Of a stretch of DNA of 64,000 bases, positions 1-64,000 are shown one piece after another; the first letter of the stretch is position 1; the number at the start of each line of letters is the position of its first letter. Below the pieces are notes generated by a model that saw only the letters and a program-made list of their open reading frames with translations, made no database searches and had not been told where the DNA came from. The stretch is from Rheinheimera sp. MM224 (GTDB lineage: Bacteria; Pseudomonadota; Gammaproteobacteria; Enterobacterales; Alteromonadaceae). Location of the stretch: contig NZ_OX352320.1 in assembly GCF_947090785.1 (NCBI RefSeq), positions 1,674,001-1,738,000 on the forward strand, in the 5' to 3' direction. Position numbers and translations under genes: made by a program.

Positions 1-59
1 GTGCCTTGATGTTACTGCTGTTCTGGCTGCGGTTAAGCATGGCGTATTTGCTCGCCTGA
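1..59 (+). CDS. C-terminal end of an unidentified membrane protein (partial)
   Basis: Reading from base 3, the frame gives a short hydrophobic tail (ALMLLLFWLRLSMAYLA) and then a TGA at 57-59. That stop overlaps the ATG of the next gene as TGATG, which is typical of translational coupling inside an operon. Only 18 codons are visible, so neither the family nor the function can be named. The hydrophobicity suggests the last membrane segment of an inner-membrane protein. The YqaA frame is also open back to the window start, so a longer YqaA with no upstream gene is possible but less likely. Confidence 0.4.
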   Translation, partial: ALMLLLFWLRLSMAYLLA

Positions 60-493
60 TGACGGAGTTCCTTTGGCCTTATCTGAGTCTGGCCTTCAGC
101 GCTTTTATCTCGGCGACTTTGTTGCCTTTTGGCTCAGAGCTGGTGCTGGTTGGCTTATTAACTCAAGGCCATCCGGTACTGGTGTTGTGGGGCATAGCTA
201 CGGTATTTAATACCGCAGGTTCGGTGCTGAACTGGTATTTGGGCCGACAACTGCTTTTGTTTCAGCACAAAAGCTGGTTTATGTTTAAACCACAGCAAAT
301 AGAACAAGCCAGCGGTCAGTTTCAGCGCTGGGGATTGCCTTCGTTATTGTTGGCATGGTTGCCAGTGATTGGTGATCCGCTGACCTTAGTGGCTGGTGTG
401 CTGAGGGTTCCTTTGCTTTGGTTTGTGCTGTTGGTAGGATTAGGCAAAGGGTTGCGGTATGGTGTGGTTATTGGCCTGATGCCAGCGATTTGA
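59..493 (+). CDS. yqaA: YqaA-family (DedA/SNARE-associated) inner-membrane protein
   Basis: This 144-residue polytopic protein belongs to the YqaA branch of the DedA/SNARE-associated (VTT) superfamily. Members are small inner-membrane proteins, and some DedA proteins act in lipid carrier flipping; the role of YqaA itself is not settled. Visible signatures are an N-terminal hydrophobic segment with SATLLPFGSE, the central LNWYLGR motif, and PVIGDPLTLVAG around residues 102-113. The first residues match the usual YqaA N-terminus, which supports this start. The start overlaps the stop of the upstream frame (TGATG). A cyclophilin gene follows after 19 bases and may be co-transcribed. Confidence 0.85.
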   Translation: MTEFLWPYLSLAFSAFISATLLPFGSELVLVGLLTQGHPVLVLWGIATVFNTAGSVLNWYLGRQLLLFQHKSWFMFKPQQIEQASGQFQRWGLPSLLLAWLPVIGDPLTLVAGVLRVPLLWFVLLVGLGKGLRYGVVIGLMPAI

Positions 494-512
494 ACTGAAT
501 TTTGGAGATCTG

Positions 513-1421
513 ATGAAGGCTTTATCTCTTTGTGCTCTGGTGGTGGCTTTAGGTTTTGGTACGGCTTTATCACAACAAAATCCGGCGACACCTATTCCCG
601 CCCCCTCAACGACTGCAGCGCCAGTTGTGGCGGTAGATCCTTCCTGGCAACGGCTGCCACAGGATAATTTGCTTTATCTGGAAACCGATCAAGGCCGTAT
701 TGTGATTTTGTTGGCCCCTCAGTTTGCACCTGAACATGTAAAACGGGTCAAACAGCTGGTGAAAGCCGGCTTTTATGATGGTGTCACTTTTTATCGGGTG
801 ATTGAAGGTTTTGTCGCTCAGTTTGGCGTACCCGAACACGAGTGGGGCACCAGAGCCAAGTTAACACCAATGAAAGCTGAATTCAGCTGGCCTGTGCGAA
901 GCGGCGATCCTTATCTTTTAGTGCAGCGTCCGGATTTATTAGCAGAAGAAACCGGCTTTAATCAGGGCTTTGCGGTAGCGCGTGAACAAAATCAGGAATG
1001 GCTGGTGCATTGCCCTGGTGTGGTCAATATGGCCCGTGCCAACGAACCTGATACCGGGGTGGCAGATATAGCAATTATGATGGGGCAGGCGACACGTCAT
1101 CTGGATAAAAATATGTCAGCCTTTGGTAAAGTGATTTGGGGGCAATATGCTATCAATCGTATTCGCCGCGGTGACACTGCAGATGGCGGTGTAATAGGTT
1201 CTGCAGCGGCGCGCACTGTGATTAAGCAAGCACGTTTAGGCACAGATTTAGCGCCAGACAGACAGTTGCAGCTGGAGTGGCTTAGCACCACCAGTTCGGA
1301 GTTTTCGCAGTCTCTGGCTGAGCGTCGCTCCCGTACCCATGTGTTTTATCAGCACAAAGGCAACGGCAATATGGATGTTTGTTATCCGCAGGTGCCGGTG
1401 CGTGAGGTAAAAGCTGTATAA
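513..1421 (+). CDS. Periplasmic cyclophilin-type peptidyl-prolyl cis-trans isomerase
   Basis: The 302-residue protein has a clear signal peptide (MKALSLCALVVALGFGTALSQ), then a Pro/Ala/Thr-rich linker to about residue 43, then a cyclophilin fold. The fold shows LYLETDQGRIVILLAPQFAP, then the FYDGVTFYRVIEGFVAQFG block, and later GVVNMARANEPDTGVADI and FGKVIWG. These correspond to the F/YHR-type active-site region and the core strands of cyclophilins, although the catalytic region is divergent (FYRVI). The expected role is proline isomerisation during folding of exported proteins. It is longer than E. coli PpiA (about 190 residues) because of insertions and a C-terminal extension of about 60 residues. 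The ATG has a GGAG ribosome site 7 bases upstream. Confidence 0.85.
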   Translation: MKALSLCALVVALGFGTALSQQNPATPIPAPSTTAAPVVAVDPSWQRLPQDNLLYLETDQGRIVILLAPQFAPEHVKRVKQLVKAGFYDGVTFYRVIEGFVAQFGVPEHEWGTRAKLTPMKAEFSWPVRSGDPYLLVQRPDLLAEETGFNQGFAVAREQNQEWLVHCPGVVNMARANEPDTGVADIAIMMGQATRHLDKNMSAFGKVIWGQYAINRIRRGDTADGGVIGSAAARTVIKQARLGTDLAPDRQLQLEWLSTTSSEFSQSLAERRSRTHVFYQHKGNGNMDVCYPQVPVREVKAV

Positions 1422-1508
1422 AGCCTGTAAAACACAAAATTTACTGGTCGATGACGGCCTTTTCAGTCATTATGTGCGCCTTTTCTGTGGCGCTCCGAGG
1501 GGATAGCA

Positions 1509-1901
1509 ATGAACTACGAATTAACAGCTGACGATTTAAACAAACTCAGTTTATTGGACGCTGAACAGCGTTACGACTACTTCATTCAGGCCGTGGCCGA
1601 TCTGGAAAAGATCTGGATCCTGGTAGATGAAGAAGGTTTTGTATTGGTTGATGCTGATGAAGAGCGTTGCATCCCGGTATGGCCACATGCTGAATTAGCA
1701 GAACTGTGGATCAACGGTGACTGGGCTCAGTGTCAGGCTCAGGCTGTTGACATCGCAACCTGGTTAGATAAGTGGACCAGTGGTTTAGACGGCGACGAAT
1801 TAGCTATCGCTGTGTTCCCACACGCAGCTGAACCTGGCGTGGTGATTGGCCCTGAAGAGTTTTCTGAAACTCTGATTGAAGCTACACAAGACAACGAATA
1901 A
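1509..1901 (+). CDS. DUF2750 family protein
   Basis: This 130-residue acidic soluble protein has no signal peptide or membrane segment. Its order of motifs fits the DUF2750 family: LDAEQRYDYFIQAVAD near residues 17-32, the WILVDEEGFVLVDADEE strand region, a VWPHAELAELW segment, and a C-terminal AVFPHAAEPGVVIGPEEF stretch. The function of the family is unknown. The gene stands alone, preceded by GAGGGG as ribosome site and followed 10 bases after its stop by a perfect 19-bp inverted repeat that may also act as its terminator. Confidence 0.8.
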   Translation: MNYELTADDLNKLSLLDAEQRYDYFIQAVADLEKIWILVDEEGFVLVDADEERCIPVWPHAELAELWINGDWAQCQAQAVDIATWLDKWTSGLDGDELAIAVFPHAAEPGVVIGPEEFSETLIEATQDNE

Positions 1902-1911
1902 CAACTTAATT

Positions 1912-1958
1912 CGGGTCAGAGTAAAATTAATTCGATGATTTAATTTTACTCTGACCCG
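1912..1958. repeat. Palindromic repeat, REP/BIME-like (copy 1)
   Basis: This is a perfect inverted repeat with 19-bp arms (1912-1930 and 1940-1958) and a 9-base loop. The arm core GGGTCAGAGTAAAATTAA recurs exactly in a second palindrome at 17009-17056, so this is a dispersed element and not only a local terminator. From memory, this core is common around REP-associated tyrosine transposase (RAYT) loci in gammaproteobacteria; that link is not shown here. It lies just after the DUF2750 gene and could fold as a transcription stop. Confidence 0.75.
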
Positions 1959-2039
1959 GATTATTTTTTCTCCTTGAAGCTATTGATAACAATTCTTGAT
2001 TAGATTATGATGCCCGCAGTTCAACATGCAGGTGCATTT

Positions 2040-2264
2040 ATGTACGTTTGTCTTTGTAAAGCAGTCACAGATAAAGCCATTCGCCAACAGGTCGAAGCGG
2101 GCGCTTGTTCTATGCGTGAGCTTAAACAAAATTTGGGCGTAGGCACTCAATGTGGCAAATGTGTCTGTCAGGCCAGCGATATTCTTGACTCTGCTTTATC
2201 TAAACAGTCAGCACAACAACGTATTCCGGTGTTGATGATCAATAACACTCGTCCTGCTGCTTAA
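2040..2264 (+). CDS. bfd: Bacterioferritin-associated ferredoxin Bfd
   Basis: This 74-residue [2Fe-2S] protein has the BFD-like fold. Cys4 and Cys6 (MYVCLCKAVT) together with Cys38 and Cys41 (GTQCGKCVC) form the cluster ligands in the family order C-x-C and C-x2-C. Bfd docks on bacterioferritin and reduces its stored ferric iron so that it can be released. The ATG at 2040 is preferred because the protein then begins like known Bfd; an upstream in-frame ATG at 2007 would add 11 unconserved residues. The gene is monocistronic. Bfd genes are commonly Fur-regulated, but I see no convincing Fur box here. Confidence 0.9.
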   Translation: MYVCLCKAVTDKAIRQQVEAGACSMRELKQNLGVGTQCGKCVCQASDILDSALSKQSAQQRIPVLMINNTRPAA

Positions 2265-2399
2265 TTCATTCCTGTACTTTAAATTAGTCTAAGCACTATT
2301 CTTCATTTTTATTCATAAAATCAGCATTTAAAGTTAAATGGGCTGCATTTATCGCTGCGGCTAGGCATAATGTTGGCATCTTTTCCTGAGGTAAACCTT

Positions 2400-3290
2400 A
2401 TGACTAAAATTGCTAAGGTTGCGATAGTGGGGGGCACCCACGGCAACGAATTCTCCGGTATTTATGCCATTCGTCAGTACCAGGCCAATCCAGCGTTGAT
2501 CCAGCGCCCAAGCTTTGAAACCAGCACTTTGTTTGCTAATCCTGAAGCGCATAAAGCCAATAAGCGTTATTTACACAGCGATTTAAACCGCCAGTTTAAA
2601 AATGTCGATTTGGCCAATCCTGCGTTAACGAATTACGAACAGAGCCGCGCCAAAGTGATCAATGAAATTTTAGGGCCAAAAGGCAATGCCAAAACCGATC
2701 TGGTGATTGATTTACACAACACCACCAGCAATATGGGCGCCTGTTTGATCATGACGCAAGCCGGTCTTTTTTATAATCAGATGGCCGCTTACGTAAAGAT
2801 GAAAATGCCAGAAGCTATTATCTCCCGCGATGAGGATCATTTAGCCGCTGAAGATCACGCGCTGATGTGTACGCTCGGCCGGTATGGTGTGATAGTGGAA
2901 GTAGGGCCACAATCTCAGTCTGTGCTGCGTCAGGACGTGCTGGAGCAAATGCATGAGATGACGGCACATATTCTGGACTTTGTGGAGCTGTACAACACCC
3001 AGAGCCTGCCAGAGCTGCCAAAACGCACTGAAGCTTATCTGTATCTGCACAGCATTAAATTGCCGATGAATGAAAAAGGCGAACGTTTGGGTATGGTGCA
3101 CAAAAATGTGCAGGACAAGGACTATCATCCTATTCACCCTGGCGATCCGATTTTCACCTTATTTGATGGTACTGAAGTGCCTTACGACGGCGATACAGTG
3201 GTGTATCCAACCTTTATCAATGAAGCTGCCTATTACGACAACAATCTGGCTATGTCGCTGAATGACAAAATCTGGATTGAGCTGGAATAA
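2400..3290 (+). CDS. Aspartoacylase (AspA/AstE family, M14-like zinc hydrolase)
   Basis: This 296-residue enzyme matches aspartoacylase (aminoacylase II), which hydrolyses N-acetyl-L-aspartate to acetate and aspartate. Zinc-binding and substrate motifs are visible: GGTHGNEFSG near residue 12 (His and Glu ligands), HSDLNRQF near residue 60, VIDLHNTTSNMG near residue 105 (His ligand and substrate contacts), and VEVGPQSQSV near residue 165 in place of the catalytic glutamate loop. The ATG at 2400 follows a GAGGT ribosome site; an in-frame ATG at 2370 would add ten residues. A strong hairpin follows the stop. The natural substrate could be another N-acyl amino acid, since bacterial members are little studied. 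Confidence 0.88.
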   Translation: MTKIAKVAIVGGTHGNEFSGIYAIRQYQANPALIQRPSFETSTLFANPEAHKANKRYLHSDLNRQFKNVDLANPALTNYEQSRAKVINEILGPKGNAKTDLVIDLHNTTSNMGACLIMTQAGLFYNQMAAYVKMKMPEAIISRDEDHLAAEDHALMCTLGRYGVIVEVGPQSQSVLRQDVLEQMHEMTAHILDFVELYNTQSLPELPKRTEAYLYLHSIKLPMNEKGERLGMVHKNVQDKDYHPIHPGDPIFTLFDGTEVPYDGDTVVYPTFINEAAYYDNNLAMSLNDKIWIELE

Positions 3291-3305
3291 GCCGGCGAGC
3301 CATTG

Positions 3306-3331
3306 AAAAAGGAGCCAATCGGCTCCTTTTT
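3306..3331. terminator. Bidirectional Rho-independent terminator
   Basis: The hairpin has arms AAAAAGGAGCC and GGCTCCTTTTT and a 4-base loop. It is flanked by A on one side and T on the other, so it can end transcription from both the aspartoacylase gene (+) and gloA (-), which converge here. Confidence 0.85.
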
Positions 3332-3360
3332 GCTATCAGCAGCTTTTTTCTATCCACAGC

Positions 3361-3762
3361 TTAAAGCTGCACGTAGCTGGCTTTTTTCTGGATAAGTTCG
3401 ATGGCGTAGTTGTCCGGGTCGCGTACAAAAGCGATTTCTGTAGTACCACCTTTCACCGGGCCAGGTTCGCGGCTGATCACGCCACCTTTAGCGCGGATCA
3501 ACTCACAAGCCGCATAAATATCATCTACTTCTAAGGCGATATGGCCATAAGCAGTGCCCAGCTCATAGCTGTCAACGCCCCAGTTGTAAGTTAACTCCAA
3601 CACCGCACCTTCGCTTTCATCACTGAAACCAACAAAAGCCAATGTATATTTGTATTCAGCATTTTCTGAAGTGCGTAACAACTTCATGCCCAATACTTCA
3701 GTGTAAAAGGCCAAAGAGCGTTCTAAGTTAGTGACGCGGAGCATGGTATGTAAAATGCGCAT
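3361..3762 (-). CDS. gloA: Lactoylglutathione lyase (glyoxalase I)
   Basis: This 133-residue protein is the metal-dependent enzyme that converts the methylglyoxal-glutathione hemithioacetal to S-lactoylglutathione. The four metal ligands fall at His5, Glu56, His74 and Glu122, within [26 protein letters not shown] and YAIELIQ. This is the pattern of the compact Ni-type bacterial GloA. Length is normal for the family (about 135). It lies 9 bases downstream of nth and is probably at the distal end of the rsx-nth transcript. The shared terminator at 3306-3331 closes the unit. Confidence 0.95.
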
Positions 3763-3771
3763 AAAATTTCC

Positions 3772-4431
3772 TTAATCGACTTTGTCGGCAAACTCGCACA
3801 GATCTTCAATCAGGCAGCTGCCACATTTAGGTTTACGGGCTATGCAGGTGTAGCGGCCATGCAGGATCAGCCAGTGATGCAGGTCATACATAAATTCAGT
3901 TTTGTTCGGGGTGTTTTTAATAATGCTTTGTTCGGTTTCTTCAACCGTTTTGCCTTTGGCATAGCCTGTGCGGTTAGCCACGCGCTGGATATGGGTATCG
4001 ACGGCGATAAAGTATTTACCTTCATTATCTTTTAGCCAGCCGAATGCTGTATTGAGCACCACGTTAGCCGTTTTGCGGCCTACACCAGGCAAGGCTTCTA
4101 AAGCTTCGCGGTTTTCCGGCACTATACTGTTGTGCTGGTCTATCAGGATACGGCAGGTTTTAATTAGGTTCTCTGCTTTTGAGTTAAAAAGCCCAATGGT
4201 CTTGATGTACTGCTTTACGCCATCCACACCCAAATCAAAAATAGCCTGCGGCGTATTGGCGACAGGGTAGAGCAATCGGGTGGCTTTATTGACGCTGACG
4301 TCCGTGGCCTGAGCCGATAACAACACAGCCACCAGCAATTCAAAAGGTGAGTTAAACTCAAGCTCAGTGGTAGGCTTAGGATTGTTTTCACGCAGGCGCT
4401 GTAAAATCTGAATACGTTTTTCTTTATTCAT
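3772..4431 (-). CDS. nth: Endonuclease III (DNA glycosylase/AP lyase)
   Basis: This 219-residue base-excision repair enzyme removes oxidised pyrimidines and cleaves the abasic site. The helix-hairpin-helix LPGVGRKTANVV contains the catalytic Lys120, and the conserved aspartate follows at Asp145 (FIAVDTHIQR). The C-terminal [4Fe-4S] loop has Cys196, Cys203, Cys206 and Cys212 in the C-x6-C-x2-C-x5-C pattern. The protein is a little longer than the E. coli enzyme because of a short insertion before Asp145. It sits 39 bases after rsxE, the same order as in E. coli, and appears to be part of that operon. Confidence 0.97.
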   Translation of the reverse strand: MNKEKRIQILQRLRENNPKPTTELEFNSPFELLVAVLLSAQATDVSVNKATRLLYPVANTPQAIFDLGVDGVKQYIKTIGLFNSKAENLIKTCRILIDQHNSIVPENREALEALPGVGRKTANVVLNTAFGWLKDNEGKYFIAVDTHIQRVANRTGYAKGKTVEETEQSIIKNTPNKTEFMYDLHHWLILHGRYTCIARKPKCGSCLIEDLCEFADKVD

Positions 4432-4470
4432 GTGGTTTTATTTAAAACTCTTTATTCAAATGTCTTTAGG

Positions 4471-5166
4471 CTAAGTGGAAACGTGGGTCACCCGTGCACG
4501 ACTGATTTTTTGCTCTACAGGTTTAGCTTTAGCCGCTGCTCTGGCGTCCACTGCATTTTTACCCGCAATCAGAAAACCCATCACTAAAAATGCACCAGGC
4601 GGCAATATTGCCAATAAAAACTGATGGTCGGCCTGATACAAATGAATGGTCAGCACTTTGGCCCAGTCACCCAAGAGTAAATCGGCGCCGGCGAATAAAG
4701 TACCAGCACCTATCACTTCACGCACAGCACCTAAGGTGCAAAGCACTAACGCAAAACCGGTGCCCATCATCAAACCGTCAAATGCTGCTGGTAATACCGC
4801 ATTTTTGGAGGCGTAGGCTTCGGCGCGGCCTATGACGATACAGTTGGTAACTATAAGCGGAATAAAAATACCTAAGGCCTGATACAGGTTATACATAAAG
4901 GCATGCATCAATAGCTCTATCACTGTCACCACAGAAGCAATGACCATAACAAAAACCGGTATACGGATTTCATTCGGTACATAGTTACGGATCAAGGACA
5001 CGACGGTATTAGTGCTCAGTAACACCAGCATAGTGGCCAAACCTAAACCTAAAGCGCTGGTCAGGCTGGTGGTCACGGCCAATAAAGGACAAAGTCCTAA
5101 TAACTGCACTAAGCCTGGGTTGTTTTTCCATAGACCCTGACGGACTATTTCCTGATATTGATTCAT
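4471..5166 (-). CDS. rsxE: RsxE, electron transport complex membrane subunit
   Basis: RsxE (RnfE) is one of two paired channel-like inner-membrane subunits of the Rnf/Rsx complex; its partner RsxA at 9811-10392 is homologous. The start at 5166 gives [19 protein letters not shown], the usual N-terminus. An upstream in-frame ATG at 5235 would add 23 residues overlapping rsxG. Hydrophobic segments are spread over the 231 residues, and [10 protein letters not shown] near residue 25 carries the conserved cysteine of the RnfA/E fold that helps hold the intramembrane iron centre. The C-terminal cytosolic tail is Lys/Ala-rich. The gene follows rsxG by 4 bases. Confidence 0.95.
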
Positions 5167-5170
5167 TGCT

Positions 5171-5797
5171 TCAGGCTCCACAATCGGCTGGCAAGCTGGC
5201 CAGTTCAGGATGTTGCTGAATATAAACCGCAGCATTTTTTACTGCTTTCACTACAGCACGAGGTGTAATAGTAGCACCGGCAAACTGATCAAACTGACCA
5301 CCGTCTTTTTTAACCGCAAAGCTACGATCATCAGCTGAAGCCACAGTCTGACCATTAAAGCTCAGCACCCATGGGTTTTTACGCAGCTCAATTTTATCGC
5401 CAAGGCCTGGAGTTTCTTTATGACTCAACACCCTCACACCAATGACTTCACTGTCCGGACTAATAGCGGCCAGTACTTCGATAGCACCACTGTAACCATC
5501 GGGCGCTGTGGTCTCGATCAGATAGGCTTTTAGCTGACCTTCAGAGCGATAACGGTAGATCTTTTGTTTGGCATCTTTGCCTAATAACACAGTATCCAGT
5601 ACAGCCACGCAGTCATTCAGTATGTCTGTATTACCGGCAAGTTCAGGCACAACTTCCACCAAAGTGCTCAATTTACTGGCTAGTTGCTGTTTTTCGATTT
5701 CAGCTTTGGTGATTTCATTGACTGCGGCCACTGCAAATACACAAAGCACGGCAGCGGTTCCAAGCAACAGCGCATTTTTACCGACAGAACTAAGCAT
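5171..5797 (-). CDS. rsxG: RsxG, electron transport complex subunit with covalent FMN
   Basis: This 208-residue subunit has one N-terminal membrane anchor and a periplasmic FMN-binding domain. The flavinylation motif appears as [12 protein letters not shown] near residue 175, where the threonine of the GATIT core takes the covalent FMN. It passes electrons between RsxD/RsxC and the other redox centres of the complex. Other family landmarks include [13 protein letters not shown] near residue 127. The start codon overlaps the last base of the rsxD stop region, which indicates tight coupling. In E. coli the complex keeps SoxR reduced; in other species it drives sodium- or proton-coupled electron transfer. 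Confidence 0.95.
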
Positions 5798-6861
5798 CAG
5801 CGCACTCCCTTGTTTTTATGGCCATAAGTGCGTGGCTGGGTGTAGTAGTCAATTAAAGGCACTGTCATATTGGCCAGCATTACAGCAAAAGCAAAAGCGT
5901 CCGGATAACCGCCATAACTGCGGATCAAAAACACCAATACGCCTATTAAAGCGCCAAAAATCAACCGGCCTTTTTCAGTGGTCGAAGCGGATACCGGGTC
6001 AGTGGCGATAAAAAATGCTGCCAGCATAGTGGCACCAGAGAATAGTTGAAACACAGGACTGGCATTGGTATCGGGAGAGATCAGCCATGCCAGTAAACTA
6101 CAGCCAAATAACGAACCTAATACAGCCACTGGAATGCGCCACTGAATGACTTTTTGCTGCAGTAAGAACAAACCACCGAGCAAATAGGCCAAATTGACCC
6201 AAAACCAGCCTTCACCCGATAACCAGCCAAACACAGGTTTTTTCATACTCTCTGCTGTGGTGTAACCTTGGGACAGATCGGTTTTTAAGGTATCCAGTGG
6301 TGTCGCCATACTGATGCCGTCCGCGTCCTGACGCAGTTGACTGACACTGTAACCGCTGCAGCTAAAGTCGGTAAAAATAGCGCAGACAGCATCAACAGGG
6401 CCTACAGATAAATGTTGCACCGGAGCCGCTGGCAACCAACTGGTCATAGGCAGAGGAAAGGACACCAAAAGCAACACATAAGCCGCCATGGCAGGGTTAA
6501 ATAAGTTATTGCCTAAACCGCCGTACAGTTGTTTCACCACCACTATGGCAAAGGCAGTCCCTATCACCACTAACCACCAGGGCGCATAAGAGGGGATAGC
6601 GACAGCGAGTAACAAGGCTGTGACTAAGGCGCTGTGGTCCAACAGTTTGACTTTGATTTTTTTACTACGAATAGCCAATACAGCGGCCTCGCAACTCAAA
6701 GCCGTGATGATCGCCAGCACCAGTTGAATAAGCACGCCATAACCAAAAAAGTAAGCCTGCACTGCTATGCCTGGTACAGCAGCAAGCGCCACCAGTTTCA
6801 TTAACTGAGCGGTATTTTTTTGACTGTGCTGGTGCGGAGAGCTGGCGATTTTAAAACTCAT
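5797..6861 (-). CDS. rsxD: RsxD, electron transport complex membrane subunit
   Basis: This 354-residue polytopic inner-membrane protein belongs to the NqrB/RnfD family. The covalent FMN site appears as GISMATPLDTLK, with the acceptor threonine at about residue 186. About ten hydrophobic segments are visible, including the long one that opens at KQLYGGLGNNLFNPAMAAYV. The start lies inside the last codons of rsxC (4-base ATGA-type overlap), as expected for a coupled operon. Length is normal for the family (about 350). Confidence 0.96.
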   Translation of the reverse strand: MSFKIASSPHQHSQKNTAQLMKLVALAAVPGIAVQAYFFGYGVLIQLVLAIITALSCEAAVLAIRSKKIKVKLLDHSALVTALLLAVAIPSYAPWWLVVIGTAFAIVVVKQLYGGLGNNLFNPAMAAYVLLLVSFPLPMTSWLPAAPVQHLSVGPVDAVCAIFTDFSCSGYSVSQLRQDADGISMATPLDTLKTDLSQGYTTAESMKKPVFGWLSGEGWFWVNLAYLLGGLFLLQQKVIQWRIPVAVLGSLFGCSLLAWLISPDTNASPVFQLFSGATMLAAFFIATDPVSASTTEKGRLIFGALIGVLVFLIRSYGGYPDAFAFAVMLANMTVPLIDYYTQPRTYGHKNKGVR

Positions 6862-9254
6862 AACGGCTCACTGTTTTGTTGTTTTTTAGCTTTCGCACGG
6901 GCAATTGCTGCTGCAATGGCGGCTTTTTTCGCATCTTGTTCTGGCGCTGACTCTGCTGCTGCTTCAACTGGCTCCGTAACCTCTGCTGCAGGTGCAGGTG
7001 CAGGTTCTGTTTGTTGCACTTGCGCTTGTTCGGCCAGCTTTTTCGCTTTAGCACGGGCTATAGCGGCAGCAACTGCAGCTTTTTTGGCATCCGCATCAGC
7101 AGATGATGTTTCAACAGAAGCAGGTTCTGAAACTACTTCAGGCAGCGCTTCTGCTTGTTTTTTCGCTTTAGCACGGGCTATAGCGGCAGCAACTGCTGCT
7201 TTTTTTGCATCTGCGTCAGAAGCTGGTGTTTCAGCCGGAGTTGGTTCTGCAGTGGCTTCAGGCAAAGCTTCTGCCTGTTTTTTCGCTTTAGCTCGGGCTA
7301 TAGCGGCTGCTACTGCGGCCTTTTTTGCATCCGCATCAGCAGATGATGCTTCAACAGGAGCTGGTTCTGCTGCAGCTTCAGGCTGTGCTTCTGGCTCTTG
7401 CTGTGTCAGCTTTTTCGCTTTAGCGCGGGCTATAGCGGCTGCTACTGCAGCTTTTTTTGCATCCGCATCAGCAGATGATGTTTCAACAGAAGTAGGTTCT
7501 GCAGCAGCTTCAGGCAAAGCTTCAGCTTGTTTTTTCGCTTTAGCACGGGCCAAAGCTGCGGCTATAGCTGCTTTACGTGGATCTTCTGTTTGCTCTGCAC
7601 CAAGGTCTGCTGTAGGTTCAGCAGTCGCAGATTGTTGTTTCTGCTGCTGATAGGCCAAAGCCTCTGCTTTTTTACGTTCACGTTCTGCAATAATTTGTTC
7701 TTTATCCAGCTGCGGTGCGGCTTGATGTTGCGTACGCTCCAAAGCTTGTTGCACAGCTGCTGCGCTTTGAGTGGCCAAACCGCTGGCTTGTTGCTGGGCG
7801 ACACGTTGTGCTGCCAGTTGCTGATTACGCTCTAAACGTTCTTGTTTATCCCGCTCCAAACGTTCAGTGCGCGCATCAAAACGGGCTTTGGCTTGTTCAG
7901 CTTTTAAGGCTTCGCGTTGAGTTTCCCGAATATCTGCTTTGGCGACACGGTAATAATGCACCAACGGAATTTCGCTTGGACACACATAAGCACAGGCACC
8001 ACATTCAATGCAGTCGGATAAATTGTATTCCGCCAGTTTGTCCTGATCTTTGGCTTTGCTATACCACAACAGTTGCTGCGGTAATAAGCTGGCAGGGCAG
8101 GCATCGGCGCAGGCACCACAGCGGATACAGTCCATTTCGTCGCTGGCAGCGCCCAGTTCGTTTTCTGTTGGCGCCAGAATACAGTTGGTGGTTTTGACGA
8201 CGGGTACAGACCAGTCTGCTATAGCAAAGCCCATCATAGGGCCGCCGATAATAACACGCTGCTGCGGTTCAGCCTGAAAACCACAGGCATTCAACAAGTC
8301 AGAAATAGGAGTACCGATCAGCGCCAATACGTTTTGTTGCTGAGCTAAAGTTTCACCAGCCACAGTGACTACACGATGGATCAGTGGAATATCATCCAGC
8401 ACTGCCTGAGCTATCGCAAAGGCTGTGCCGACGTTTTGCATCACTATGCCAATGTCTAAAGGTCTGCGACCAGCAGGAACTTCTTTATTGGTCAGCAATT
8501 GGATGAGTTGTTTTTCGCCGCCAGAAGGATACTTGGTTGGCACTTCCCGCACGAGGTAGTTGTCTTTCTGGCCTATAGCGGCTTTTAAGGAGGCAGCTGC
8601 AATCGGCTTATCGTCTTCAATACCTATTAATACAGCTTTTGGATTCAGCAGTTTAACCAGTATCTCAATACCGGCGATAATGTCGCTGGCGCGCTCCTGC
8701 ATCAGCATGTCATCTGCTGTGATATAGGGTTCGCATTCCACAGCATTGATAATCAGATAATCGACCGGCTGTTTAACATTCACCTTAATATGAGTCGGGA
8801 AACCTGCGCCGCCCATACCGGAAATACCAGACTCCTGAATACGTTCCAGCAAGGTATAGACATCCACCTGCTCTGGATCCAAAGGTCTACGAGGCCGCCA
8901 TTCGTCCATACCATCCGGAGCCAGCACTAAGGTGGGCTCAGCCAAGCTGGATGGGTGCGCGCTGGTATGCAATTCAATAGCCTGCACCACGCCTGAGGTT
9001 GGCGCATGCACTGGCACTGCCATCGCATTATCAGCCTGAGTTAAAGCCTGGCCCTTCAGTACACGATCGCCTACTTTCACCAGCACTTTGCCAGCCACGC
9101 CAATATGCTGGCGCAGCGGAATATATAAACGGTCAGGAATATCCAAAAGCGCTACAGGCTTTTGGTTGGTGCGCTCTTTACGGCTTGGCGGGTGAATACC
9201 ACCGTGAAAGTCCCAGACTTTTCCTGCCTGAATTTGTTGAAATAAAGTAGGCAA
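6858..9254 (-). CDS. rsxC: RsxC, electron transport complex NADH/ferredoxin-side subunit
   Basis: This 798-residue subunit accepts electrons on the cytoplasmic side of the complex. Domain order is a barrel-sandwich/SLBB-containing N-terminal half with the NADH/FMN-binding Rossmann region (GISGMGGAGFPTHIK near residue 145). Two ferredoxin motifs follow, CIRCGACADACP at about residues 376-387 and CIECGACAYVCP at about 414-425. A long charged coiled-coil region then leads into six Ala/Lys-rich repeats that fill most of residues 555-798. The start appears to be TTG at 9254, preceded by GGAG at good spacing, one base after the rsxB stop. The variable repeat tail is known in enterobacterial RsxC but is prominent here. 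Confidence 0.95.
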   Translation of the reverse strand: MPTLFQQIQAGKVWDFHGGIHPPSRKERTNQKPVALLDIPDRLYIPLRQHIGVAGKVLVKVGDRVLKGQALTQADNAMAVPVHAPTSGVVQAIELHTSAHPSSLAEPTLVLAPDGMDEWRPRRPLDPEQVDVYTLLERIQESGISGMGGAGFPTHIKVNVKQPVDYLIINAVECEPYITADDMLMQERASDIIAGIEILVKLLNPKAVLIGIEDDKPIAAASLKAAIGQKDNYLVREVPTKYPSGGEKQLIQLLTNKEVPAGRRPLDIGIVMQNVGTAFAIAQAVLDDIPLIHRVVTVAGETLAQQQNVLALIGTPISDLLNACGFQAEPQQRVIIGGPMMGFAIADWSVPVVKTTNCILAPTENELGAASDEMDCIRCGACADACPASLLPQQLLWYSKAKDQDKLAEYNLSDCIECGACAYVCPSEIPLVHYYRVAKADIRETQREALKAEQAKARFDARTERLERDKQERLERNQQLAAQRVAQQQASGLATQSAAAVQQALERTQHQAAPQLDKEQIIAERERKKAEALAYQQQKQQSATAEPTADLGAEQTEDPRKAAIAAALARAKAKKQAEALPEAAAEPTSVETSSADADAKKAAVAAAIARAKAKKLTQQEPEAQPEAAAEPAPVEASSADADAKKAAVAAAIARAKAKKQAEALPEATAEPTPAETPASDADAKKAAVAAAIARAKAKKQAEALPEVVSEPASVETSSADADAKKAAVAAAIARAKAKKLAEQAQVQQTEPAPAPAAEVTEPVEAAAESAPEQDAKKAAIAAAIARAKAKKQQNSEPL
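6878..7590 (-). repeat. Tandem repeats encoding the RsxC C-terminal tail
   Basis: Six copies of a block close to KKAAVAAAIARAKAKK are spaced by 26-35 residues of Pro/Glu/Ala-rich linker, giving a DNA period of roughly 125-150 bp. The four middle copies are nearly identical in protein and DNA. The opposite strand stays open through the repeats only because of their low-complexity codon pattern. Copy number is likely to vary between strains. Confidence 0.9.
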
Positions 9255-9255
9255 G

Positions 9256-9810
9256 TTACGACTCCAGCACTTTTACCGGGATAGCTTTTAAGTCCCATTT
9301 CCAGCGCTCAATACTGCTGGCTAATGGCACCATATCAATGCAATCCACAGGACAAGGTTCCACACATAAATCACAGCCGGTGCACTCGTCGACAATGACG
9401 GTGTGCATTTGCTTGGATGCACCTACAATAGCGTCGACAGGGCAGGCCTGAATACATTTGGTACAGCCAATACATTCATCTTCGCGGATAAAAGCCACAC
9501 GTTTGACCGCCGGAGTTTGAGCTGCATCCAGAGGTTTGGCTTCAACACCCATTAAATCAGCCAGCTTTTTGATGGTGGCGTCACCACCCGGCGGGCATTT
9601 GTTGATGTCATCGCCATTGGCTATGGCTTCAGCATAAGGCCGGCAGCCTGGATAACCACATTGACCACATTGGGTTTGCGGTAAAATCTCATCAATTTGT
9701 TCAACCAGCGGATCGGCATCCACCTTAAAACGTATAGCGGCATATCCCAGCACAGCGCCAAAAATCAGCGCCAGAATACCCAAAGCCCAAAGGGCTGTGA
9801 TAATAGACAT
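9256..9810 (-). CDS. rsxB: RsxB, electron transport complex iron-sulfur subunit
   Basis: This 184-residue protein has one N-terminal membrane anchor. A [4Fe-4S] Fes-type domain follows ([16 protein letters not shown] near residue 49, closed by a CPPGG cysteine). Two ferredoxin clusters come last: [16 protein letters not shown] near residue 113 and [16 protein letters not shown] near residue 143. It carries electrons within the Rsx complex. It lies between rsxA, whose stop abuts its start, and rsxC. Length and cysteine count match E. coli RsxB. Confidence 0.97.
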
Positions 9811-10392
9811 TTACACTTTCACCAAACCAGTAAAGCCCATAAAGGCCAGTGACATTAAACCCGCGGTAATCATGCCGATAGCGGCACCTTTAAAAGAGAC
9901 AGGCACATCGGCCGCGGCCAGACGCTCGCGCATCGCAGCAAATAAAATCAAGACTAAAGAAAAACCTACAGCTGCACCAAAGCCATAGACCACAGAGGAG
10001 AAAAAATCATGACGTGCTTTGACGTTTAAAAGCGCCACGCCCAATACTGCACAGTTGGTGGTGATCAGAGGTAAAAAGATCCCCAATAAGCGATACAAGG
10101 TAGGGCTGGTTTTATGCACCACCATTTCGGTAAATTGCACTACGACTGCGATCACCAGAATAAAAGCTAAAGTGCGCAGATAAATTAAATCCAGTGGCTG
10201 CAATAAGTAATAATCCACCAGATAACTGCAAAGCGAGGCTAAAGTCAGAACAAAAGTGGTGGCCATCGACATGCCAATAGCAGTTTCGAGTTTTTTTGAT
10301 ACGCCCATCACAGGACACAAGCCGAGAAACTTCACCAGCACGAAGTTATTCACCAGCACTGTGCTGACCAGCAACAGCAAAAATTCCGACAT
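9811..10392 (-). CDS. rsxA: RsxA, electron transport complex membrane subunit
   Basis: This 193-residue, six-segment inner-membrane protein is paired with RsxE by sequence (shared LGLCPVMGV here and LGLCPLLAV in RsxE). Conserved [15 protein letters not shown] near residue 108 carries the second cysteine of the intramembrane iron site. It is the first gene of the rsxABCDGE-nth-gloA series, so the operon promoter should lie in 10393-10648, where two repeat elements are found. No promoter hexamers there stood out clearly enough to name. Confidence 0.97.
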
Positions 10393-10440
10393 AAAAGAAC
10401 CCCAGAAAAAAGTCGCGCTATTATGAAGCTTTGCGCCTTG

Positions 10441-10542
10441 TGAAACAACAGCGCTGAACGCGAATGGCTCTTATCTGAGCCTATGGCACACGCTGAAACA
10501 ACAGTACACAACGCGAATGGCTCTTATCTTAGCCTATGGCAC
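10441..10542. repeat. Two tandem copies of a 53-bp repeat upstream of rsxA
   Basis: Copy 1 (10441-10489) and copy 2 (10494-10542) share TGAAACAACAG, then four variable bases, then a 33-base block beginning AACGCGAATGGCTCTTATCT with one mismatch. The period is exactly 53 bp. The pair lies 49-150 bases upstream of the rsxA start. It could be a duplicated regulatory site or part of a dispersed repeat cluster with the adjacent REP-like element. Confidence 0.8.
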
Positions 10543-10553
10543 CGGACAAAAAC

Positions 10554-10597
10554 GTAGGAGCGCCGAGTACTGCGACGTGACAAGCCGCGGTCGCTAC
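10554..10597. repeat. REP-like palindromic element
   Basis: The segment starts GTAGGAGCG and ends GTCGCTAC. It holds an inner stem GCGAC (10572-10576) pairing with GTCGC (10590-10594). The form resembles the GTAGGAGCG...CGCTAC type of repetitive extragenic palindrome known from other gammaproteobacteria. Only one copy is in the window, so dispersal is not shown. Confidence 0.4.
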
Positions 10598-10648
10598 ACC
10601 AGCCCGTTTAAACAAAACCGTGGTTCAGGTGGATATTTGTATAAAGGT

Positions 10649-12505
10649 TTATTCCAATGGAGCAGGCTTACTTAAGAAGTAGCCTTGTATCCCGTCAATT
10701 AATAAAGATTCCAGCATTTGTTTTTCAGCAGCTGTTTCAACATTTTCAGCAAATACTGCCACACCAATACGGTGCGCTAAGTCGACCATCAACCGGACAA
10801 AGTACTGGTTGTTTTTATCTTCTTCAATTTGTCGGGTGTAACTGCCATCCATTTTGACAAAATCAGGTTTTAAATCGCGGAAAAATTTAAAGGATGTAAT
10901 ACCAGCACCAAATTTTTCCACTGTGACTCGTGAGCCGCACTGATGCAGCATATCAATCAGACGTTTACTCAATTTCAGGTTTTGTTGCAAACCCCATTCA
11001 CTGATTTCAAATACCAGCCGGGATGTTAGTTCGTTTTCTTTTAACAAACGACGTTCCAGGTAGCTGATAAATTCTTCATCCTGCACTGAATGGGCGGACA
11101 GGTTCAGGCCGAAACTCTGGCCCGGATGTTTTGCCACTAATATCAATGCCTGTTCTACGATCATCTGCTCAATTTCGATCAACTTGTCGAGCTTTTGCGC
11201 CATGTCTAAAAACAAGGCTGTCGGCAGTAACTGATCTTCATTACTGCGAAAGCGCACCAATAATTCAGAATAGGTTTTACTGGTTTTATTCAGCGGTTGT
11301 ATAGGCTGAACTAATAAGCTTAAACGCTGGCCTTGCAGCACATCATCAATCAGGTTACGCCAGTTTTTGGTGCTGAACGACGACTCTGCGGTTTGCTCCT
11401 GGCTGTCGGTAAACAAGTACCATAAATTACTTTGTTTAGTCGCTTTATTCTGTTTGGTTTTCGCCAGGCCCAAAGCTGTATCGGCCATCGCCAGCAGCTC
11501 GCCTAAAGGTTTACCCTGAGCCACCTGAACTAAACCCGTTAAGGCCACCGAGTCCAGCTGTTTTTGCTGCTGATAGCTATCGAAGTTTTGCTGCAGCAGT
11601 AATACCAGCTCTTCCGTTTGTTCGGGCGTCATTTGTGGAAACAACACACAGAAGTCTGTGTTGTTCAGGCGAAATAATGGGCTTTCATCAGACAGCTGCG
11701 GCAGTTGCTTTAATAAGTCCGCCATCTCTTTAATATACAAATCACCGGCCAGATAACCTTGTTTATGGTTGATCTGAGCCAGACTGTGACAACGTACCAG
11801 TAAAAATACTGATTGATGTACTGCATTGGCGGCTTTGAGTTGCTGTTCGTAATAACGCACAAATTGCTGACGGTTTGGTAACGAGGTCAGTTGATCATAC
11901 AGTGCCAGCTCTAATAAATAGTCTGTGCCTGAGGTCGTTGCCTGAGGTTGTAATTGCTGCACTAGTGCTGGAGCTTGTTGCACAGCTGATTCTATTGGAT
12001 GAGGCGGCAGAGCTTTTTGCTTTTTTGGCCGACCCGGCTGCAGGTAATAAGGCAATACACCTAAAATCAGCGGGCAAAAAAATAAAAACAAGCTAAAAAG
12101 CTCAAGGGTGCGCAATTGTTCTGACAGCTGGGGTAAAAACTCTACCTGTAAATTATGTGCCTGATCTTTGACTGAAGCTGGAGTAATGGGCCGGTCAAAC
12201 TGAGTTAACATCCAGGAAGAGATAGTATAAGAGGGCATCGAATTGCTTTGTTCGTGCAGTACCACACCGTCGAGCTGACTCACTTTTAAGTAAGGTAAAT
12301 CAAAACTGCTACTCAGCTGGCGGGTCAGAATTTTGGTATCACCAGTTAAATCGCTGGCTAACATCTGCTGAATAGCGCTGTAGTGCAGTTGATACAGGCT
12401 TTGAATTTGTTGAGCTGCCGCAAACCAGAATAACCAAAGTGCCAGCACAGCCGATACCAGAGCGGCAGTCCAGTGACTTAGAGCAATAAAGGATGGAGAC
12501 TTCAT
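10649..12505 (-). CDS. Membrane GGDEF-EAL protein with degenerate domains (CsrD/LapD-like)
   Basis: This 618-residue protein has two N-terminal membrane segments (near residues 15-35 and 135-155) flanking a periplasmic region of about 100 residues. A GGDEF domain (residues 195-350) and an EAL domain (370-615) follow. Both look inactive: the GGDEF loop reads LNNTDF, the EAL signature reads SELLVRF, and the DDFG motif reads EKFGAG. Catalytically dead pairs of this kind act as c-di-GMP receptors (LapD) or as RNase E specificity factors (CsrD). Without a paired protease gene here, CsrD-like is as likely as LapD-like. ATG at 12505 was chosen over an in-frame TTG three codons upstream. Confidence 0.85.
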   Translation of the reverse strand: MKSPSFIALSHWTAALVSAVLALWLFWFAAAQQIQSLYQLHYSAIQQMLASDLTGDTKILTRQLSSSFDLPYLKVSQLDGVVLHEQSNSMPSYTISSWMLTQFDRPITPASVKDQAHNLQVEFLPQLSEQLRTLELFSLFLFFCPLILGVLPYYLQPGRPKKQKALPPHPIESAVQQAPALVQQLQPQATTSGTDYLLELALYDQLTSLPNRQQFVRYYEQQLKAANAVHQSVFLLVRCHSLAQINHKQGYLAGDLYIKEMADLLKQLPQLSDESPLFRLNNTDFCVLFPQMTPEQTEELVLLLQQNFDSYQQQKQLDSVALTGLVQVAQGKPLGELLAMADTALGLAKTKQNKATKQSNLWYLFTDSQEQTAESSFSTKNWRNLIDDVLQGQRLSLLVQPIQPLNKTSKTYSELLVRFRSNEDQLLPTALFLDMAQKLDKLIEIEQMIVEQALILVAKHPGQSFGLNLSAHSVQDEEFISYLERRLLKENELTSRLVFEISEWGLQQNLKLSKRLIDMLHQCGSRVTVEKFGAGITSFKFFRDLKPDFVKMDGSYTRQIEEDKNNQYFVRLMVDLAHRIGVAVFAENVETAAEKQMLESLLIDGIQGYFLSKPAPLE

Positions 12506-12627
12506 AGCAGACAACCCATAAAGATTTTTTATCCGAGCTTGAACATCAGAAAATAAGCTTAAGGTATTTCAGGAAAAAACACTAAGGAAAAGAGACAATT
12601 AAGAGAGCAAACAAGATGTAATTTAGG

Positions 12628-12704
12628 TGGCTCCCCAGGTTGGACTCGAACCAACGACCTACGGATTAACAGTCCGCCGCTCTAACCGGCTGAGCTACTG
12701 AGGA
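12628..12704 (-). tRNA. tRNA-Asn (anticodon GTT), copy 3 in transcription order
   Basis: The minus strand folds as a 77-base tRNA. Acceptor stem TCCTCAG pairs with CTGGGGA, the anticodon loop is CTGTTAA with anticodon GTT, the T-arm is GGTTCGAGTCC, and the discriminator G is followed by an encoded CCA. It is near identical to the other two copies. Confidence 0.97.
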
Positions 12705-12739
12705 ATTGTATACGGTTATCAAATTGTGATTATTTCAGT

Positions 12740-12816
12740 TGGCTCCCCAGGTTGGACTCGAACCAACGACCTACGGATTAACAGTCCGCCGCTCTAACCG
12801 GCTGAGCTACTGAGGA
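12740..12816 (-). tRNA. tRNA-Asn (anticodon GTT), copy 2
   Basis: This is a tandem copy with the same acceptor stem, GTT anticodon and encoded CCA. It is separated from its neighbours by spacers of 35 and 26 bases, so the three tRNAs are most likely cut from one transcript. Confidence 0.97.
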
Positions 12817-12842
12817 ACTGAAATAATATGTTGAGACTACAG

Positions 12843-12919
12843 TGGCTCCCCAGGTTGGACTCGAACCAACGACCTACGGATTAACAGTCCGCCGCTCTAA
12901 CCGGCTGAGCTACTGAGGA
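12843..12919 (-). tRNA. tRNA-Asn (anticodon GTT), copy 1, promoter-proximal
   Basis: This is the first copy after the promoter at 12943-12971, with the same 77-base structure and encoded CCA as the other two. Three genes for one isoacceptor in tandem is consistent with a fast-growing gammaproteobacterium. Confidence 0.97.
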
Positions 12920-12942
12920 ACTGTGTTCTGCAACGGGGCGCA

Positions 12943-12971
12943 ATACTAATGCCCGTCTCAAACACTGTCAA
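12943..12971 (-). promoter_or_regulatory. Sigma-70 promoter of the tRNA-Asn cluster
   Basis: The minus strand shows TTGACA (12971-12966), a 17-base spacer and TAGTAT (12948-12943), followed by a GC-rich stretch (GCGCCCCG) before the first tRNA. The perfect -35 box and GC-rich discriminator are typical of stable-RNA promoters under stringent control. Confidence 0.85.
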
Positions 12972-13453
12972 CACTTTGCCCAGTGCTTTTTCATAAAAGA
13001 AGTTTACTTGCTGTTTGTTTAGCCAAAGCCGGTAGAAAAGCTGCGCAAAACCAATTTTTGCATATGCAAAAGCTATTCGCCCTTTTGTCATGGCATTGAA
13101 ATTTGGCAAAGTCAGGCCAATAAAGGGCTAGCGTAAGTTACCCACAGAATCTGTGGATAAGTCTGTGAATTGTTGGCCTGATGGCTAGGCTAAGCCTTAA
13201 CAGATAAGGCTTAGCGCCAGATCAATAGGTTTGCGACTAATTTTTTACCTTATATAAAACAACAGGTTATGAATCTGAAAGAACTGAAACTTTATGCAAA
13301 ACGCTATTGAGGAAACAAAATTTCTATGCAAAAGCAGATTGTGAACATTTTTTCTTATTCTTGTTCAGTTTTACACCAATTTGGTCGCATTGCTGGTAGT
13401 GCCGCCTGTTACTTTTCTCTACAATAGCGCCACTTGCGCTTAAGCTGACTGTT
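12972..13453. other. Non-coding region between the tRNA promoter and the MATE gene
   Basis: I see no convincing gene in these 480 bases. They contain a perfect DnaA-box consensus (TGTGGATAA, 13152-13160) facing a near match (TTACCCACA, 13138-13146), with CCACAG/CTGTGG arms between. A strong hairpin with perfect 11-bp arms lies at 13189-13215 (GCTAAGCCTTA, 5-base loop). The last 230 bases are AT-rich and must hold the promoter of the MATE gene, but no hexamer pair is clear. Confidence 0.6.
13189..13215. repeat. Perfect inverted repeat (11-bp arms)
   Basis: Arms GCTAAGCCTTA (13189-13199) and TAAGGCTTAGC (13205-13215) enclose ACAGA. Outside them, TGGC and GCCA can extend the stem past a small bulge. 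No run of T follows on either strand, so a classical terminator is unlikely; a protein-binding site or structured RNA remains possible. Confidence 0.6.
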
Positions 13454-14818
13454 ATGACTCAATCCACTTCGAAACGTCCTGATCTACTCAAAGGTGATAT
13501 TCAGGCCACCATGAAACAAATGACGGTGCCAGTGCTGTTTGGCATGATCACCTTAATGTCTTTTAATCTGGTGGATACCTTCTTTATTAGTATGCTTGGC
13601 ACAGCAGAACTTGCAGCTGTCAGTTTTACTTTCCCTGTTACTTTTACCGTCATTAGTTTGGCTATTGGCCTGAGTATTGGTACTTCTGCAGTAATAGCCC
13701 GCGCATTAGGCAGTGGCGATCAGCAAAGTGCCCGTAGTGATGGGTTAGCGGCCTTGTGGTTATCGGCCTATTTAGTCATTGCTTTGTCGATAGTGGGTTA
13801 TTTGACTATTGATCCTTTATTCCGATTGTTGGGTGCCAAAGAAGATACCTTGCCTTTTATTCATGAGTACATGGATATCTGGTTTTTTGGTGCCGTCTTC
13901 CTTATCACCCCCATGATTGGGAATGCGGTATTAAGAGCGGCGGGGGACACAAAAACGCCCAGTATTTTGATGGCCTCTGCTGGCTTATTAAATGCGATTT
14001 TGGACCCTATTCTGATTTTTGGTTGGGGCCCAGTGCCTGCTATGGGCGTTGCTGGTGCTTCACTGGCTAGCCTGATCTCCTGGTTATTGGGTTTTGGCCT
14101 TATTCTGTATTTGCTGATGGTGCGCCGTAAACTGGTAGATATAGGACATCAGCCTTTTGCTGAGTTTGTCAAAATCAGCCGGAAAATTCTGCATATAGGT
14201 TTACCGGCTGCTGGAGCCAATATGCTGACTCCATTGGCTATGGGGATTTTGACCGCCTTGATGGCAAGTTATGGCGCTGAAGCTGTGGCTGCTTTTGGGG
14301 TTGGGGCGCGCATCGAGAGTATTGCCTCTTTAGTAGTGCTGGCGCTTTCGATGACTTTACCTCCTTTTGTCAGTCAGAATTATGGAGCTTGTGCTTATCA
14401 TCGTATTCACGATGCCTACAGAGGCTGCATTAAGTTTATTCTGGCCTGGCAATTTGTCGTTTATGTAGGATTAGCTGCGTGCGCCTGGGTATTGGCTGAT
14501 GTATTTACCGAAGATCCGTTGGTGGCGCAGTATATCCGCTACTTTATCTGGATCTTGCCTTTAGGTTATGGCCTGCAAGGCATTATTATTCTGACTAACT
14601 CATCCTTTAACGCTTTGCATTTACCGCTGAATGCGCTGCAACTCAGTGTGATCCGCCTTTTCGTATTTTATGTGCCTTTTGCTTATATAGGTGGCTTGAT
14701 AGGTGGCGTGATAGGGGTTTTTGTAGGCGGCTTGATTGCCAATGCTATTACCTCTGGCCTGGCATACAGTTGGTTTAAACGTAGATTGGCTGCCTTAACT
14801 TTAAGTGGAGAATCCTGA
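13454..14818 (+). CDS. MATE family efflux transporter
   Basis: This 454-residue protein has about twelve hydrophobic segments in two repeated halves. It contains family landmarks such as SFNLVDTFFISMLGTAELAAVSFTFP cut into its two strands near residues 30-55 and NAVLRAAGDTKTPSIL near residue 155. It matches MATE (NorM/DinF-type) transporters that export drugs or metabolites in exchange for sodium or protons; the substrate cannot be read from sequence. Its TGA overlaps an ATG (TGATG) that opens the first of three mini-ORFs leading into uvrB, so the transporter and uvrB are probably on one mRNA. Confidence 0.93.
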   Translation: MTQSTSKRPDLLKGDIQATMKQMTVPVLFGMITLMSFNLVDTFFISMLGTAELAAVSFTFPVTFTVISLAIGLSIGTSAVIARALGSGDQQSARSDGLAALWLSAYLVIALSIVGYLTIDPLFRLLGAKEDTLPFIHEYMDIWFFGAVFLITPMIGNAVLRAAGDTKTPSILMASAGLLNAILDPILIFGWGPVPAMGVAGASLASLISWLLGFGLILYLLMVRRKLVDIGHQPFAEFVKISRKILHIGLPAAGANMLTPLAMGILTALMASYGAEAVAAFGVGARIESIASLVVLALSMTLPPFVSQNYGACAYHRIHDAYRGCIKFILAWQFVVYVGLAACAWVLADVFTEDPLVAQYIRYFIWILPLGYGLQGIIILTNSSFNALHLPLNALQLSVIRLFVFYVPFAYIGGLIGGVIGVFVGGLIANAITSGLAYSWFKRRLAALTLSGES

Positions 14819-14886
14819 TGAGCCGCGATATTAAATCGGTCTCCCATGACCTGCTCACTCTTACTTTGCAGGGGGATAGTTTATGA
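14818..14886 (+). CDS. uvrB-leader mini-ORF 1 (22 residues)
   Basis: The frame begins [14 protein letters not shown] and ends LQGDSL before TGA. Its ATG overlaps the MATE stop (TGATG) and its TGA overlaps the next ATG (ATGA). The first four residues and residues 8-9 equal those of UvrB (MSRD, VS). A GGAG site precedes it. Coupled translation looks likely, but there is no evidence that the peptide itself has a function. Confidence 0.5.
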   Translation: MSRDIKSVSHDLLTLTLQGDSL

Positions 14887-14951
14887 GCCGCGATATTAAA
14901 TCGGTCTCCCATGACCTGCCCACTCTTACTTTGCAGGGGGATAGTTTATGA
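14883..14951 (+). CDS. uvrB-leader mini-ORF 2 (22 residues)
   Basis: It is the same as mini-ORF 1 except Pro for Leu at residue 12. It begins and ends in ATGA overlaps and is preceded by AGGGGGA at seven bases, a strong ribosome site. Because the unit is 65 bp, each copy is in a different frame from the one before. Confidence 0.5.
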   Translation: MSRDIKSVSHDLPTLTLQGDSL

Positions 14952-15016
14952 GCCGCGATATTAAATCGGTCTCCCATGACCTGCCCACTCTTACTTTGCA
15001 GGGAGATAGTTTATGA
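14948..15016 (+). CDS. uvrB-leader mini-ORF 3 (22 residues)
   Basis: It encodes the same peptide as mini-ORF 2; its only nucleotide change (GGG to GGA) is silent. Its stop TGA overlaps the uvrB start codon, so ribosomes finishing it are placed on the uvrB ATG. Confidence 0.5.
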
Positions 15017-17004
15017 GCCGCGATTTCGAATTGGTCTCCAATTATCAACCTGCAGGTGATCAGCCCACAGCTATTGCAAAACTGGTTGAAGGCCTGGAGT
15101 CTGGTTTAGCTCATCAAACCTTATTAGGGGTTACGGGCTCAGGTAAAACCTTCACTATGGCCAATGTGATAGCGCAAGTGAACAGACCTACCTTGATTAT
15201 GGCGCACAACAAAACCCTGGCGGCGCAGCTTTATGGTGAGATGAAGGAATTCTTTCCGAATAACTCGGTTGAATACTTTGTGTCTTATTATGACTATTAC
15301 CAACCTGAAGCTTATGTGCCGTCCAGCGACACCTTTATCGAAAAAGACGCTTCTATTAATGAACATATAGAGCAGATGCGTTTGTCGGCGACCAAAGCGC
15401 TGATGGAACGACGGGACGTAGTGATTATCGCCTCAGTGTCGGCCATTTACGGTTTGGGCGATCCGGAATCCTATATGAAGATGCTGTTGCATCTCAAAGT
15501 AGGCGATATAGTCGATCAGCGTTTTATTTTACGACGTTTGGCTGAGCTGCAATACAGCCGCAATGATGCTGCGTTTGAACGTGCGACTTATCGTGTGCGT
15601 GGCGATGTGATTGATGTGTTTCCGGCTGAGTCGGATGAAATCGCAGTGCGGATTGAGCTGTTTGATGAAGAAATTGAGCGCATTAGTTTATTTGACCCGC
15701 TGACAGGTTCTGTCGAGAAAGTCGTCAGCCGTTACACTATTTATCCAAAAACGCACTATGTGACGCCACGGGAAAAAATCCTCGAAGCTACAGAGCGTAT
15801 TAAGGTGGAACTCAAAGATCGCCGCGCTCACTTGCTTGCAGAAAACCGCTTGATTGAAGAGCAGCGTATTGGGCAGCGCACTTTGTTTGATTTAGAAATG
15901 ATGGTGGAACTGGGGTATTGCTCCGGCATTGAAAACTACTCGCGCTATTTATCAGGCAGGGCAGAAGGTGAGCCGCCTCCAACTTTGCTGGATTATTTCC
16001 CGGCTGATGGTTTGATGTTTATCGACGAGTCGCATGTCACCATTTCACAAATTGGCGCTATGTACAAAGGCGATCGCTCACGTAAAGAAAACCTGGTGAA
16101 CTATGGCTTTCGTTTACCTTCGGCTTTAGATAACAGGCCACTGAAGTTTGACGAATTTGAATCCATAGCGCCACAGCGGATTTATGTGTCGGCTACACCA
16201 GCAGATTACGAGTTAAAGCAATCAGCAGGTGAAGTGATAGAGCAGGTGGTACGACCAACAGGTTTGCTTGACCCTGTGATTGAAATCCGTCCTGTAGCGA
16301 CCCAGGTTGACGATTTAATGTCAGAAGCTTTCCGCTGCGCCAAACTGGGTGAGCGGGTATTAGTCACAGTACTGACCAAAAAAATGGCTGAAGATTTAAC
16401 GGACTATTTAGCAGGCCACGGCGTCAAGGTGCGGTATTTACACTCCGACATTGACACCGTAGAGCGGATGGAGATTATCCGGGATTTACGTTTAGGTGTA
16501 TTTGACGTGCTAGTCGGTATTAACTTATTGCGGGAAGGCCTGGATATTCCTGAAGTGTCTTTAGTGGCGATTCTGGATGCGGATAAAGAAGGCTTTTTAC
16601 GTTCAGAGCGCTCGCTGATTCAAACCATGGGCCGTGCCGCCCGTAACCTTTATGGTAAAGCAGTGCTTTATGCTGACCGTATTACCGGTTCTATGCAGCG
16701 CGCTATTAATGAAACCGATCGTCGGCGCAATAAGCAAATTGCATACAATGAACTGCATGGCATCACACCTACGGCTATTAAGAAGAAGGTGTCGGATGTG
16801 ATGGATCTTGGTCAGGATGCCGATCTGCCGAAAGTGGCGGAGAAAATCAAACTGGCCAAAGGCAAAACGCCTTATCAGTTGCAGGCAGAAATTAAGCAAC
16901 TGGAGCAAAAAATGCTGCAGCATGCCAAAGATCTGGAGTTTGAACTGGCAGCGCAGGCTCGGGATCAAATTCATCAATTACGCCAGGCTTTGCTGGAGAT
17001 TTAA
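15013..17004 (+). CDS. uvrB: UvrABC excision nuclease subunit B
   Basis: This 663-residue damage-verification helicase of nucleotide excision repair takes the lesion from UvrA and recruits UvrC. It shows the Walker A motif GVTGSGKT near residue 39, the tyrosine-rich beta-hairpin region [11 protein letters not shown] near residue 92, DESHV near residue 338, helicase motifs V-VI ([12 protein letters not shown] and QTMGRAARN near residues 503 and 537), and a C-terminal UVR domain (about 625-660). Length is normal (E. coli 673). It follows three coupled mini-ORFs instead of its own leader, and I found no LexA box (CTG-N10-CAG) in the 200 bases upstream. Confidence 0.98.
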
Positions 17005-17008
17005 ATCA

Positions 17009-17056
17009 TGGGGTCAGAGTAAAATTAAACCGTGGTTTAATTTTACTCTGACCCCA
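17009..17056. repeat. Palindromic repeat, REP/BIME-like (copy 2)
   Basis: Perfect 23-bp arms (17009-17031 and 17034-17056) are separated by two bases, starting 4 bases after the uvrB stop. The core GGGTCAGAGTAAAATTAA is shared exactly with 1912-1958, while the loop and outer bases differ. It probably also stops or stabilises the uvrB mRNA. Confidence 0.8.
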
Positions 17057-17163
17057 ATTATTATCTGCTTGATATTTATACACTTCTTTACTGAGCCATT
17101 CAGAGAGCATTAACTTTCAGACCTTTACACTGCCTGCGTTTTCTCAACCAAAAGGTAGTAATT

Positions 17164-17937
17164 ATGAAACGTTCCATGCTCGCTTTACTTATCGCTGTAG
17201 TGTCAACCGGTGCAGCAGCGAACAGCTATCAAAATGAATCTTCAGTAGATTACATCAACGGTGATATCAACAATGTTGATGTAGACGCCTGGCAACTGAA
17301 GCATCAATATTTCTTTAATGCAGTAGACACTTCAGGCAATACACCACGTGCTGAAGCTGCATTTATCAATAAAAACGCCAGTGTCTTTGGCACCCTGTCC
17401 CGTACTTCTATCGGTGACTTTGATCAGAATGGCTGGTCAGTGGGTGGTGAGTATATGGACCAGAGCCATAACTTCTACGGTCAACTGGAATGGAGCCACT
17501 TCAGTGGCACTGACAGACAGGATGTCGATGGTACCGTAGGTTACTTCATCAGTAATGACTGGTTAGTAGGTGCTATTTTTGAGCACGACAGACCGGATCA
17601 AGGTGGCAGCAGCACTAACTATGGTGTAATGACTAAAAAGTTATGGGATTTAGGCACGGGTGATATGATCAACCTGGAAGCCGATATCCTGGACTACCGT
17701 AATAATTCAGCCACCCGTTATGGTGTGGGCGCGGATTACTACTTCGGCAAAAACTTCTCTGCCGGTGTAGGTTATCAGTGGATTTCTGACGGCGTATTAA
17801 GCGAAAGCGAAGATAGCCTGAGCTTACGCACTAAGTGGTTTGCTTTACCTAACCTGTCGTTATCAGCTGGCGTAGCCTTTGATGCGCTGGAAACGGGTGA
17901 TGATCTGTATCAGTTAGGCGCAAGCTACCGCTTCTAA
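17164..17937 (+). CDS. Putative outer-membrane beta-barrel (porin-like) protein
   Basis: The 257-residue protein has a signal peptide (MKRSMLALLIAVVSTGAAA). Alternating polar and aromatic strands follow to the end (for example FYGQLEWSHFSG, RYGVGADYYFGKNFSAGVGY), and the last residue is Phe in LYQLGASYRF, the usual signal for outer-membrane insertion by the BAM complex. About ten to twelve strands can be drawn. I cannot place it in a named porin family, and its substrate is unknown. It is monocistronic with a clear terminator at 18018-18045. Confidence 0.75.
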   Translation: MKRSMLALLIAVVSTGAAANSYQNESSVDYINGDINNVDVDAWQLKHQYFFNAVDTSGNTPRAEAAFINKNASVFGTLSRTSIGDFDQNGWSVGGEYMDQSHNFYGQLEWSHFSGTDRQDVDGTVGYFISNDWLVGAIFEHDRPDQGGSSTNYGVMTKKLWDLGTGDMINLEADILDYRNNSATRYGVGADYYFGKNFSAGVGYQWISDGVLSESEDSLSLRTKWFALPNLSLSAGVAFDALETGDDLYQLGASYRF

Positions 17938-18017
17938 TGTTTTGCCCGTTGTATTTGGCGCCGCAACGTTGTTGACCGGGCTCGTCGCCCCAGTCACAAC
18001 TGAAGTGATGATTTAAG

Positions 18018-18045
18018 AAAGGAGCTTAACGGCTCCTTTTTTCTT
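18018..18045. terminator. Rho-independent terminator after the outer-membrane protein gene
   Basis: Arms AAAGGAGC (18018-18025) and GCTCCTTT (18032-18039) run into a T-rich tail on the plus strand. It lies between two convergent genes and can serve both. Confidence 0.8.
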
Positions 18046-18055
18046 TTCTGAGGTA

Positions 18056-18940
18056 TTAACTTGCGGTTAGCTGTTGCCAGATGCTTTTTGCCACTGGGCC
18101 AAGCAGTTGATCTTTATGTCGCACCAGATGCACTTCTCCCTGAATAAACTTTGGAAACTCCACAGGTTTTAACTGCACTAAAGCACCGCTTGCTAACTCA
18201 TCAGCCACCTGATGCCGTGCCACCATGCCCCAGCCTAAATGCGCTAACAGGGCTTGTTTCATACATAAACTGTTATTTACCTTAACCCGTCGTGCCGACT
18301 GCAAGGGCAGTAGTTTTCCACTGTCGAAATTCAGCGCTTCCGAGTTGGCCACCAATTGCGGTAATTCAGCTAATTGAGCCTGATGAGTTAAAGGGCCACC
18401 CAGTTGTTTTAAAAACTCCGGGGTTGCGACACATAAAATATCAAAACTACCAATAGCCACAGCCTCAAAATCACCCAGACTGATAAAGACCGGATACCAG
18501 GGGCTGATGGCTAAATCGGCCTGTTGGTTTTTTAGCTTTTCCAGCGCCTGCAGCCGGTAATCACAACTCAGTAATAACTCTGTATGAGGAAACTGCTGCT
18601 GGGCTTGCCGGATTGCAGCCATATAAGGTTGCAGATCAACAGCCTCGTCAAAGGCCAAACGTAAACTGGCTTCAGCGCCACGACTTAAGTGTTGAGCCAA
18701 AGATTTTAATTGAGCACTTTGATGCAGAAGTTGTTGAGCTTGTTGATAAAAACGTCTGCCAGCTTCGGTAAATTGAAGGCGATATTGACTGCGATCCACT
18801 ATAGTAAAACCGCATTCCTGCTCCAGCTTTTTCAGCGCCATACTCAAAGCTGGTTGGGTTTTATGCAGTTTCACCGCGGCCTGCAGCAGACTTTCACTGC
18901 TGGCAACGGCGTCGAGAATATAGAGCTGAGTTAAGTTCAT
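18056..18940 (-). CDS. LysR family transcriptional regulator
   Basis: The 294-residue protein has the LysR winged helix-turn-helix at residues 1-60 (LTQLYILDAVASSESLLQAA, then KTQPALSMALKKLEQE). A periplasmic-binding-protein-like effector domain follows from about residue 88. The ATG at 18940 is preferred to the TTG one codon upstream. It is divergent from the RND efflux pair at 19055, with 114 bases between, and so is the probable regulator of that pump. The inducer cannot be inferred. Confidence 0.9.
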   Translation of the reverse strand: MNLTQLYILDAVASSESLLQAAVKLHKTQPALSMALKKLEQECGFTIVDRSQYRLQFTEAGRRFYQQAQQLLHQSAQLKSLAQHLSRGAEASLRLAFDEAVDLQPYMAAIRQAQQQFPHTELLLSCDYRLQALEKLKNQQADLAISPWYPVFISLGDFEAVAIGSFDILCVATPEFLKQLGGPLTHQAQLAELPQLVANSEALNFDSGKLLPLQSARRVKVNNSLCMKQALLAHLGWGMVARHQVADELASGALVQLKPVEFPKFIQGEVHLVRHKDQLLGPVAKSIWQQLTAS

Positions 18941-19054
18941 CAATTATTCTTATATAGAACTGAAATAAATATAAATTTTAATATCAAATTTGCTTTTGTA
19001 TAGTGCAAATACAAAAAAGCGATGTAGCCAGAGCAAAAAAAGGGAAAGGTTTAC

Positions 19055-20134
19055 ATGTCCAGAAAGATAATGATAAGTGCGCTCTTATGTATGGTATCGG
19101 TAACGGGCTGTTCCAAGCCAGCAGAAACAGCAGAACAAAGTCTGAACAGACCGGTGAAATTGCATCAGGTGCAGGATGGCCAGCAAAAATTAATTCGTCA
19201 GTTCCCTGCGATAGTGGAGCCTACTGAAAATGCCCGTTTAACGTTTCGGGTTAGTGGCAAACTCACTCAGTTTTCTATTCGACCTGGCCAGGAAGTAAAA
19301 AAAGGCGATGTGTTAGCCCGTTTGGATGCCACAGATTTTAAATTAAGGGTTGAGCAGGCCCAGGCTCGTTATCAATTGTCGAAAGCGCAGTTTGACAGAG
19401 CGGCCAGCCTGATTGGGCAAAAACTGGTGTCTCAGGCTATGTACGATGAAGCCAAAGCACAGCTGCAAGTAGCTGACGCTGATTTGAAAACTGCCCAAAC
19501 TAATCTTTCCTATACAGAAATGGTGGCACCTTTCAGCGGTACAGTGTCACGTTCTTTAGTGGAAAATCATGAAAACGTTGCGGCGCAGCAAGCCATTCTG
19601 GAATTGCAACTCAAAGGCATGGTGGATGTGGTGATCCAGGTGCCGGAAGATGTAATTGCACTAGTGAAAAAAGACGTCAGTTATCAGCCTGATGTAATTT
19701 ATGACTCTTACCCAAGCCTTAGCTATAAAGCCAGTATCAAAGAGTGGGACACCAGGGCAGACAGCGCCACCAACAGCTTTAAAGTGGTGTTCAGCATGGC
19801 GGCACCGGAAGAATTTAATGTGCTCTCTGGGATGACGGCTAATGTAGTGGCTGATATGAGCCAGCTGATGCGCGCTCAGGCCTCTGTGGTCGTCGTGCCA
19901 GCCACAGCCGTATTTGCCGCTAATGATCAGCCTGTGGATGCGGCAGAGCGTTTTGTCTGGGTCTACAGTGAAGGTATGGTCAATAGACGTGCTGTGACTG
20001 TAGGGCGCTTAACAGAGCAGGGCATCGAAATTTTGTCTGGCTTAGCAGCTGGTGATCAGGTGGTGACCGCTGGTGTACAGCAATTGACGGAGAACCAGCA
20101 GGTAAGACCATGGCAACGTGAGCGGGGTCTGTAA
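19055..20134 (+). CDS. RND efflux periplasmic adaptor (membrane fusion lipoprotein)
   Basis: The 359-residue protein has a lipoprotein signal with lipobox SVTGC (Cys near residue 19). The HlyD/AcrA-type order follows: a barrel-sandwich half (ENARLTFRVSGKLTQFSIRPG near residues 53-73 and its partner after residue 145, TEMVAPFSGTVSR), an alpha-hairpin (QAQARYQLSKAQFDRAASL), and beta-barrel and membrane-proximal domains to the end. It links the pump at 20138 to an outer-membrane channel, which is not encoded nearby. The gap to the pump gene is 3 bases. Confidence 0.92.
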   Translation: MSRKIMISALLCMVSVTGCSKPAETAEQSLNRPVKLHQVQDGQQKLIRQFPAIVEPTENARLTFRVSGKLTQFSIRPGQEVKKGDVLARLDATDFKLRVEQAQARYQLSKAQFDRAASLIGQKLVSQAMYDEAKAQLQVADADLKTAQTNLSYTEMVAPFSGTVSRSLVENHENVAAQQAILELQLKGMVDVVIQVPEDVIALVKKDVSYQPDVIYDSYPSLSYKASIKEWDTRADSATNSFKVVFSMAAPEEFNVLSGMTANVVADMSQLMRAQASVVVVPATAVFAANDQPVDAAERFVWVYSEGMVNRRAVTVGRLTEQGIEILSGLAAGDQVVTAGVQQLTENQQVRPWQRERGL

Positions 20135-20137
20135 GTT

Positions 20138-23100
20138 ATGGATGTTGCTCAGTATTTTATAAAAAATAAAACATCGTCCTGGCTAGTGACTGCTATTTTA
20201 TTGATAGGCGGCACCATGGCCTATTTTGGTCTGGGCCGGTTGGAAGATCCGCAGTTTACCCTCAAACAAGCCTTGATCATCACATCCTACCCCGGTGCTT
20301 CGCCTTTACAGGTCGAGGAAGAAGTCAGTTATCCGATTGAAAATGCCATTCAGCAATTGCCTTATGTCGACCATGTGACCTCTATTTCCACCAATGGTAC
20401 CTCGCAAATTATGGTGGAGATGAAAGGCATTTACCGGGCGAAAGAGCTGAAACAAATTTGGGATGAGCTGCGTCGCAAGGTCCATGATTTAACTCCGCAA
20501 TTACCACCCGGTGTGCAAACTCCGGTCGTCAATGACGACTTTGGTGATGTGTATGGCATGTTGTATGCCATTACAGGCGAAGGCTATTCAGACGAAGAAA
20601 TTCGGGATTATGTCGACTTTTTACGTCGTGAGCTGGTGCTGGTTGATGGGGTTGGCAAAGTGTCAGTCAGTGGCAGGCAACAGGAACAAGTTGTGGTCGA
20701 AATATCCCGCTCCCGTCTGGCGGCTTTAGGTATTCCACCTACTCAGATTGCCAGCTTGCTGCAAACTCAGAATGTGGTGAGTAATGCCGGGGCTTTGCGC
20801 CTTGGGCCAGACAGGATCCGTATTCATCCAACAGGCGAGTTTCAGTCGGTACAGGAGCTTGAGCAACTGATTATCAGTAATCCTGCCGCCAAAGAGCTGA
20901 TTTATTTAGGTGATGTCGCCAAGGTTTACAAAGATGTGCAGGAAGTGCCGAGTCAGATTTTAAAGTTTGACGGCAAAAATACCCTGACCTTGGGGGTGTC
21001 TTTTAGTCAGGGCGTAAACGTAGTCGACGTCGGAGCTTTAGTCACGGCCCGTATGGCCGAACTGGACTACGCCAGACCTGTGGGTATGGATATCAATACC
21101 ATCTACAACCAGCCTGCCGAAGTAGAAGCCTCAGTTGGTGGTTTTGTGCTGAACCTGCTGGAATCTGTGGTCATAGTGATTGTGGTGTTGTTGGTGTTTA
21201 TGGGGCTTCGCAGTGGCTTTTTAATTGGCCTTATTTTGCTGCTGACCGTGCTTGGCACCTTTATTTTTATGCAGCAAATGCAAATTGAGCTGCAACGGGT
21301 GTCACTGGGCGCGCTGATTATTGCCTTAGGTATGCTGGTGGATAATGCCATTGTGATAACCGAAGGAATTTTAATTGGCATGCAAAGGCGCTGGAGTATC
21401 AGTGAATCAGCTTCAGCCATAGTCAAACAAACCAAATGGCCTTTGTTAGGTGCAACAGTTATCGCTATTACCGCTTTTGCACCTATAGGTTTGTCCAGTG
21501 ATGCAACGGGGGAGTTTGCCGGTAGTTTGTTTTGGGTCTTGTTGGTCAGTTTGCTGCTGAGCTGGGTGACAGCTATTACGCTAACGCCGTTTTTTGCCAG
21601 TCTGTTTTTTAAAGAAGAATTAAATGCCAAAGTGGATGAAACGCAGGGCGAACCTGAACTCTACCGTGGTTTTATTTTTGACTGGTACAGAGGTGCTTTA
21701 ACGGCAGTATTGCGCTACAGAGTCTTAAGTTATGGCCTGATGATCCTGTTACTGATTTTGTCGGTGATGGGCTTTGCCAAGGTTAAACAAGTGTTTTTCC
21801 CAGCCTCTAATACACCAATTTTTTTAGTGGATCTATGGCAACCAGCCGGCACTGATATTCGGCAGTCCGACGCCGAGGCTTTGGAAGTTGTACGGTATTT
21901 AAAAGCTCTGGAAGGAGTAGAGGCTGTCACTTTAACCTCTGGCCGTGGCGCTGACCGTTTTATGCTGACCTATCAGCCCGAGCGTTTTTATGCAGCCTAT
22001 AGCCAACTGATAGTGCGGGTGGAAGACAAATCGCTGCTTGCAGGACGTATGGCAGATGTCAGCTCTTACATCAACGAGCAACACCCTGGACTCCGGCACA
22101 AATTAAAACGACTGGATGTAGGCCCTTCCACTGCAGCTAAACTGGAAGCCCGTTTTAGTGGCGCAGACCCTAATGTACTAAGGCAACTGGCTGAGCAAGC
22201 CAAAGCTATTATGCTTCAGGACCCAGGCACCCGTAATTTACGCGATGACTGGAGCAACAGAGTCAAAGTGATCCGACCGCAGTTTAATGAGGCTTTAGCA
22301 CGCAGAGTCGGCATTAGTAAGCAGGATGTGGACGATGTGCTGCTAACTCATGTCAATGGCCGCACTGTGGGTATTTACCGGGATGGCACGCATTTATTAC
22401 CTATTATCACCCGTGCACCGGACTCGGAGCGACAAAGTGTGGATGCACTGGCCGATTTGCAGGTCTATAGCCCTAAGTTAAACCGCTATATCCCCATCAG
22501 TCAGGTGGTCAGCAGTTTTGCGTTGGAGTGGGAAGATCCACAAATTATGCGTCGTGACCGTAAACGCACTTTAACTGTGATGGCCGATCACAATATTTTA
22601 AGTGATGACACAGCGGCCTCTTTACTGAAAAGAGTAAGGCCACAAATCGAAGCTATACCGCTGCCTACGGGCTATAGCCTGAGCTGGGGTGGTGAACTGG
22701 AAGCACAGACCAAAGCACAAAAAGCTCTGTTCAGCTCTCTGCCTATGGGTTATCTGGTGATGTTTGTGATCACTGTGTTGCTATTCAGCTCCATGCGCGA
22801 TGCACTGGTGATTTGGGCTTGTGTGCCCATGGCGCTGATTGGTGTCACACTTGGATTACTGGCGGTTAATGTCCCTTTTGGCTTTTTAGCCTTGCTGGGC
22901 TTTCTGAGTTTGTCCGGTATGCTGGTGAAAAACGGTATAGTCTTGCTTGATCAGATTAAACTGGAATTAAGTCAGGGGCTTGCGCCTTATCAAGCAGTCT
23001 ATGACAGCGCTGTTAGCCGGGTTCGGCCAGTGTCTATGGGCGCCATTACTACTATTCTGGGTATGTTGCCTTTAGTCACAGATGACTTCTTCGCTAGTAT

Positions 23101-23203
23101 GGCTGTGGTCATTATGTTTGGCCTTGGTTTTGGCACCATCCTCACCTTGCTGTTTTTACCTTTGATGTATTGTTCCATTTACCGAATTAAATCGGTGAGT
23201 TAG
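20138..23203 (+). CDS. RND efflux transporter permease
   Basis: This 1021-residue inner-membrane pump has the AcrB-type layout of twelve membrane segments with two large periplasmic loops. The proton-relay position in the fourth segment reads GMLVDNAIVITEG, with Asp-Asn in place of the Asp-Asp of AcrB, as in several non-AcrB RND pumps. FFPASNTPIFLVDLWQPAG opens the second periplasmic region. It is expected to export amphiphilic drugs or metabolites with the adaptor at 19055 and a TolC-like channel encoded elsewhere. A strong terminator follows at 23218-23260. Confidence 0.94.
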   Translation: MDVAQYFIKNKTSSWLVTAILLIGGTMAYFGLGRLEDPQFTLKQALIITSYPGASPLQVEEEVSYPIENAIQQLPYVDHVTSISTNGTSQIMVEMKGIYRAKELKQIWDELRRKVHDLTPQLPPGVQTPVVNDDFGDVYGMLYAITGEGYSDEEIRDYVDFLRRELVLVDGVGKVSVSGRQQEQVVVEISRSRLAALGIPPTQIASLLQTQNVVSNAGALRLGPDRIRIHPTGEFQSVQELEQLIISNPAAKELIYLGDVAKVYKDVQEVPSQILKFDGKNTLTLGVSFSQGVNVVDVGALVTARMAELDYARPVGMDINTIYNQPAEVEASVGGFVLNLLESVVIVIVVLLVFMGLRSGFLIGLILLLTVLGTFIFMQQMQIELQRVSLGALIIALGMLVDNAIVITEGILIGMQRRWSISESASAIVKQTKWPLLGATVIAITAFAPIGLSSDATGEFAGSLFWVLLVSLLLSWVTAITLTPFFASLFFKEELNAKVDETQGEPELYRGFIFDWYRGALTAVLRYRVLSYGLMILLLILSVMGFAKVKQVFFPASNTPIFLVDLWQPAGTDIRQSDAEALEVVRYLKALEGVEAVTLTSGRGADRFMLTYQPERFYAAYSQLIVRVEDKSLLAGRMADVSSYINEQHPGLRHKLKRLDVGPSTAAKLEARFSGADPNVLRQLAEQAKAIMLQDPGTRNLRDDWSNRVKVIRPQFNEALARRVGISKQDVDDVLLTHVNGRTVGIYRDGTHLLPIITRAPDSERQSVDALADLQVYSPKLNRYIPISQVVSSFALEWEDPQIMRRDRKRTLTVMADHNILSDDTAASLLKRVRPQIEAIPLPTGYSLSWGGELEAQTKAQKALFSSLPMGYLVMFVITVLLFSSMRDALVIWACVPMALIGVTLGLLAVNVPFGFLALLGFLSLSGMLVKNGIVLLDQIKLELSQGLAPYQAVYDSAVSRVRPVSMGAITTILGMLPLVTDDFFASMAVVIMFGLGFGTILTLLFLPLMYCSIYRIKSVS

Positions 23204-23217
23204 TTGTCTCTAAACCT

Positions 23218-23260
23218 GCCGGGGAAACAGCGTTTTACTGCTTTCTCCGGCTTTTCTTTG
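23218..23260 (+). terminator. Rho-independent terminator after the RND pump
   Basis: Arms GCCGGGGAAA (23218-23227) and TTTCTCCGGC (23242-23251) pair over ten positions, one of them G-U, and are followed by CTTTTCTTTG. It closes the adaptor-pump operon. Confidence 0.75.
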
Positions 23261-23466
23261 TGGTTTTTTTCGTTAAAACTATTCTTGCGGTTGTGTTGGT
23301 CTTTTTCTGCGATAAATGCTGGACTTTGCGCCCTGTGCTTGTGGTAATCTCCTAAAAAACACAGAACAAAAAGGATGCTGTGGCTCTTTTGCATAGCACC
23401 CGGATTCTATTTTTGAATTGTCGTGGGCTTGCCTGTGATCTCTGCCCCTGTATGGACATTATAACT

Positions 23467-25239
23467 ATGAAAAAACTCGCCCTTTCTCTTGCATGCAGCT
23501 TTGTCTTTTCTGTTAGTGCTGCCGATCATTTACCGCCTTTACCTTACTGGCAAGGTTCGACCTTAAGTCTGATTAAACCTGCGCAGCATCCTTGGGTGAC
23601 TCCTGCTGAAGTGTCTGATTTGTCAGAAACTCCTGATTACGAAACCACCATTAAGTATCTGGAGCGTTTAGCTGCCAGTACGCCCTTGATTAAGCTGGAA
23701 GTGATAGGCCAAAGCCCGCAGGGCAGGGCTATTTATCTGGTCAAAGCTGGTGCTGATCCCGACATGATTGGCCGGGACCATAAGCCGGTATTACTGGCGC
23801 AAGCTGGTATTCACAGTGGCGAAATTGACGGCAAAGATGCTGGTTTAATGTTGTTGCGTGACATTGTGCATGGCGATAAAGCGGATTTATTAAAAGAAGT
23901 AAACCTGTTATTTATCCCGGTTTTTTCTGTTGATGGCCATGAGCGCAGCGGTAAATACAATAGAATGAACCAGCGTGGGCCTGAGTTACAAGGCTGGCGT
24001 GCTACAGCGCAAAACCTGAATTTAAACCGCGATTATATGAAAGCGGAAGCACCTGAGATGCAGGCGCTGTTGAAATTGCTGAACAGCTATCAGCCGGACC
24101 TGTATCTGGATATTCATGTCACGGACGGTGAAGACTACCAGTACGATATTACTTATGGTTTTAATGAACCTTTTGCTGCTTTAAGCCCAAATGCGGCCAG
24201 CTGGCTTGCCAGTAGCTACCGCTCAGAAGTTGATCAGGCATTAACTGCCGCAGGCCATATACCAGGACCTCTGGTGTTTGCGCATAATAGCTCTGATTTC
24301 AGCAAAGGTTTGGCAGGTTCAACTTCTTCACCACGTTTTTCCAATGGCTATGGTGATTTACGCCATATCCCCACAGTACTGGTAGAAAACCATAGCTTAA
24401 AGCCTTATAAACAGCGGGTTTTAGGTACCTATGTGCTGTTAGAGCAAAGTTTAAAGCTGCTGCAGCAACAAGGCGCAGTGCTGAAACTGGCAAAAAAAGC
24501 CGATGAAAATGCGCGGCCAGAGCGCCAGGTTCTGGCGTGGAAAGCCAGCGAAACACCTGATTATATTGCTTTTAAAGGAGTGGAAGCTGTTCAGAAAAAA
24601 GATGCTATCACGGGTGTCACTTATCAAACCTGGACTGGCAAGCCACTGAATTATGAGCAGTTGCCAGTGTATTGGGAAAAAGAGCCAGCCGCTGAAATTG
24701 ACGTGCCTAAAGCCTACTGGATCCCACCAGAGCAGCAGGAAGTGATCGCTAAACTGGCGCTGCATGGTGTGCAGTTTACCAGTTTAAAATCGCCCAAAAC
24801 CATTCAATTACAGCAATTAACCGCCACTTCACATCAGTTTGCTAATAAACCTTTTGAAGGCCGTTTTGCGGTAAAAGCTGAATTTAGCCGCAACTGGCAA
24901 AAAATCCGTTTACCTGCTGGTTCAATCCGGGTCAGCACTGATCAGCCGTTAGGTGCTTTGGCTGTGGCATTACTGGAACCGACTGCGCCGGATTCTTTAT
25001 TCAGCTGGGGTTTTATGCTGGGCATGTTTGAGCGGGTTGAGTACTTTGAAACTTACGCTATAGTGCCGCTGATTGAGACGGCACTGAAGCAGGACAAAAA
25101 GCTTAAAGCTGAATTTGACGAAGCAGTAAAACAGGATAAAAAGCTGGCGGCCGATCCGCAAGCCAAGCTGCAATGGTTATATCAGCGCCTGCCTTATTAT
25201 GATCAGCATTACCTGAAGTACCCGGTTTTAATCGAATAA
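23467..25239 (+). CDS. M14 family zinc metallocarboxypeptidase, secreted
   Basis: The 590-residue protein has a signal peptide (MKKLALSLACSFVFSVSA). An M14 catalytic domain follows, with GIHSGEIDGKDAG (His and Glu zinc ligands, near residue 115), NLNRDYMKAEAPEM (substrate-binding Arg region) and DIHVTDGEDYQYD (third ligand, His, near residue 217). The catalytic Glu probably lies in VLVENHSLKPY near residue 308. A C-terminal half of about 250 residues has no motif I know. It probably trims peptides in the periplasm or outside the cell. The ATG at 23467 starts directly at the signal peptide; an upstream in-frame start would add 29 unlike residues. Confidence 0.88.
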   Translation: MKKLALSLACSFVFSVSAADHLPPLPYWQGSTLSLIKPAQHPWVTPAEVSDLSETPDYETTIKYLERLAASTPLIKLEVIGQSPQGRAIYLVKAGADPDMIGRDHKPVLLAQAGIHSGEIDGKDAGLMLLRDIVHGDKADLLKEVNLLFIPVFSVDGHERSGKYNRMNQRGPELQGWRATAQNLNLNRDYMKAEAPEMQALLKLLNSYQPDLYLDIHVTDGEDYQYDITYGFNEPFAALSPNAASWLASSYRSEVDQALTAAGHIPGPLVFAHNSSDFSKGLAGSTSSPRFSNGYGDLRHIPTVLVENHSLKPYKQRVLGTYVLLEQSLKLLQQQGAVLKLAKKADENARPERQVLAWKASETPDYIAFKGVEAVQKKDAITGVTYQTWTGKPLNYEQLPVYWEKEPAAEIDVPKAYWIPPEQQEVIAKLALHGVQFTSLKSPKTIQLQQLTATSHQFANKPFEGRFAVKAEFSRNWQKIRLPAGSIRVSTDQPLGALAVALLEPTAPDSLFSWGFMLGMFERVEYFETYAIVPLIETALKQDKKLKAEFDEAVKQDKKLAADPQAKLQWLYQRLPYYDQHYLKYPVLIE

Positions 25240-25246
25240 TTAAAAT

Positions 25247-25291
25247 GGGGTCGGCTGACATTGTTCGCTATTAACAATGCGCGCTGGCCCC
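25247..25291. repeat. Imperfect palindrome between convergent genes
   Basis: Arms 25247-25265 (GGGGTCGGCTGACATTGTT) and 25273-25291 pair at 14 of 19 positions, plus G-U pairs. The outer GGGGTC and length recall the palindromes at 1912 and 17009, although the core differs. It lies between convergent genes and may act as terminator for both. Confidence 0.5.
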
Positions 25292-25300
25292 ACTTTTATG

Positions 25301-28060
25301 TTAACTCACCAATTCCTTATCCGTGTTGCTAAAGATAGCGTACTGGTTTTTGCCTGAGTGTTTGGCCTGGTACATGGCGATATCGGCTTGTCTTATTAGG
25401 GTTGCGTCATCCACAGCTTTTTTCTGCGGGTAAAAGGTAATACCAATGCTGGCACTGACTCTGGCTTGCTGTGTATGCAAATCAAAAGGTTTGCTGGCAC
25501 TATGAAGTAAACGTTCAATCAGAGGAATACAATCTGCCTCGCAGGGTAATTCAGTTAACAAGGCAATAAATTCATCACCACCCAACCTGGCGAGTGTATC
25601 ATTTTCCCTCATCACGCAACGCATCCGGTTTGCCAACTCAACTAACAGATAATCACCTGCTTCGTGACCCAGGCTGTCATTAACAGCCTTAAATCCGTCA
25701 ATATCAATAAATATAACGGCCATCAGCTGTTTTCTGCGTTTAGCCAGAGCCATGTTTTGTGCAATCCTGTCTTTGAGCAGCAACCTGTTAGGTAAGCCGG
25801 TCAACGCATCAAAATGCGCAATAAAACGTAGTTTATCTTCCTGAGCTTTCTGCACTGTAATATCGGAAAACAAAGCGACATAATGCAGAGCTTGATGTTG
25901 CACATCCTTTACCACAGAGATGGTTAAAGCCAATAACATAGATTCGCCATTTTTGCGTTTACTTTGTATTTCACCTTCCCAGTATCCAGCCCGGCTTAGT
26001 TTTTGCCATAACGATTCGAAATACAACTTATCCGATTGCGATGAACCCAAAAGTGCCAGATGGCAGCCCAGTGCTTCGGTTTCTGTGTAACCTGTAATAC
26101 GGCTAAAAGAATGGTTTAAATCCAGAATAGTGCCACTGGCGTCGGTAATAAAAATACCTTCACGGGCCTGAACAAACACACTTGCGGCCAGCTCTTGCTT
26201 CATCTGCGCATGATGCCGCTCCGAAATATCCAGTTGTGAGCCAATAACTTCAGTGACCCGGCCTTTTTCGTCTCTCAGTGCGCAAAGTTGATTTTCGATA
26301 CAGATCTGTTGGTTGTTTTCCTGTGGCTCGTCAGCGTATAAGCTTGAATTGGCTAAATTACGCAGCAAGGTGCAGCTGTATTTCAGTACACCTGGGTAAC
26401 CTGCACCTGCCCAGTCGATAAACTTCTGTGCAATGATCTGTTGATTATCCGGATGCACAGACAGGTTCCACCAGTTTGCCATTCGCATGATTTCCATCGA
26501 GCTTTTCAGATACATGGTAAAGCAATTGGGACTGATGTAATTCAGCCGCATCGTCTCTGGATCGAATGCATAAATGACCGAGGGACTACGCTCAATCAAT
26601 TGATCCAGTCGCTTAAAACTTCTTTGCAGACGATTTTCAATCCAATAGCGGCGGCTAACATCAGTTCCTAGTAACACAAAGTCAGAACCATTTTCAGGCG
26701 CACCAGGCAAACGAAACAGATCGGAGTCCAGATACAGCTCTTTGCCGTTTGCCAGCTGGATTTTCAGGCTAAGCACCATAGCCTCTTTGGAGTGCTCCAG
26801 GAGCCGCTGCATAGCCGATTGCAGAGTCTCTTTTTGACTTGGATCCGCCAGCAAGTCTATCAATAATTGCCCCTGCAGATTTTGAGCTGGGATATGCAGA
26901 AGTTTGAGCGCATTGTCATTAAAATGCACAATACGACCTTGTAGATCTAAGCCAAATAACAGCACATGAACTGTATTGTTCAGTACTGTACTCATCTGTG
27001 TTTTTTGCAGCATCAAGCTTTGGTTTAACTGCTGTAATTTGTCATTCATCAGGCTTTGCCGGGCATTTTTATGCCGAAATACGATATACAAAGTTAAAAG
27101 CAACAGCAGTAACAGTACCACGGACAAAAGTGTTCCTCTGTGATCACTCCAGCTGTGCATAAAACTCTGGGCGCCGCCCGCCTGATAAGGTGCCAAGGCA
27201 AGTGCCTGCACGCTGTGCTCTACAGACTGGTAATCCGCCGCTGCACCAAAGGCCTCAGTAAATCCTCTAGCTCTGGCCTCAGTTTCCCAGCGAAGTAAAG
27301 CAGCCATCATGCGGCTGACTATGACCTGTGGTACTGCAGGCATCACCAGTAAAGGTCTGTCCGGGTAGAGGCGGGTTGAGCTTTGAAAAGGTAATTCAGC
27401 TAGTTGCTGAAGGTTCAGCAGCTTTATTTCATCTTTGGTAATAACGCCTTGTTGTGTCAGTTTTTCGACTGCGCCGCTGCGGACGAAGCCTATATCGGCC
27501 TGTTGATTTTTTACCGCTGCAATCACAGCTTGATCCGAAGTGAGGTGGTGTATTAACTCTGCTGGCAAACTAATACCTAGTTGCTGAAGTTCCCTGAGTT
27601 GAGCTACGTAACCAAGCAATGAAGTAGGGCCAGTCGTGGCAATTTTCGCCTGAGTGATAGCTTTCATATCACAAAGTGGATTGGACCCCAGACAAAATAT
27701 AACCCCACCAGATAAATCAAATTGGCCAGCTTCTGTCAGCATAACCTGACTCAGTAGAGGCAATCGCAGCTTGCCTGTGGAGCGCAGATGCAGGTAGTGG
27801 TATGGGTCGGTCAGCAAGAAATCAGTTTGAGTTTGAATGTCTGCCAGATCCAGATTGGTGGGCTCAATAAAGACCAGTTGCACTTCAGCAGGTGCCAGCT
27901 GAGTGATGAGAAAGTGATACAAAGGCGCGTAGTGCAGCTGGGTTTCATGGTCAGTGTTGTGTGCCAGTACGCCAAAGCGGATCGGGGATGTTACAACTTG
28001 AGCTGATACTTGTATAGCAGCACAATAGAGTACAATCAGGCAATACAGAGCGCGTTTCAT
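25301..28060 (-). CDS. PhnD-like sensor, PAS and GGDEF diguanylate cyclase
   Basis: The 919-residue protein starts with a signal peptide and a PhnD-type periplasmic binding domain (about residues 25-285). A membrane segment follows near residues 310-330, then three PAS regions (about 350-475, 490-620, 625-745) and a GGDEF domain. The active site reads RLGGDEFIALL and is preceded by an RxxD inhibitory site (MRENDTLARL), so it should be an active cyclase with product feedback. The periplasmic domain probably senses a small anion or other ligand. Its ATG overlaps the stop of the substrate-binding protein gene (ATGA), so the two are translated together. Confidence 0.92.
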   Translation of the reverse strand: MKRALYCLIVLYCAAIQVSAQVVTSPIRFGVLAHNTDHETQLHYAPLYHFLITQLAPAEVQLVFIEPTNLDLADIQTQTDFLLTDPYHYLHLRSTGKLRLPLLSQVMLTEAGQFDLSGGVIFCLGSNPLCDMKAITQAKIATTGPTSLLGYVAQLRELQQLGISLPAELIHHLTSDQAVIAAVKNQQADIGFVRSGAVEKLTQQGVITKDEIKLLNLQQLAELPFQSSTRLYPDRPLLVMPAVPQVIVSRMMAALLRWETEARARGFTEAFGAAADYQSVEHSVQALALAPYQAGGAQSFMHSWSDHRGTLLSVVLLLLLLLTLYIVFRHKNARQSLMNDKLQQLNQSLMLQKTQMSTVLNNTVHVLLFGLDLQGRIVHFNDNALKLLHIPAQNLQGQLLIDLLADPSQKETLQSAMQRLLEHSKEAMVLSLKIQLANGKELYLDSDLFRLPGAPENGSDFVLLGTDVSRRYWIENRLQRSFKRLDQLIERSPSVIYAFDPETMRLNYISPNCFTMYLKSSMEIMRMANWWNLSVHPDNQQIIAQKFIDWAGAGYPGVLKYSCTLLRNLANSSLYADEPQENNQQICIENQLCALRDEKGRVTEVIGSQLDISERHHAQMKQELAASVFVQAREGIFITDASGTILDLNHSFSRITGYTETEALGCHLALLGSSQSDKLYFESLWQKLSRAGYWEGEIQSKRKNGESMLLALTISVVKDVQHQALHYVALFSDITVQKAQEDKLRFIAHFDALTGLPNRLLLKDRIAQNMALAKRRKQLMAVIFIDIDGFKAVNDSLGHEAGDYLLVELANRMRCVMRENDTLARLGGDEFIALLTELPCEADCIPLIERLLHSASKPFDLHTQQARVSASIGITFYPQKKAVDDATLIRQADIAMYQAKHSGKNQYAIFSNTDKELVS

Positions 28061-29103
28061 GACAGCAGCACCAATTGTCGAAGCGCAGCCGTATCAAATA
28101 AATTTGCGCTGTATTCGTACTGCAAATGCTGCTCTGCGGCAGGCATAAAAGCGACTAGTTGCTGCATCGAGTTATGTAAAGTGCCGGACTCACACAGCAG
28201 TGACATATTCTGCGCTGCTGTAGGAAAGTCCACACTGGCAAAGTAACTATGGGTTTCACTTAAAGTGAGATTGCGCCACAGTGCAGTGCGCCGCATGCTG
28301 TCCCCGGCAAATAGCCTCAGTTGCTGCAATCCAAGGTAATAACTATTAAGTAAACGCGTCGGTATGTCGTTCAGCCAGTCAATCCTGTCGGTTCGTACCG
28401 CCAGCACCTGAAACATTTGCGGAGTACACTGGCGTCCGTCAAACAGCCGTTTTGCGCCTGTACGTTCTATATAGTGTGACACTGGAGGAGAGTTGATAGC
28501 TGCGTCAATCTGACCATTTTCCCATGCCATCAGTTGTTTGAGTTGTGGCAAGTATGCGATTTCGACATCTTTTCGGGTCAGACCTACATCGACAAGATAA
28601 TGTTCAAGTAATAATTCAGCGGCCGCACGTGGCTCCAGCGCAATAATTTTTCCTTTGAGATCTGCGGCTCTGCTGAACTCCGGGCGGGATAATAAGGTAT
28701 GGGCACCGCAGGAGTTCGCTAGTACCAGTATGATTTGTAATGGAATACCAGCCGCGAGACAGAGCAGCACTTCATCTAACGCAAGAGTCGCTGCATCTAA
28801 TTCTCCGGACATCATGGCGTTTACCACCGCATCGGCAGATCTGCTGCTTCTGAGCGTTACACCTGCGGGTAATAAATTGAAATGTTCGCTCAGATAAAAG
28901 GCTTCGTGACCCGGGTGTTGATAAACTCCAAGGCTAAAAGCTTTGTTTCTGCCGCATGCCGAAGCTGCTGTTATGAGCAAAGGAGTTGCCACGCACAGTT
29001 GTAAAAACTGACGGCGTGTCAATTTGTATGCGTTCCCCATAGTATTTTGCAATCCTTGCAACTCAATGGTTGCTAAATCAAATCCAGCCCGAACAGCAGA
29101 CAT
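28057..29103 (-). CDS. NMT1/THI5-like substrate-binding protein, probable Tat/lipoprotein export
   Basis: About 348 residues. A twin-arginine-like signal, LTRRQFLQLC followed by a hydrophobic stretch ending ITAASAC, suggests Tat export and perhaps lipidation. The rest matches ABC-type binding proteins of the NMT1/SsuA class (FSLGVYQHPGHEAFYL, then ALDEVLLCLAAGIPLQIILV and LKGKIIALE). No ABC permease or ATPase is nearby; the next gene is the PhnD-GGDEF sensor, overlapping by 4 bases. The start at 29103 has AAGGA seven bases upstream; ATG at 29040 would begin directly at the Tat signal and is a good alternative. Confidence 0.8.
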   Translation of the reverse strand: MSAVRAGFDLATIELQGLQNTMGNAYKLTRRQFLQLCVATPLLITAASACGRNKAFSLGVYQHPGHEAFYLSEHFNLLPAGVTLRSSRSADAVVNAMMSGELDAATLALDEVLLCLAAGIPLQIILVLANSCGAHTLLSRPEFSRAADLKGKIIALEPRAAAELLLEHYLVDVGLTRKDVEIAYLPQLKQLMAWENGQIDAAINSPPVSHYIERTGAKRLFDGRQCTPQMFQVLAVRTDRIDWLNDIPTRLLNSYYLGLQQLRLFAGDSMRRTALWRNLTLSETHSYFASVDFPTAAQNMSLLCESGTLHNSMQQLVAFMPAAEQHLQYEYSANLFDTAALRQLVLLS

Positions 29104-29120
29104 CCCTTGTTCCTTAGGCT

Positions 29121-30461
29121 TCAGGCTGGTGCGGAACCCGATACTTTTACATCCTGCCGTGAAAATACAATGCCACTTAAACATAACACTGTGATAAACA
29201 GCACTGCGTTAGCTGGTGCCTGTAAGTTAAAATCGACCAGGTTGTGGATTAACATATGGACAATAGCCACAGAACAACCAAAGGCTATGCCTCTGCTTAG
29301 TTTATTCTGTTTTACCCTCATCGTTTTCAGGTTCAGCCAAAGTAACCACAGCAGCCATACTCCCAGCATCAGTGTGACTGGCAGGCCAAGCTCAATAGCA
29401 AATTGCAGGTATTCGTTGTGTGCGTGATCATAAAACCCATGGTAATGACCTGGCTGGTAGGCTGGAAATACGGTATAAAAACTCCCCCCACCATGACCAA
29501 ACCAGGGCGCGTCATGCAGTATTGGCAGGCTATCCAATACCACTTCATCTCGTGTTTCGGAAGCGAATGAGGTGTCCTCATAGCGCTGTTGTAGTTTTTC
29601 TATGCCAAAAATTGATCCTATTGCGATCATGTCAAACACAAAAATACTGATCACCAGAGGTTTGAGTAGCGCAGGTTTATTTTTGTAAAACCAGATGGCA
29701 TACAAAGAGATGACCAATAACGCGGTGAAAAAAGCAGCATTCCCCATACGTGAACGACTCAACACCAGACCAACGACCATAATGATGAGTGCAAGACGCA
29801 GCAATATTTTCGTGCTGAGTAAAGATTCCAGCAAGGTTCGGCTGATCGTTCGCCAGTTCCACTGCATAGCCCGGCTGGATAATTCTGCCATCAGTAAACC
29901 CAGGCCTAATGCCAGAGCCAGAGCCAGATAGTTGGCAAAATGATTTTGGTAAACAAAAGAACCACGGGCTCTGTTGCCTTCGATAACGCCAAAAATGGGC
30001 GAGATCTCTATGCCTTGTAAATTCAGTATAGAGCCATAAGTGGCCTGAAACACACCACTGGCGACCACGACGTAACACAGCAGCTTTAACTCTCTGTCGG
30101 TGCGGAAATAACCGGTGATCAGCCAGGCAAATAGGGCATAAAACAGGGTTTTAAACCACAGAATTTCAGTTTGATTTGGATCTACTGTGCTAAGCCAGAT
30201 AAAGGGGGACCACAGCTGAGCGCCAAGCACCAGTAGCACCAGCATAAAAGGTAACAGAGACCAATAGTGCCAGCGGCCTGTAAACCATGGGGATCGTCCC
30301 AGATAGACACAAAGCAAATGCAGGCTGAAGATAACCGCAATCAGCAGTTCAAGGATAGTCCATGCCCAGGGCCTGTTGCTGGCCAGCGGGATAGGGGACC
30401 AAAGTAGCGTAAAACAACACAAGACCCGGATCATAGTGAATAACAGTTGTGGTGAAGTCAT
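29121..30461 (-). CDS. O-antigen ligase/polymerase family membrane protein (WaaL/Wzy type)
   Basis: About 446 residues with ten or more hydrophobic segments and the large periplasmic loop of the Wzy_C family. Within it, PWFGHGGGSFYTVFPAYQPG and the following HAHNEYLQFAIELG carry the conserved Gly and the H/N-E motif of ligases. It may transfer or polymerise a polysaccharide, or glycosylate a protein as PglL-type ligases do. ATG at 30461 is chosen close to the first membrane segment; ATG at 30494 is possible. It lies between a secreted Gly/Ala-rich protein gene and the substrate-binding protein gene. Confidence 0.82.
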   Translation of the reverse strand: MTSPQLLFTMIRVLCCFTLLWSPIPLASNRPWAWTILELLIAVIFSLHLLCVYLGRSPWFTGRWHYWSLLPFMLVLLVLGAQLWSPFIWLSTVDPNQTEILWFKTLFYALFAWLITGYFRTDRELKLLCYVVVASGVFQATYGSILNLQGIEISPIFGVIEGNRARGSFVYQNHFANYLALALALGLGLLMAELSSRAMQWNWRTISRTLLESLLSTKILLRLALIIMVVGLVLSRSRMGNAAFFTALLVISLYAIWFYKNKPALLKPLVISIFVFDMIAIGSIFGIEKLQQRYEDTSFASETRDEVVLDSLPILHDAPWFGHGGGSFYTVFPAYQPGHYHGFYDHAHNEYLQFAIELGLPVTLMLGVWLLWLLWLNLKTMRVKQNKLSRGIAFGCSVAIVHMLIHNLVDFNLQAPANAVLFITVLCLSGIVFSRQDVKVSGSAPA

Positions 30462-30522
30462 CGGGTAACGCTTTCCATTTCGCGCAGCTCCCATGGGTAC
30501 TCAGAACTAGTGCTAAAAGTAC

Positions 30523-30542
30523 TGAGGGCCCGCAGGCCCTCA
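30523..30542. terminator. GC-rich hairpin between the Gly/Ala-rich gene and the ligase gene
   Basis: Arms TGAGGGCC and GGCCCTCA are perfect over 8 bp with a 4-base loop. On the minus strand it is followed only by AGTACTTTTAG, a weak tail, so it may be a partial terminator that makes the secreted-protein mRNA more abundant than the downstream genes. Confidence 0.5.
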
Positions 30543-30557
30543 TTTTATTGAACAGCT

Positions 30558-31082
30558 TTAGTTACCAGAGGCTGTACCGCCGCCACCACCTGAACCACCA
30601 CCAAAACCAGCGCCACCAGGAGCACCAGCTGTGCCTGTGCCGGCACCAGTTCCGGCACCTTCAGCACCAGGACCTGCAGCAGTGGCCAAAGCAACAGCAT
30701 CCACATTAACCCCTGGAGTTGCAGCAGCGATGGCTGTGATGGTATCTGCAGACATGCCAGCTGCAGCAGCTGCAGCAGCAACTGCACTGACAGCCGCGTC
30801 ATCTAACAAGGCTGCCGCTTCAAAAGCAGCCTGCAACAGTGTTTCCCTGGTTGCATCATCTGGCGCAGCTTCGAGAATTTGCTGAAGTTCTGTTTTGATC
30901 ACTGCCAGAGCCTGAGTCTCAGCTTCAAGTTCTGTCATATTCTGTGCCTGGTTCTGAGCAACCAGCGTTTGATATTGTTCAACAACAGCTTTAACCGATG
31001 CTACATCCTGAGCTAATACCGGAGTTGAAGTGAATACCGCGGCTGCAAACAGAGCGGCAGCGAGAGTAGTGGTTTTCTTCAT
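30558..31082 (-). CDS. Secreted Ala/Gly-rich protein of unknown function
   Basis: This 174-residue protein is not one I recognise. A signal peptide ends at VLAQ (cleavage near residue 25). A helical Gln/Glu/Ala-rich region to about residue 85 follows, then an Ala-rich helix (VSAVAAAAAAAGMSADT), then a low-complexity Gly/Ala/Thr tail of about 40 residues ending GGGSGGGGGTASGN. There is no transmembrane anchor or known sorting signal. It lies between lapD and an O-antigen-ligase-like gene, which suggests a surface or matrix protein. The ribosome site is AAGGAT and the gene is followed by a GC-rich hairpin. Confidence 0.75.
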   Translation of the reverse strand: MKKTTTLAAALFAAAVFTSTPVLAQDVASVKAVVEQYQTLVAQNQAQNMTELEAETQALAVIKTELQQILEAAPDDATRETLLQAAFEAAALLDDAAVSAVAAAAAAAGMSADTITAIAAATPGVNVDAVALATAAGPGAEGAGTGAGTGTAGAPGGAGFGGGSGGGGGTASGN

Positions 31083-31100
31083 ACCTGTAATCCTTGTTGG

Positions 31101-33128
31101 TTAATATTTAGGCGAATGAAGCAAGTCTAAGTTAATGAATGCTTGTGTCAAGATAGATTTTTTCACCTGTACATTCACCTTCTGTGGTGCAAGTAACCAA
31201 TTGCCCTGAACTGCGTTGACGCCAGCGGCAAAACAATTATCCATCACTTGTTCACATTCAATGTGAGGAGCAAGCACCTTGATCCCTATACCGTGACTGA
31301 TTTGACATAAGGTTTTTATAAAAAACTGGTTATCCTGATCACTCAATGCAGTGGTGTAAGCACCGTCAATTTTTACGTAGTCGACATTCAGCCCCTGCAG
31401 GTATTTAAAGGTCGTCATACTGGCGCCAAACCGTTCGATACAGACTTTGCACTTGTTGCGTTTAATGATATCCATCAGGGCTTTGGTTTCGTCCGGCGCT
31501 TTTAAAATTGAATATTCAGAGACTTCAAACACCAGACGAACTTTGCCAGCCAATTGTTGCAGTTCTTTGTCGAGCCACTGCAAAAATAATGTCGATCCTA
31601 CAGCCCCTTGTGACAAGTTAATGGCGTAGATATGGCTGGTTTCTTCCTGAACTTGTTTCAGAATAAAATTGATCACCTGTTGATCCAGCTGCAAGGACAG
31701 CCCTTGTTGTTCAGCCATAGCATAGGTTTCTGCAGTAGACAATTGGGAGTGTAGGTAATAAAACCGGACAAAGGTTTCAATGTATTCAATGGATTTATCC
31801 GCATTTACTACAGGTTGTGCCCAGAGTTCAAAATGATGGTTTTGGATCAAATCTTTAATCACGGCATGCCATGCCATGCGGCCTTCTGGCTTAATCAGCA
31901 TGCTTTCATCTTTGACCAGCAAGGGTAAGTCTGGCTGCTGCACACGCTGAATAATGGCGCTGTCCAGCGTAGACAAGCAGTGATGCAGATTATCTTCAGG
32001 TTCGACTTCCATCAGTGCAACTGAGGCGAAGCCATTGGGGAAAAACACACTGTCCAATTGCTTCAGTTTAGAGCTCAATTGACGAACTTGTTTTTCCAAA
32101 GGTTCTGCACTGGCTTGACTTAAAAAGATAAAGTCGCTGCCGCCAAGACGGAATAACTGATTATTGGCTGAATGCTCCAGCGCTTCCCTGAACTCTTTTA
32201 CCGCCAGTAAAATATACTGGTCAGCCGCTTCAAAGCCTTGACGCTGGTGTACATCGGTCAGCGAATGCAAACTCATCATGCCGATATGCAAATGCAGGTC
32301 GTGCGCTTTTTGCTCATTTTTTTCTGCGGTAAAACGTTGTTCCAGTAATCGTCTGTTGCCAAGGCCTGTCAGCAAATCAGTGAATACTTTCACTTTCAGC
32401 TCATCGGCTTGCAGACTAAGTGATTTAAAACTGCGCTGAATATTGGCGACCATCGCATTCATGGCTTTGACCACAGAGCGAAGATCCGTAGTGAAGGGCA
32501 GTTTATCCAGCTGCAAAAAGTTCTTTTTGCCCACTTCCTGCGCCTGCATTTCAATTTGCCGCAGAGGTTTCAGAACAGCAAAGACAATCAGCTGTATAAG
32601 CAGCACGCTTAACAAGGTGATCAGGGCTATGCTGTAGAAACTTTGTTTGGCTTGTTGCCACAGTGTTTTGTAGGCAATACCCGGATTGGATTGGATAGAT
32701 AAAACACCTGCGACCATCCAGCCGTTATTTACCTCGCTACTTTGCATTGGCGGATCCAGCGGGAACAAAGACACAAACCATTCTGGTACTTCATCGTACT
32801 CAATAGGGTTTTGCCGTTTGATTTTTATCTCGTCTTTGCTGGTTTTAAACTCCAGCTCGGCGTAATAACCAGAATCAAAAATAGCGCTGACCATAGTTTG
32901 CGCTATCACCAGATCCGGGTCGTCCATATAAGCCGACATCGATAAACCTAAGCTGGTCGCTGCATCCTGAGCGTGAGATTTCATTTGGGTGTTCAGATAG
33001 TGCTGTGTACTTTGCACTGAGATATACAAACTGAACGAAAAGGTAAACACCGCCACCAGCACAATGAGCATGTGCAGTTGCGCTCTTAACGATATACCGG
33101 GGAGTCTCCCCAAAAGCTTATGGGCCAT
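31101..33128 (-). CDS. lapD: LapD-type c-di-GMP receptor (degenerate GGDEF-EAL)
   Basis: The 675-residue inner-membrane protein has a transmembrane segment near residues 15-40, a periplasmic LapD/MoxY-type domain (about 42-160), and a second segment near 165-190. A HAMP linker, a degenerate GGDEF domain (LGGSDF) and a degenerate EAL domain (IETFVRF in place of EAL; IERFGAS in place of DDFGTG) follow. Such proteins bind c-di-GMP through the EAL fold and then sequester the periplasmic protease LapG, protecting surface adhesins. Its partner lapG is immediately upstream, 5 bases away, which makes the assignment strong. Confidence 0.92.
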   Translation of the reverse strand: MAHKLLGRLPGISLRAQLHMLIVLVAVFTFSFSLYISVQSTQHYLNTQMKSHAQDAATSLGLSMSAYMDDPDLVIAQTMVSAIFDSGYYAELEFKTSKDEIKIKRQNPIEYDEVPEWFVSLFPLDPPMQSSEVNNGWMVAGVLSIQSNPGIAYKTLWQQAKQSFYSIALITLLSVLLIQLIVFAVLKPLRQIEMQAQEVGKKNFLQLDKLPFTTDLRSVVKAMNAMVANIQRSFKSLSLQADELKVKVFTDLLTGLGNRRLLEQRFTAEKNEQKAHDLHLHIGMMSLHSLTDVHQRQGFEAADQYILLAVKEFREALEHSANNQLFRLGGSDFIFLSQASAEPLEKQVRQLSSKLKQLDSVFFPNGFASVALMEVEPEDNLHHCLSTLDSAIIQRVQQPDLPLLVKDESMLIKPEGRMAWHAVIKDLIQNHHFELWAQPVVNADKSIEYIETFVRFYYLHSQLSTAETYAMAEQQGLSLQLDQQVINFILKQVQEETSHIYAINLSQGAVGSTLFLQWLDKELQQLAGKVRLVFEVSEYSILKAPDETKALMDIIKRNKCKVCIERFGASMTTFKYLQGLNVDYVKIDGAYTTALSDQDNQFFIKTLCQISHGIGIKVLAPHIECEQVMDNCFAAGVNAVQGNWLLAPQKVNVQVKKSILTQAFINLDLLHSPKY

Positions 33129-33133
33129 AACAG

Positions 33134-33787
33134 TTACATTCCCTTCTCAATTCGGTTCAGCAAGTCCTGCCAGTTTGAACCCCCTGTCTTGCCTTCAACT
33201 TTACGTCCCAATCCCTGTGCTTTTGCAAGCCATAACCCTTCAGCGTTAAAGCCGTAGATAGGTTTGAGATCAGGTCTTCGGGTTGCCGGCTGGACTTTCT
33301 TAATCAGATTATCCAGAACCAGGGGTACAGAATTTTCACTCTCCATGTAAATCAGCACCATATGAGGCTCATTTACTGACATTGCTCTGACATACATGAT
33401 CCGCAGCTTGCTATCAGGTACACCCATAGCTCGCAGAGATACATATTTAGCTATAGCAAAATCTTCGCAGTCGCCAGCTGCGGTTCCAAGCGTCTCTAGT
33501 GGTGTGGCCCAATAATCCGTCTGTCCCCAATGTCCCAGATCAGATTGAAAAGTGATCTGATCATTAAAGAACTGATTGACCTTATTGACCCGCACCCAGT
33601 CCGACTCTGACTGACCTTCCTGTAGTAAATCACGCCATTGTCTGACCCTGCTAAGCGCCGGATCACCATATTTACTACGAATACTTTCCAGTACTTTTGG
33701 CTCAAATACAGCTGCCAGATAATCGGCGTTGCCAAAAATAGAGACAGAAAAAGACAGCAGCACTACAACCGCATACCTGCGTAGCAT
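33134..33787 (-). CDS. lapG: LapG-type periplasmic cysteine protease (transglutaminase-like)
   Basis: The 217-residue protein has an N-terminal signal segment (MLRRYAVVVLLSFSVSIFG) and a bacterial transglutaminase-like cysteine proteinase domain. The catalytic triad is visible as Cys107 (TAAGDCEDFAIAKY), His142 (NEPHMVLIY) and Asp159 (LVLDN). LapG cuts the N-terminal region of RTX-type adhesins when c-di-GMP is low; LapD holds it back when c-di-GMP is high. No adhesin substrate is in the window. ATG at 33787 follows GGGAGG at short spacing; an in-frame ATG at 33811 lies inside the upstream tandem repeat. Confidence 0.9.
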   Translation of the reverse strand: MLRRYAVVVLLSFSVSIFGNADYLAAVFEPKVLESIRSKYGDPALSRVRQWRDLLQEGQSESDWVRVNKVNQFFNDQITFQSDLGHWGQTDYWATPLETLGTAAGDCEDFAIAKYVSLRAMGVPDSKLRIMYVRAMSVNEPHMVLIYMESENSVPLVLDNLIKKVQPATRRPDLKPIYGFNAEGLWLAKAQGLGRKVEGKTGGSNWQDLLNRIEKGM

Positions 33788-33803
33788 AAACCTCCCGGTA
33801 TCA

Positions 33804-34023
33804 CCTGACATGCGGCCACCATTAGATGTGAGTCAAGCAAACTTCCATGACTATACAGTACAGTCTTGCCCATCCAATCCGTTTCCCAGAGCGTTTTAAA
33901 ACAGATGTGTTGCGCCTGACATGCGGCCATCATTAGCTCAGAGTCAAGCAAATTTCCATAACTATACAGTCCTGCCTTATCTATCCGGTCCGTTTCCCTG
34001 AGCGTTTTAAAACAGATGTGTTG
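33804..34023. repeat. Tandem duplication, two units of about 110 bp, upstream of lapG
   Basis: Unit 1 (33804-33914) and unit 2 (33915-34023) both start CCTGACATGCGGCC and share AGAGTCAAGCAAA-like and GAGCGTTTTAAAACAGATGTG blocks, with scattered changes and a small gap. Each holds the 10-bp palindrome GTTTTAAAAC. The inner boundary falls at the alternative lapG start (ATGTCAGG on the minus strand). It probably carries the lapG promoter in duplicate. Confidence 0.85.
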
Positions 34024-34462
34024 TCTTGAGTAAAACAGCTTTGGTTAAAAAAGATACTGTAATCTGCCACTTTCTGTAGAGCTTGCCAAGGGACTGATTG
34101 ATGAATAATTCTGCATTGAATTCGGTGCATTAGTTTGGAGCGTTATCGCACCAAGATTGCACGGTGAAACAGGTTAAACTATGGAAAATAGCTATGATTT
34201 TATCATTTTTATCATATTTCAACTGGCCTGGACCTAAAATTTGCTCTGGCATAAGAAATGCTTGATTTGTGAACAGTGTGGTCTTGTCGTTTATTCCGGG
34301 CAGGCTTTAACTCTTTTGTCACATAGTGCAAATAGAGTAAATGAACATCAGGCTCCGTGTTGCGGAGTATTACAGGCAGGGAGTGGCCTTTGCTGAGCAG
34401 TTGAGCGAAAACATACCGTTTCATTACAACTTTATATCAGCACACTATAGAAGGAGTTTTAT
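34024..34462. other. Non-coding regulatory region upstream of galU
   Basis: No gene is visible in these 439 bases. They lie between the divergent lapG and galU transcripts and must hold the promoter of the rightward EPS operon. A GG-N10-GC sigma-54-like site is present at 34247-34263, and a small hairpin CTCCG/CGGAG lies near 34352-34366. The galU ribosome site AAGGAG is at 34451-34456. Confidence 0.6.
34247..34263 (+). promoter_or_regulatory. Candidate sigma-54 promoter for the EPS operon
   Basis: TGGCATAAGAAATGCTT has GG and GC exactly 10 bases apart and fits TGGCAC-N5-TTGCW at most positions. It would give a 5' leader of about 190 bases before galU. The match comes from one site read by eye and could be chance in AT-rich DNA. 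Confidence 0.35.
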
Positions 34463-35395
34463 ATGCAACCATCTGAATTTCGTAAAGTAACAAGAGCCGT
34501 CATACCTGTTGCCGGTCTTGGAACACGCATGTTGCCTGCAACAAAAGCTATCCCGAAAGAAATGTTACCTGTGGTTGATAAGCCTTTGATCCAATACGTG
34601 ATTGAAGAAGCGGCAGCTGCAGGTATTACTGAAATCATTTTAGTCACCCACAGCAGTAAAAACTCCATCGAAAACCATTTCGACACCAGCTTTGAATTAG
34701 AAACTCAGTTGGAAAAAAGGGTGAAACGTTCGCTGTTAGAAGAAGTGCGATCGATTAATCCCAAGCATGTCACAGTGATTTCGGTGCGTCAGCATGTGGC
34801 TTTAGGTTTGGGGCATGCCATTTTGTGTGCCGCCCCTATTATAGGTAATGAACCTTTTGCGGTGCTGCTGCCTGATGTGTTGATCAGCAAGTACGAAAGT
34901 AATTTAAAACAAGATAACCTGAAAGCCATGCTCGACCGTTATCAGGTGACTGGCGCCAGTCAGGTGATGGTTGAAGCAGTACCTGCAGCTGCGGTCAGCT
35001 CTTATGGTGTGGTGGATTTAAATGGAGCTGCTATTGCAGAGGGCCAGTCTGTGCAGCTGCATGCCATGGTAGAGAAACCTTTGGTGGATGAAGCTCCGTC
35101 TAATATGGCCATTACCGGCCGTTATGTATTGTCTCCTGCTGTGATGGAAATCCTGAGTTTTACCCAGCCAGGTGCTGGTGATGAAATTCAGCTGACGGAT
35201 GCATTAGCTCAGTTGTTAAAAGAACAAACCATGGAAGCCTACCGTATTGTTGGCCGAAGCCACGACTGCGGCAGTAAGCTGGGTTACCTGGAAGCTATTG
35301 TCACTTACGCACTGAAAGATCAGGTATTAGGCGCTGAATTTGGTGCCTACCTGCAAACTTTGTTAAGCAATAAAAAACTTAGTTTAATCGCCTGA
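34463..35395 (+). CDS. galU: UTP-glucose-1-phosphate uridylyltransferase
   Basis: The 310-residue enzyme makes UDP-glucose from UTP and glucose-1-phosphate. The nucleotide-binding start [21 protein letters not shown] is visible in two parts at residues 14-34, followed by [10 protein letters not shown], and later [14 protein letters not shown] and [13 protein letters not shown]. It opens the rightward EPS operon and feeds the next gene, UDP-glucose dehydrogenase. AAGGAG lies six bases before the ATG. A second galU may exist elsewhere in the genome, as is common when one copy belongs to an EPS cluster. Confidence 0.95.
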
Positions 35396-35501
35396 GTCTG
35401 GCTTTTTTGTCTGTCTGGCGTCCGGCATTGAGCTGTTAAAGTAGCGGCGTTTATCTTTATCAATGGCCTGACGCATTGCTTCAAAGTTAAAGGGATAACA
35501 C

Positions 35502-36857
35502 ATGAAGTTAAGTATTTTTGGTACAGGTTATGTAGGTTTGGTCACTGGCGCTTGTCTGGCAGATGTTGGACACGATGTGATTTGTGTTGACGTCAATCAG
35601 GCAAAAATTGACAGCCTGAAACTGGGAGGGATCCCGATTTATGAACCTGGTCTTGAAAGCGTCGTAAAAAGTAATGTGGCGCAAGGCAATCTGAGATTTA
35701 CCACCAGTGCTGAAGAGGCAGTGCAGCATGCTGAGGTTATTTACATCGCCGTAGGCACACCACCAGACGAAGACGGTTCGGCAGATTTGCAGTACGTAAT
35801 GGCTGTTGGCAAAACCATAGGTCAGTTGATGAACAGCTATAAAGTGGTCGTCAATAAAAGTACTGTACCTGTAGGCACGGCAGATAAAGTGACGGAGGTC
35901 ATGCAGCAGGCGCTGAACGATCGCAATTCCACTGCTGAATTTGACGTGGTCTCCAATCCTGAGTTTTTAAAAGAAGGCGCAGCTGTAGCTGACTTTATGC
36001 GGCCCGACCGCATTGTTATTGGCACCAGTTCAGACTTTGCTGAAAGTATTATGCGTGAGGTATACGCGCCTTTTAACCGTAACCACGAAAAAATCATCGT
36101 CATGGATGTGCGCAGCAGCGAACTGACCAAGTATGCAGCCAACTGCATGCTGGCGACCAAAATCAGCTTTATGAACGAAATGTCCAATATTGCAGAGCGG
36201 GTTGGTGCAGATATTGAGAATGTTCGTAAAGGTATTGGCTCGGATCCCCGTATTGGTTACCACTTTATTTACGCTGGCTGTGGTTATGGTGGCAGTTGCT
36301 TCCCTAAAGATGTTCAGGCGTTAGCGCGTACCTCGGCTCAGTTTGGTTATGAATCAAAAATTCTGAATGCGGTAGAAAACGTCAATAACAAACAGAAAGA
36401 AAAACTGTTTGAGATGATTTGTAAGCACTACGGTGTCTGGGATAAAGCTGAAAAAGGCGAGACCAAAGATATTTTAAAAGGCAAAACTTTTGCGCTTTGG
36501 GGTCTGGCCTTTAAACCTAACACGGATGATATGCGTGAAGCACCAAGCCGTGTATTGATGGAACAACTCTGGGCCGCCGGTGCAAAAGTGCAGGCTTATG
36601 ATCCTGAAGCCATGGATGAAACCCAAAAAATCTACGGCGATCGGGCGACGTTGTCTTTGCTTGGTACCAAAGAGGGCGCAGTCCGGGACGCGAATGCGTT
36701 AGTGATTATCACCGAATGGAAGGCCTTTAAGGTGCTGGACTATGCCTTTGCGAAAAGCAATTTAAAAGATTCAGTGATCTTTGATGGCAGAAATATTTTT
36801 GACCAGGCGTCGATGAAAAGAGAGGGAATTACCTATTATTCAATAGGTCGTGGGTAA
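35502..36857 (+). CDS. ugd: UDP-glucose 6-dehydrogenase
   Basis: The 451-residue enzyme oxidises UDP-glucose to UDP-glucuronate with two NAD. It shows the Rossmann motif [15 protein letters not shown] at the N-terminus, the central domain block [16 protein letters not shown] near residue 155, the catalytic Cys in [14 protein letters not shown] near residue 265, and the C-terminal [17 protein letters not shown] near residue 335. It indicates an acidic exopolysaccharide containing glucuronate or a sugar derived from it. It lies 106 bases after galU and 6 bases before the flippase gene. Confidence 0.96.
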
Positions 36858-36863
36858 CCTTCA

Positions 36864-38111
36864 ATGAAAGGATTAGTGGCAAGCTTTCTTTCGAAAGGCT
36901 CTCTGTTTGCTTTTCAGCTATTGACCTTAATGCTGTTGTCCAGATTTGTCGACAAACAGTATTTTGGGGCTTTTGCGATCATCAACAGCTTATACTTTTT
37001 CTGCATTATCGTCTCGGAAGCGGGCGGTATGCAGCAGGTGATCAATGCACAAAACAGTGCTGATGAAAAAAGGATTATTGCAAAATCCTTTCTGACGTCA
37101 GCTCTTGGTGTTGCAGTCATGCTGCTGTTGTTAGTATTACTGCCTTTGCTTTACAGCATTGATGTCAGTGTTGGGGCTATGCTGTTGCTGATGTCAGCCT
37201 TGCTGTTTTATGGTGTCGCCTCAAGTCTGACCGGGGTGCTGTATAAAGAACTCAGATTTTACAAAGTTGCTTTTGTCGAATGCACAGCTGAGCTGCTTTC
37301 ACTGGCGGTAGCTTTTGCGTACGGGTACTTTTATTCATTTGATATCACCGTCTTAATTATAAAAATCAGTGGTTACTCTTATATCCGCTTTTTAATCCTC
37401 TGGATTTTTTTCAAAGAACACGCCCTTTTTGGCAATGCTATTGGCCTGATACGGCAGAAATCATCGGATAACTCCGGTTTTTCGACCAAGGTCACCCTGA
37501 GTAACCTGTTGTCGTTTTTTGTCCGCTTTGGCGACAATTTGGTGATAGGCAAGCTGTTTAGTCTGGAGATTTTATCTCTGTATGACAGGGCCTATCAGAT
37601 CACTAAATACCCTGTAATGCTGATCGCGTTTTCGTTACAACCTGCCATTCAGCCTTTGGTTAAAAAGTTAAAAAGCTTTCAGGAGCTGAGGTTTTTTTTG
37701 CTAAAAATAAGTGCGATATTTTTAGTAGGTGGTTTTTTCCTGGTGCTGTTTATCCAATTGAATGCACGGGACATCATTATCTTCATCATCGGTGAACAGT
37801 GGGTCGGTATTGAAGATATGCTGATCATCTTAAGTATTTCTATTCCTTTCCAGGCCATGTATAGCGTCAGTGGTGGTATTTATTACGCTCTTTCGCACCC
37901 CGAACGAAATTTGAAAATTAATCTGATGCTGGTGGTGATGTTGCTGGCTTCCATACTGCTGGGTTATTTCGCAGATAGCTTTTTAACTTCATTAGTACTT
38001 ATTTCAGCCTCGTTTATCACCGTCTCATTTATTTGCTTCTTTGACATCTGGTATATGGAAAGAAGAATGATCATGCCATGGAGAGCCAATGAAAGTCCTT
38101 CACGTAGCTGA
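36864..38111 (+). CDS. wzx: Polysaccharide flippase, Wzx type
   Basis: This 415-residue polytopic membrane protein of the oligosaccharide flippase/PST family has about twelve hydrophobic segments. Its family-like N-terminus (SFLSKGSLFAFQLLTLMLLS) contains the segment that starts the first helix, and FGDNLVIGKLFS lies near residue 225. It moves lipid-linked repeat units across the inner membrane. The 3' end overlaps the following glycosyltransferase start by 23 bases. The gene name is given by context and family; sequence similarity within Wzx is always low. Confidence 0.88.
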   Translation: MKGLVASFLSKGSLFAFQLLTLMLLSRFVDKQYFGAFAIINSLYFFCIIVSEAGGMQQVINAQNSADEKRIIAKSFLTSALGVAVMLLLLVLLPLLYSIDVSVGAMLLLMSALLFYGVASSLTGVLYKELRFYKVAFVECTAELLSLAVAFAYGYFYSFDITVLIIKISGYSYIRFLILWIFFKEHALFGNAIGLIRQKSSDNSGFSTKVTLSNLLSFFVRFGDNLVIGKLFSLEILSLYDRAYQITKYPVMLIAFSLQPAIQPLVKKLKSFQELRFFLLKISAIFLVGGFFLVLFIQLNARDIIIFIIGEQWVGIEDMLIILSISIPFQAMYSVSGGIYYALSHPERNLKINLMLVVMLLASILLGYFADSFLTSLVLISASFITVSFICFFDIWYMERRMIMPWRANESPSRS

Positions 38112-39153
38112 AACTGTTAAAGGCGGCGTCGCCACTTACCTGAATCTGTTGAGTCATGTGACAGGTGAGCAGTGCACTAATGTATTTTTGGTGCCTGAAA
38201 ATCAGCGCACTTATATAGAGAATGAGTCTATAGGTTTTAGCTCCACAGGCCGCGGCGTGTCTGGTTTGCTCTCGATGTTCAAAGCTTTTTATCGGCTGTG
38301 TAAAAGTGACAGTCCGGACATTATTTTTCTGCACAGTACCTTTGCTGGTCTTCTTCGGCTTTTTTGCATCATCAACCCGGCACTGAAAGATAAGTTTGTT
38401 TATTGCTCCCATGGCTGGAGCTTTAATATGGATAAGAGAAAAATCATCTTAAAACTCTATGCTGCCATTGAGCTTTGTCTGTCCTGGCTCTGCGCAAAAA
38501 TAGTCTGTATTTCGGGTTACGAGATGAATGAAGCCATCAGGATTGGCATCAGTAAAAGAAAACTCATCGTTATTTACAATTCCCTTCCTGAATCTTATGA
38601 GCTAGATCATGACTTTAAACCTGATTTTTTAACTGAAGAGCAGCAAAAGTACATTGTCTTTATCGGTCGGAAAAGCCAGCAGAAAGGCTATGACTTTTTA
38701 GATGAACTATCCCGTTACCTTCCCTCACATTACAAAATAGTCGTCATAGGCGATTTTGACAGCAGTGATTTTCACAGTGACCGTATCGTTGTCGCTGGCT
38801 GGCTTAGCAGCAGCAAAATCAACAGTATTTTAATTGGTGCCAGAGCCTTGATCTGCCCTTCAAGGTGGGAAGGTTTTGGTTTTGTTGTGATTGAATCCTT
38901 TCGTGTTGGCGTGCCTGTGATTGGTTCCAACAGAGGTGCTCTGCCTGAGCTGATTTTACCGCCTTTAAATGGCTTTACTTTTGATCTGGATAACCTGGCC
39001 TCAACAGAGTCCATCTTTGTGGCGCTTGACGATGAAGCTAAGTTTCGCGAGTTGAAATTAAATGCCAAAGCTGCATTTTTGCAGCGTTTTACCGCAGAGA
39101 AATTTAAGGCCTCGATATTAACTTTGTATAAAGACCTTCAGGTGGGAAAATAA
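38089..39153 (+). CDS. Glycosyltransferase family 4 (GT-B fold)
   Basis: The 354-residue enzyme has the GT-B pattern. The N-terminal domain begins MKVLHVAETVKGGVATYLN, and YCSHGWSF lies near residue 105. The C-terminal nucleotide-sugar domain shows VFIGRKSQQKGYDFLDEL near residue 192, then CPSRWEGFGFVVIESFRVG near residue 260, whose E-x7-E motif is typical of retaining GT4 enzymes, and VIGSNRGALPELI. It adds one sugar to the lipid-linked EPS repeat unit; donor and linkage cannot be read. It overlaps the wzx 3' end. Confidence 0.93.
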   Translation: MKVLHVAETVKGGVATYLNLLSHVTGEQCTNVFLVPENQRTYIENESIGFSSTGRGVSGLLSMFKAFYRLCKSDSPDIIFLHSTFAGLLRLFCIINPALKDKFVYCSHGWSFNMDKRKIILKLYAAIELCLSWLCAKIVCISGYEMNEAIRIGISKRKLIVIYNSLPESYELDHDFKPDFLTEEQQKYIVFIGRKSQQKGYDFLDELSRYLPSHYKIVVIGDFDSSDFHSDRIVVAGWLSSSKINSILIGARALICPSRWEGFGFVVIESFRVGVPVIGSNRGALPELILPPLNGFTFDLDNLASTESIFVALDDEAKFRELKLNAKAAFLQRFTAEKFKASILTLYKDLQVGK

Positions 39154-39154
39154 C

Positions 39155-40216
39155 ATGATCACAGTGAACTCCTGCATCTCCACCTCATTGGGTGGTATTG
39201 AAACCTTAATTCGGGAGGTTCAGTCCTTATTTAAAGGCTCTGGCGCCCGGGTCACAGAGTTTTTTAAGTACAGAGCGGGCAAGCATGTCTACAGTGAATC
39301 TCCTGCAGTAACTTACATTTGCTACGGCGAAGAGAGTAAAGCTGGGTATGCCGCAAAAATAATGACGGCATTGAATTTATGGCGGCAGTTGAAAAAACTT
39401 GCTCCTGTAGGAGAGGACCTGCTGGTTTTTCATCCTACTGATATTCTGTATATCCCTGCCTCTGTCTTGAAACTGAACAATGTCATTTTAGTGCAGACCA
39501 ACCGCCTGGACATTATCTTTACGCCTTTGGGCAAGCTGGCGATGGCGCTCAGAAGCCGCTATATCAATCACTTTACGGTTTATACCTCCTTCGATGAAGC
39601 TGAGCTCGGTGCACTGTATCCGCAGTTTAAATCCAGAATAAAAATTATCCCCAGAGCCAGTAAAATAGATAAAGCGGGCACTATTCCCGTGCAGTCGAAA
39701 AAATTACTGACGCTGGCGCGGGTTTTTGAAGATCAGAAAAACTTCAAAGCTATGGTGGAGGTGATGAGGCTTTTGCCTACAGACTACACTCTGGATATTT
39801 ATGGTGATGGTTCAGAGCAAGAGGTGTCTGATTTAAAGGCACTGATAGCAGATGACAGCCGGATTACTTATAAAGGCTCTTCCAATAAAGTAGAGGAAAT
39901 TTATAAAAAGTATTCTTTATTTTTAATGACGTCCCGCTATGAAGGCTTTGGACAAACCCTTGTGGAAGCAAGAAGCCAGGGCTTACCCATCATTTTGTTT
40001 GATACTTTTCCTGCCGCCCAATGGATAGTGCGCGACGGTGAAAATGGCTATTTGATCCCCCCTTATGACATAGCAGCTATGTCTGAAAAAATCATCACTG
40101 TGCTTGGCAATACGCAGGTCTATACCAGCTTTGGCCAGCGCGCTTTGGTGCTGGCCGAAGAAACCTCAAAAGGTGCGATCAATGACAGCTGGAAGGGGTT
40201 ATCCATTGAACTCTAA
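39155..40216 (+). CDS. Glycosyltransferase family 4 (GT-B fold)
   Basis: The 353-residue enzyme starts one base after the previous stop. Its N-terminus has the acceptor-site glycine loop STSLGGIETLIREV. The donor domain shows LLTLARVFEDQKNFKAMVE near residue 184, YGDGSE near 222, and SRYEGFGQTLVEARSQGLP near residue 262 with the E-x7-E motif. It is the second of three sugar transferases of the operon. The 3' end overlaps the start of the next glycosyltransferase gene. Confidence 0.92.
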   Translation: MITVNSCISTSLGGIETLIREVQSLFKGSGARVTEFFKYRAGKHVYSESPAVTYICYGEESKAGYAAKIMTALNLWRQLKKLAPVGEDLLVFHPTDILYIPASVLKLNNVILVQTNRLDIIFTPLGKLAMALRSRYINHFTVYTSFDEAELGALYPQFKSRIKIIPRASKIDKAGTIPVQSKKLLTLARVFEDQKNFKAMVEVMRLLPTDYTLDIYGDGSEQEVSDLKALIADDSRITYKGSSNKVEEIYKKYSLFLMTSRYEGFGQTLVEARSQGLPIILFDTFPAAQWIVRDGENGYLIPPYDIAAMSEKIITVLGNTQVYTSFGQRALVLAEETSKGAINDSWKGLSIEL

Positions 40217-41201
40217 ACTCTGCTCCATCATTATTCCTGTGTATAACGACTGGGATTATCTAAAGCGACTGATAGAACGGATCCTCACTATCAGCGCTGG
40301 TTCCGCTGTTGATCTGAGTCACTTTTTTGAAGTGATTGTTATTGATGATGGCTCCGCTTCTGATCTTTCAGCTCAGATGCCGGTATCACCTATGGTGACT
40401 TATTTAAGAAAGACCAACGGCGGCGTGTCATCGGCGAGAAATCTGGGCATTGATTCCGCAAGCTCCGATTACATTATGTTTTTAGACTGTGATGACGATA
40501 TACCGGACAACTTATTTGAAATCATGCAGCGGGATCTGGTGACATCAGATAAGGATATTCATCAGTACTCTTATGTCACACGGCATGAGGGGACTGGTGC
40601 AGAGACTAGCCACATCATCAATAGTGCTGATGGCACAGAGCTGTTTTCCCATTTTTTGCTGAAGAAAAATAGTTTTCATATCTGCTCATTTATTTTCAGC
40701 ATGAAATTTTTGCAACAGCATCAGCTGCGTTTTAGCGAAGATACCGGCCTTAGCGAAGATGTATTGTTTATCTTTAATGCCTTTGCAGTCGCAGCGAACA
40801 TCAAAGGTTTTGAGGATGTGCTTTATTATTACAACATCCGCCAGGGGTCTGTGATCTCTTCCTTTAAAGGCAAGCGAGAAACTGAACATCTGTCTGCTTT
40901 TGCTCAAATATCGCAGCTTAGTCAGACTCATCTGACCGGTGCTTTGCAATCCGAAGCCAATTTTTTTCTGAAAACCTGCCTTATTAACCTCTATGTCCGC
41001 AGTCTGAAGCTGGCAAAAGCCAATCATGCTGCAGACTACCTTGATTTATTGCAGCAAATGAAGCGTTTTGGCGCAGCGATAGGACGCTGTCACTATCCAT
41101 ATTCTTTCAAAGGCCTGTTCGTGATTGGATTCGATGTGTTGTTGAAAAGTTCTCAGTTTGAGCGCCTGTCGAAAGTAATGAACAGGACTGTACATGGGTA
41201 A
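40206..41201 (+). CDS. Glycosyltransferase family 2 (GT-A fold)
   Basis: About 331 residues. The GT2 nucleotide-binding strand CSIIIPVYNDWDYL is at the N-terminus, VIVIDDGSASDL near residue 42, NGGVSSARNLGID near 74, and the metal-binding DxD region FLDCDDDIPDN near 94. It is an inverting transferase for the EPS repeat unit. The start is uncertain: TTG at 40206 has AAGGGG upstream and places the GT2 strand first, while ATG at 40182 would add eight residues. Both overlap the previous gene. Its last codons overlap the start of the wzy 5' part by 8 bases. Confidence 0.88.
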   Translation: MNSKLCSIIIPVYNDWDYLKRLIERILTISAGSAVDLSHFFEVIVIDDGSASDLSAQMPVSPMVTYLRKTNGGVSSARNLGIDSASSDYIMFLDCDDDIPDNLFEIMQRDLVTSDKDIHQYSYVTRHEGTGAETSHIINSADGTELFSHFLLKKNSFHICSFIFSMKFLQQHQLRFSEDTGLSEDVLFIFNAFAVAANIKGFEDVLYYYNIRQGSVISSFKGKRETEHLSAFAQISQLSQTHLTGALQSEANFFLKTCLINLYVRSLKLAKANHAADYLDLLQQMKRFGAAIGRCHYPYSFKGLFVIGFDVLLKSSQFERLSKVMNRTVHG

Positions 41202-41343
41202 GATCCTTTTATATTTAACCAGTTTTTTTCTTGTTTTCGAAAACACCGCGCTCAGTGTAATAGGGGGGCTTTTACTGCTCCTCTGGCTATTTCTTTATTT
41301 CCTGCAGTCACTTTGTATTTGCTGTTTAATTTTTATTCGATAG
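41194..41343 (+). CDS. 5' part of the EPS polymerase gene (frameshifted N-terminus, 49 codons)
   Basis: ATG at 41194 overlaps the stop of the GT2 gene and has AGGA seven bases upstream. The frame reads MGKILLYLTSFFLVFENTAL, a plausible first membrane segment, reaches SVIGG encoded by a run of six G (41263-41268), and then degenerates to Leu-rich sequence before TAG at 41341. If one G were added, or the ribosome moved back one base at the run, the frame would continue as GGAFTAPLAISLFPAVTLYL straight into the polymerase at 41313-42401. I therefore read it as the true N-terminus of that gene. Confidence 0.6.
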   Translation: MGKILLYLTSFFLVFENTALSVIGGLLLLLWLFLYFLQSLCICCLIFIR

Positions 41344-42401
41344 ATGGTGTGGGTAAACGCATTATTTATTTTATCTTTGCTGTTTTATTTTTCTCTTTAG
41401 CCTACTTATTTATCTTCGCAGACAGTCTTTATTTTGGCTTTTTGCTTGACCGGGGATTGAGGTTGTTCTTGATTAATCTTGCCTCCTTTGTGTTTTTAGT
41501 TTTCTTCTTAACCTTTGATTACGCTGAATTAAAAGTAGCCAGCAAGATATCTGCCATTCTTATTGTGATGGTGTTTTTTATTAACCTTGTTGCCCCTGAG
41601 ATTGTCAATAATCCCTCTTTTTTGCAGGGCTCTGCTGCATTTTCACCTGACCGGATGCGGGGTTTTACTCTGGAGGCGAGTACCTTCGGTTTTCAGGTGG
41701 TTACGGCAGTGATGTTGCTGGCCATTATATTCAGCGTTAATTATCTGTTGTCTATTGTGGTCGTGGTTTCTTTTTTACTCTTTACCTCGTCAAAAGGCGC
41801 CTTACTTGCTTTTTGTTTATCGGTTGTTATCTCAAAGTTTGTGTTGGCAAAAAGTGGCTTTAATAAAATCACTTTTCTTATTGTTGGCTTTCTCGCCTTT
41901 TCTTTTGGTTTTTATTATGTGCTGCTGGATGCCTTTATCCTCGATATCGAAAAGTACAATAGCTCCTCAACCCGCGGGGTCATGATATTTACCGGTGTTT
42001 ACAGCGCCTTAGTCTCACCTCTTGGCGTGGGTTTTACCGGCTACTTTAATCAGATCTACCAGCTGGGCCCCGATATTATCAATTTTGTAGATTATTACTT
42101 TCCAAATTTGTTTAATTTTGACGAAGTGATTACTTATTTCATCGTAGGTAACGTGGAGTCTGTATCGACAAAAACCTTGTTTTTTGACTGGCTTATTTAT
42201 GCAGGCTGGGTGTTTTTATACTTATTTTATAAATTTTTATCATTTTGCTTTTCAAAAATTAAAACAGCGGGTGGAAAAAACCTGTCTTTATTTATTTTTA
42301 TGATCATTTCCTGGTGTTTTTATGTGCCGCTGGATGGCCGTATTATTGGACTGTTGGCGATAGCTACGCTTATTAAATTTAACAGGGAGCGGGGAGCATG
42401 A
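41313..42401 (+). CDS. wzy: EPS polymerase, Wzy/O-antigen ligase-like membrane protein
   Basis: The visible frame encodes 362 residues with about ten hydrophobic segments, Phe- and Leu-rich. It has a Wzy-like SSSTRGVMIFTGVYSALVSP region near residue 215 and a periplasmic loop after it. Its position, between the glycosyltransferases and acyltransferases, fits the polymerase that joins repeat units. The only local start is a TTG at 41313 without a good ribosome site. Adding the upstream part at 41194 through a one-base shift at the G run gives about 402 residues, a usual Wzy length. The 3' end overlaps the next gene as ATGA. Confidence 0.75.
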   Translation: MYLLFNFYSIDGVGKRIIYFIFAVLFFSLAYLFIFADSLYFGFLLDRGLRLFLINLASFVFLVFFLTFDYAELKVASKISAILIVMVFFINLVAPEIVNNPSFLQGSAAFSPDRMRGFTLEASTFGFQVVTAVMLLAIIFSVNYLLSIVVVVSFLLFTSSKGALLAFCLSVVISKFVLAKSGFNKITFLIVGFLAFSFGFYYVLLDAFILDIEKYNSSSTRGVMIFTGVYSALVSPLGVGFTGYFNQIYQLGPDIINFVDYYFPNLFNFDEVITYFIVGNVESVSTKTLFFDWLIYAGWVFLYLFYKFLSFCFSKIKTAGGKNLSLFIFMIISWCFYVPLDGRIIGLLAIATLIKFNRERGA

Positions 42402-44332
42402 AGTATCGCGCTGACATTGATGGGCTAAGATCGATCGCTATTCTCCCGGTACTACTTTTTCATTTTGGTTTTGAAGTATTTTCGGGAGGCTTTGTAGGTG
42501 TAGACATATTTTTTGTCATCAGCGGTTTTTTAATTTCGTCCATTATCGTCGAAGAAATCAGGGAAGGGCGCTTCTCTTACATTTCTTTTTATGAGCGCCG
42601 GATCCGGCGATTAATGCCACTTTACTTTTCAGTACTGGTGGTCAGCCTAATTTTTGCTTTGATTTTGTTTAGCCCCAGAGAGTTTTCTGCATTTCTGGAC
42701 AGCGCTGTTTATTCGTTGTTTTTTGCTTCAAATATTTATTTCTGGAATAACTTTGGTTATTTTGACGATGGTGCTGACCGATTGCCTCTGCTGCATACCT
42801 GGAGTTTGAGTGTTGAGGAACAGTTCTATATTGTTTTCCCTTTCCTGCTGATTTATTTGTTTCGCTCCGCGTTAAAAAACAGAGTCTTTCTGGTGCTTTT
42901 TGTGCTGTTTATTCTGGGTTATGTGCTCTCCTGTGTTGGGTCCTATTCGAAACCTCTGGCCAGTTACTATTTATTACCAACCCGCGGCTGGGAGTTGTTA
43001 CTGGGTGCGCTTGCCTATTTTTACCGGGATAAATTTGATGGGATACGACATCCGCTAAAGGCCGATATTTTTCTTTTTTCGATGTTTTTTATACTGATTT
43101 ATTTCATCCTGAGTTTTGAGAAAGGCAGTCCTTTTCCCGGTCCCTGGGCTTTGCCACCCACTTTAGTGGTATTTTTTATATTGGCGTTGAATAAAGCCGA
43201 TTTTCTGTTCTATAAGCTTTTAGCCAATAAGGTTTTGGTTTATATAGGTTTGATCAGCTACAGCTTATACATGGTGCATCAGCCTGTTGTGGTTTTTTCC
43301 AACTTTATTAACCACAGCTCCACTCACCCTATCTGGTATAAATTTGTTCTGATCGCCATCACCTTTGCGATCTCTTATCTGACCTACAGATTTATAGAGT
43401 CGCCATTCAGATCAAAAAGCCGTATGGACAGATCCATGATTTATAAGCTGTTTTTTACCGCTTTTTTTCTGGTGCTGCTAAGTCTTGTGACGCTGAAAAT
43501 GCTGGTGCTTTATAAACCTGCAACGCTATACAGCCCGCAGTTAATGCAGGTGGATGCACTGGTTAAACCCAACCTTGGGCTGTCAGATCTTTGCGATAAC
43601 GGCCAATTAAACCCGGATGCCTGTCAAAATAGTGCAGAGCCTGAGTGGATTGTCTGGGGCGATTCACTGGGGATGCATGTCGCAAACAGTATGCAGGCAG
43701 CCAATGCGTTTAAATTTGTGCAGAAAACCTTGAGTGCATGCCCGCCTGTTTTAGATTTTAGTGTGCTTCGTTATGACCATACCGGCAAATGGGCGAATAA
43801 ATGTCTGGCAAATAATCAGGCTGTGTTTGATTTTATAAAGTCGCGACCAGAGCTGAAGTATGTGGTGCTGGCATCCACTTTCGATTATTCCTATGCGAAA
43901 AATTACTATGATGGCCGCATCCAGAGCTATGACCGCAGCATCGCTTTACAGCGATTAACTGCAACTATTGCCGCCCTTGAAAAGCTTGGCAAGAAAGTGG
44001 TTGTGATTTCTCCACCACCTTTGTCTTCTTTTGACCCAGGATTTTGTTATGTCCGCTCTGTCGCCTCAGGCGCTCATGCAGAGCAGTGCAATTTCAAAGC
44101 TGTCCAGACCGGAGAAGCGACAGAGCTGTTAAGTCTGCTGCCACCACAGTATCTGCAGATCAATTTATCCCGATATTTTTGTTCTGACTCTGAGCATTGT
44201 ATAAGCAGTTTCAACGACAAGCCTTTGTTTAAGGATTACATCCATTTAACCAAGAGTGGCTCCGCCTATCTGGTGAATGAAACCAGCTTTGTGTCTGACT
44301 TGAATTCGCTAAAAGAAGGAGAGCAGAAATGA
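42398..44332 (+). CDS. Acyltransferase with C-terminal SGNH domain (OafA/YrhL type)
   Basis: The 644-residue protein has an acyltransferase-3 membrane domain (about residues 1-360). Family landmarks are YRADIDGLRSIAILPVLLFH, FFVISGFLIS, RRIRRLMPLY, and HTWSLSVEEQFY near residue 130. A periplasmic SGNH hydrolase-like domain follows from about residue 380, with WGDSLGMHVANS (nucleophile Ser) and the closing D-x2-H in KDYIHLTKSG. Proteins of this layout O-acetylate sugars of surface polysaccharides. Translation is coupled at both ends by 4-base ATGA overlaps. Confidence 0.93.
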   Translation: MKYRADIDGLRSIAILPVLLFHFGFEVFSGGFVGVDIFFVISGFLISSIIVEEIREGRFSYISFYERRIRRLMPLYFSVLVVSLIFALILFSPREFSAFLDSAVYSLFFASNIYFWNNFGYFDDGADRLPLLHTWSLSVEEQFYIVFPFLLIYLFRSALKNRVFLVLFVLFILGYVLSCVGSYSKPLASYYLLPTRGWELLLGALAYFYRDKFDGIRHPLKADIFLFSMFFILIYFILSFEKGSPFPGPWALPPTLVVFFILALNKADFLFYKLLANKVLVYIGLISYSLYMVHQPVVVFSNFINHSSTHPIWYKFVLIAITFAISYLTYRFIESPFRSKSRMDRSMIYKLFFTAFFLVLLSLVTLKMLVLYKPATLYSPQLMQVDALVKPNLGLSDLCDNGQLNPDACQNSAEPEWIVWGDSLGMHVANSMQAANAFKFVQKTLSACPPVLDFSVLRYDHTGKWANKCLANNQAVFDFIKSRPELKYVVLASTFDYSYAKNYYDGRIQSYDRSIALQRLTATIAALEKLGKKVVVISPPPLSSFDPGFCYVRSVASGAHAEQCNFKAVQTGEATELLSLLPPQYLQINLSRYFCSDSEHCISSFNDKPLFKDYIHLTKSGSAYLVNETSFVSDLNSLKEGEQK

Positions 44333-45330
44333 GAGATCTGCGTATTGATTTTCTGAAATTTGTAGGGCTGGTGATGATTATACTCGCTCACTCAGGCCCG
44401 CCTGGTGGCATTTTCCAACTGAGAAACTTTGATGTGCCATTGATGGTGTTTTGTTCTGGTTTTGTGTTTTCTTATGGTGTGTCTTATAGCGGCTATTTGA
44501 GTTATGTGATGGCACGGCTGCAACGCTTAGTGATCCCTGTCTGGTTTTTTCTGCTGTTCTTTTTTGCATTCAACTCTGCTTTGGCGAGCGATCCGGACTA
44601 TGTGTTTTTAACCTTTCTTTTTGTTGAAGGCGAGGGACTTGAGTATTTGTGGATTATTCAGGTGTTTGTATCCATTGCTATGGTTTCGCCTTTTATCTAT
44701 AAATTTAATCAGTTGATCCGCTCTGATACAGTGTTTTTCTGCCTGTGTTTTTTGTTTTTAGTTCTTTACGATCTGTTTATCTCCTGGGCAGGCCGGGAGT
44801 TGTATCAGGACTATAAACTACTAAGGACACTATTACTTCTGATCCCCTATTCCCTGGTTTTTTTGTTAGGACTAAGGTTCAAAACCAAGAGTAACGCCAG
44901 CGTTTTAATGACGTCGGTATTTTGTATTGTGCTCTTTATGGTGATGTTTTATTGGGTAGGACGAACTGACGACGGTATTTTGTCCACCCAACATTTTAAA
45001 TACCCACCAGGTTTGTATTATTTGTCTTATGCAGTGGCAGTGACTTGCTTGCTGTTGTACTGCTCAACCCGGTTTTATGCCCAGCTGTTTGCAGTGTCTC
45101 ATTTCAATAACCTGGTACTTTTTGTCTCCTCGAATTCGATCTGGATTTACCTGTGGCACATCGTATTTTTAGGGCTAATAGACGGGCACTGGTTCGTGCG
45201 TTGGCTGCTGATCCTGAGCTGCTCCATTCTTTGTATGTATATTCAGGTGAGGATAGTGAAGGCTATTATTGCAAAGGCCTCTGTAAGGGAAACATACGCT
45301 AAGTTGATGTTAAAGACATTAACTGGCTGA
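44329..45330 (+). CDS. Acyltransferase family 3 membrane protein
   Basis: The 333-residue polytopic protein has the acyltransferase-3 start RDLRIDFLKFVGLVMIILAH, with the His near residue 22, and PLMVFCSGFVFSYG near residue 38. About ten hydrophobic segments follow, with no SGNH domain. It probably adds an acetyl or other acyl group to the EPS in addition to the upstream enzyme. It ends the rightward operon, and its last 12 bases overlap the 3' end of the convergent VpsP-like gene. Confidence 0.9.
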   Translation: MRDLRIDFLKFVGLVMIILAHSGPPGGIFQLRNFDVPLMVFCSGFVFSYGVSYSGYLSYVMARLQRLVIPVWFFLLFFFAFNSALASDPDYVFLTFLFVEGEGLEYLWIIQVFVSIAMVSPFIYKFNQLIRSDTVFFCLCFLFLVLYDLFISWAGRELYQDYKLLRTLLLLIPYSLVFLLGLRFKTKSNASVLMTSVFCIVLFMVMFYWVGRTDDGILSTQHFKYPPGLYYLSYAVAVTCLLLYCSTRFYAQLFAVSHFNNLVLFVSSNSIWIYLWHIVFLGLIDGHWFVRWLLILSCSILCMYIQVRIVKAIIAKASVRETYAKLMLKTLTG

Positions 45331-46089
45331 GCGGGAAGATTTTGCGCAAAGATCATCTTTGATCAGCTGCTTAATGGGTTCAGGCAAACTGTTTTTTGAC
45401 GTACGGAAGTAAGTGCAAGCAAGCTCAACCTTTCCTGTACTTCTGATGATGTTTAACGTTTGAAAATAAGAGCTTTGTCCGCTTTGCAGTGCTTTGTCCA
45501 TCGCATAAAACGTATTAGTTTTTTGCTGGCCATTGAGTAATGACCAGCGTGATAGTCCTAACGCCAGCTCTCTTAACGAGGTTTCAGGCATATAAGGACC
45601 ATACTTTTTCGCCAGCTCTAACTGTTCAAAAGCTTCAGTAATACGAAACTGGGTCACGCCGAGATAATAGGCATAGTCAGCATAAGCATTAGGCCATAAA
45701 GGCCTGGCCTGAATGGCTTCTTTATAATAAGTTTCCGTCTGTTCCAGTTCTTTGGTCGTCATTAAACCTGCGTACCAGCCCCATTCATTTATTTTTGCTT
45801 TGGTCAGCAGATAGTGCGGGTGTTTAGGATGAAGCTCTATGGCTTTATCTATAGCTTCACTTGCTTGCTTCCAGCTTTCTTCTGTCAGCAATGGCTGGTT
45901 TTTCACCCACAGCTCGACAAAATAATTGGCTTTAAAGTACCAGGCGCTGGCCAGTCCTATCGGGATTATATGCCAGGCCGTCAGGCCTAATAACAGCAAC
46001 GCCGGCAGGGCGAGTAAACGGGACACTTTACTGCCATGCAACACAGGGCCTGCGCTCTGGTGGCGGGTGCGACGTTGGCGTTCTGGCAT
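45319..46089 (-). CDS. VpsP-like polysaccharide biosynthesis protein with TPR-type helices
   Basis: About 256 residues. A basic N-terminus is followed by one membrane segment (LLALPALLLLGLTAWHIIPI near residues 21-40). A soluble region then has helical pairs of TPR type (EAIDKAIELHPKHPHYLLTK near residue 84, TYYKEAIQARPLWPNAYADY near residue 119). This arrangement fits the VpsP family found at the end of Vibrio-type EPS operons; its exact role is not known. ATG at 46089 was chosen because upstream in-frame sequence overlaps the phosphatase gene. It overlaps the convergent acyltransferase by 12 bases. Confidence 0.75.
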   Translation of the reverse strand: MPERQRRTRHQSAGPVLHGSKVSRLLALPALLLLGLTAWHIIPIGLASAWYFKANYFVELWVKNQPLLTEESWKQASEAIDKAIELHPKHPHYLLTKAKINEWGWYAGLMTTKELEQTETYYKEAIQARPLWPNAYADYAYYLGVTQFRITEAFEQLELAKKYGPYMPETSLRELALGLSRWSLLNGQQKTNTFYAMDKALQSGQSSYFQTLNIIRSTGKVELACTYFRTSKNSLPEPIKQLIKDDLCAKSSRSAS

Positions 46090-46099
46090 TCTAGAACCC

Positions 46100-46825
46100 T
46101 TAACTGAAATGGATATGGCTAATACGTTTTGGATGTTCTGTGACCAACTGTTCGGCATAATCATGACCACACAAGGTGGTTATATAATCCCGTGCTTCTG
46201 CTAGTTTGGGAGGTCGGCGCTGCAGGTTATGGCTGTCGCTGGCAACGATGTGAAAAGCTTTTTGCTGCAGCAACAGTAATGCTGTCTCTTTACTGCTTTC
46301 CCCCATATCACCCAGCACTGAACTCGCTGTCAGTTGCAGCAAACATCCCATACGCTGAAAGGGCAGCAGTTTTTTCAGATCAAGCTGAATGTCTCTGTTG
46401 CGCTCAGGATGGGCGATCATCGGCAGCACCTGTTTACCCAGCAACCATTTAACCAGCCGGTCTGCACCTGCAGGTATATGGCTATGCGGAAACTCCAGCA
46501 ACAGCACTTTGTAGCCCTGATACTCACCTAAATAAGGCAAGCTGCCTGATTCAACCCAGCCCGGTAGTTCAGAGCATAAGCGTACTTCGGCAGCCGCAGC
46601 GAGTTGCACCGACAGGCCTGCTTCTTTTGCAGCAGCCTTGAGGCCTGCTAGTCCCTGTTGAATGCTGGCCAGAGTATTATCAAAGTGTCCCGGGTTGATA
46701 TGAGGGGTGCTGACAATATGACTGATGCCATTGAGCTCTGCCATTTTCAGCAGTTGTATAGACTCTTCTACAGTTCTGGCTCCATCATCCAGCCCAGGAA
46801 TAAAATGGCAGTGCAGGTCGTACAT
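46100..46825 (-). CDS. PHP-type protein-tyrosine phosphatase (CpsB/YwqE family)
   Basis: The 241-residue metal-dependent phosphatase shows the PHP metal ligands at MYDLHCHFIPGLDDGA (N-terminus), VSTPHINPGHF near residue 39, MIAHPERNRDI near residue 136, and IVASDSHNLQRRPP near residue 193. It removes phosphate from the tyrosine-rich tail of the BY-kinase encoded just upstream, setting the phosphorylation cycle needed for EPS export. Its ATG overlaps the kinase stop by one base (TGATG), which ties production of the two together. Confidence 0.94.
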   Translation of the reverse strand: MYDLHCHFIPGLDDGARTVEESIQLLKMAELNGISHIVSTPHINPGHFDNTLASIQQGLAGLKAAAKEAGLSVQLAAAAEVRLCSELPGWVESGSLPYLGEYQGYKVLLLEFPHSHIPAGADRLVKWLLGKQVLPMIAHPERNRDIQLDLKKLLPFQRMGCLLQLTASSVLGDMGESSKETALLLLQQKAFHIVASDSHNLQRRPPKLAEARDYITTLCGHDYAEQLVTEHPKRISHIHFS

Positions 46826-49014
46826 CAGCTGTTCTCGTTGCTGTAATAGTGGTAATAGCCATAATGGCTATAGTCACCATAACTTTGCGCCACTCTTTTC
46901 ATATTCACTTTATTCAGAATGACGCCATAGAGGTTGTTTTCGGTCTGCAGCAATTTGGCGATACCACTTTGTATCGCGCCTTTACGTGTCTCGTCTGTCG
47001 CGACCACAAAGACAACAGCGTCGGCCTGTTTGGCAACGACTAAAGAGTCGCTTACTGCCTGAACAGGAGGCGTGTCAATAATAATTCTGTCGTAGCGGGC
47101 AGATAAATCGACCAACAGCTCGGCAAAACGTGGCGAAAGTAAAAGCTCCAGCGGGTTAGGGGGCACATTACCAGCGGGCAGCAGATCGATACCTGAGGTT
47201 TCATCTGCCACTATGCAGGTGTCAATTTGTTCACGGCCTGCTATTAAATTAGCCAGGCCTGGCTGATAGGCCGGTAAACCAAAACGTTTAGCGAGCGTAG
47301 GGCGGCGCATATCCGCATCAATCAGCAACACTTTTTCCATCTGGCCAAAAGCAAAAGCCAGATTAGTCGCAGAGGTTGATTTGCCCTCAGACGGTACTGC
47401 AGAGGTCACTTCAATCAGCTTTAAGGGTTTATCCAGCGCCAGCAAAATTAAGCTGGTTCTGATACTTCGTACCGCCTCAGCGTATTGCTTATGTTGATCG
47501 CTAAAAAAGCTATAGAGAGGCAAGTCCTGATTTTTCTTGTGAGGCAAGTCAGGCATAAAACCTAATGTACGTTGTCCCAATTGATTTTCGACGTCTTGAG
47601 GCGACTTTATCGTGTCGTTTAATGCATCCAACAAAAAGGCCAATAACATGCCCAAGCCGAGCGTAATGATAAAGGCGATAATGACCACCAGCTTACGTTT
47701 AGGTGAGATAGGCTCAGTCGACGGCGTTGCAAGATCGGTGAAACGCGCCAGGGCCGAATTAAAATTGCTGGTCGCCTGGGTTTCTTTTTGTCTGGATAAG
47801 AAGGTTTCAAATAGCTGTCTGTTGGTCAGAACTTCTCGCTCAAGGCTTTGATAAGTGGTCTCTTTTAAGCTGACCGTCTGATACTGATTTTTGGCTTTTG
47901 CCATTTCCTCTTCCAGTGAGCTGACGTTTTCCTTCACAGATTGGGCTTCATTCTCTATGCCAGAAATCAGTTTTTTAATCTGACTTCTTAAGTTTTCCTG
48001 TACAGCCGTCAATTCACTTTTCGCAGCTATCAGCCGTGGATGTTTTAGACCATAAATTTTTGACAGCTCAGACACTCTACGCTCAGTCAAAATAAGCTGG
48101 TTTTTTGCATCCTGGATCCCTCTGTGTGCGGTAATTTCAGGCAAGCTTTCCAGTTTTTCAATATTGTTGATGCCATATTGTTTGATCACACGGATAAAAC
48201 CGTCGACCTGGGCTTTGCGGCTACGGGCTTCGGTCAAGGCTTCAGACAATCGTTCCAGCTCTTTGGCGCCTAAACCTCTAACGCCCTCTATATCAACCAG
48301 ACCTTCCTGCGCTCTGTAGGCTTGTAATTTGGCTTCGGATTCGTCCAGTTGCACGCGCAGTTCGCCAAGACGACCACCCAGCCAACTGGCGGCCTGCTGC
48401 GTGATGCCAAGCCTCGCTTCCAACTGACTATTGATATAAGCCTCACCCACAGCATTAGCAACCTGAGCTGCAAGATCCGGGGTATAGGTGACAAAGCTGA
48501 TTTGAACCAGTTGTGTTTTACGGATGGGACTGACATTGAGTCTGCTTTGGAATTGCGAAATCAGCTTATCTCTTTGTCTGAGCTCACGCTGTTCAGGTGT
48601 CAGTTTGCTTTCTGCGCTTGGAATAAAAGGGATCAGATCTTTAAGCCGGCTGATTAAACCTGGTTTTCCGATAAAATCCGGATGATCCTGCAGGTTCAGC
48701 TTATTAACCACAGCTTCTGCAATAGAACGTGATTTCAATATTTCGAATTGGGTCAGGTAGTACTCCTGCTGACTGGAGTTAATACCGTACACCTCTTCTA
48801 TCGACACCGCGTTGGCCTGCTGACTTTCAATCAGCAGAGTAGCTGTGGCGGCATATCTGGATTTGACGTTGAGCATCACCAATACCGTCAGTATGGTCAC
48901 CAGTACAGCTAAACTCAGAATACGCCATTTATGAATATTGATAATGGAAAGATATTTACGCAGGTCAATGGTTTCCTGCTGCGAAGGCGCACCTGCTAAG
49001 TCCGTTACTGCCAT
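46825..49014 (-). CDS. wzc: Wzc-type polysaccharide co-polymerase and BY tyrosine autokinase
   Basis: The 729-residue protein has an N-terminal Wzz domain with two membrane segments (near residues 34-52 and 434-455) around a long periplasmic coiled-coil region. A cytoplasmic kinase domain follows with Walker A SAVPSEGKSTSATNLAFAFG near residue 534, A' LLIDADMRRP near 562 and B IIIDTPPV near 641. The C-terminus carries seven tyrosines in the last nineteen residues, the autophosphorylation tail. It controls chain length and works with Wza to export the polymer. Confidence 0.95.
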   Translation of the reverse strand: MAVTDLAGAPSQQETIDLRKYLSIINIHKWRILSLAVLVTILTVLVMLNVKSRYAATATLLIESQQANAVSIEEVYGINSSQQEYYLTQFEILKSRSIAEAVVNKLNLQDHPDFIGKPGLISRLKDLIPFIPSAESKLTPEQRELRQRDKLISQFQSRLNVSPIRKTQLVQISFVTYTPDLAAQVANAVGEAYINSQLEARLGITQQAASWLGGRLGELRVQLDESEAKLQAYRAQEGLVDIEGVRGLGAKELERLSEALTEARSRKAQVDGFIRVIKQYGINNIEKLESLPEITAHRGIQDAKNQLILTERRVSELSKIYGLKHPRLIAAKSELTAVQENLRSQIKKLISGIENEAQSVKENVSSLEEEMAKAKNQYQTVSLKETTYQSLEREVLTNRQLFETFLSRQKETQATSNFNSALARFTDLATPSTEPISPKRKLVVIIAFIITLGLGMLLAFLLDALNDTIKSPQDVENQLGQRTLGFMPDLPHKKNQDLPLYSFFSDQHKQYAEAVRSIRTSLILLALDKPLKLIEVTSAVPSEGKSTSATNLAFAFGQMEKVLLIDADMRRPTLAKRFGLPAYQPGLANLIAGREQIDTCIVADETSGIDLLPAGNVPPNPLELLLSPRFAELLVDLSARYDRIIIDTPPVQAVSDSLVVAKQADAVVFVVATDETRKGAIQSGIAKLLQTENNLYGVILNKVNMKRVAQSYGDYSHYGYYHYYSNENS

Positions 49015-49016
49015 AG

Positions 49017-49544
49017 TTAAAAGAATCTCTGTTCGATGGTGATGGTATCGCCAGCATCCACTTTCGTGTTCAGGTTGGCATTTTCTTGTTTACTTTTATT
49101 GGCTTCACGGGTAATAAAAATCTTCTCTTTTGAAGCCCGCTCGGTCAGGCCACCAGCTAAAGCAACCGCCTGATTGACCGTCATCCCCGGTTGATAAGGG
49201 TAGCCTCCAGGTAACTTCACTTCACCATGAATAAAAAACGGTCTGTATTCCACCATTCCGACAAAGACGTTAGGTTCGACAAAATAATCCCCTTTCAGGC
49301 CATTATAAATACGGCTTTCGAGCTGTTTAATCGAAAGCCCTTTGGCCATGATTTCGCCAAGGAAGGGGTAGTTTATTTTGCCGCTGTCAGTGAGCTGAGT
49401 TTCTATTTTCAGCTCTTCTTCACCGTACACCTGAATAATAATTTTATCGCCAGGCCCCAATAAATAATTAGCATCTTCCTGGGCGTACACCCAGGAAGAC
49501 CAACTGATTAAAAGGGCAACAAGCCAAACTACAAATTGCTGCAT
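49017..49544 (-). CDS. Polysaccharide export protein (Wza/VpsN-like, short form)
   Basis: The 175-residue protein has a signal peptide ending near WVYA and the polysaccharide export domain (YLLGPGDKIIIQVYGEEELK near residues 27-46). One SLBB-type region follows (VNQAVALAGGLTERASKEKI near residue 122). It lacks the C-terminal helix that forms the Wza outer-membrane pore, so another protein, perhaps the barrel at 49573, may complete the exit channel. It lies 2 bases before wzc. Confidence 0.9.
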   Translation of the reverse strand: MQQFVVWLVALLISWSSWVYAQEDANYLLGPGDKIIIQVYGEEELKIETQLTDSGKINYPFLGEIMAKGLSIKQLESRIYNGLKGDYFVEPNVFVGMVEYRPFFIHGEVKLPGGYPYQPGMTVNQAVALAGGLTERASKEKIFITREANKSKQENANLNTKVDAGDTITIEQRFF

Positions 49545-49572
49545 AATCTATCCATGAAATCTGATCCGAGGA

Positions 49573-50754
49573 TCAAAGAGAAAAGTCAAAATTTACACCG
49601 ACGATGTTCCGGTCAAATTCTATACCAGGTACAGAAGAGGTTTTATCTGTCACAGTGGTAAACAACGAAACATCGACAAAGCGGCGAAACGCATATTTGA
49701 TACTGGCGGTGTAGGAGTCGTTTTCATCCTCTCTGTTTATCCCCACATAATCCTCTTCCAGCCTATTGTAGGCCAGTTGAGTTTGCACAGCTTCTGACCA
49801 GTTGTGGTACCAGCTTAGCGAATAGGTGGTCTCTTTAATGTAGTCACCGCCTTGTAACGGATCTTTAGCTTTACGTCCTGTGCCTAAATTAAAGTTACTG
49901 TAGGTCAGAGGGGCCCAGTTAGCGTTGACTGTCCAGGCCACGCCGCTGAAATCATCACGGGTTGAGTCATCAAATTCTTTTTTCTGATAACCTAATTTGA
50001 ACTCACCTGAGGTCAGGGCACTGATTTGCCATTCTGCACCGGCTTTTACATTGGTTTCTTTGCTGTCTCTGGGCGCTTCCGGGTCAACGAAGTCATAGCC
50101 TATGTCGACAATACTGGTTTCCAGCACGGCTGTAGTACCGGACAAGGTGTCGTAGTAAAAATTAATGCCGCCCATGGTGGAGTCATAATCTCTGAACTGA
50201 GTGACTTCACGCTGGTTCATATACTCTTTATTAAAGTAACGGGCACCAAAACGAACCCGGGCTGGTGCGGCCAGAGCTCCATACTCGTAATAACCGGACA
50301 AGGTCTGATTATTAAAGCGGGTAGGGTCGTCCAGATTATTGTTCAGGCCTTCGGTAATGCCTGTACCTCTGTCCTCGTGGCCCCACACCATATCTGCTTT
50401 GACGTTTAACTTACCTTGCTCGGACAACTGGGTATTAAACAAGCCACCTAATAAGGTGTCGGTAAAATTATCGCTACTGCTGCTGAAATAGTTGCCGTGA
50501 TAAGCGGCCGCACTGAATTCGAGACTGGTGACGCCATCATCTCTGCTGGCTTTTAACGATGGCAATACCGTCATAATCCAACTGTCTGTTTCGTTGGCAC
50601 TGACACTGGTGATGTTGTCATCGTACTTCAGGCCAGTGCTGAGCAGAGGCGTAATATCAAAGCCCGACTCTGTCTTAATAGCCTGTGGATCTACAGCTTG
50701 TACTCCAGCGCTGGCAAAAGCCAGCGCTGTCATAATAGCTAACTTGGATTTCAT
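49573..50754 (-). CDS. Outer-membrane beta-barrel protein of the EPS operon (VpsM-like)
   Basis: About 393 residues with a signal peptide (MKSKLAIMTALAFASAGVQA). A barrel of many amphipathic strands follows (for example LKYDDNITSVSANETDSWI, LSGYYEYGALAAPARVRFGA) and ends in Phe-x-Leu (NFDFSL). Its position after the WcaJ-like gene and before wza matches VpsM/BBP2-type barrels in exosortase- and Vps-type EPS loci. It may form the exit pore for the polymer. ATG at 50754 begins at the signal peptide; ATG at 50778 overlaps the previous stop. Confidence 0.82.
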   Translation of the reverse strand: MKSKLAIMTALAFASAGVQAVDPQAIKTESGFDITPLLSTGLKYDDNITSVSANETDSWIMTVLPSLKASRDDGVTSLEFSAAAYHGNYFSSSSDNFTDTLLGGLFNTQLSEQGKLNVKADMVWGHEDRGTGITEGLNNNLDDPTRFNNQTLSGYYEYGALAAPARVRFGARYFNKEYMNQREVTQFRDYDSTMGGINFYYDTLSGTTAVLETSIVDIGYDFVDPEAPRDSKETNVKAGAEWQISALTSGEFKLGYQKKEFDDSTRDDFSGVAWTVNANWAPLTYSNFNLGTGRKAKDPLQGGDYIKETTYSLSWYHNWSEAVQTQLAYNRLEEDYVGINREDENDSYTASIKYAFRRFVDVSLFTTVTDKTSSVPGIEFDRNIVGVNFDFSL

Positions 50755-50767
50755 AACAGTGGCCCTT

Positions 50768-52165
50768 CTAATATACATTTTTCCCTGTAAACCCTCTAAA
50801 GAAGGTCAAAAATACTATTTTTGTATCCCACCACAGTGACCAGTTCTTGATATACGTCAGGTCATATTCCACCCGTTTTTCCATCTTCTCTAACGAGTCG
50901 GTTTCACCGCGCCAGCCGTTAATTTGCGCCCAGCCGGTAATACCTGGTTTGACTTTGTGTCTGAGCATATAAAAGGCTACCAGCTTTCTATACTGTTCAT
51001 TGTGCGCTACCGCATGTGGACGGGGGCCCACCACAGACATTTCACCTCTGAGTACATTGATAAACTGCGGTAACTCATCCAGTGATGTGCGTCTTAGTAC
51101 AGCACCTAAGGGCGTGACTCGGGCATCGCCTTTTTTAGCCTGAACAACAGTATCTCCGTTGTCCTGAACCGTCATACTGCGAAACTTGAATACTTTGATC
51201 GCTTTACCATCCAATCCGTAGCGGTCTTGTTTAAAGAATACCGGACCACGGCTGGTGATTTTAATGGCAGCAGCTATCACTAGCATTGGAAGGGCCAATA
51301 ACAACAAGGCGATACTGCTTACCGTCACGTCAAACGAACGTTTTAACCAGTCGTGAGCACCGTAGTAAGGGGATTCAAATACGCTCAGCGTCTCGACATC
51401 TCCTATAGTGCCTAGTCTGGCATGCATCAGGTTATACAGCAGGAAGTCAGGCACTATGTGGACATCTACTGTGGTATCGCCTAAACGCTGGATTATTTCA
51501 GCGATGCGCTTATCAGCAGATAAAGGCAAGGTGATATAAAGCTTATCAAATGCCCCATTTCTGGCTGATTCGACACATTCGTCAATTTTACCGCTGAGTG
51601 CTTTTCCACATTCAGGCAGGCGATCGGCTTCTCTGTCGTCGTATACACTGCAAAACTGTAATCCAAGCTCTGGTTTGCTGGTGATTTCATTGATTAAGCG
51701 CTTGGCATTGGCGGTGCAACCGATAACGGCAACACGACGGATGCTGTAGCCTTTTTTGTGCAGGGTGTTTTTGATCATACGGGCAGCAACACGCCACACA
51801 GTGGTGTAGCACAATGCCAGACTGAACCAGCCGACAAGAATGACCCTTGAGTAGCTGGCGGTACTTTTTAATGCAAAGGTAATAGCCAGCATCAGACTAA
51901 AGGCAACAAATAAGCACAGCACCACCAAAGCAACATTGCTGGTCAGTGTGCTAATGCGCCATGAACGATATAATTGAACGGATTCTGCCGTATACAGATA
52001 GACCGCCATTACAGTGAAGTACAGCATAATGTAACTGGTCGTCACGACTTCGCCATACAGCTTCAGGCTCAGGTACAAAGCTGCACCTATGGCCACTATG
52101 TCGAAGAGTCTGTTTAGGAAACAGAAACCACTATCTTCCGCCTTGAAACTTGTGTGCGTGTTCAT
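50768..52165 (-). CDS. Undecaprenyl-phosphate glucose-1-phosphate transferase (WcaJ/VpsL type)
   Basis: The 465-residue membrane enzyme starts the EPS repeat unit by moving a hexose-1-phosphate, most likely glucose, to undecaprenyl phosphate. Four or five hydrophobic segments and a CoA-binding-like domain (VAVIGCTANAKRLINEI near residue 145) precede the C-terminal bacterial sugar transferase domain. That domain has FKFRSMTV near residue 330, RRTSLDELPQFINVLRGEMS near residue 360, and VGPRPH. It is the first gene of the leftward operon of about 7 kb. Confidence 0.94.
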   Translation of the reverse strand: MNTHTSFKAEDSGFCFLNRLFDIVAIGAALYLSLKLYGEVVTTSYIMLYFTVMAVYLYTAESVQLYRSWRISTLTSNVALVVLCLFVAFSLMLAITFALKSTASYSRVILVGWFSLALCYTTVWRVAARMIKNTLHKKGYSIRRVAVIGCTANAKRLINEITSKPELGLQFCSVYDDREADRLPECGKALSGKIDECVESARNGAFDKLYITLPLSADKRIAEIIQRLGDTTVDVHIVPDFLLYNLMHARLGTIGDVETLSVFESPYYGAHDWLKRSFDVTVSSIALLLLALPMLVIAAAIKITSRGPVFFKQDRYGLDGKAIKVFKFRSMTVQDNGDTVVQAKKGDARVTPLGAVLRRTSLDELPQFINVLRGEMSVVGPRPHAVAHNEQYRKLVAFYMLRHKVKPGITGWAQINGWRGETDSLEKMEKRVEYDLTYIKNWSLWWDTKIVFLTFFRGFTGKNVY

Positions 52166-52672
52166 AGTTAAATCCTGTTAACTTCCAATTGGCATCAAAC
52201 GCCGTTGGTACGAAGTGCCTACAGCAAAAAATGAAGCAATGATTCATTGGTTGATTTTTCGCCATCCCAAGGACTATAGCCACGAGTTGTGACAGTCACC
52301 TTACACAGGCTTAACTAAAAAATCTGTTTGTTCAACTGGTTGAAAAATATTCAACTATAGTGCTTTTAGAGCTGTATTTGTATTGGGGAAGGAGGTTTTA
52401 GGCTGTCGGTCTTGATCTTGCTAGTGTTTTTGTCGAGATAAGCTAAAGCTGTTTCAAAATTCAGGTTATTTTCAGGCGGTTATGAGTTAAAAAAAATCGT
52501 GTATAAAATAACCAAAACACATTATTCAGGACCTGTGTTGGAACCAAAGGCTGTTTTTTCTGTATTTTGTTTTATTGGCAAAGCAGAAATTGTGATGTGA
52601 ATTTTTTATGAAGTTACAGTCTTGTCGGGACAAACAAAGCCTGATCTTGTCAGGCTTTGTTTGTATTACCTA
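52166..52672. other. Non-coding region between the EPS operon and trpA
   Basis: No gene is visible. The right end holds the trp operon terminator (52630-52664). The remaining AT-rich 460 bases should hold the promoter of the leftward EPS operon. Imperfect inverted segments such as TTCAACTGGTTGAA (52333-52346), a perfect 14-base palindrome, are possible regulator sites. No hexamer pair was convincing. Confidence 0.5.
52630..52664 (-). terminator. Terminator of the trp operon
   Basis: Perfect 15-bp arms ACAAACAAAGCCTGA and TCAGGCTTTGTTTGT surround a 5-base loop, beginning 9 bases after the trpA stop. The T-rich descending arm supports Rho-independent termination of the leftward transcript. Confidence 0.9.
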
Positions 52673-53473
52673 TCAGGTGGCAGCTTTCATACTGCGAACA
52701 AAAGCTGAGAGTTCACTGAGCATAGTGTCTGGCTGATGTTGATGTTTTTCAATAATTTGCACTATAGCCGAACCAGAAATAGCGCCTGCTGCACCGCTAT
52801 CAATAGCCGCTTTAACATGCTCTGGTTTGGAAATGCCAAAGCCCAAAAGCGTAGGGGCTGAATTGTATTCTTTTAACTGATTAATCAGCGTACTGGCGGG
52901 CATAGTGGCCTGGGTTTCAGTGCCTGTCACACCAGCGCGGCTTAACAGGTAAGTGTAACCACGGCTATAAGAGGCCAGTTCACGTAAGCTGTCGTCTGTG
53001 ATGTTTGGCGGCGCGATAAAAATAGGTGCTATGTCATGTTTCATCGCGGCGTTTCTGAATAACTTGCTTTCATGCAGTGGCACATCGGCGATCAGAATGG
53101 AATCCACACCAGCTTGTTGTGCCTGCAGATAGAAGTTATCTATACCGCGCGCCATCACCAGGTTGCTGTACAACAACAAGCCAATAGGAATGTCTTTGTT
53201 GTACTGACGAATACGGCCAATCAGCTCAAAACACTGAGCTGGCGTCACACCAGCGGCCAAAGCGCGGATATTGGCGTTTTGGATCACAGGGCCGTCAGCT
53301 ATAGGGTCGGAGAAGGGAATACCTAGCTCTAAGGCATCGGCGCCTGCATCTATTAAGGTTTTGATAATGTCAAAAGACAGTTCAAGGCCTGGATCGCCTA
53401 TAGTCACGAAAGGCACAAAAGCACCTTGTTTGGTCTCGCTAAGGCGGCTGAATAACTGCTGATAACGTTGCAT
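52673..53473 (-). CDS. trpA: Tryptophan synthase alpha subunit
   Basis: The 266-residue TIM-barrel enzyme cleaves indole-3-glycerol phosphate to indole, which passes to TrpB. Catalytic Glu lies in [18 protein letters not shown] near residue 49 and catalytic Asp in that same loop region near residue 60. The phosphate-binding [11 protein letters not shown] and [12 protein letters not shown] follow near residues 214 and 234. ATG at 53473 has AAGGAG six bases upstream; an upstream in-frame start would overlap trpB and add 19 unlike residues. It is the last gene of the trp operon. Confidence 0.97.
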
Positions 53474-53483
53474 AAAAATCTCC

Positions 53484-54701
53484 TTAGCTGCGATCTGCCA
53501 TGTTGTTTGGTTTGATATGGGCTTCGCCAATAATTGAGTAGACGTGATTTAAATCTTTGTCACCACGACCTGATAAGTTGACTAAAAGCACCAGAGGTTC
53601 TGTGGCAGCAGCAGCCATTTTTAGCGCATGAGCTAAAGCATGTGAGCTTTCAAGTGCCGGGATAATACCTTCAGATTTCGCCAGATGCTGGAAAGCTGCT
53701 AAGGCTTCATCGTCGTTAATCGCCACATATTCAGCGCGGCCTATGCTTTGCAAATAGGTATGTTGTGGCCCAACAGCCGGATAGTCTAAACCAGCAGAAA
53801 CAGAGTAGGACTCTTCAATCTGACCATCTTTGGTTTGCATAATAGCGGTGTAAGCGCCGTGCAGAATACCAAAGCTGCCTGTACTTAATGCCGCACCGTG
53901 CTGATGGGTTTCAATGCCCATACCACCTGGTTCAATACCAATTAAGCGCACACCTTCTTCTTTGATGAAATCAGCGAACATACCAATAGCGTTTGAGCCA
54001 CCACCCACACAAGCCAGCACCGCATCAGGTAATTTACCTTCAGCTGCAAGAATTTGTTGTTTGGCTTCTTCACCAATCATTTTCTGGAATTCGCGCACTA
54101 TAGTCGGGAATGGGTGAGGGCCAGCCGCAGTACCTAATAAATAATGGCTGGTGGCATAACTGCCAGACCAGTCACGCATGGCTTCATTGACTGCATCTTT
54201 TAAGGTGCCAGAACCTGCTGTAACAGGAATAACGGTCGCGCCCATCAGCTTCATCCTAAATACGTTCGGCTGCTGACGGTCAATATCTTTAGCACCCATA
54301 TAAATTTTGCAATTCAGGCCTAATAAAGCACAGGCGAGTGCTGTAGCTACACCATGCTGACCGGCACCGGTTTCAGCAATAATGTCTTTTTTGCCCATAC
54401 GTTTAGCCAACAAGGCCTGGCCTAATACCTGATTGGTTTTATGCGCGCCACCGTGTAATAAGTCTTCACGTTTTAAGTAAATTTTTGCCAGTGGGTTAGG
54501 TGATACATTACGGCATAAAGTTAAAGGGGTAGGGCGACCGGCGTAGTCTTTCAGCAGCGCCTGAAATTCAGCAATAAAAGCCGGATCCTGCTGCGCGTCT
54601 ACAAAAGCCTGCTCCAGCTGCACTAACGCAGGGACCAGCAACTCAGGCACAAACATGCCACCAAAATCGCCAAAATAAGGGTTTAAATTTAATTTAGTCA
54701 T
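53484..54701 (-). CDS. trpB: Tryptophan synthase beta subunit
   Basis: The 405-residue PLP enzyme joins indole and serine to give tryptophan. The PLP lysine is Lys88 in [11 protein letters not shown]. The PLP phosphate is held by the GGGSNAIG loop near residue 235, and the substrate loop AETGAGQHG lies near residue 110. The N-terminus [15 protein letters not shown] is typical. Its start overlaps trpCF by 8 bases, giving translational coupling. It forms the alpha2-beta2 complex with TrpA. Confidence 0.98.
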
Positions 54702-56076
54702 GACTGAATTCTCTGATGTTCACAAATGCGTGTTGAATTTTGCCCGCATCTTTCATGCCGGGAGCGGATTCGAGGCCAGAATTAAGATCCACGGCCAGTA
54801 CCTGATGTTTCAGTGCTGCAACGACATTGTCCGGATTTAAACCTCCAGCCAGCATCACTTTTTTATCCAGCAGTTGTTCGTCCAATAATTGCCAGTCAAA
54901 TTGTTGCCCTGTGCCGCCCGCCTGCTCTGGATGATAAGCATCGAGCAAATAACGGTCGGCATAACGACTTAGTTCGGGCAGCTTGTGTTGCACGCGGTAG
55001 GCTTTCCAAATCTCTGTAGTTTTAGGCAATAAAGGTCGCAGTTTTTGTAAATACAAGTCGGATTCATCACCGTGCAGCTGCACTGCGGCCAGTTTTAAAT
55101 CCCGTGCTATTGCAGCCACTGTCTCTACTGCTTCATCAACAAAAACACCGACGTAATGCAGCGCTGGTGCGCCTTGTTGCACAACTTTAGCATGCTCTAC
55201 TGTGACAAAACGGGGTGATTTTGGATAAAAAATCAGACCGCCAAAATAAGCACCATTGGCATATACAGCCTTGCTGTCCTCTGCGCGGGTTAAACCACAG
55301 ACCTTATGTTCGCCCCGGATCAGTGAGCGACAGGCATTAGCCAAATCAGCTTGTGCCATTAACGAACTGCCCACCAGATAAGCATCAGCCACTTTGGCCA
55401 GCTGCCGTACCTGCTGCGAGCTGTAAATGCCTGATTCGGATACGATAGTAATACCTTTAGGGATCAGACGAGCGAGCTTGAAACTGGTTTCTAAGTTGGT
55501 ATCTAAAGTACGTAAGTCGCGGTTATTGATACCAATTAGCTCTGCACCTAAAGCCACAGCTCTTAAGGTTTCTGACTCGTTACTGACTTCGGTCAGTACC
55601 GTCAGATTTAAGCTTTTCGCAACAGCGGCGAGCTCCAGATATTCCAGATCATTCAGTACAGATAACATCAAAAGCACAGCATCAGAGCCCTGCAAACGGC
55701 CAAGGTAAATCTGATAGGCGTCGATAATAAAATCTTTATGCAGCAAAGGCTGGTTTACTTTGGCTCTTACTTTCGCCAGATAATCGTAACTGCCCTGAAA
55801 AAACTTCTCGTCGGTCAGCACAGAAATACAGTCAGCATATTGACCATAAGCGGCACAAATTTCTTCTAAATCAAAAGGGCTGCGAATTAAACCTTTAGAA
55901 GGCGAAGCTTTTTTGCATTCCAGAATAAAACCTGGGCCTTTTTGCTGCAGAGCCTTTAAAAAATTACGTTGGCTGGGTTGCACCAGTTGCTGAAACTGCG
56001 CCAGTGGCAGTTTTTGCTTGCGCTCTGCCACTTCCAGTTTTTTGTGATCGATAATAGTGGTTAACACATTAGCCAT
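54694..56076 (-). CDS. trpCF: Bifunctional indole-3-glycerol-phosphate synthase and phosphoribosylanthranilate isomerase
   Basis: The 460-residue fusion has TrpC first and TrpF second, as in enteric and Vibrio-type operons. The TrpC part (about 1-255) shows [15 protein letters not shown] near residue 50, [12 protein letters not shown] near residue 112, and [15 protein letters not shown] and SESGIY in the phosphate site. The TrpF part (about 257-455) shows [19 protein letters not shown] near 335, and [10 protein letters not shown] with [11 protein letters not shown] near the end. It overlaps trpD and trpB by 8 bases on each side. Confidence 0.97.
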
Positions 56077-57100
56077 GACTAAGTTCCCTTAACTGCGTCA
56101 ATGTCGAAAAAGCCTGTCCTGAAGCTAAATGTTCCAGTACAGATTGGGTTAGCTGTTTTAAATCTTGACGCTCTTTATTTGCGCCACTGATATGCAGCAT
56201 TGCCGCTACATTAGCCGCCACCGCCTGATTGTGCGCTGTTTTGCCAGTGCCCTGTAAAATCGCTAATGTGGCTGCAGCATTGTCAGCCGGGCTGCCACCT
56301 GTTAATTCGCTCAGGCTGATTTGAGGTAAACCAAAATCAGCAGGCGTCAGTTCAAAATGTTCAATAGCGCCTTCGCTGGTGACAGCGCTGACGTTAGTTA
56401 CACCATGCAAAGCTATTTCATCACAGCCGCTGCCATGCACTACCCAGGCGGCTTTTACACCCAGTTGCTGCAATGCTGCTGCCATCACTGGCGTTAAGGC
56501 CGGATCGTAGACGCCAAGCAACTGATAATCAGGTTTAGCCGGGTTAATCAGTGGCCCTAATAAGTTAAAAATGGTGCGGCTTTTTAAGGCTGTACGCACT
56601 GGCATCGCATGCTTAATGCCTGCATGGTACAAAGGCGCAAATAAGAAGCTGCTGTTGCTTTGACTTAAGGCATTGGCTGCTGCTTCTGGGTTCATTTGAA
56701 TATTGATGCCCAATTGCTCCAGCAAGTCTGCCGAACCGGACTGAGAGGATACGCTTCTGTTGCCATGTTTGGCCACTGGCAATCCCATACTGGCTGCCAC
56801 AAGAGCTGCAGTGCTGGAAATATTGATGGTGTTGGAGCCGTCACCACCTGTGCCACAACAATCTATGGCGCCTGCAACAGTAGCCGGAAATTCAGTAGCG
56901 GCAGCGCGCATAGCAGCGGCAGCTCCTGCAATTTCATCGGCTGTTTCGCCACGCATTTTCAGCGCCACTAAAAGCGCTGTTAACAACACCGGCTCGACCT
57001 CACCTTTGACTACGGCACTGAAAAAAGCATGGCTTTGCTCAAAGGACAAGGCTTCACCTTTCAGGCTTTTTTGTACTAGTTCTAAAATTGGCTGACTCAT
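56069..57100 (-). CDS. trpD: Anthranilate phosphoribosyltransferase
   Basis: The 343-residue enzyme joins anthranilate to PRPP. Motifs include the glycine-rich DCCGTGGDGSNTINIS near residue 81 (PRPP site), KHGNRSVSSQSGSADLLEQL near residue 108, and the metal/PRPP-binding HGSGCDEIALHG near residue 218. TrpD here is separate from the TrpG amidotransferase, unlike the fused TrpGD of E. coli. The start overlaps trpG by 4 bases (ATGA). Confidence 0.97.
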   Translation of the reverse strand: MSQPILELVQKSLKGEALSFEQSHAFFSAVVKGEVEPVLLTALLVALKMRGETADEIAGAAAAMRAAATEFPATVAGAIDCCGTGGDGSNTINISSTAALVAASMGLPVAKHGNRSVSSQSGSADLLEQLGINIQMNPEAAANALSQSNSSFLFAPLYHAGIKHAMPVRTALKSRTIFNLLGPLINPAKPDYQLLGVYDPALTPVMAAALQQLGVKAAWVVHGSGCDEIALHGVTNVSAVTSEGAIEHFELTPADFGLPQISLSELTGGSPADNAAATLAILQGTGKTAHNQAVAANVAAMLHISGANKERQDLKQLTQSVLEHLASGQAFSTLTQLRELSHG

Positions 57101-57705
57101 GCTGTTGCTCCCAAGCTCATTGGGCTTTTCATTAAGTAGTCCAGACTTTGTTTTAGCAAAGGTTTACCTAAAGTGGTCAGAATAGACTCAGGGTGGAACT
57201 GGTAACCTAAAGCTTTGTGCTCTTCATGCACTATGGCCATAGGAATATGCTGATAGGCCGCGATCACCTGCAACGAATCCGGCACTTCAGTTGCCATTAA
57301 AGAGTGATAACGGGCGACATGGAATTGTTTAGGTAAAGTGCCAAACACCGGGTGATCAGTCAGCTCAATAATAGAAGTTTTACCATGTACGGTTTCGCCG
57401 GCACGACCGACCACGCCGCCATAATGTTCAACCAATGCCTGATGGCCTAAACAAATGCCCAGCATGGGGAATTTGCCAGCACAGAGTGCGATAAGCTCCG
57501 GCATGGAACCAGCTTCTGAAGGTGCGCCTGGGCCTGGCGATAATAACAACACTACAGGCTGTTGTTCCTGCTGCATTTTTTCAAAGATATAAGCAGCGGG
57601 CACCGTATTACGGTACAACTTTAAACTAAAACCTAATTGCGCCACTTCATCCACCAGGTTGTAGCTGAACGAATCTAAATTATCTAAAAGATACACAACA
57701 CTCAT
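57097..57705 (-). CDS. trpG: Anthranilate synthase component II (glutamine amidotransferase)
   Basis: The 202-residue class I amidotransferase supplies ammonia to TrpE. The catalytic Cys is at about residue 84 in MLGICLGHQAL, and the His-Glu pair lies in YQFHPESIL near residue 169. The N-terminus SVVYLLDNLDSFSYNLVDEV is conserved. Uniquely here, the first 19 codons and the ribosome site are duplicated just upstream as a mini-ORF whose TGA overlaps this ATG. Similar PabA proteins share the fold; the operon context makes TrpG the right call. Confidence 0.97.
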   Translation of the reverse strand: MSVVYLLDNLDSFSYNLVDEVAQLGFSLKLYRNTVPAAYIFEKMQQEQQPVVLLLSPGPGAPSEAGSMPELIALCAGKFPMLGICLGHQALVEHYGGVVGRAGETVHGKTSIIELTDHPVFGTLPKQFHVARYHSLMATEVPDSLQVIAAYQHIPMAIVHEEHKALGYQFHPESILTTLGKPLLKQSLDYLMKSPMSLGATA

Positions 57706-57779
57706 TGCGCCGCTCCTGCAAAGTCCACCAGGTTGTAGCTGAAGGAATCTAAATTATCTAACAGATATACCACGCTCAT
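57702..57779 (-). CDS. Mini-ORF duplicating the trpG 5' end (25 residues)
   Basis: The frame repeats the first 19 residues of TrpG exactly (start SVVYLLDN, end SYNLVD), then FAGAAQ and TGA. Its ATG overlaps the trpE stop (ATGA) and its TGA overlaps the trpG ATG (ATGA). The two copies start 74 bp apart. Across the 19 shared codons they differ at six third positions, all silent. It arose by tandem duplication of the trpE/trpG junction, and ribosomes must pass it to reach trpG. No function for the peptide can be claimed. Confidence 0.65.
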   Translation of the reverse strand: MSVVYLLDNLDSFSYNLVDFAGAAQ

Positions 57780-59356
57780 ACTGAAGCTCCTGCGGATTGA
57801 ATAGCATTAATAACAGCCTGAGCTTTACTGCGGGTTTCATCGGCTTCAGCTTGCGCTACGCTGTCGTACACCACACCGGCACCGGCCTGAATATAAGCCA
57901 TGCCGTTTTGCACATAAGCCGAACGAATGACTATGCAGCTGTCAAAATCACCATTGCATGCCAAATAACCTACTGCGCCACCATAACTGCCACGGCGTTT
58001 TTTCTCGACACCACGAATAAGCTCTGCTGCACGCACTTTTGGCGCACCCACTAAAGTGCCCATATTCATGCAGGCCTGATAGGCATGCAAAGCGTCCAGT
58101 TCAGGTTTTAAGGTGCCGACCACACGCGACACTAAATGCATCACGTAAGAGTAACGGTCTACTTTCAGCAGCTCTTTGACATAACGACTGCCCGGCACAC
58201 TGATACGGGCTACGTCGTTACGGGCTAAATCGACCAACATTAAATGTTCGGCTTTCTCTTTTTCGTCCTGACGCAGTTCCAGCTCAATGCGGCTGTCTAA
58301 GTCGCGATCAATACTGCCATTGGCGGCAAAACCACGGCGACGGGTGCCTGCTATAGGGTAGATCTCTACTTGTGCTGTTTTTGCTTCATATTTCAACGCC
58401 GACTCAGGAGATGCACCAAACAGGCTGAAGTTTCTATCCTGCAGGTAAAACATATAAGGGCTTGGATTTTGTTGTTTCAGTTTGGCATAAGCCGCTTGTG
58501 GATCAGGGCAAGGCAGGCTGAAACAGCGTGATGGTACTACCTGAAATACATCTCCAGCTACGATGTTGTGTTTCAGAGCTTCGACTTGTGCGACAAAGTC
58601 GGCATCACTGATATCTACTTTGACTTCAGCTTTGGCTGCTGGCTCTGTTGCTGTTGTTGTATCCGTTGATTGCTGTAATAACTGCTGCAGTTCGGATAAA
58701 CGCTGACCTATAACAAAATACTGCTGCTGGGCTTGAGTGCCACAAAACACATTACCAATCAGACGGCTATTGCCTGCCTGATGATCCACTACTAATAAGG
58801 TTTCAGCCAGATAAAACAGGTAGTCAGGGCATTGGTTTTCAGCTGCGGGCACCTGGGGTAAGTCTTCTACCATAGCCACTAAGTCGTAACCAATAACTCC
58901 ACCTAAAAAGATCGCCAGTGGCTCGTCACTATTGTTCTGTAGCTGTTGTTGCAGTAAACGCAAAACAGTCAGTGAGTTAGGCAGCAATAAGCGGCTTTCT
59001 TCATCAAGCAGTGGGTCAGCTTTGGCAAACTGTACTCTGAGTTGGTTGGATGACAAATCAAGTTCTGCTTTGCCTTGCAGCAAAGACGCCAGATAAGGAA
59101 GCAGGGTTTTACCGTTGTCGGTTAAAGCTTCAATCTGCACCTGTAACGCATTGCATTCAATGCGCAAAGCGGCATCAATCAGCATCAGACTTTTTAAACT
59201 GTTTTTGCTGTCAATTTCTGCTGATTCAAGTAACAACGCCATTTGGCCCTGGCTGGTTAAGGCCCTAAAGCTTTGCAGCGGATCAGGCTGAATGCTCAGG
59301 GTTTGGCTGAAACTGGCCACTTGCCCTGTGGTGGTTGTAATTTGCTGTAAATTCAT
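57776..59356 (-). CDS. trpE: Anthranilate synthase component I
   Basis: The 526-residue enzyme makes anthranilate from chorismate with ammonia from TrpG. The tryptophan feedback site includes LLES at residues 42-45. The chorismate-binding domain shows VFQVVPSRCFSLPCPDPQAAY near residues 268-288 in two parts, PIAGTRRRGFAANG near 340, DEKEKAEHLMLVDLARND near 360, and GGAVGYLACNGDFDSCI near 460. It is the first structural gene of the operon, behind two predicted attenuators. Its stop overlaps the trpG-like mini-ORF. Confidence 0.98.
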   Translation of the reverse strand: MNLQQITTTTGQVASFSQTLSIQPDPLQSFRALTSQGQMALLLESAEIDSKNSLKSLMLIDAALRIECNALQVQIEALTDNGKTLLPYLASLLQGKAELDLSSNQLRVQFAKADPLLDEESRLLLPNSLTVLRLLQQQLQNNSDEPLAIFLGGVIGYDLVAMVEDLPQVPAAENQCPDYLFYLAETLLVVDHQAGNSRLIGNVFCGTQAQQQYFVIGQRLSELQQLLQQSTDTTTATEPAAKAEVKVDISDADFVAQVEALKHNIVAGDVFQVVPSRCFSLPCPDPQAAYAKLKQQNPSPYMFYLQDRNFSLFGASPESALKYEAKTAQVEIYPIAGTRRRGFAANGSIDRDLDSRIELELRQDEKEKAEHLMLVDLARNDVARISVPGSRYVKELLKVDRYSYVMHLVSRVVGTLKPELDALHAYQACMNMGTLVGAPKVRAAELIRGVEKKRRGSYGGAVGYLACNGDFDSCIVIRSAYVQNGMAYIQAGAGVVYDSVAQAEADETRSKAQAVINAIQSAGASV

Positions 59357-59376
59357 GGTGTTCCCTAAAAAGTGTT

Positions 59377-59406
59377 AAAAAAAAGCCCGCATCAAGCGGG
59401 CTTTTT
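59377..59406 (-). terminator. trp attenuator 2: intrinsic terminator proximal to trpE
   Basis: On the minus strand GCCCGC (59401-59396 side) and GCGGGC (59390-59385 side) form the stem, followed by eight T. The upstream strand at 59432-59437 reads GCGGGC and can pair with the GCCCGC arm as antiterminator. A separate hairpin, CGGACAA/TTGTCCG, lies at 59415-59431. Confidence 0.9.
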
Positions 59407-59437
59407 GGCTGTATTCGGACAATAGTTGTCCGGCCCG

Positions 59438-59485
59438 CTAAACAGGAAGTCGCCACCAGTGCCAACGTGTTACTTGAGAATTCAT
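59438..59485 (-). CDS. trpL: trp leader peptide 2 (TrpL2, 15 residues, WHWW)
   Basis: The frame MNSQVTRWHWWRLPV then TAG has three Trp in four codons. AGGA lies nine bases upstream. The terminator at 59377-59406 begins 32 bases after the stop. Ribosome stalling at the Trp codons would free the antiterminator, the classical trp attenuation design. This is the trpE-proximal of two leaders. Confidence 0.9.
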   Translation of the reverse strand: MNSQVTRWHWWRLPV

Positions 59486-59520
59486 TATGATTTTTCCTGT
59501 ATTTAAATTTATATAAAGCT

Positions 59521-59558
59521 TAAAAAACGAAAAGGCCCGCATCTTTCGAAACGGGCCT
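59521..59558 (-). terminator. trp attenuator 1: distal intrinsic terminator
   Basis: On the minus strand AGGCCCG (59558-59552) pairs with CGGGCCT (59539-59533), followed by TTTCGTTTTTT. The segment AACGGGC (59595-59589), at the stop codon of leader 1, can pair with GCCCGTT of the first arm and so act as antiterminator. Confidence 0.85.
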
Positions 59559-59593
59559 GGTTTTATAGCGAATACAACGCCTCCACACGCCCG

Positions 59594-59647
59594 TTAAGGA
59601 GTATGCCACCACCAAATGTGAGTTTGAGTTGTTGTCTGAAATTGCAT
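59594..59647 (-). CDS. trp leader peptide 1 (TrpL1, 17 residues, WWW)
   Basis: The frame MQFQTTTQTHIWWWHTP then TAA has three consecutive Trp codons four codons before the stop. It starts about 37 bases after the predicted transcription start. Its ribosome site is weak (GGAT, ten bases upstream). With the terminator at 59521-59558 it forms a complete attenuator upstream of, and separate from, the one at 59377-59485. Confidence 0.85.
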   Translation of the reverse strand: MQFQTTTQTHIWWWHTP

Positions 59648-59690
59648 TGGCTATAAATCCGTTGTTAGTGAGTTGCTCTGAAAACGCCTC

Positions 59691-59720
59691 TATAAAACCC
59701 TGAAATCAAATGGCCGTCAA
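59691..59720 (-). promoter_or_regulatory. trp operon promoter
   Basis: TTGACG (59720-59715), an 18-base spacer and TTTATA (59696-59691) on the minus strand place transcription start near 59684, just before leader 1. I could not identify a convincing TrpR operator around it. Confidence 0.7.
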
Positions 59721-59825
59721 GCCTTGTTTAGTTATAAGTCCAAAAAAATACGTATAAGTGGATAGATGGCTAGTTTTCTTATGGCGATGCAGTGGTCTCT
59801 GATGGCATTACCAGAAGTTTTGCTG

Positions 59826-60995
59826 CTATCCGGAAATCATCTTTTCCCTGTATTGGCTAGGTGTTACACCTTCCAGCCGTTTAAAAAAGGTATTAAACAC
59901 TGATTTGCTGTTAAAACCCACTTCGTAGTAGATGTCGGTAATGGTTTTGGCATCAGGCCCTTTTTCGGCAAGCAGTTTTTTAGCGGCTTTGATCCTATGA
60001 CTGTTTACATACTCATAGAAATTCAGCTGATAGGCCTGCTTAATAGTCAGCGACACCTTTTTCGCCGGATAACCCGCGGCTTCGGCCAGCTTGTCCAGGG
60101 TGATATCTGGATGGGCATAAAACTTCTGTTGCAGCATTAGTTGCTCCAGTTTTTGCACTATAAGCGGATCAGAAAGCGGGTTTTGTTCTTCTTTGGCTTC
60201 ATACAGAGGCTGTTCGCTGACAGGTTCTACGCTGGAAAATGCCGTAAAACGTAAGAAAATCAGAATGTTCAGCGCGATAAAGTTTAGATAATAACTGGAT
60301 AAACCCACTACGTTCAGCAGCTCTAAATCAAAATTATCTGTGAATAAGCCATAAAGTTTGATGCAGTGCAACGCACTGTCCCAGCCAAAAATGATCAGGA
60401 AAGCCAGCAGCATCAGTTTTAACCATGCCACATCTGAGGTTTTCAGATCGGCCTGTTCATGCCGCAACTGCTTACGATAGTTCCATACCAGCAGGAAACA
60501 CCAGATGACATAACCTACCCGGACAAAACGGCCCATGGCTTCAAAATACAAATGTGGAGAAGAGTAGGCGATATGCTGGCTCTCAATCAGATCGAGTCGT
60601 GTTGCATGATCCAACGAATAGAAATTCCACAGCATGTGCAGGGCATACAGCACTATAGGCGTCAGATGCCAGAGATGTTTTCGCTGCAACCGCACATCTT
60701 TATACAGTAAAGCCCGGACAAAAAAGTACAACAAAGGGCCATCTAAAAAGTAGGCGTAGCTAAACAGGAAAAAAATATTAGGTGAGATATCCAGCAGCCA
60801 GATGCGGAACAATTTGCCCCAGAAGGTTAGCTCATGCAGGGGGATTAAAAAGTGGCAAAACAAAAACGCAGCTAAAAGCCAGTTACTTAAAGACGATTTT
60901 GGTGACGAAGCCGCCAGCAATAACGCCAACAGCAGAGATTCAAAAGCCGTGACCACCATAAGCAGGTCATGGAAGTTAAACAGAATGGTATCCAT
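59826..60995 (-). CDS. AraC family regulator with N-terminal membrane sensor region
   Basis: The 389-residue protein has seven hydrophobic segments over residues 1-245. The C-terminal AraC/XylS DNA-binding domain starts near residue 285 and has two helix-turn-helix units (LDKLAEAAGYPAKKVSLTIK and ITDIYYEVGFNSKSVFNTFF). Membrane-bound AraC regulators of this type sit next to TonB-dependent receptor genes in Alteromonadales and related groups. It is divergent from the receptor at 61449 and could regulate it. Signal and target are not known. Confidence 0.88.
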   Translation of the reverse strand: MDTILFNFHDLLMVVTAFESLLLALLLAASSPKSSLSNWLLAAFLFCHFLIPLHELTFWGKLFRIWLLDISPNIFFLFSYAYFLDGPLLYFFVRALLYKDVRLQRKHLWHLTPIVLYALHMLWNFYSLDHATRLDLIESQHIAYSSPHLYFEAMGRFVRVGYVIWCFLLVWNYRKQLRHEQADLKTSDVAWLKLMLLAFLIIFGWDSALHCIKLYGLFTDNFDLELLNVVGLSSYYLNFIALNILIFLRFTAFSSVEPVSEQPLYEAKEEQNPLSDPLIVQKLEQLMLQQKFYAHPDITLDKLAEAAGYPAKKVSLTIKQAYQLNFYEYVNSHRIKAAKKLLAEKGPDAKTITDIYYEVGFNSKSVFNTFFKRLEGVTPSQYREKMISG

Positions 60996-61448
60996 AGAGG
61001 GTATCGTCAGCGTTTGTCGTTGTTTTCGTTATGGTTTTGCACTTCGGTGGTGCAAGCTGATCTTTACTATGCCTTTGTCCTCCGCTATCAGCAAGAATTT
61101 TGTATAACAAGCTGCTGATACTTTAGTTACAAGCCTATTTTCGGCTGAGTAAATGGATGGGCGCAGGACCAGGATTTTGTGACCTGATGGCTAAATGTTT
61201 GGATGGTGACGATTTAGTCTACACATTTTATGCGGCAGGTTACATAAGTGCCAGGTTATAATTTTATACTTTTCAATTACTTAATGGTAGTTATCGAGGT
61301 TCGACTTTATTCGAACCTCGATAAGTGAAATTTTTTAACGCGTTCGACCTGTTTCAAACGACAAGTAGGGAGCCTTGGGTTAGGGTCAAATCGGCATAAC
61401 AACATAAATAAGGTGCGAAGCCGGCATCAACAGGGGAAGGAAGACACC
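60996..61448. other. Non-coding divergent region between the AraC gene and the TonB receptor
   Basis: No gene is visible in 453 bases. The main feature is the perfect palindrome at 61291-61324. TATAAT occurs at 61256-61261, 35 bases upstream of the palindrome, as a possible -10 box, but no good -35 box precedes it. The receptor ribosome site is GGGGAAGGAAG at about 61433-61443. Confidence 0.5.
61291..61324. repeat. Perfect inverted repeat upstream of the TonB receptor
   Basis: Arms TTATCGAGGTTCGA and TCGAACCTCGATAA (14 bp each) enclose CTTTAT. GTGAAATTTTTT follows on the plus strand. It could be an intrinsic terminator or attenuator in the receptor leader, or an operator. Confidence 0.65.
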
Positions 61449-64000
61449 ATGATGAAAAAAACGAGGTTAGGCAGTGCCATTCAACAGATCTTGGGTCTGG
61501 CTGTTGGCGTTACATTGTTGCCTTCACTGGCGATGGCTCAGCAAGCTGAAACAGATGCTGAAACAAAGCAGAAGGCAGACGACAAAATTGAAGTCATTTC
61601 GGTGATGGGCATCCGTCGTAGTATGGAAACCACCATTGATATTAAAAAGAATGAAAGCTCTATCGTTGAAGCGGTATCGGCAGAAGACATTGGCAAATTA
61701 CCAGATCAGAGTATTGCCGAGTCTTTAACCCGTTTACCTGGTCTGGCAGGACAGCGGGTAAATGGCCGGGTGCAGGTGATCTCTATTCGTGGTCTGGCGC
61801 CGGATTTTTCTACTACCACCTTAAATGGCCGCCAACAAGCCAGTGCCGGTGACAACAGAGCTGTGGAATACGATCAGTACCCTTCCGAGCTGATTAATGG
61901 TGCTGTTGTTTATAAAACCTCAGATTTAGCCATAGCAGGTATGGGGTTATCGGGCACTGTCGATATGCGCACCATCCGACCTTTGGCTCATGGCGAGCAA
62001 ACCGTGATGATGAACCTGCGGGGTGAAAAAAGCTCCTTTGATCAAATGCACCCTGAAGTATCAGCCAATGGCTGGCGTGGTAGTGTCTCTTATATCGACC
62101 AGTTCGCCGACGATACAGTAGGCGTGGCCATTGGTTTTGCTCATATGGATACACCCACTCAGGTCAAACATTACAAAGCCTGGGAATGGAATACGGTAGA
62201 AACAGCACTTGAAGGCACAGAAAATGACGATGCGCTGGGTTTAGTCGGGCAGGAAGTGACAGCTGTGGCTCGTAGTCAGGTGCGTGATGGGGTGATGGCT
62301 GTATTTGAATTTAAGCCCAACGATCAGCTGCACAGTACTATTGATACCTACTACTCCAAATTCGAACAAGATGAAATTATGCGTGGCGTGATGTGGTTCA
62401 CTAACCAGTGGACTGGTGATGGCATGCAGTTTGAAAATCCGACTTTTACTGAGTTTGGTGGCACCAAAGTTGTTCAAAGTGGCACTGCAACCAACCTTCG
62501 TCCTGTGCTGCGTAATGACAACAACACTCGCGATGATGAACTCAAAGCCATAGGCTGGAACACCAGTTATATAGTGGATCGCTGGACTTTGGAGCTGGAT
62601 TTATCTTATTCAGGTTCCGAACGCGAAGAGCAGGTTCTGGAAACTTACGCGGGTTTAAACAATGGTGGTTTTGACTCCATTGGTTTTGACCTGACGCCTC
62701 ATGGTTTCCCGACTTATACGCCTGCAACAGATTACACTGATGTCAATCAGGTGCAGTTAAGCGACCCGGCACCCTGGGGCGGCTGGGGCCACGACGGCTC
62801 TATTCGTTACCCTCATGTCAAAGAGCAAATCCGCGAAGCCGAAGCCAGTGCCCGTTATGATTTAACAGACACAGCTCTGGGTACTAATTTTAGCTCTATT
62901 GATTTTGGTATGAACTTTACCAAACGCACCAAAGATAAAGTGGTGGATGATAACGATCTGTTTTTGAAAAATGACAGAGCGCCAGTCTCCATAGACCCTT
63001 CGTTGCTGGTAAGCCCAACCTCGCTGGATTTCGCCGGTATACCGGGCGTGATTTCGTACGACATTTTGCCAACAGTTGACAGGTACTACGATATTTCTCC
63101 AATTCTGGATACCAACAGATGGAATAAAGCCTGGGGCGTGGATGAAGAAGTGTTGACCAGCTATCTGCGGATGAATCTGGATACTGAAGTCTTTGGTTTG
63201 CCACTCAAAGGTAACTTTGGTACTCAGGTGGTGCAAACCGATCAGCTATCCAGCGGTTTCCTAGCCAGCGATTATGATCCGGACAATCCGGCCACTCTGG
63301 TTCAGGTTGAAACCGGTGCTTCATATACTGATGTACTGCCGGCGCTGAACCTGAGTCTGGAAGTGCTGGAGGATCAGTTTGTCCGTTTTGCTGCAGGTAA
63401 AACTATGGCGCGTCCGCGTATGGATGAAATGCGCGCCAGCATTACCGCTGGTGTTGGTGTGGATTCCCGGCGCTGGAGCGGCAGCAGCGGTAACCCTGAA
63501 CTGGAACCATGGCGTGCTAAAGCTTTGGATTTAACGTACGAAGCCTATTTTGATGGCAGTACTTATATTGCTGCTGGTGCCTTTTATAAAAAACTGGACA
63601 GCTATATCTACACCCAGAATTTTGACTTTGATTTTTCCAACGCACCGAATAATTCCACCATTGAGCCTATCAGTCCTATTGGCAATATGAGCCGGCCTGC
63701 CAACGGCCAGGGCGGTAATATCAAAGGGCTGGAGCTGAGTATGTCGATTGATATTGGCAATTACTATGCGCCGCTGGACGGTTTTGGTTTTATTGGCAGT
63801 CAGTCCTGGTCGGATTCGAGTATTCAGCCTGATGGCCCCGGAACTTCAAGCAAGCTGCCGGGCTTGTCAGACCGTGTACGTGATTTAACTCTGTACTTCG
63901 AACAAAACGGTTTTTCAGCCAGGGTGAGTCAGCGCTACCGTTCTGAATTCCGTGGTGAAGTGGTACAGCTGTTTGCGACACGGGGTTACACCGAAGTGCT
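61449..64000 (+). CDS. TonB-dependent receptor, partial (runs off the window)
   Basis: The frame is open from ATG 61449 to the window end (850 codons seen). A signal peptide ends near LAMAQQ. A TonB-box-like segment, DKIEVISVMGIRRSM, follows near residue 50. The plug domain shows EDIGKLPDQSIAESLTRLPG, RVQVISIRGLAPDFSTTTLN and GAVVYKTSD, and long barrel strands make up the rest. The features match the Xanthomonas/Caulobacter-type receptor family (often 900-1000 residues), which import carbohydrates, peptides or chelated metals. The substrate cannot be told. It is divergent from the AraC regulator gene. Confidence 0.93.
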   Translation, partial: MMKKTRLGSAIQQILGLAVGVTLLPSLAMAQQAETDAETKQKADDKIEVISVMGIRRSMETTIDIKKNESSIVEAVSAEDIGKLPDQSIAESLTRLPGLAGQRVNGRVQVISIRGLAPDFSTTTLNGRQQASAGDNRAVEYDQYPSELINGAVVYKTSDLAIAGMGLSGTVDMRTIRPLAHGEQTVMMNLRGEKSSFDQMHPEVSANGWRGSVSYIDQFADDTVGVAIGFAHMDTPTQVKHYKAWEWNTVETALEGTENDDALGLVGQEVTAVARSQVRDGVMAVFEFKPNDQLHSTIDTYYSKFEQDEIMRGVMWFTNQWTGDGMQFENPTFTEFGGTKVVQSGTATNLRPVLRNDNNTRDDELKAIGWNTSYIVDRWTLELDLSYSGSEREEQVLETYAGLNNGGFDSIGFDLTPHGFPTYTPATDYTDVNQVQLSDPAPWGGWGHDGSIRYPHVKEQIREAEASARYDLTDTALGTNFSSIDFGMNFTKRTKDKVVDDNDLFLKNDRAPVSIDPSLLVSPTSLDFAGIPGVISYDILPTVDRYYDISPILDTNRWNKAWGVDEEVLTSYLRMNLDTEVFGLPLKGNFGTQVVQTDQLSSGFLASDYDPDNPATLVQVETGASYTDVLPALNLSLEVLEDQFVRFAAGKTMARPRMDEMRASITAGVGVDSRRWSGSSGNPELEPWRAKALDLTYEAYFDGSTYIAAGAFYKKLDSYIYTQNFDFDFSNAPNNSTIEPISPIGNMSRPANGQGGNIKGLELSMSIDIGNYYAPLDGFGFIGSQSWSDSSIQPDGPGTSSKLPGLSDRVRDLTLYFEQNGFSARVSQRYRSEFRGEVVQLFATRGYTEV

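Follow-up and report, generated by a model that had tools for sequence, protein, structure and literature searches.

Textbooks present attenuation of the tryptophan (trp) operon with a single leader peptide. Each of the two units described here shares with the E. coli trpL type (RF00513) a short open reading frame (ORF) in which Trp codons are clustered, a stop codon positioned at segment 2, 2:3 and 3:4 pairings that exclude each other, and a U-tract. The locus differs from that type in that two such units stand in series on one leader, in a family where no TrpR exceeded the search cut-off. T-boxes bind uncharged tRNA directly, and the tandem trp T-boxes of Bacillota may be regarded as a functional analogue of a double trpL. 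In the T-box literature drawn on here, the pathway for which regulation by contiguous riboswitches is most significant is tryptophan synthesis, through tandem T-boxes seen exclusively in Bacillota, and the tandem trp T-boxes, like the present locus, place two tRNA-sensing switches in series before trpE (PMC12452182). Here the sensor would instead be the translating ribosome; the T-box family was absent both from the Rfam gathering-level matches in the window (the whole stretch of 64,000 nucleotides that was analysed) and from the 34 Rfam matches up to E 10 in 59300-59830.

The tandem attenuators of Salmonella mgtCBR likewise have two short ORFs per leader, each controlling transcription, but they are reported to answer separate signals (ATP and proline) and to use stem-loops unlike intrinsic terminators (PMC3641672). 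Pseudo-cooperative tandem riboswitches (e.g., TPP) are described as independent switches that read one ligand with a steeper response, and are built from ligand aptamers, not leader peptides (PMC9481103). The rimP leader of several Gammaproteobacteria carries tandem terminators, the second with antiterminator potential, whereas the relevant part of that report mentions neither a leader peptide nor an amino-acid signal (PMC2965389). In Shewanella, a study of the regulon found the tryptophan attenuator conserved in all analysed species and TrpR universally conserved, and the word “tandem” is absent from the main text of that paper (PMC3223726). In the original prediction of two attenuators at the present locus, a tandem trpL was not known to have been described, and in agreement with this we found none in the open-licence PMC literature, among the matches listed.

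The genome that contains the window is a single contig of 4.64 Mb, and the named loci nearest to it by trpE (from the best 80 of at least 564 by similarity) are Rheinheimera. Read along the minus strand, the order is AraC-like ORF, promoter-like site, leader ORF 1, terminator 1, leader ORF 2, terminator 2 and trpE with the remaining trp genes (Table 1). The trp gene names are putative, taken from recognisable sequence and operon order, and the AraC-like name is our own assignment. At the trpE/trpG junction lies a 25-codon ORF (57779-57702, minus strand) with overlapping stop and start codons; it opens as a near-copy of the trpG start (MSVVYLLDNLDSFSYNLVD) and continues with FAGAAQ and a stop. 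This duplication of the trpG start is present at L034 and L036 and absent from L032, L004, L006, L008, L009, L033 and L035. Elsewhere in the window, three consecutive tRNA genes of equal score occupy 12631-12919 (minus strand).

Table 1. Coordinates of the double trp leader and neighbouring genes, as positions of the window.
Feature	Position	Strand	Remarks
AraC-like ORF	59826-60995	minus	precedes promoter-like site
Promoter-like site, TTGACG-N17-TTTTAT	59720-59692	minus	upstream of both leaders; read from sequence
Leader ORF 1, MQFQTTTQTHIWWWHTP, 17 codons	59647-59594 including stop	minus	three adjacent Trp codons (WWW) at 59614-59606
Candidate 1:2 (pause) hairpin, unit 1, CATAC-T-CCT/GGG-C-GTGTG	59584..59605	minus	predicted, within minimum-energy fold
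Segment 2, unit 1 (putative antiterminator 5' arm AACGGGC)	59595-59589	minus	starts within stop codon
Terminator hairpin 1 (segments 3 and 4)	59558-59533	minus	predicted -17.3 kcal/mol
Leader ORF 2, MNSQVTRWHWWRLPV, 15 codons	59485-59438 including stop	minus	Trp codons (WHWW) at 59464-59462 and 59458-59453
Segment 2, unit 2 (putative antiterminator 5' arm GCGGGC)	59438-59433	minus	starts at last base of stop codon
Inner hairpin, unit 2, CGGACAA-CTA-TTGTCCG	59416..59432	minus	between segments 2 and 3; predicted fold
Terminator hairpin 2 (segments 3 and 4)	59406-59380	minus	T-run to 59377; predicted -17.4 kcal/mol
trpE, 526 aa	57776..59356, ATG 59356	minus	first gene of operon; ORF list
trpG-like ORF	57097-57705	minus	ORF list
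trpD-like ORF	56069-57100	minus	ORF list
trpCF-like ORF	54694-56076	minus	ORF list
trpB-like ORF	53484-54701	minus	ORF list
trpA-like ORF	52673-53530	minus	ORF list; trp operon beyond trpE spans 52673..57705

We defined a strict unit as an ATG-initiated ORF of 8-45 codons with a tight cluster of three Trp codons and a terminator no more than 110 nt past the stop. Exactly two such units occur on the two strands of the 64-kb window, both of them upstream of trpE; the window contains four Trp-cluster ORFs in all, and the other two have no terminator within 110 nt. Not one of 4000 dinucleotide shuffles of the 404-nt region produced even a single ORF with a three-Trp cluster. The shuffling result, together with the restriction of strict units to this one site in the window, indicates that the arrangement is not due to chance. 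The presence of two Trp-codon leader/terminator/antiterminator units upstream of trpE is confirmed. Both leader peptides have exactly the sequences and coordinates originally claimed for them, each leader is followed by a predicted GC-rich intrinsic terminator hairpin with its U-tract, and the proposed antiterminator segments appear as 7-bp and 6-bp complements of the terminator arms. Judged from sequence, each unit would thus combine a Trp-cluster leader, a terminator, an antiterminator and the stop placement of an attenuator.

Searches with covariance models gave a graded picture. The Rfam Trp_leader model (RF00513) matched the units separately, with 34.3 bits (E 2.8e-5) and 24.6 bits (E 0.0096). 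Neither score reached the gathering score of 41 bits, so the units are classed by mechanism and not as curated members of RF00513; at the loci of five relatives, too, there was no RF00513 match at gathering level. A covariance model of our own gave three matches in the genome under study, namely each unit and an opposite-strand match overlapping unit 2, and because this model was trained on the same two units, their scores are not independent evidence. Across 281 genomes of the class it found no other same-strand pair within 400 nt, among the matches listed. A match of any kind at E 0.01 was present in 88 of the 281 genomes, three of the matched genomes being from the window’s family, outside which the model is poorly sensitive.

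Unit 1 has a weak SD (by eye) and a strongly conserved leader. Its peptide is identical in 11 of the 12 loci of the window’s Rheinheimera group (hereafter group A), the exception being one T to S substitution in L035, and mean dN is 0.016 with a dS of 0.175 (3 distinct sequences). Segment 2 begins +1 nt from the first base of the stop codon and +13 nt from the start of the last Trp codon; its AACGGGC is a 7-bp complement of GCCCGTT in terminator arm 1, and this pairing covaries across loci. The region before segment 4 folds at -17.9. The U-tract of terminator 1, TTTTCGTTTTTT, reaches 59522 and is interrupted by CG. A generic scan missed this terminator and reported terminator 2 alone. Folding of both leader RNAs, which had been suggested as a check, placed unit 1 no better than many shuffles (z -1.20, 28/200) and unit 2 well towards their extreme (z -3.37, 1/200).

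In unit 2, an SD-like AGGAAA lies directly ahead of the leader (59500-59483 reads ACAGGAAAAATCATAATG). The three Trp codons are kept in 12/12 group A loci, the intervening codon varies (CAC, CGT, CTT), the N-terminal half is replaced in L033 and L036, and the peptide as a whole is unconstrained (dN 0.251, dS 0.331, with L033 and L036 included). Persistence of the Trp codons within an otherwise unconstrained peptide fits codon sensing. Segment 2 begins +2 nt from the first base of the stop and +17 nt from the start of the last Trp codon, its GCGGGC is a 6-bp complement of GCCCGC in terminator arm 2, and the region before segment 4 folds at -20.0. The CGGAC/GTCCG pairs of the inner hairpin are invariant in the 12 group A loci, with the next pair broken in L011 and L035, and in the predicted fold a lower extension of this hairpin competes for part of segment 2. 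Elf and Ehrenberg suggested that an extra hairpin lowers the basal read-through of the his attenuator (PMC1183508), and the inner hairpin of unit 2 may resemble it in role. The two leaders are not obvious copies of each other in this genome, as had been remarked at the outset: profiles built from one Rheinheimera unit score the other at about 5 bits.

To place the locus among its relatives, the 500 nt upstream of trpE were scanned at 170 loci (80 named contigs, 30 loci and 60 fetched regions), and removal of 18 near-duplicates left 152; the 80 named loci are the best 80 of at least 564 by similarity and not a random sample. A trpE locus was analysed in 90 of the 98 genomes searched, the remaining 8 having none or weak matches. 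Trp ORFs carrying any of seven name prefixes, and those whose start lay over 420 nt upstream, were judged chance ORFs and ignored, and a second gate was counted as a terminator at our score of at least 18. The search of related genomes for the double leader, likewise suggested beforehand, found two complete units at 45 of the 152 deduplicated loci and one unit at 67. A further 15 loci have one unit and a second Trp ORF without a terminator, three have the same with a weak terminator, two have a terminator-less Trp ORF only and 20 have none. These 20 include L152, for which 15 nt upstream of trpE were available and which the tree omits, and one genome classed as having the Trp ORF alone (G022) shows a unit-like match about 500 nt upstream of trpE, at the limit of the 500 nt that were covered.

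The double form is present at all 12 deduplicated group A loci, at 32 of 33 named Pseudoalteromonas loci (a near-duplicate counted among the 32), and at an Algicola locus (L060) and a similar one (L026). One unit is found in Rheinheimera pacifica, Rheinheimera baltica, Alishewanella, Arsukibacterium and Alteromonas-type loci. A Trp-containing ORF separates the terminator from trpE in 0 of the 36 named single-unit loci and in 6 of the 31 others. Among 59 genomes of the family, 24 have one gate, 14 have two, 14 have a first gate and a second Trp ORF whose terminator is absent or weak, two have such an ORF alone and five have none within 500 nt. Many related species without TrpR keep the double arrangement. 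Pseudoalteromonas sp. NBT06-2 (L111) has one Trp leader and two successive terminator hairpins 112-55 nt upstream of trpE, the second of which is perhaps a second gate that has lost its leader. In five genomes of the family (L118, L125, L126, L138, L139) no trp leader lies within 500 nt, and another coding frame, presumably DAHP-synthase-like, abuts trpE.

In several genera, a second Trp-rich ORF precedes trpE with no strong terminator. At ten loci of Rheinheimera group B (L017, L018, L023, L024, L038-L041, L050, L053) it reads ISWRWWQFS...GP, again with no strong terminator, and is under protein-level constraint (mean dN 0.174 vs dS 1.26). Five loci (L127, L128, L137, L145, L148) carry a terminator-less ORF with the constrained peptide K-S/R-WF-I/L-WWL-x-P-x-YAG, possibly an arrest peptide; this is the peptide type of the genomes that we take to be Colwellia-like, whose second ORF is constrained at the protein level (mean dN 0.136 vs dS 1.02). 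Second short ORFs with WRW or RWQ occur at L121, L124, L131, L149, L122 and L143 and share a stretch of DNA resembling TGGCGATGGCAA across families. A second Trp ORF between attenuator and trpE could be old and order-wide with differing output, a suggestion that we put forward tentatively, as possible rather than probable. The output would then be a terminator in Rheinheimera group A and Pseudoalteromonas and no strong terminator in group B, the Colwellia-like genomes and some other families, and in group B and the Colwellia-like genomes the conserved peptide may influence the translation of trpE or serve as an arrest peptide that senses Trp. If this is true, two Trp-sensing layers per leader would be common, not exceptional, in this order.

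Across the 12 group A loci, near-invariance extends over the promoter hexamers, leader 1 with its switch, and unit 2 from its Trp codons through its terminator, and indels and substitutions fall in the spacers ahead of leader 1, between the two units and downstream of terminator 2. This pattern bears on whether a single gate works and the other is a decaying duplicate. Duplication is visible in two Pseudoalteromonas loci (L062, L064), where the second unit is plainly related to the first, some relatives have a single gate, and the second terminator is missing or weak in Rheinheimera group B. Decay is nevertheless unlikely in our view, since both switch regions stay near-invariant in group A as their flanks drift, two gates are kept in all but one of the named Pseudoalteromonas loci, and neither unit has lost its Trp codons, stop position or pairing.

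Both pairings covary. In a pooled alignment (A3) of 56 of the 69 listed units, 88.7% of cells are paired in the antiterminator, with a covariation score of 0.216 (slid partners up to 0.102), and 98.2% in the terminator, with a score of 0.360 (slid partners up to 0.130); for both helices, 0/500 shuffles were as high in paired fraction or covariation score. Of the five measures used, two did not rise above shuffles for the antiterminator, namely pairs changed on both sides (66/500 as high) and further pair types (499/500 as high), and the former did not do so for the terminator either (71/500 as high). Because the shuffles ignore kinship, the covariation is supportive, not decisive. Split by class, first units and single units show covariation of the flanking pairs, and second units have a nearly constant core and a terminator that covaries. 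The second units of Pseudoalteromonas have a short antiterminator core, the next pair being A.C in 10 of 18 distinct sets. This comparison by class used anchors, since MAFFT of first units alone misplaced segment 2, and it left out L075 (first units) and seven single-gate loci that have no GGG-pattern segment 2. Complementarity of segments 2 and 3 exceeded shuffles (p ≤0.05) in 36/45 first units and 28/45 second units, and segment 2 starts at the stop codon in both units of the window and in most double loci.

The similarity of the arms raises the question of whether the gates are coupled, with segment 4 of unit 1, freed when gate 1 is open, pairing with segment 3 of unit 2 as a latch that helps gate 2 to open. 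The GCGGGC of arm 4 in unit 1 can pair with the GCCCGC of unit 2, and over the 45 double loci the mean cross score (16.78) is close to the mean of unit 2 with its own arms (16.72); in unit 2, swapped arms pair almost as well as this (15.62). The arms share a G/C-rich core, however, so cross-pairing is expected without selection. Many Pseudoalteromonas arms moreover differ between units (AACCCGC vs AACCCCGC), and we consider a latch improbable.

With regard to origin, WW(R/C/Q)(L/F) is the usual ending of the second leaders in both groups, in most cases followed by a stop and CGGG(A/C)CGG, and WWWH is that of the first leaders, with exceptions among both first and second leaders. The TAGCGGG(A/C)CGG found after the stop in most of both groups, a short motif, suggests a common origin of the second units. 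Rheinheimera unit 2 scores 14.9 with the unit-2 model of Pseudoalteromonas and 12.2 with its unit-1 model. On a trpE tree (FastTree, 151 rows), four changes are required to account for the double state, at least three of them forced by starred branches, and this state is confined to one 74-row group (support 89), where it occurs in Rheinheimera group A, Pseudoalteromonas and the Algicola-like loci. Doubling may have been one old event with losses, or it may have occurred several times.

A generic consensus scan for promoters and terminators reported no promoter at its threshold; it missed the promoter-like site upstream of leader 1 because TTTTAT lacks the A that it requires. Both hexamers and most of the spacer are conserved in the 12 aligned group A loci, and L038, L042, L044 and L050 likewise have TTGACG...TTTTAT ahead of the leader, with TTGACG...TTTGAT in L040 (both by eye). 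No conserved promoter-like site lies between the leaders in the 12 aligned loci, a distribution that points, as the original prediction had it, to one promoter ahead of both. It is improbable that a second promoter between the leaders sends most trpE transcripts through gate 2 only and leaves leader 1 on a short RNA of its own, which might act in trans as RNA or peptide, as reported for Sinorhizobium trpL: TTTATATAAATTT does lie between terminator 1 and leader 2, and a trans-acting peTrpL has been described (PMC7298713), but this AT-rich stretch is unconserved (related loci read CTTTGTAGAAATTT or a quite different sequence), the gap from U-tract 1 to leader 2 is just 36 nt, the upstream site is the conserved one, and the generic scan, which also missed that upstream site, found no consensus promoter between the leaders.

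Sequence and comparison thus agree in supporting two putatively complete attenuators behind one promoter. We consider it very probable that the trp leader consists of two ribosome-mediated attenuators in series, both reading charged tRNA-Trp, so that expression would be the product of their read-through. RNA polymerase would start at the promoter ahead of both units. With ample charged tRNA-Trp, the ribosome would reach the stop of leader 1 and cover segment 2, and terminator 1 would form; with the ribosome stalled at the Trp codons of leader 1, segments 2 and 3 would pair and terminator 1 would be prevented. Polymerase that has passed gate 1 would then meet leader 2 and undergo the identical test on the same transcript before trpE, and, the test being repeated on one transcript, expression would equal the product of two read-through probabilities. 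The position of segment 2 suits this scheme: given the ribosome footprint, a ribosome that finishes translating the leader would cover it, and it would stay exposed if the ribosome halted at the first Trp codons. Joint transcription, termination, response to tRNA-Trp and multiplication of the two units are what we infer from this layout.

In bacteria without TrpR, gates in series would lower basal read-through and widen the range of control. The genome under study has no match to TrpR (PF01371). None of 295 family genomes had TrpR over the cut-off, with weak matches below it in 17, and there was no match in the 59 family genomes of the comparison. Among the 98 genomes searched, TrpR exceeded the cut-off in 13, all of them outside the family; one of these has no trpE locus in the set, another offers too short an upstream sequence, and the double form is absent from the remaining 11. 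Absence of TrpR is not the whole cause of doubling, because 24 of the 59 family genomes are single-gate. The his leader (MLINIHWHHHHHLSD) and the leu leader of the same genome (L202, L203) are single classical attenuators upstream of hisG and leuA, so doubling is specific to trp among the three operons looked at.

In E. coli, the trp attenuator is reported to leak 10-15% because TrpR provides the main repression, with a range of about 70 for TrpR and about 10 for attenuation, and in the his operon, which is controlled by attenuation only, the extra hairpin is thought to cut leakage (PMC1183508). In a toy race model with an assumed leak of 10%, one gate gives a range of 10 and two gates give about 100, the square, with a leak of about 1%; the model also predicts that two gates shift the half-response to more severe starvation. 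Two gates may in this way multiply repression and sharpen the response, the effect originally proposed for them.

A conserved double version would illustrate how a bacterium without a Trp repressor could gain tight control by stacking leaky gates. Set beside the tandem trp T-boxes of Bacillota, the double trpL would be their ribosome-based equivalent, and two unrelated tRNA-sensing mechanisms at the same operon would then share one series design. It also yields a quantitative prediction, namely that expression should follow the product of two read-through probabilities.
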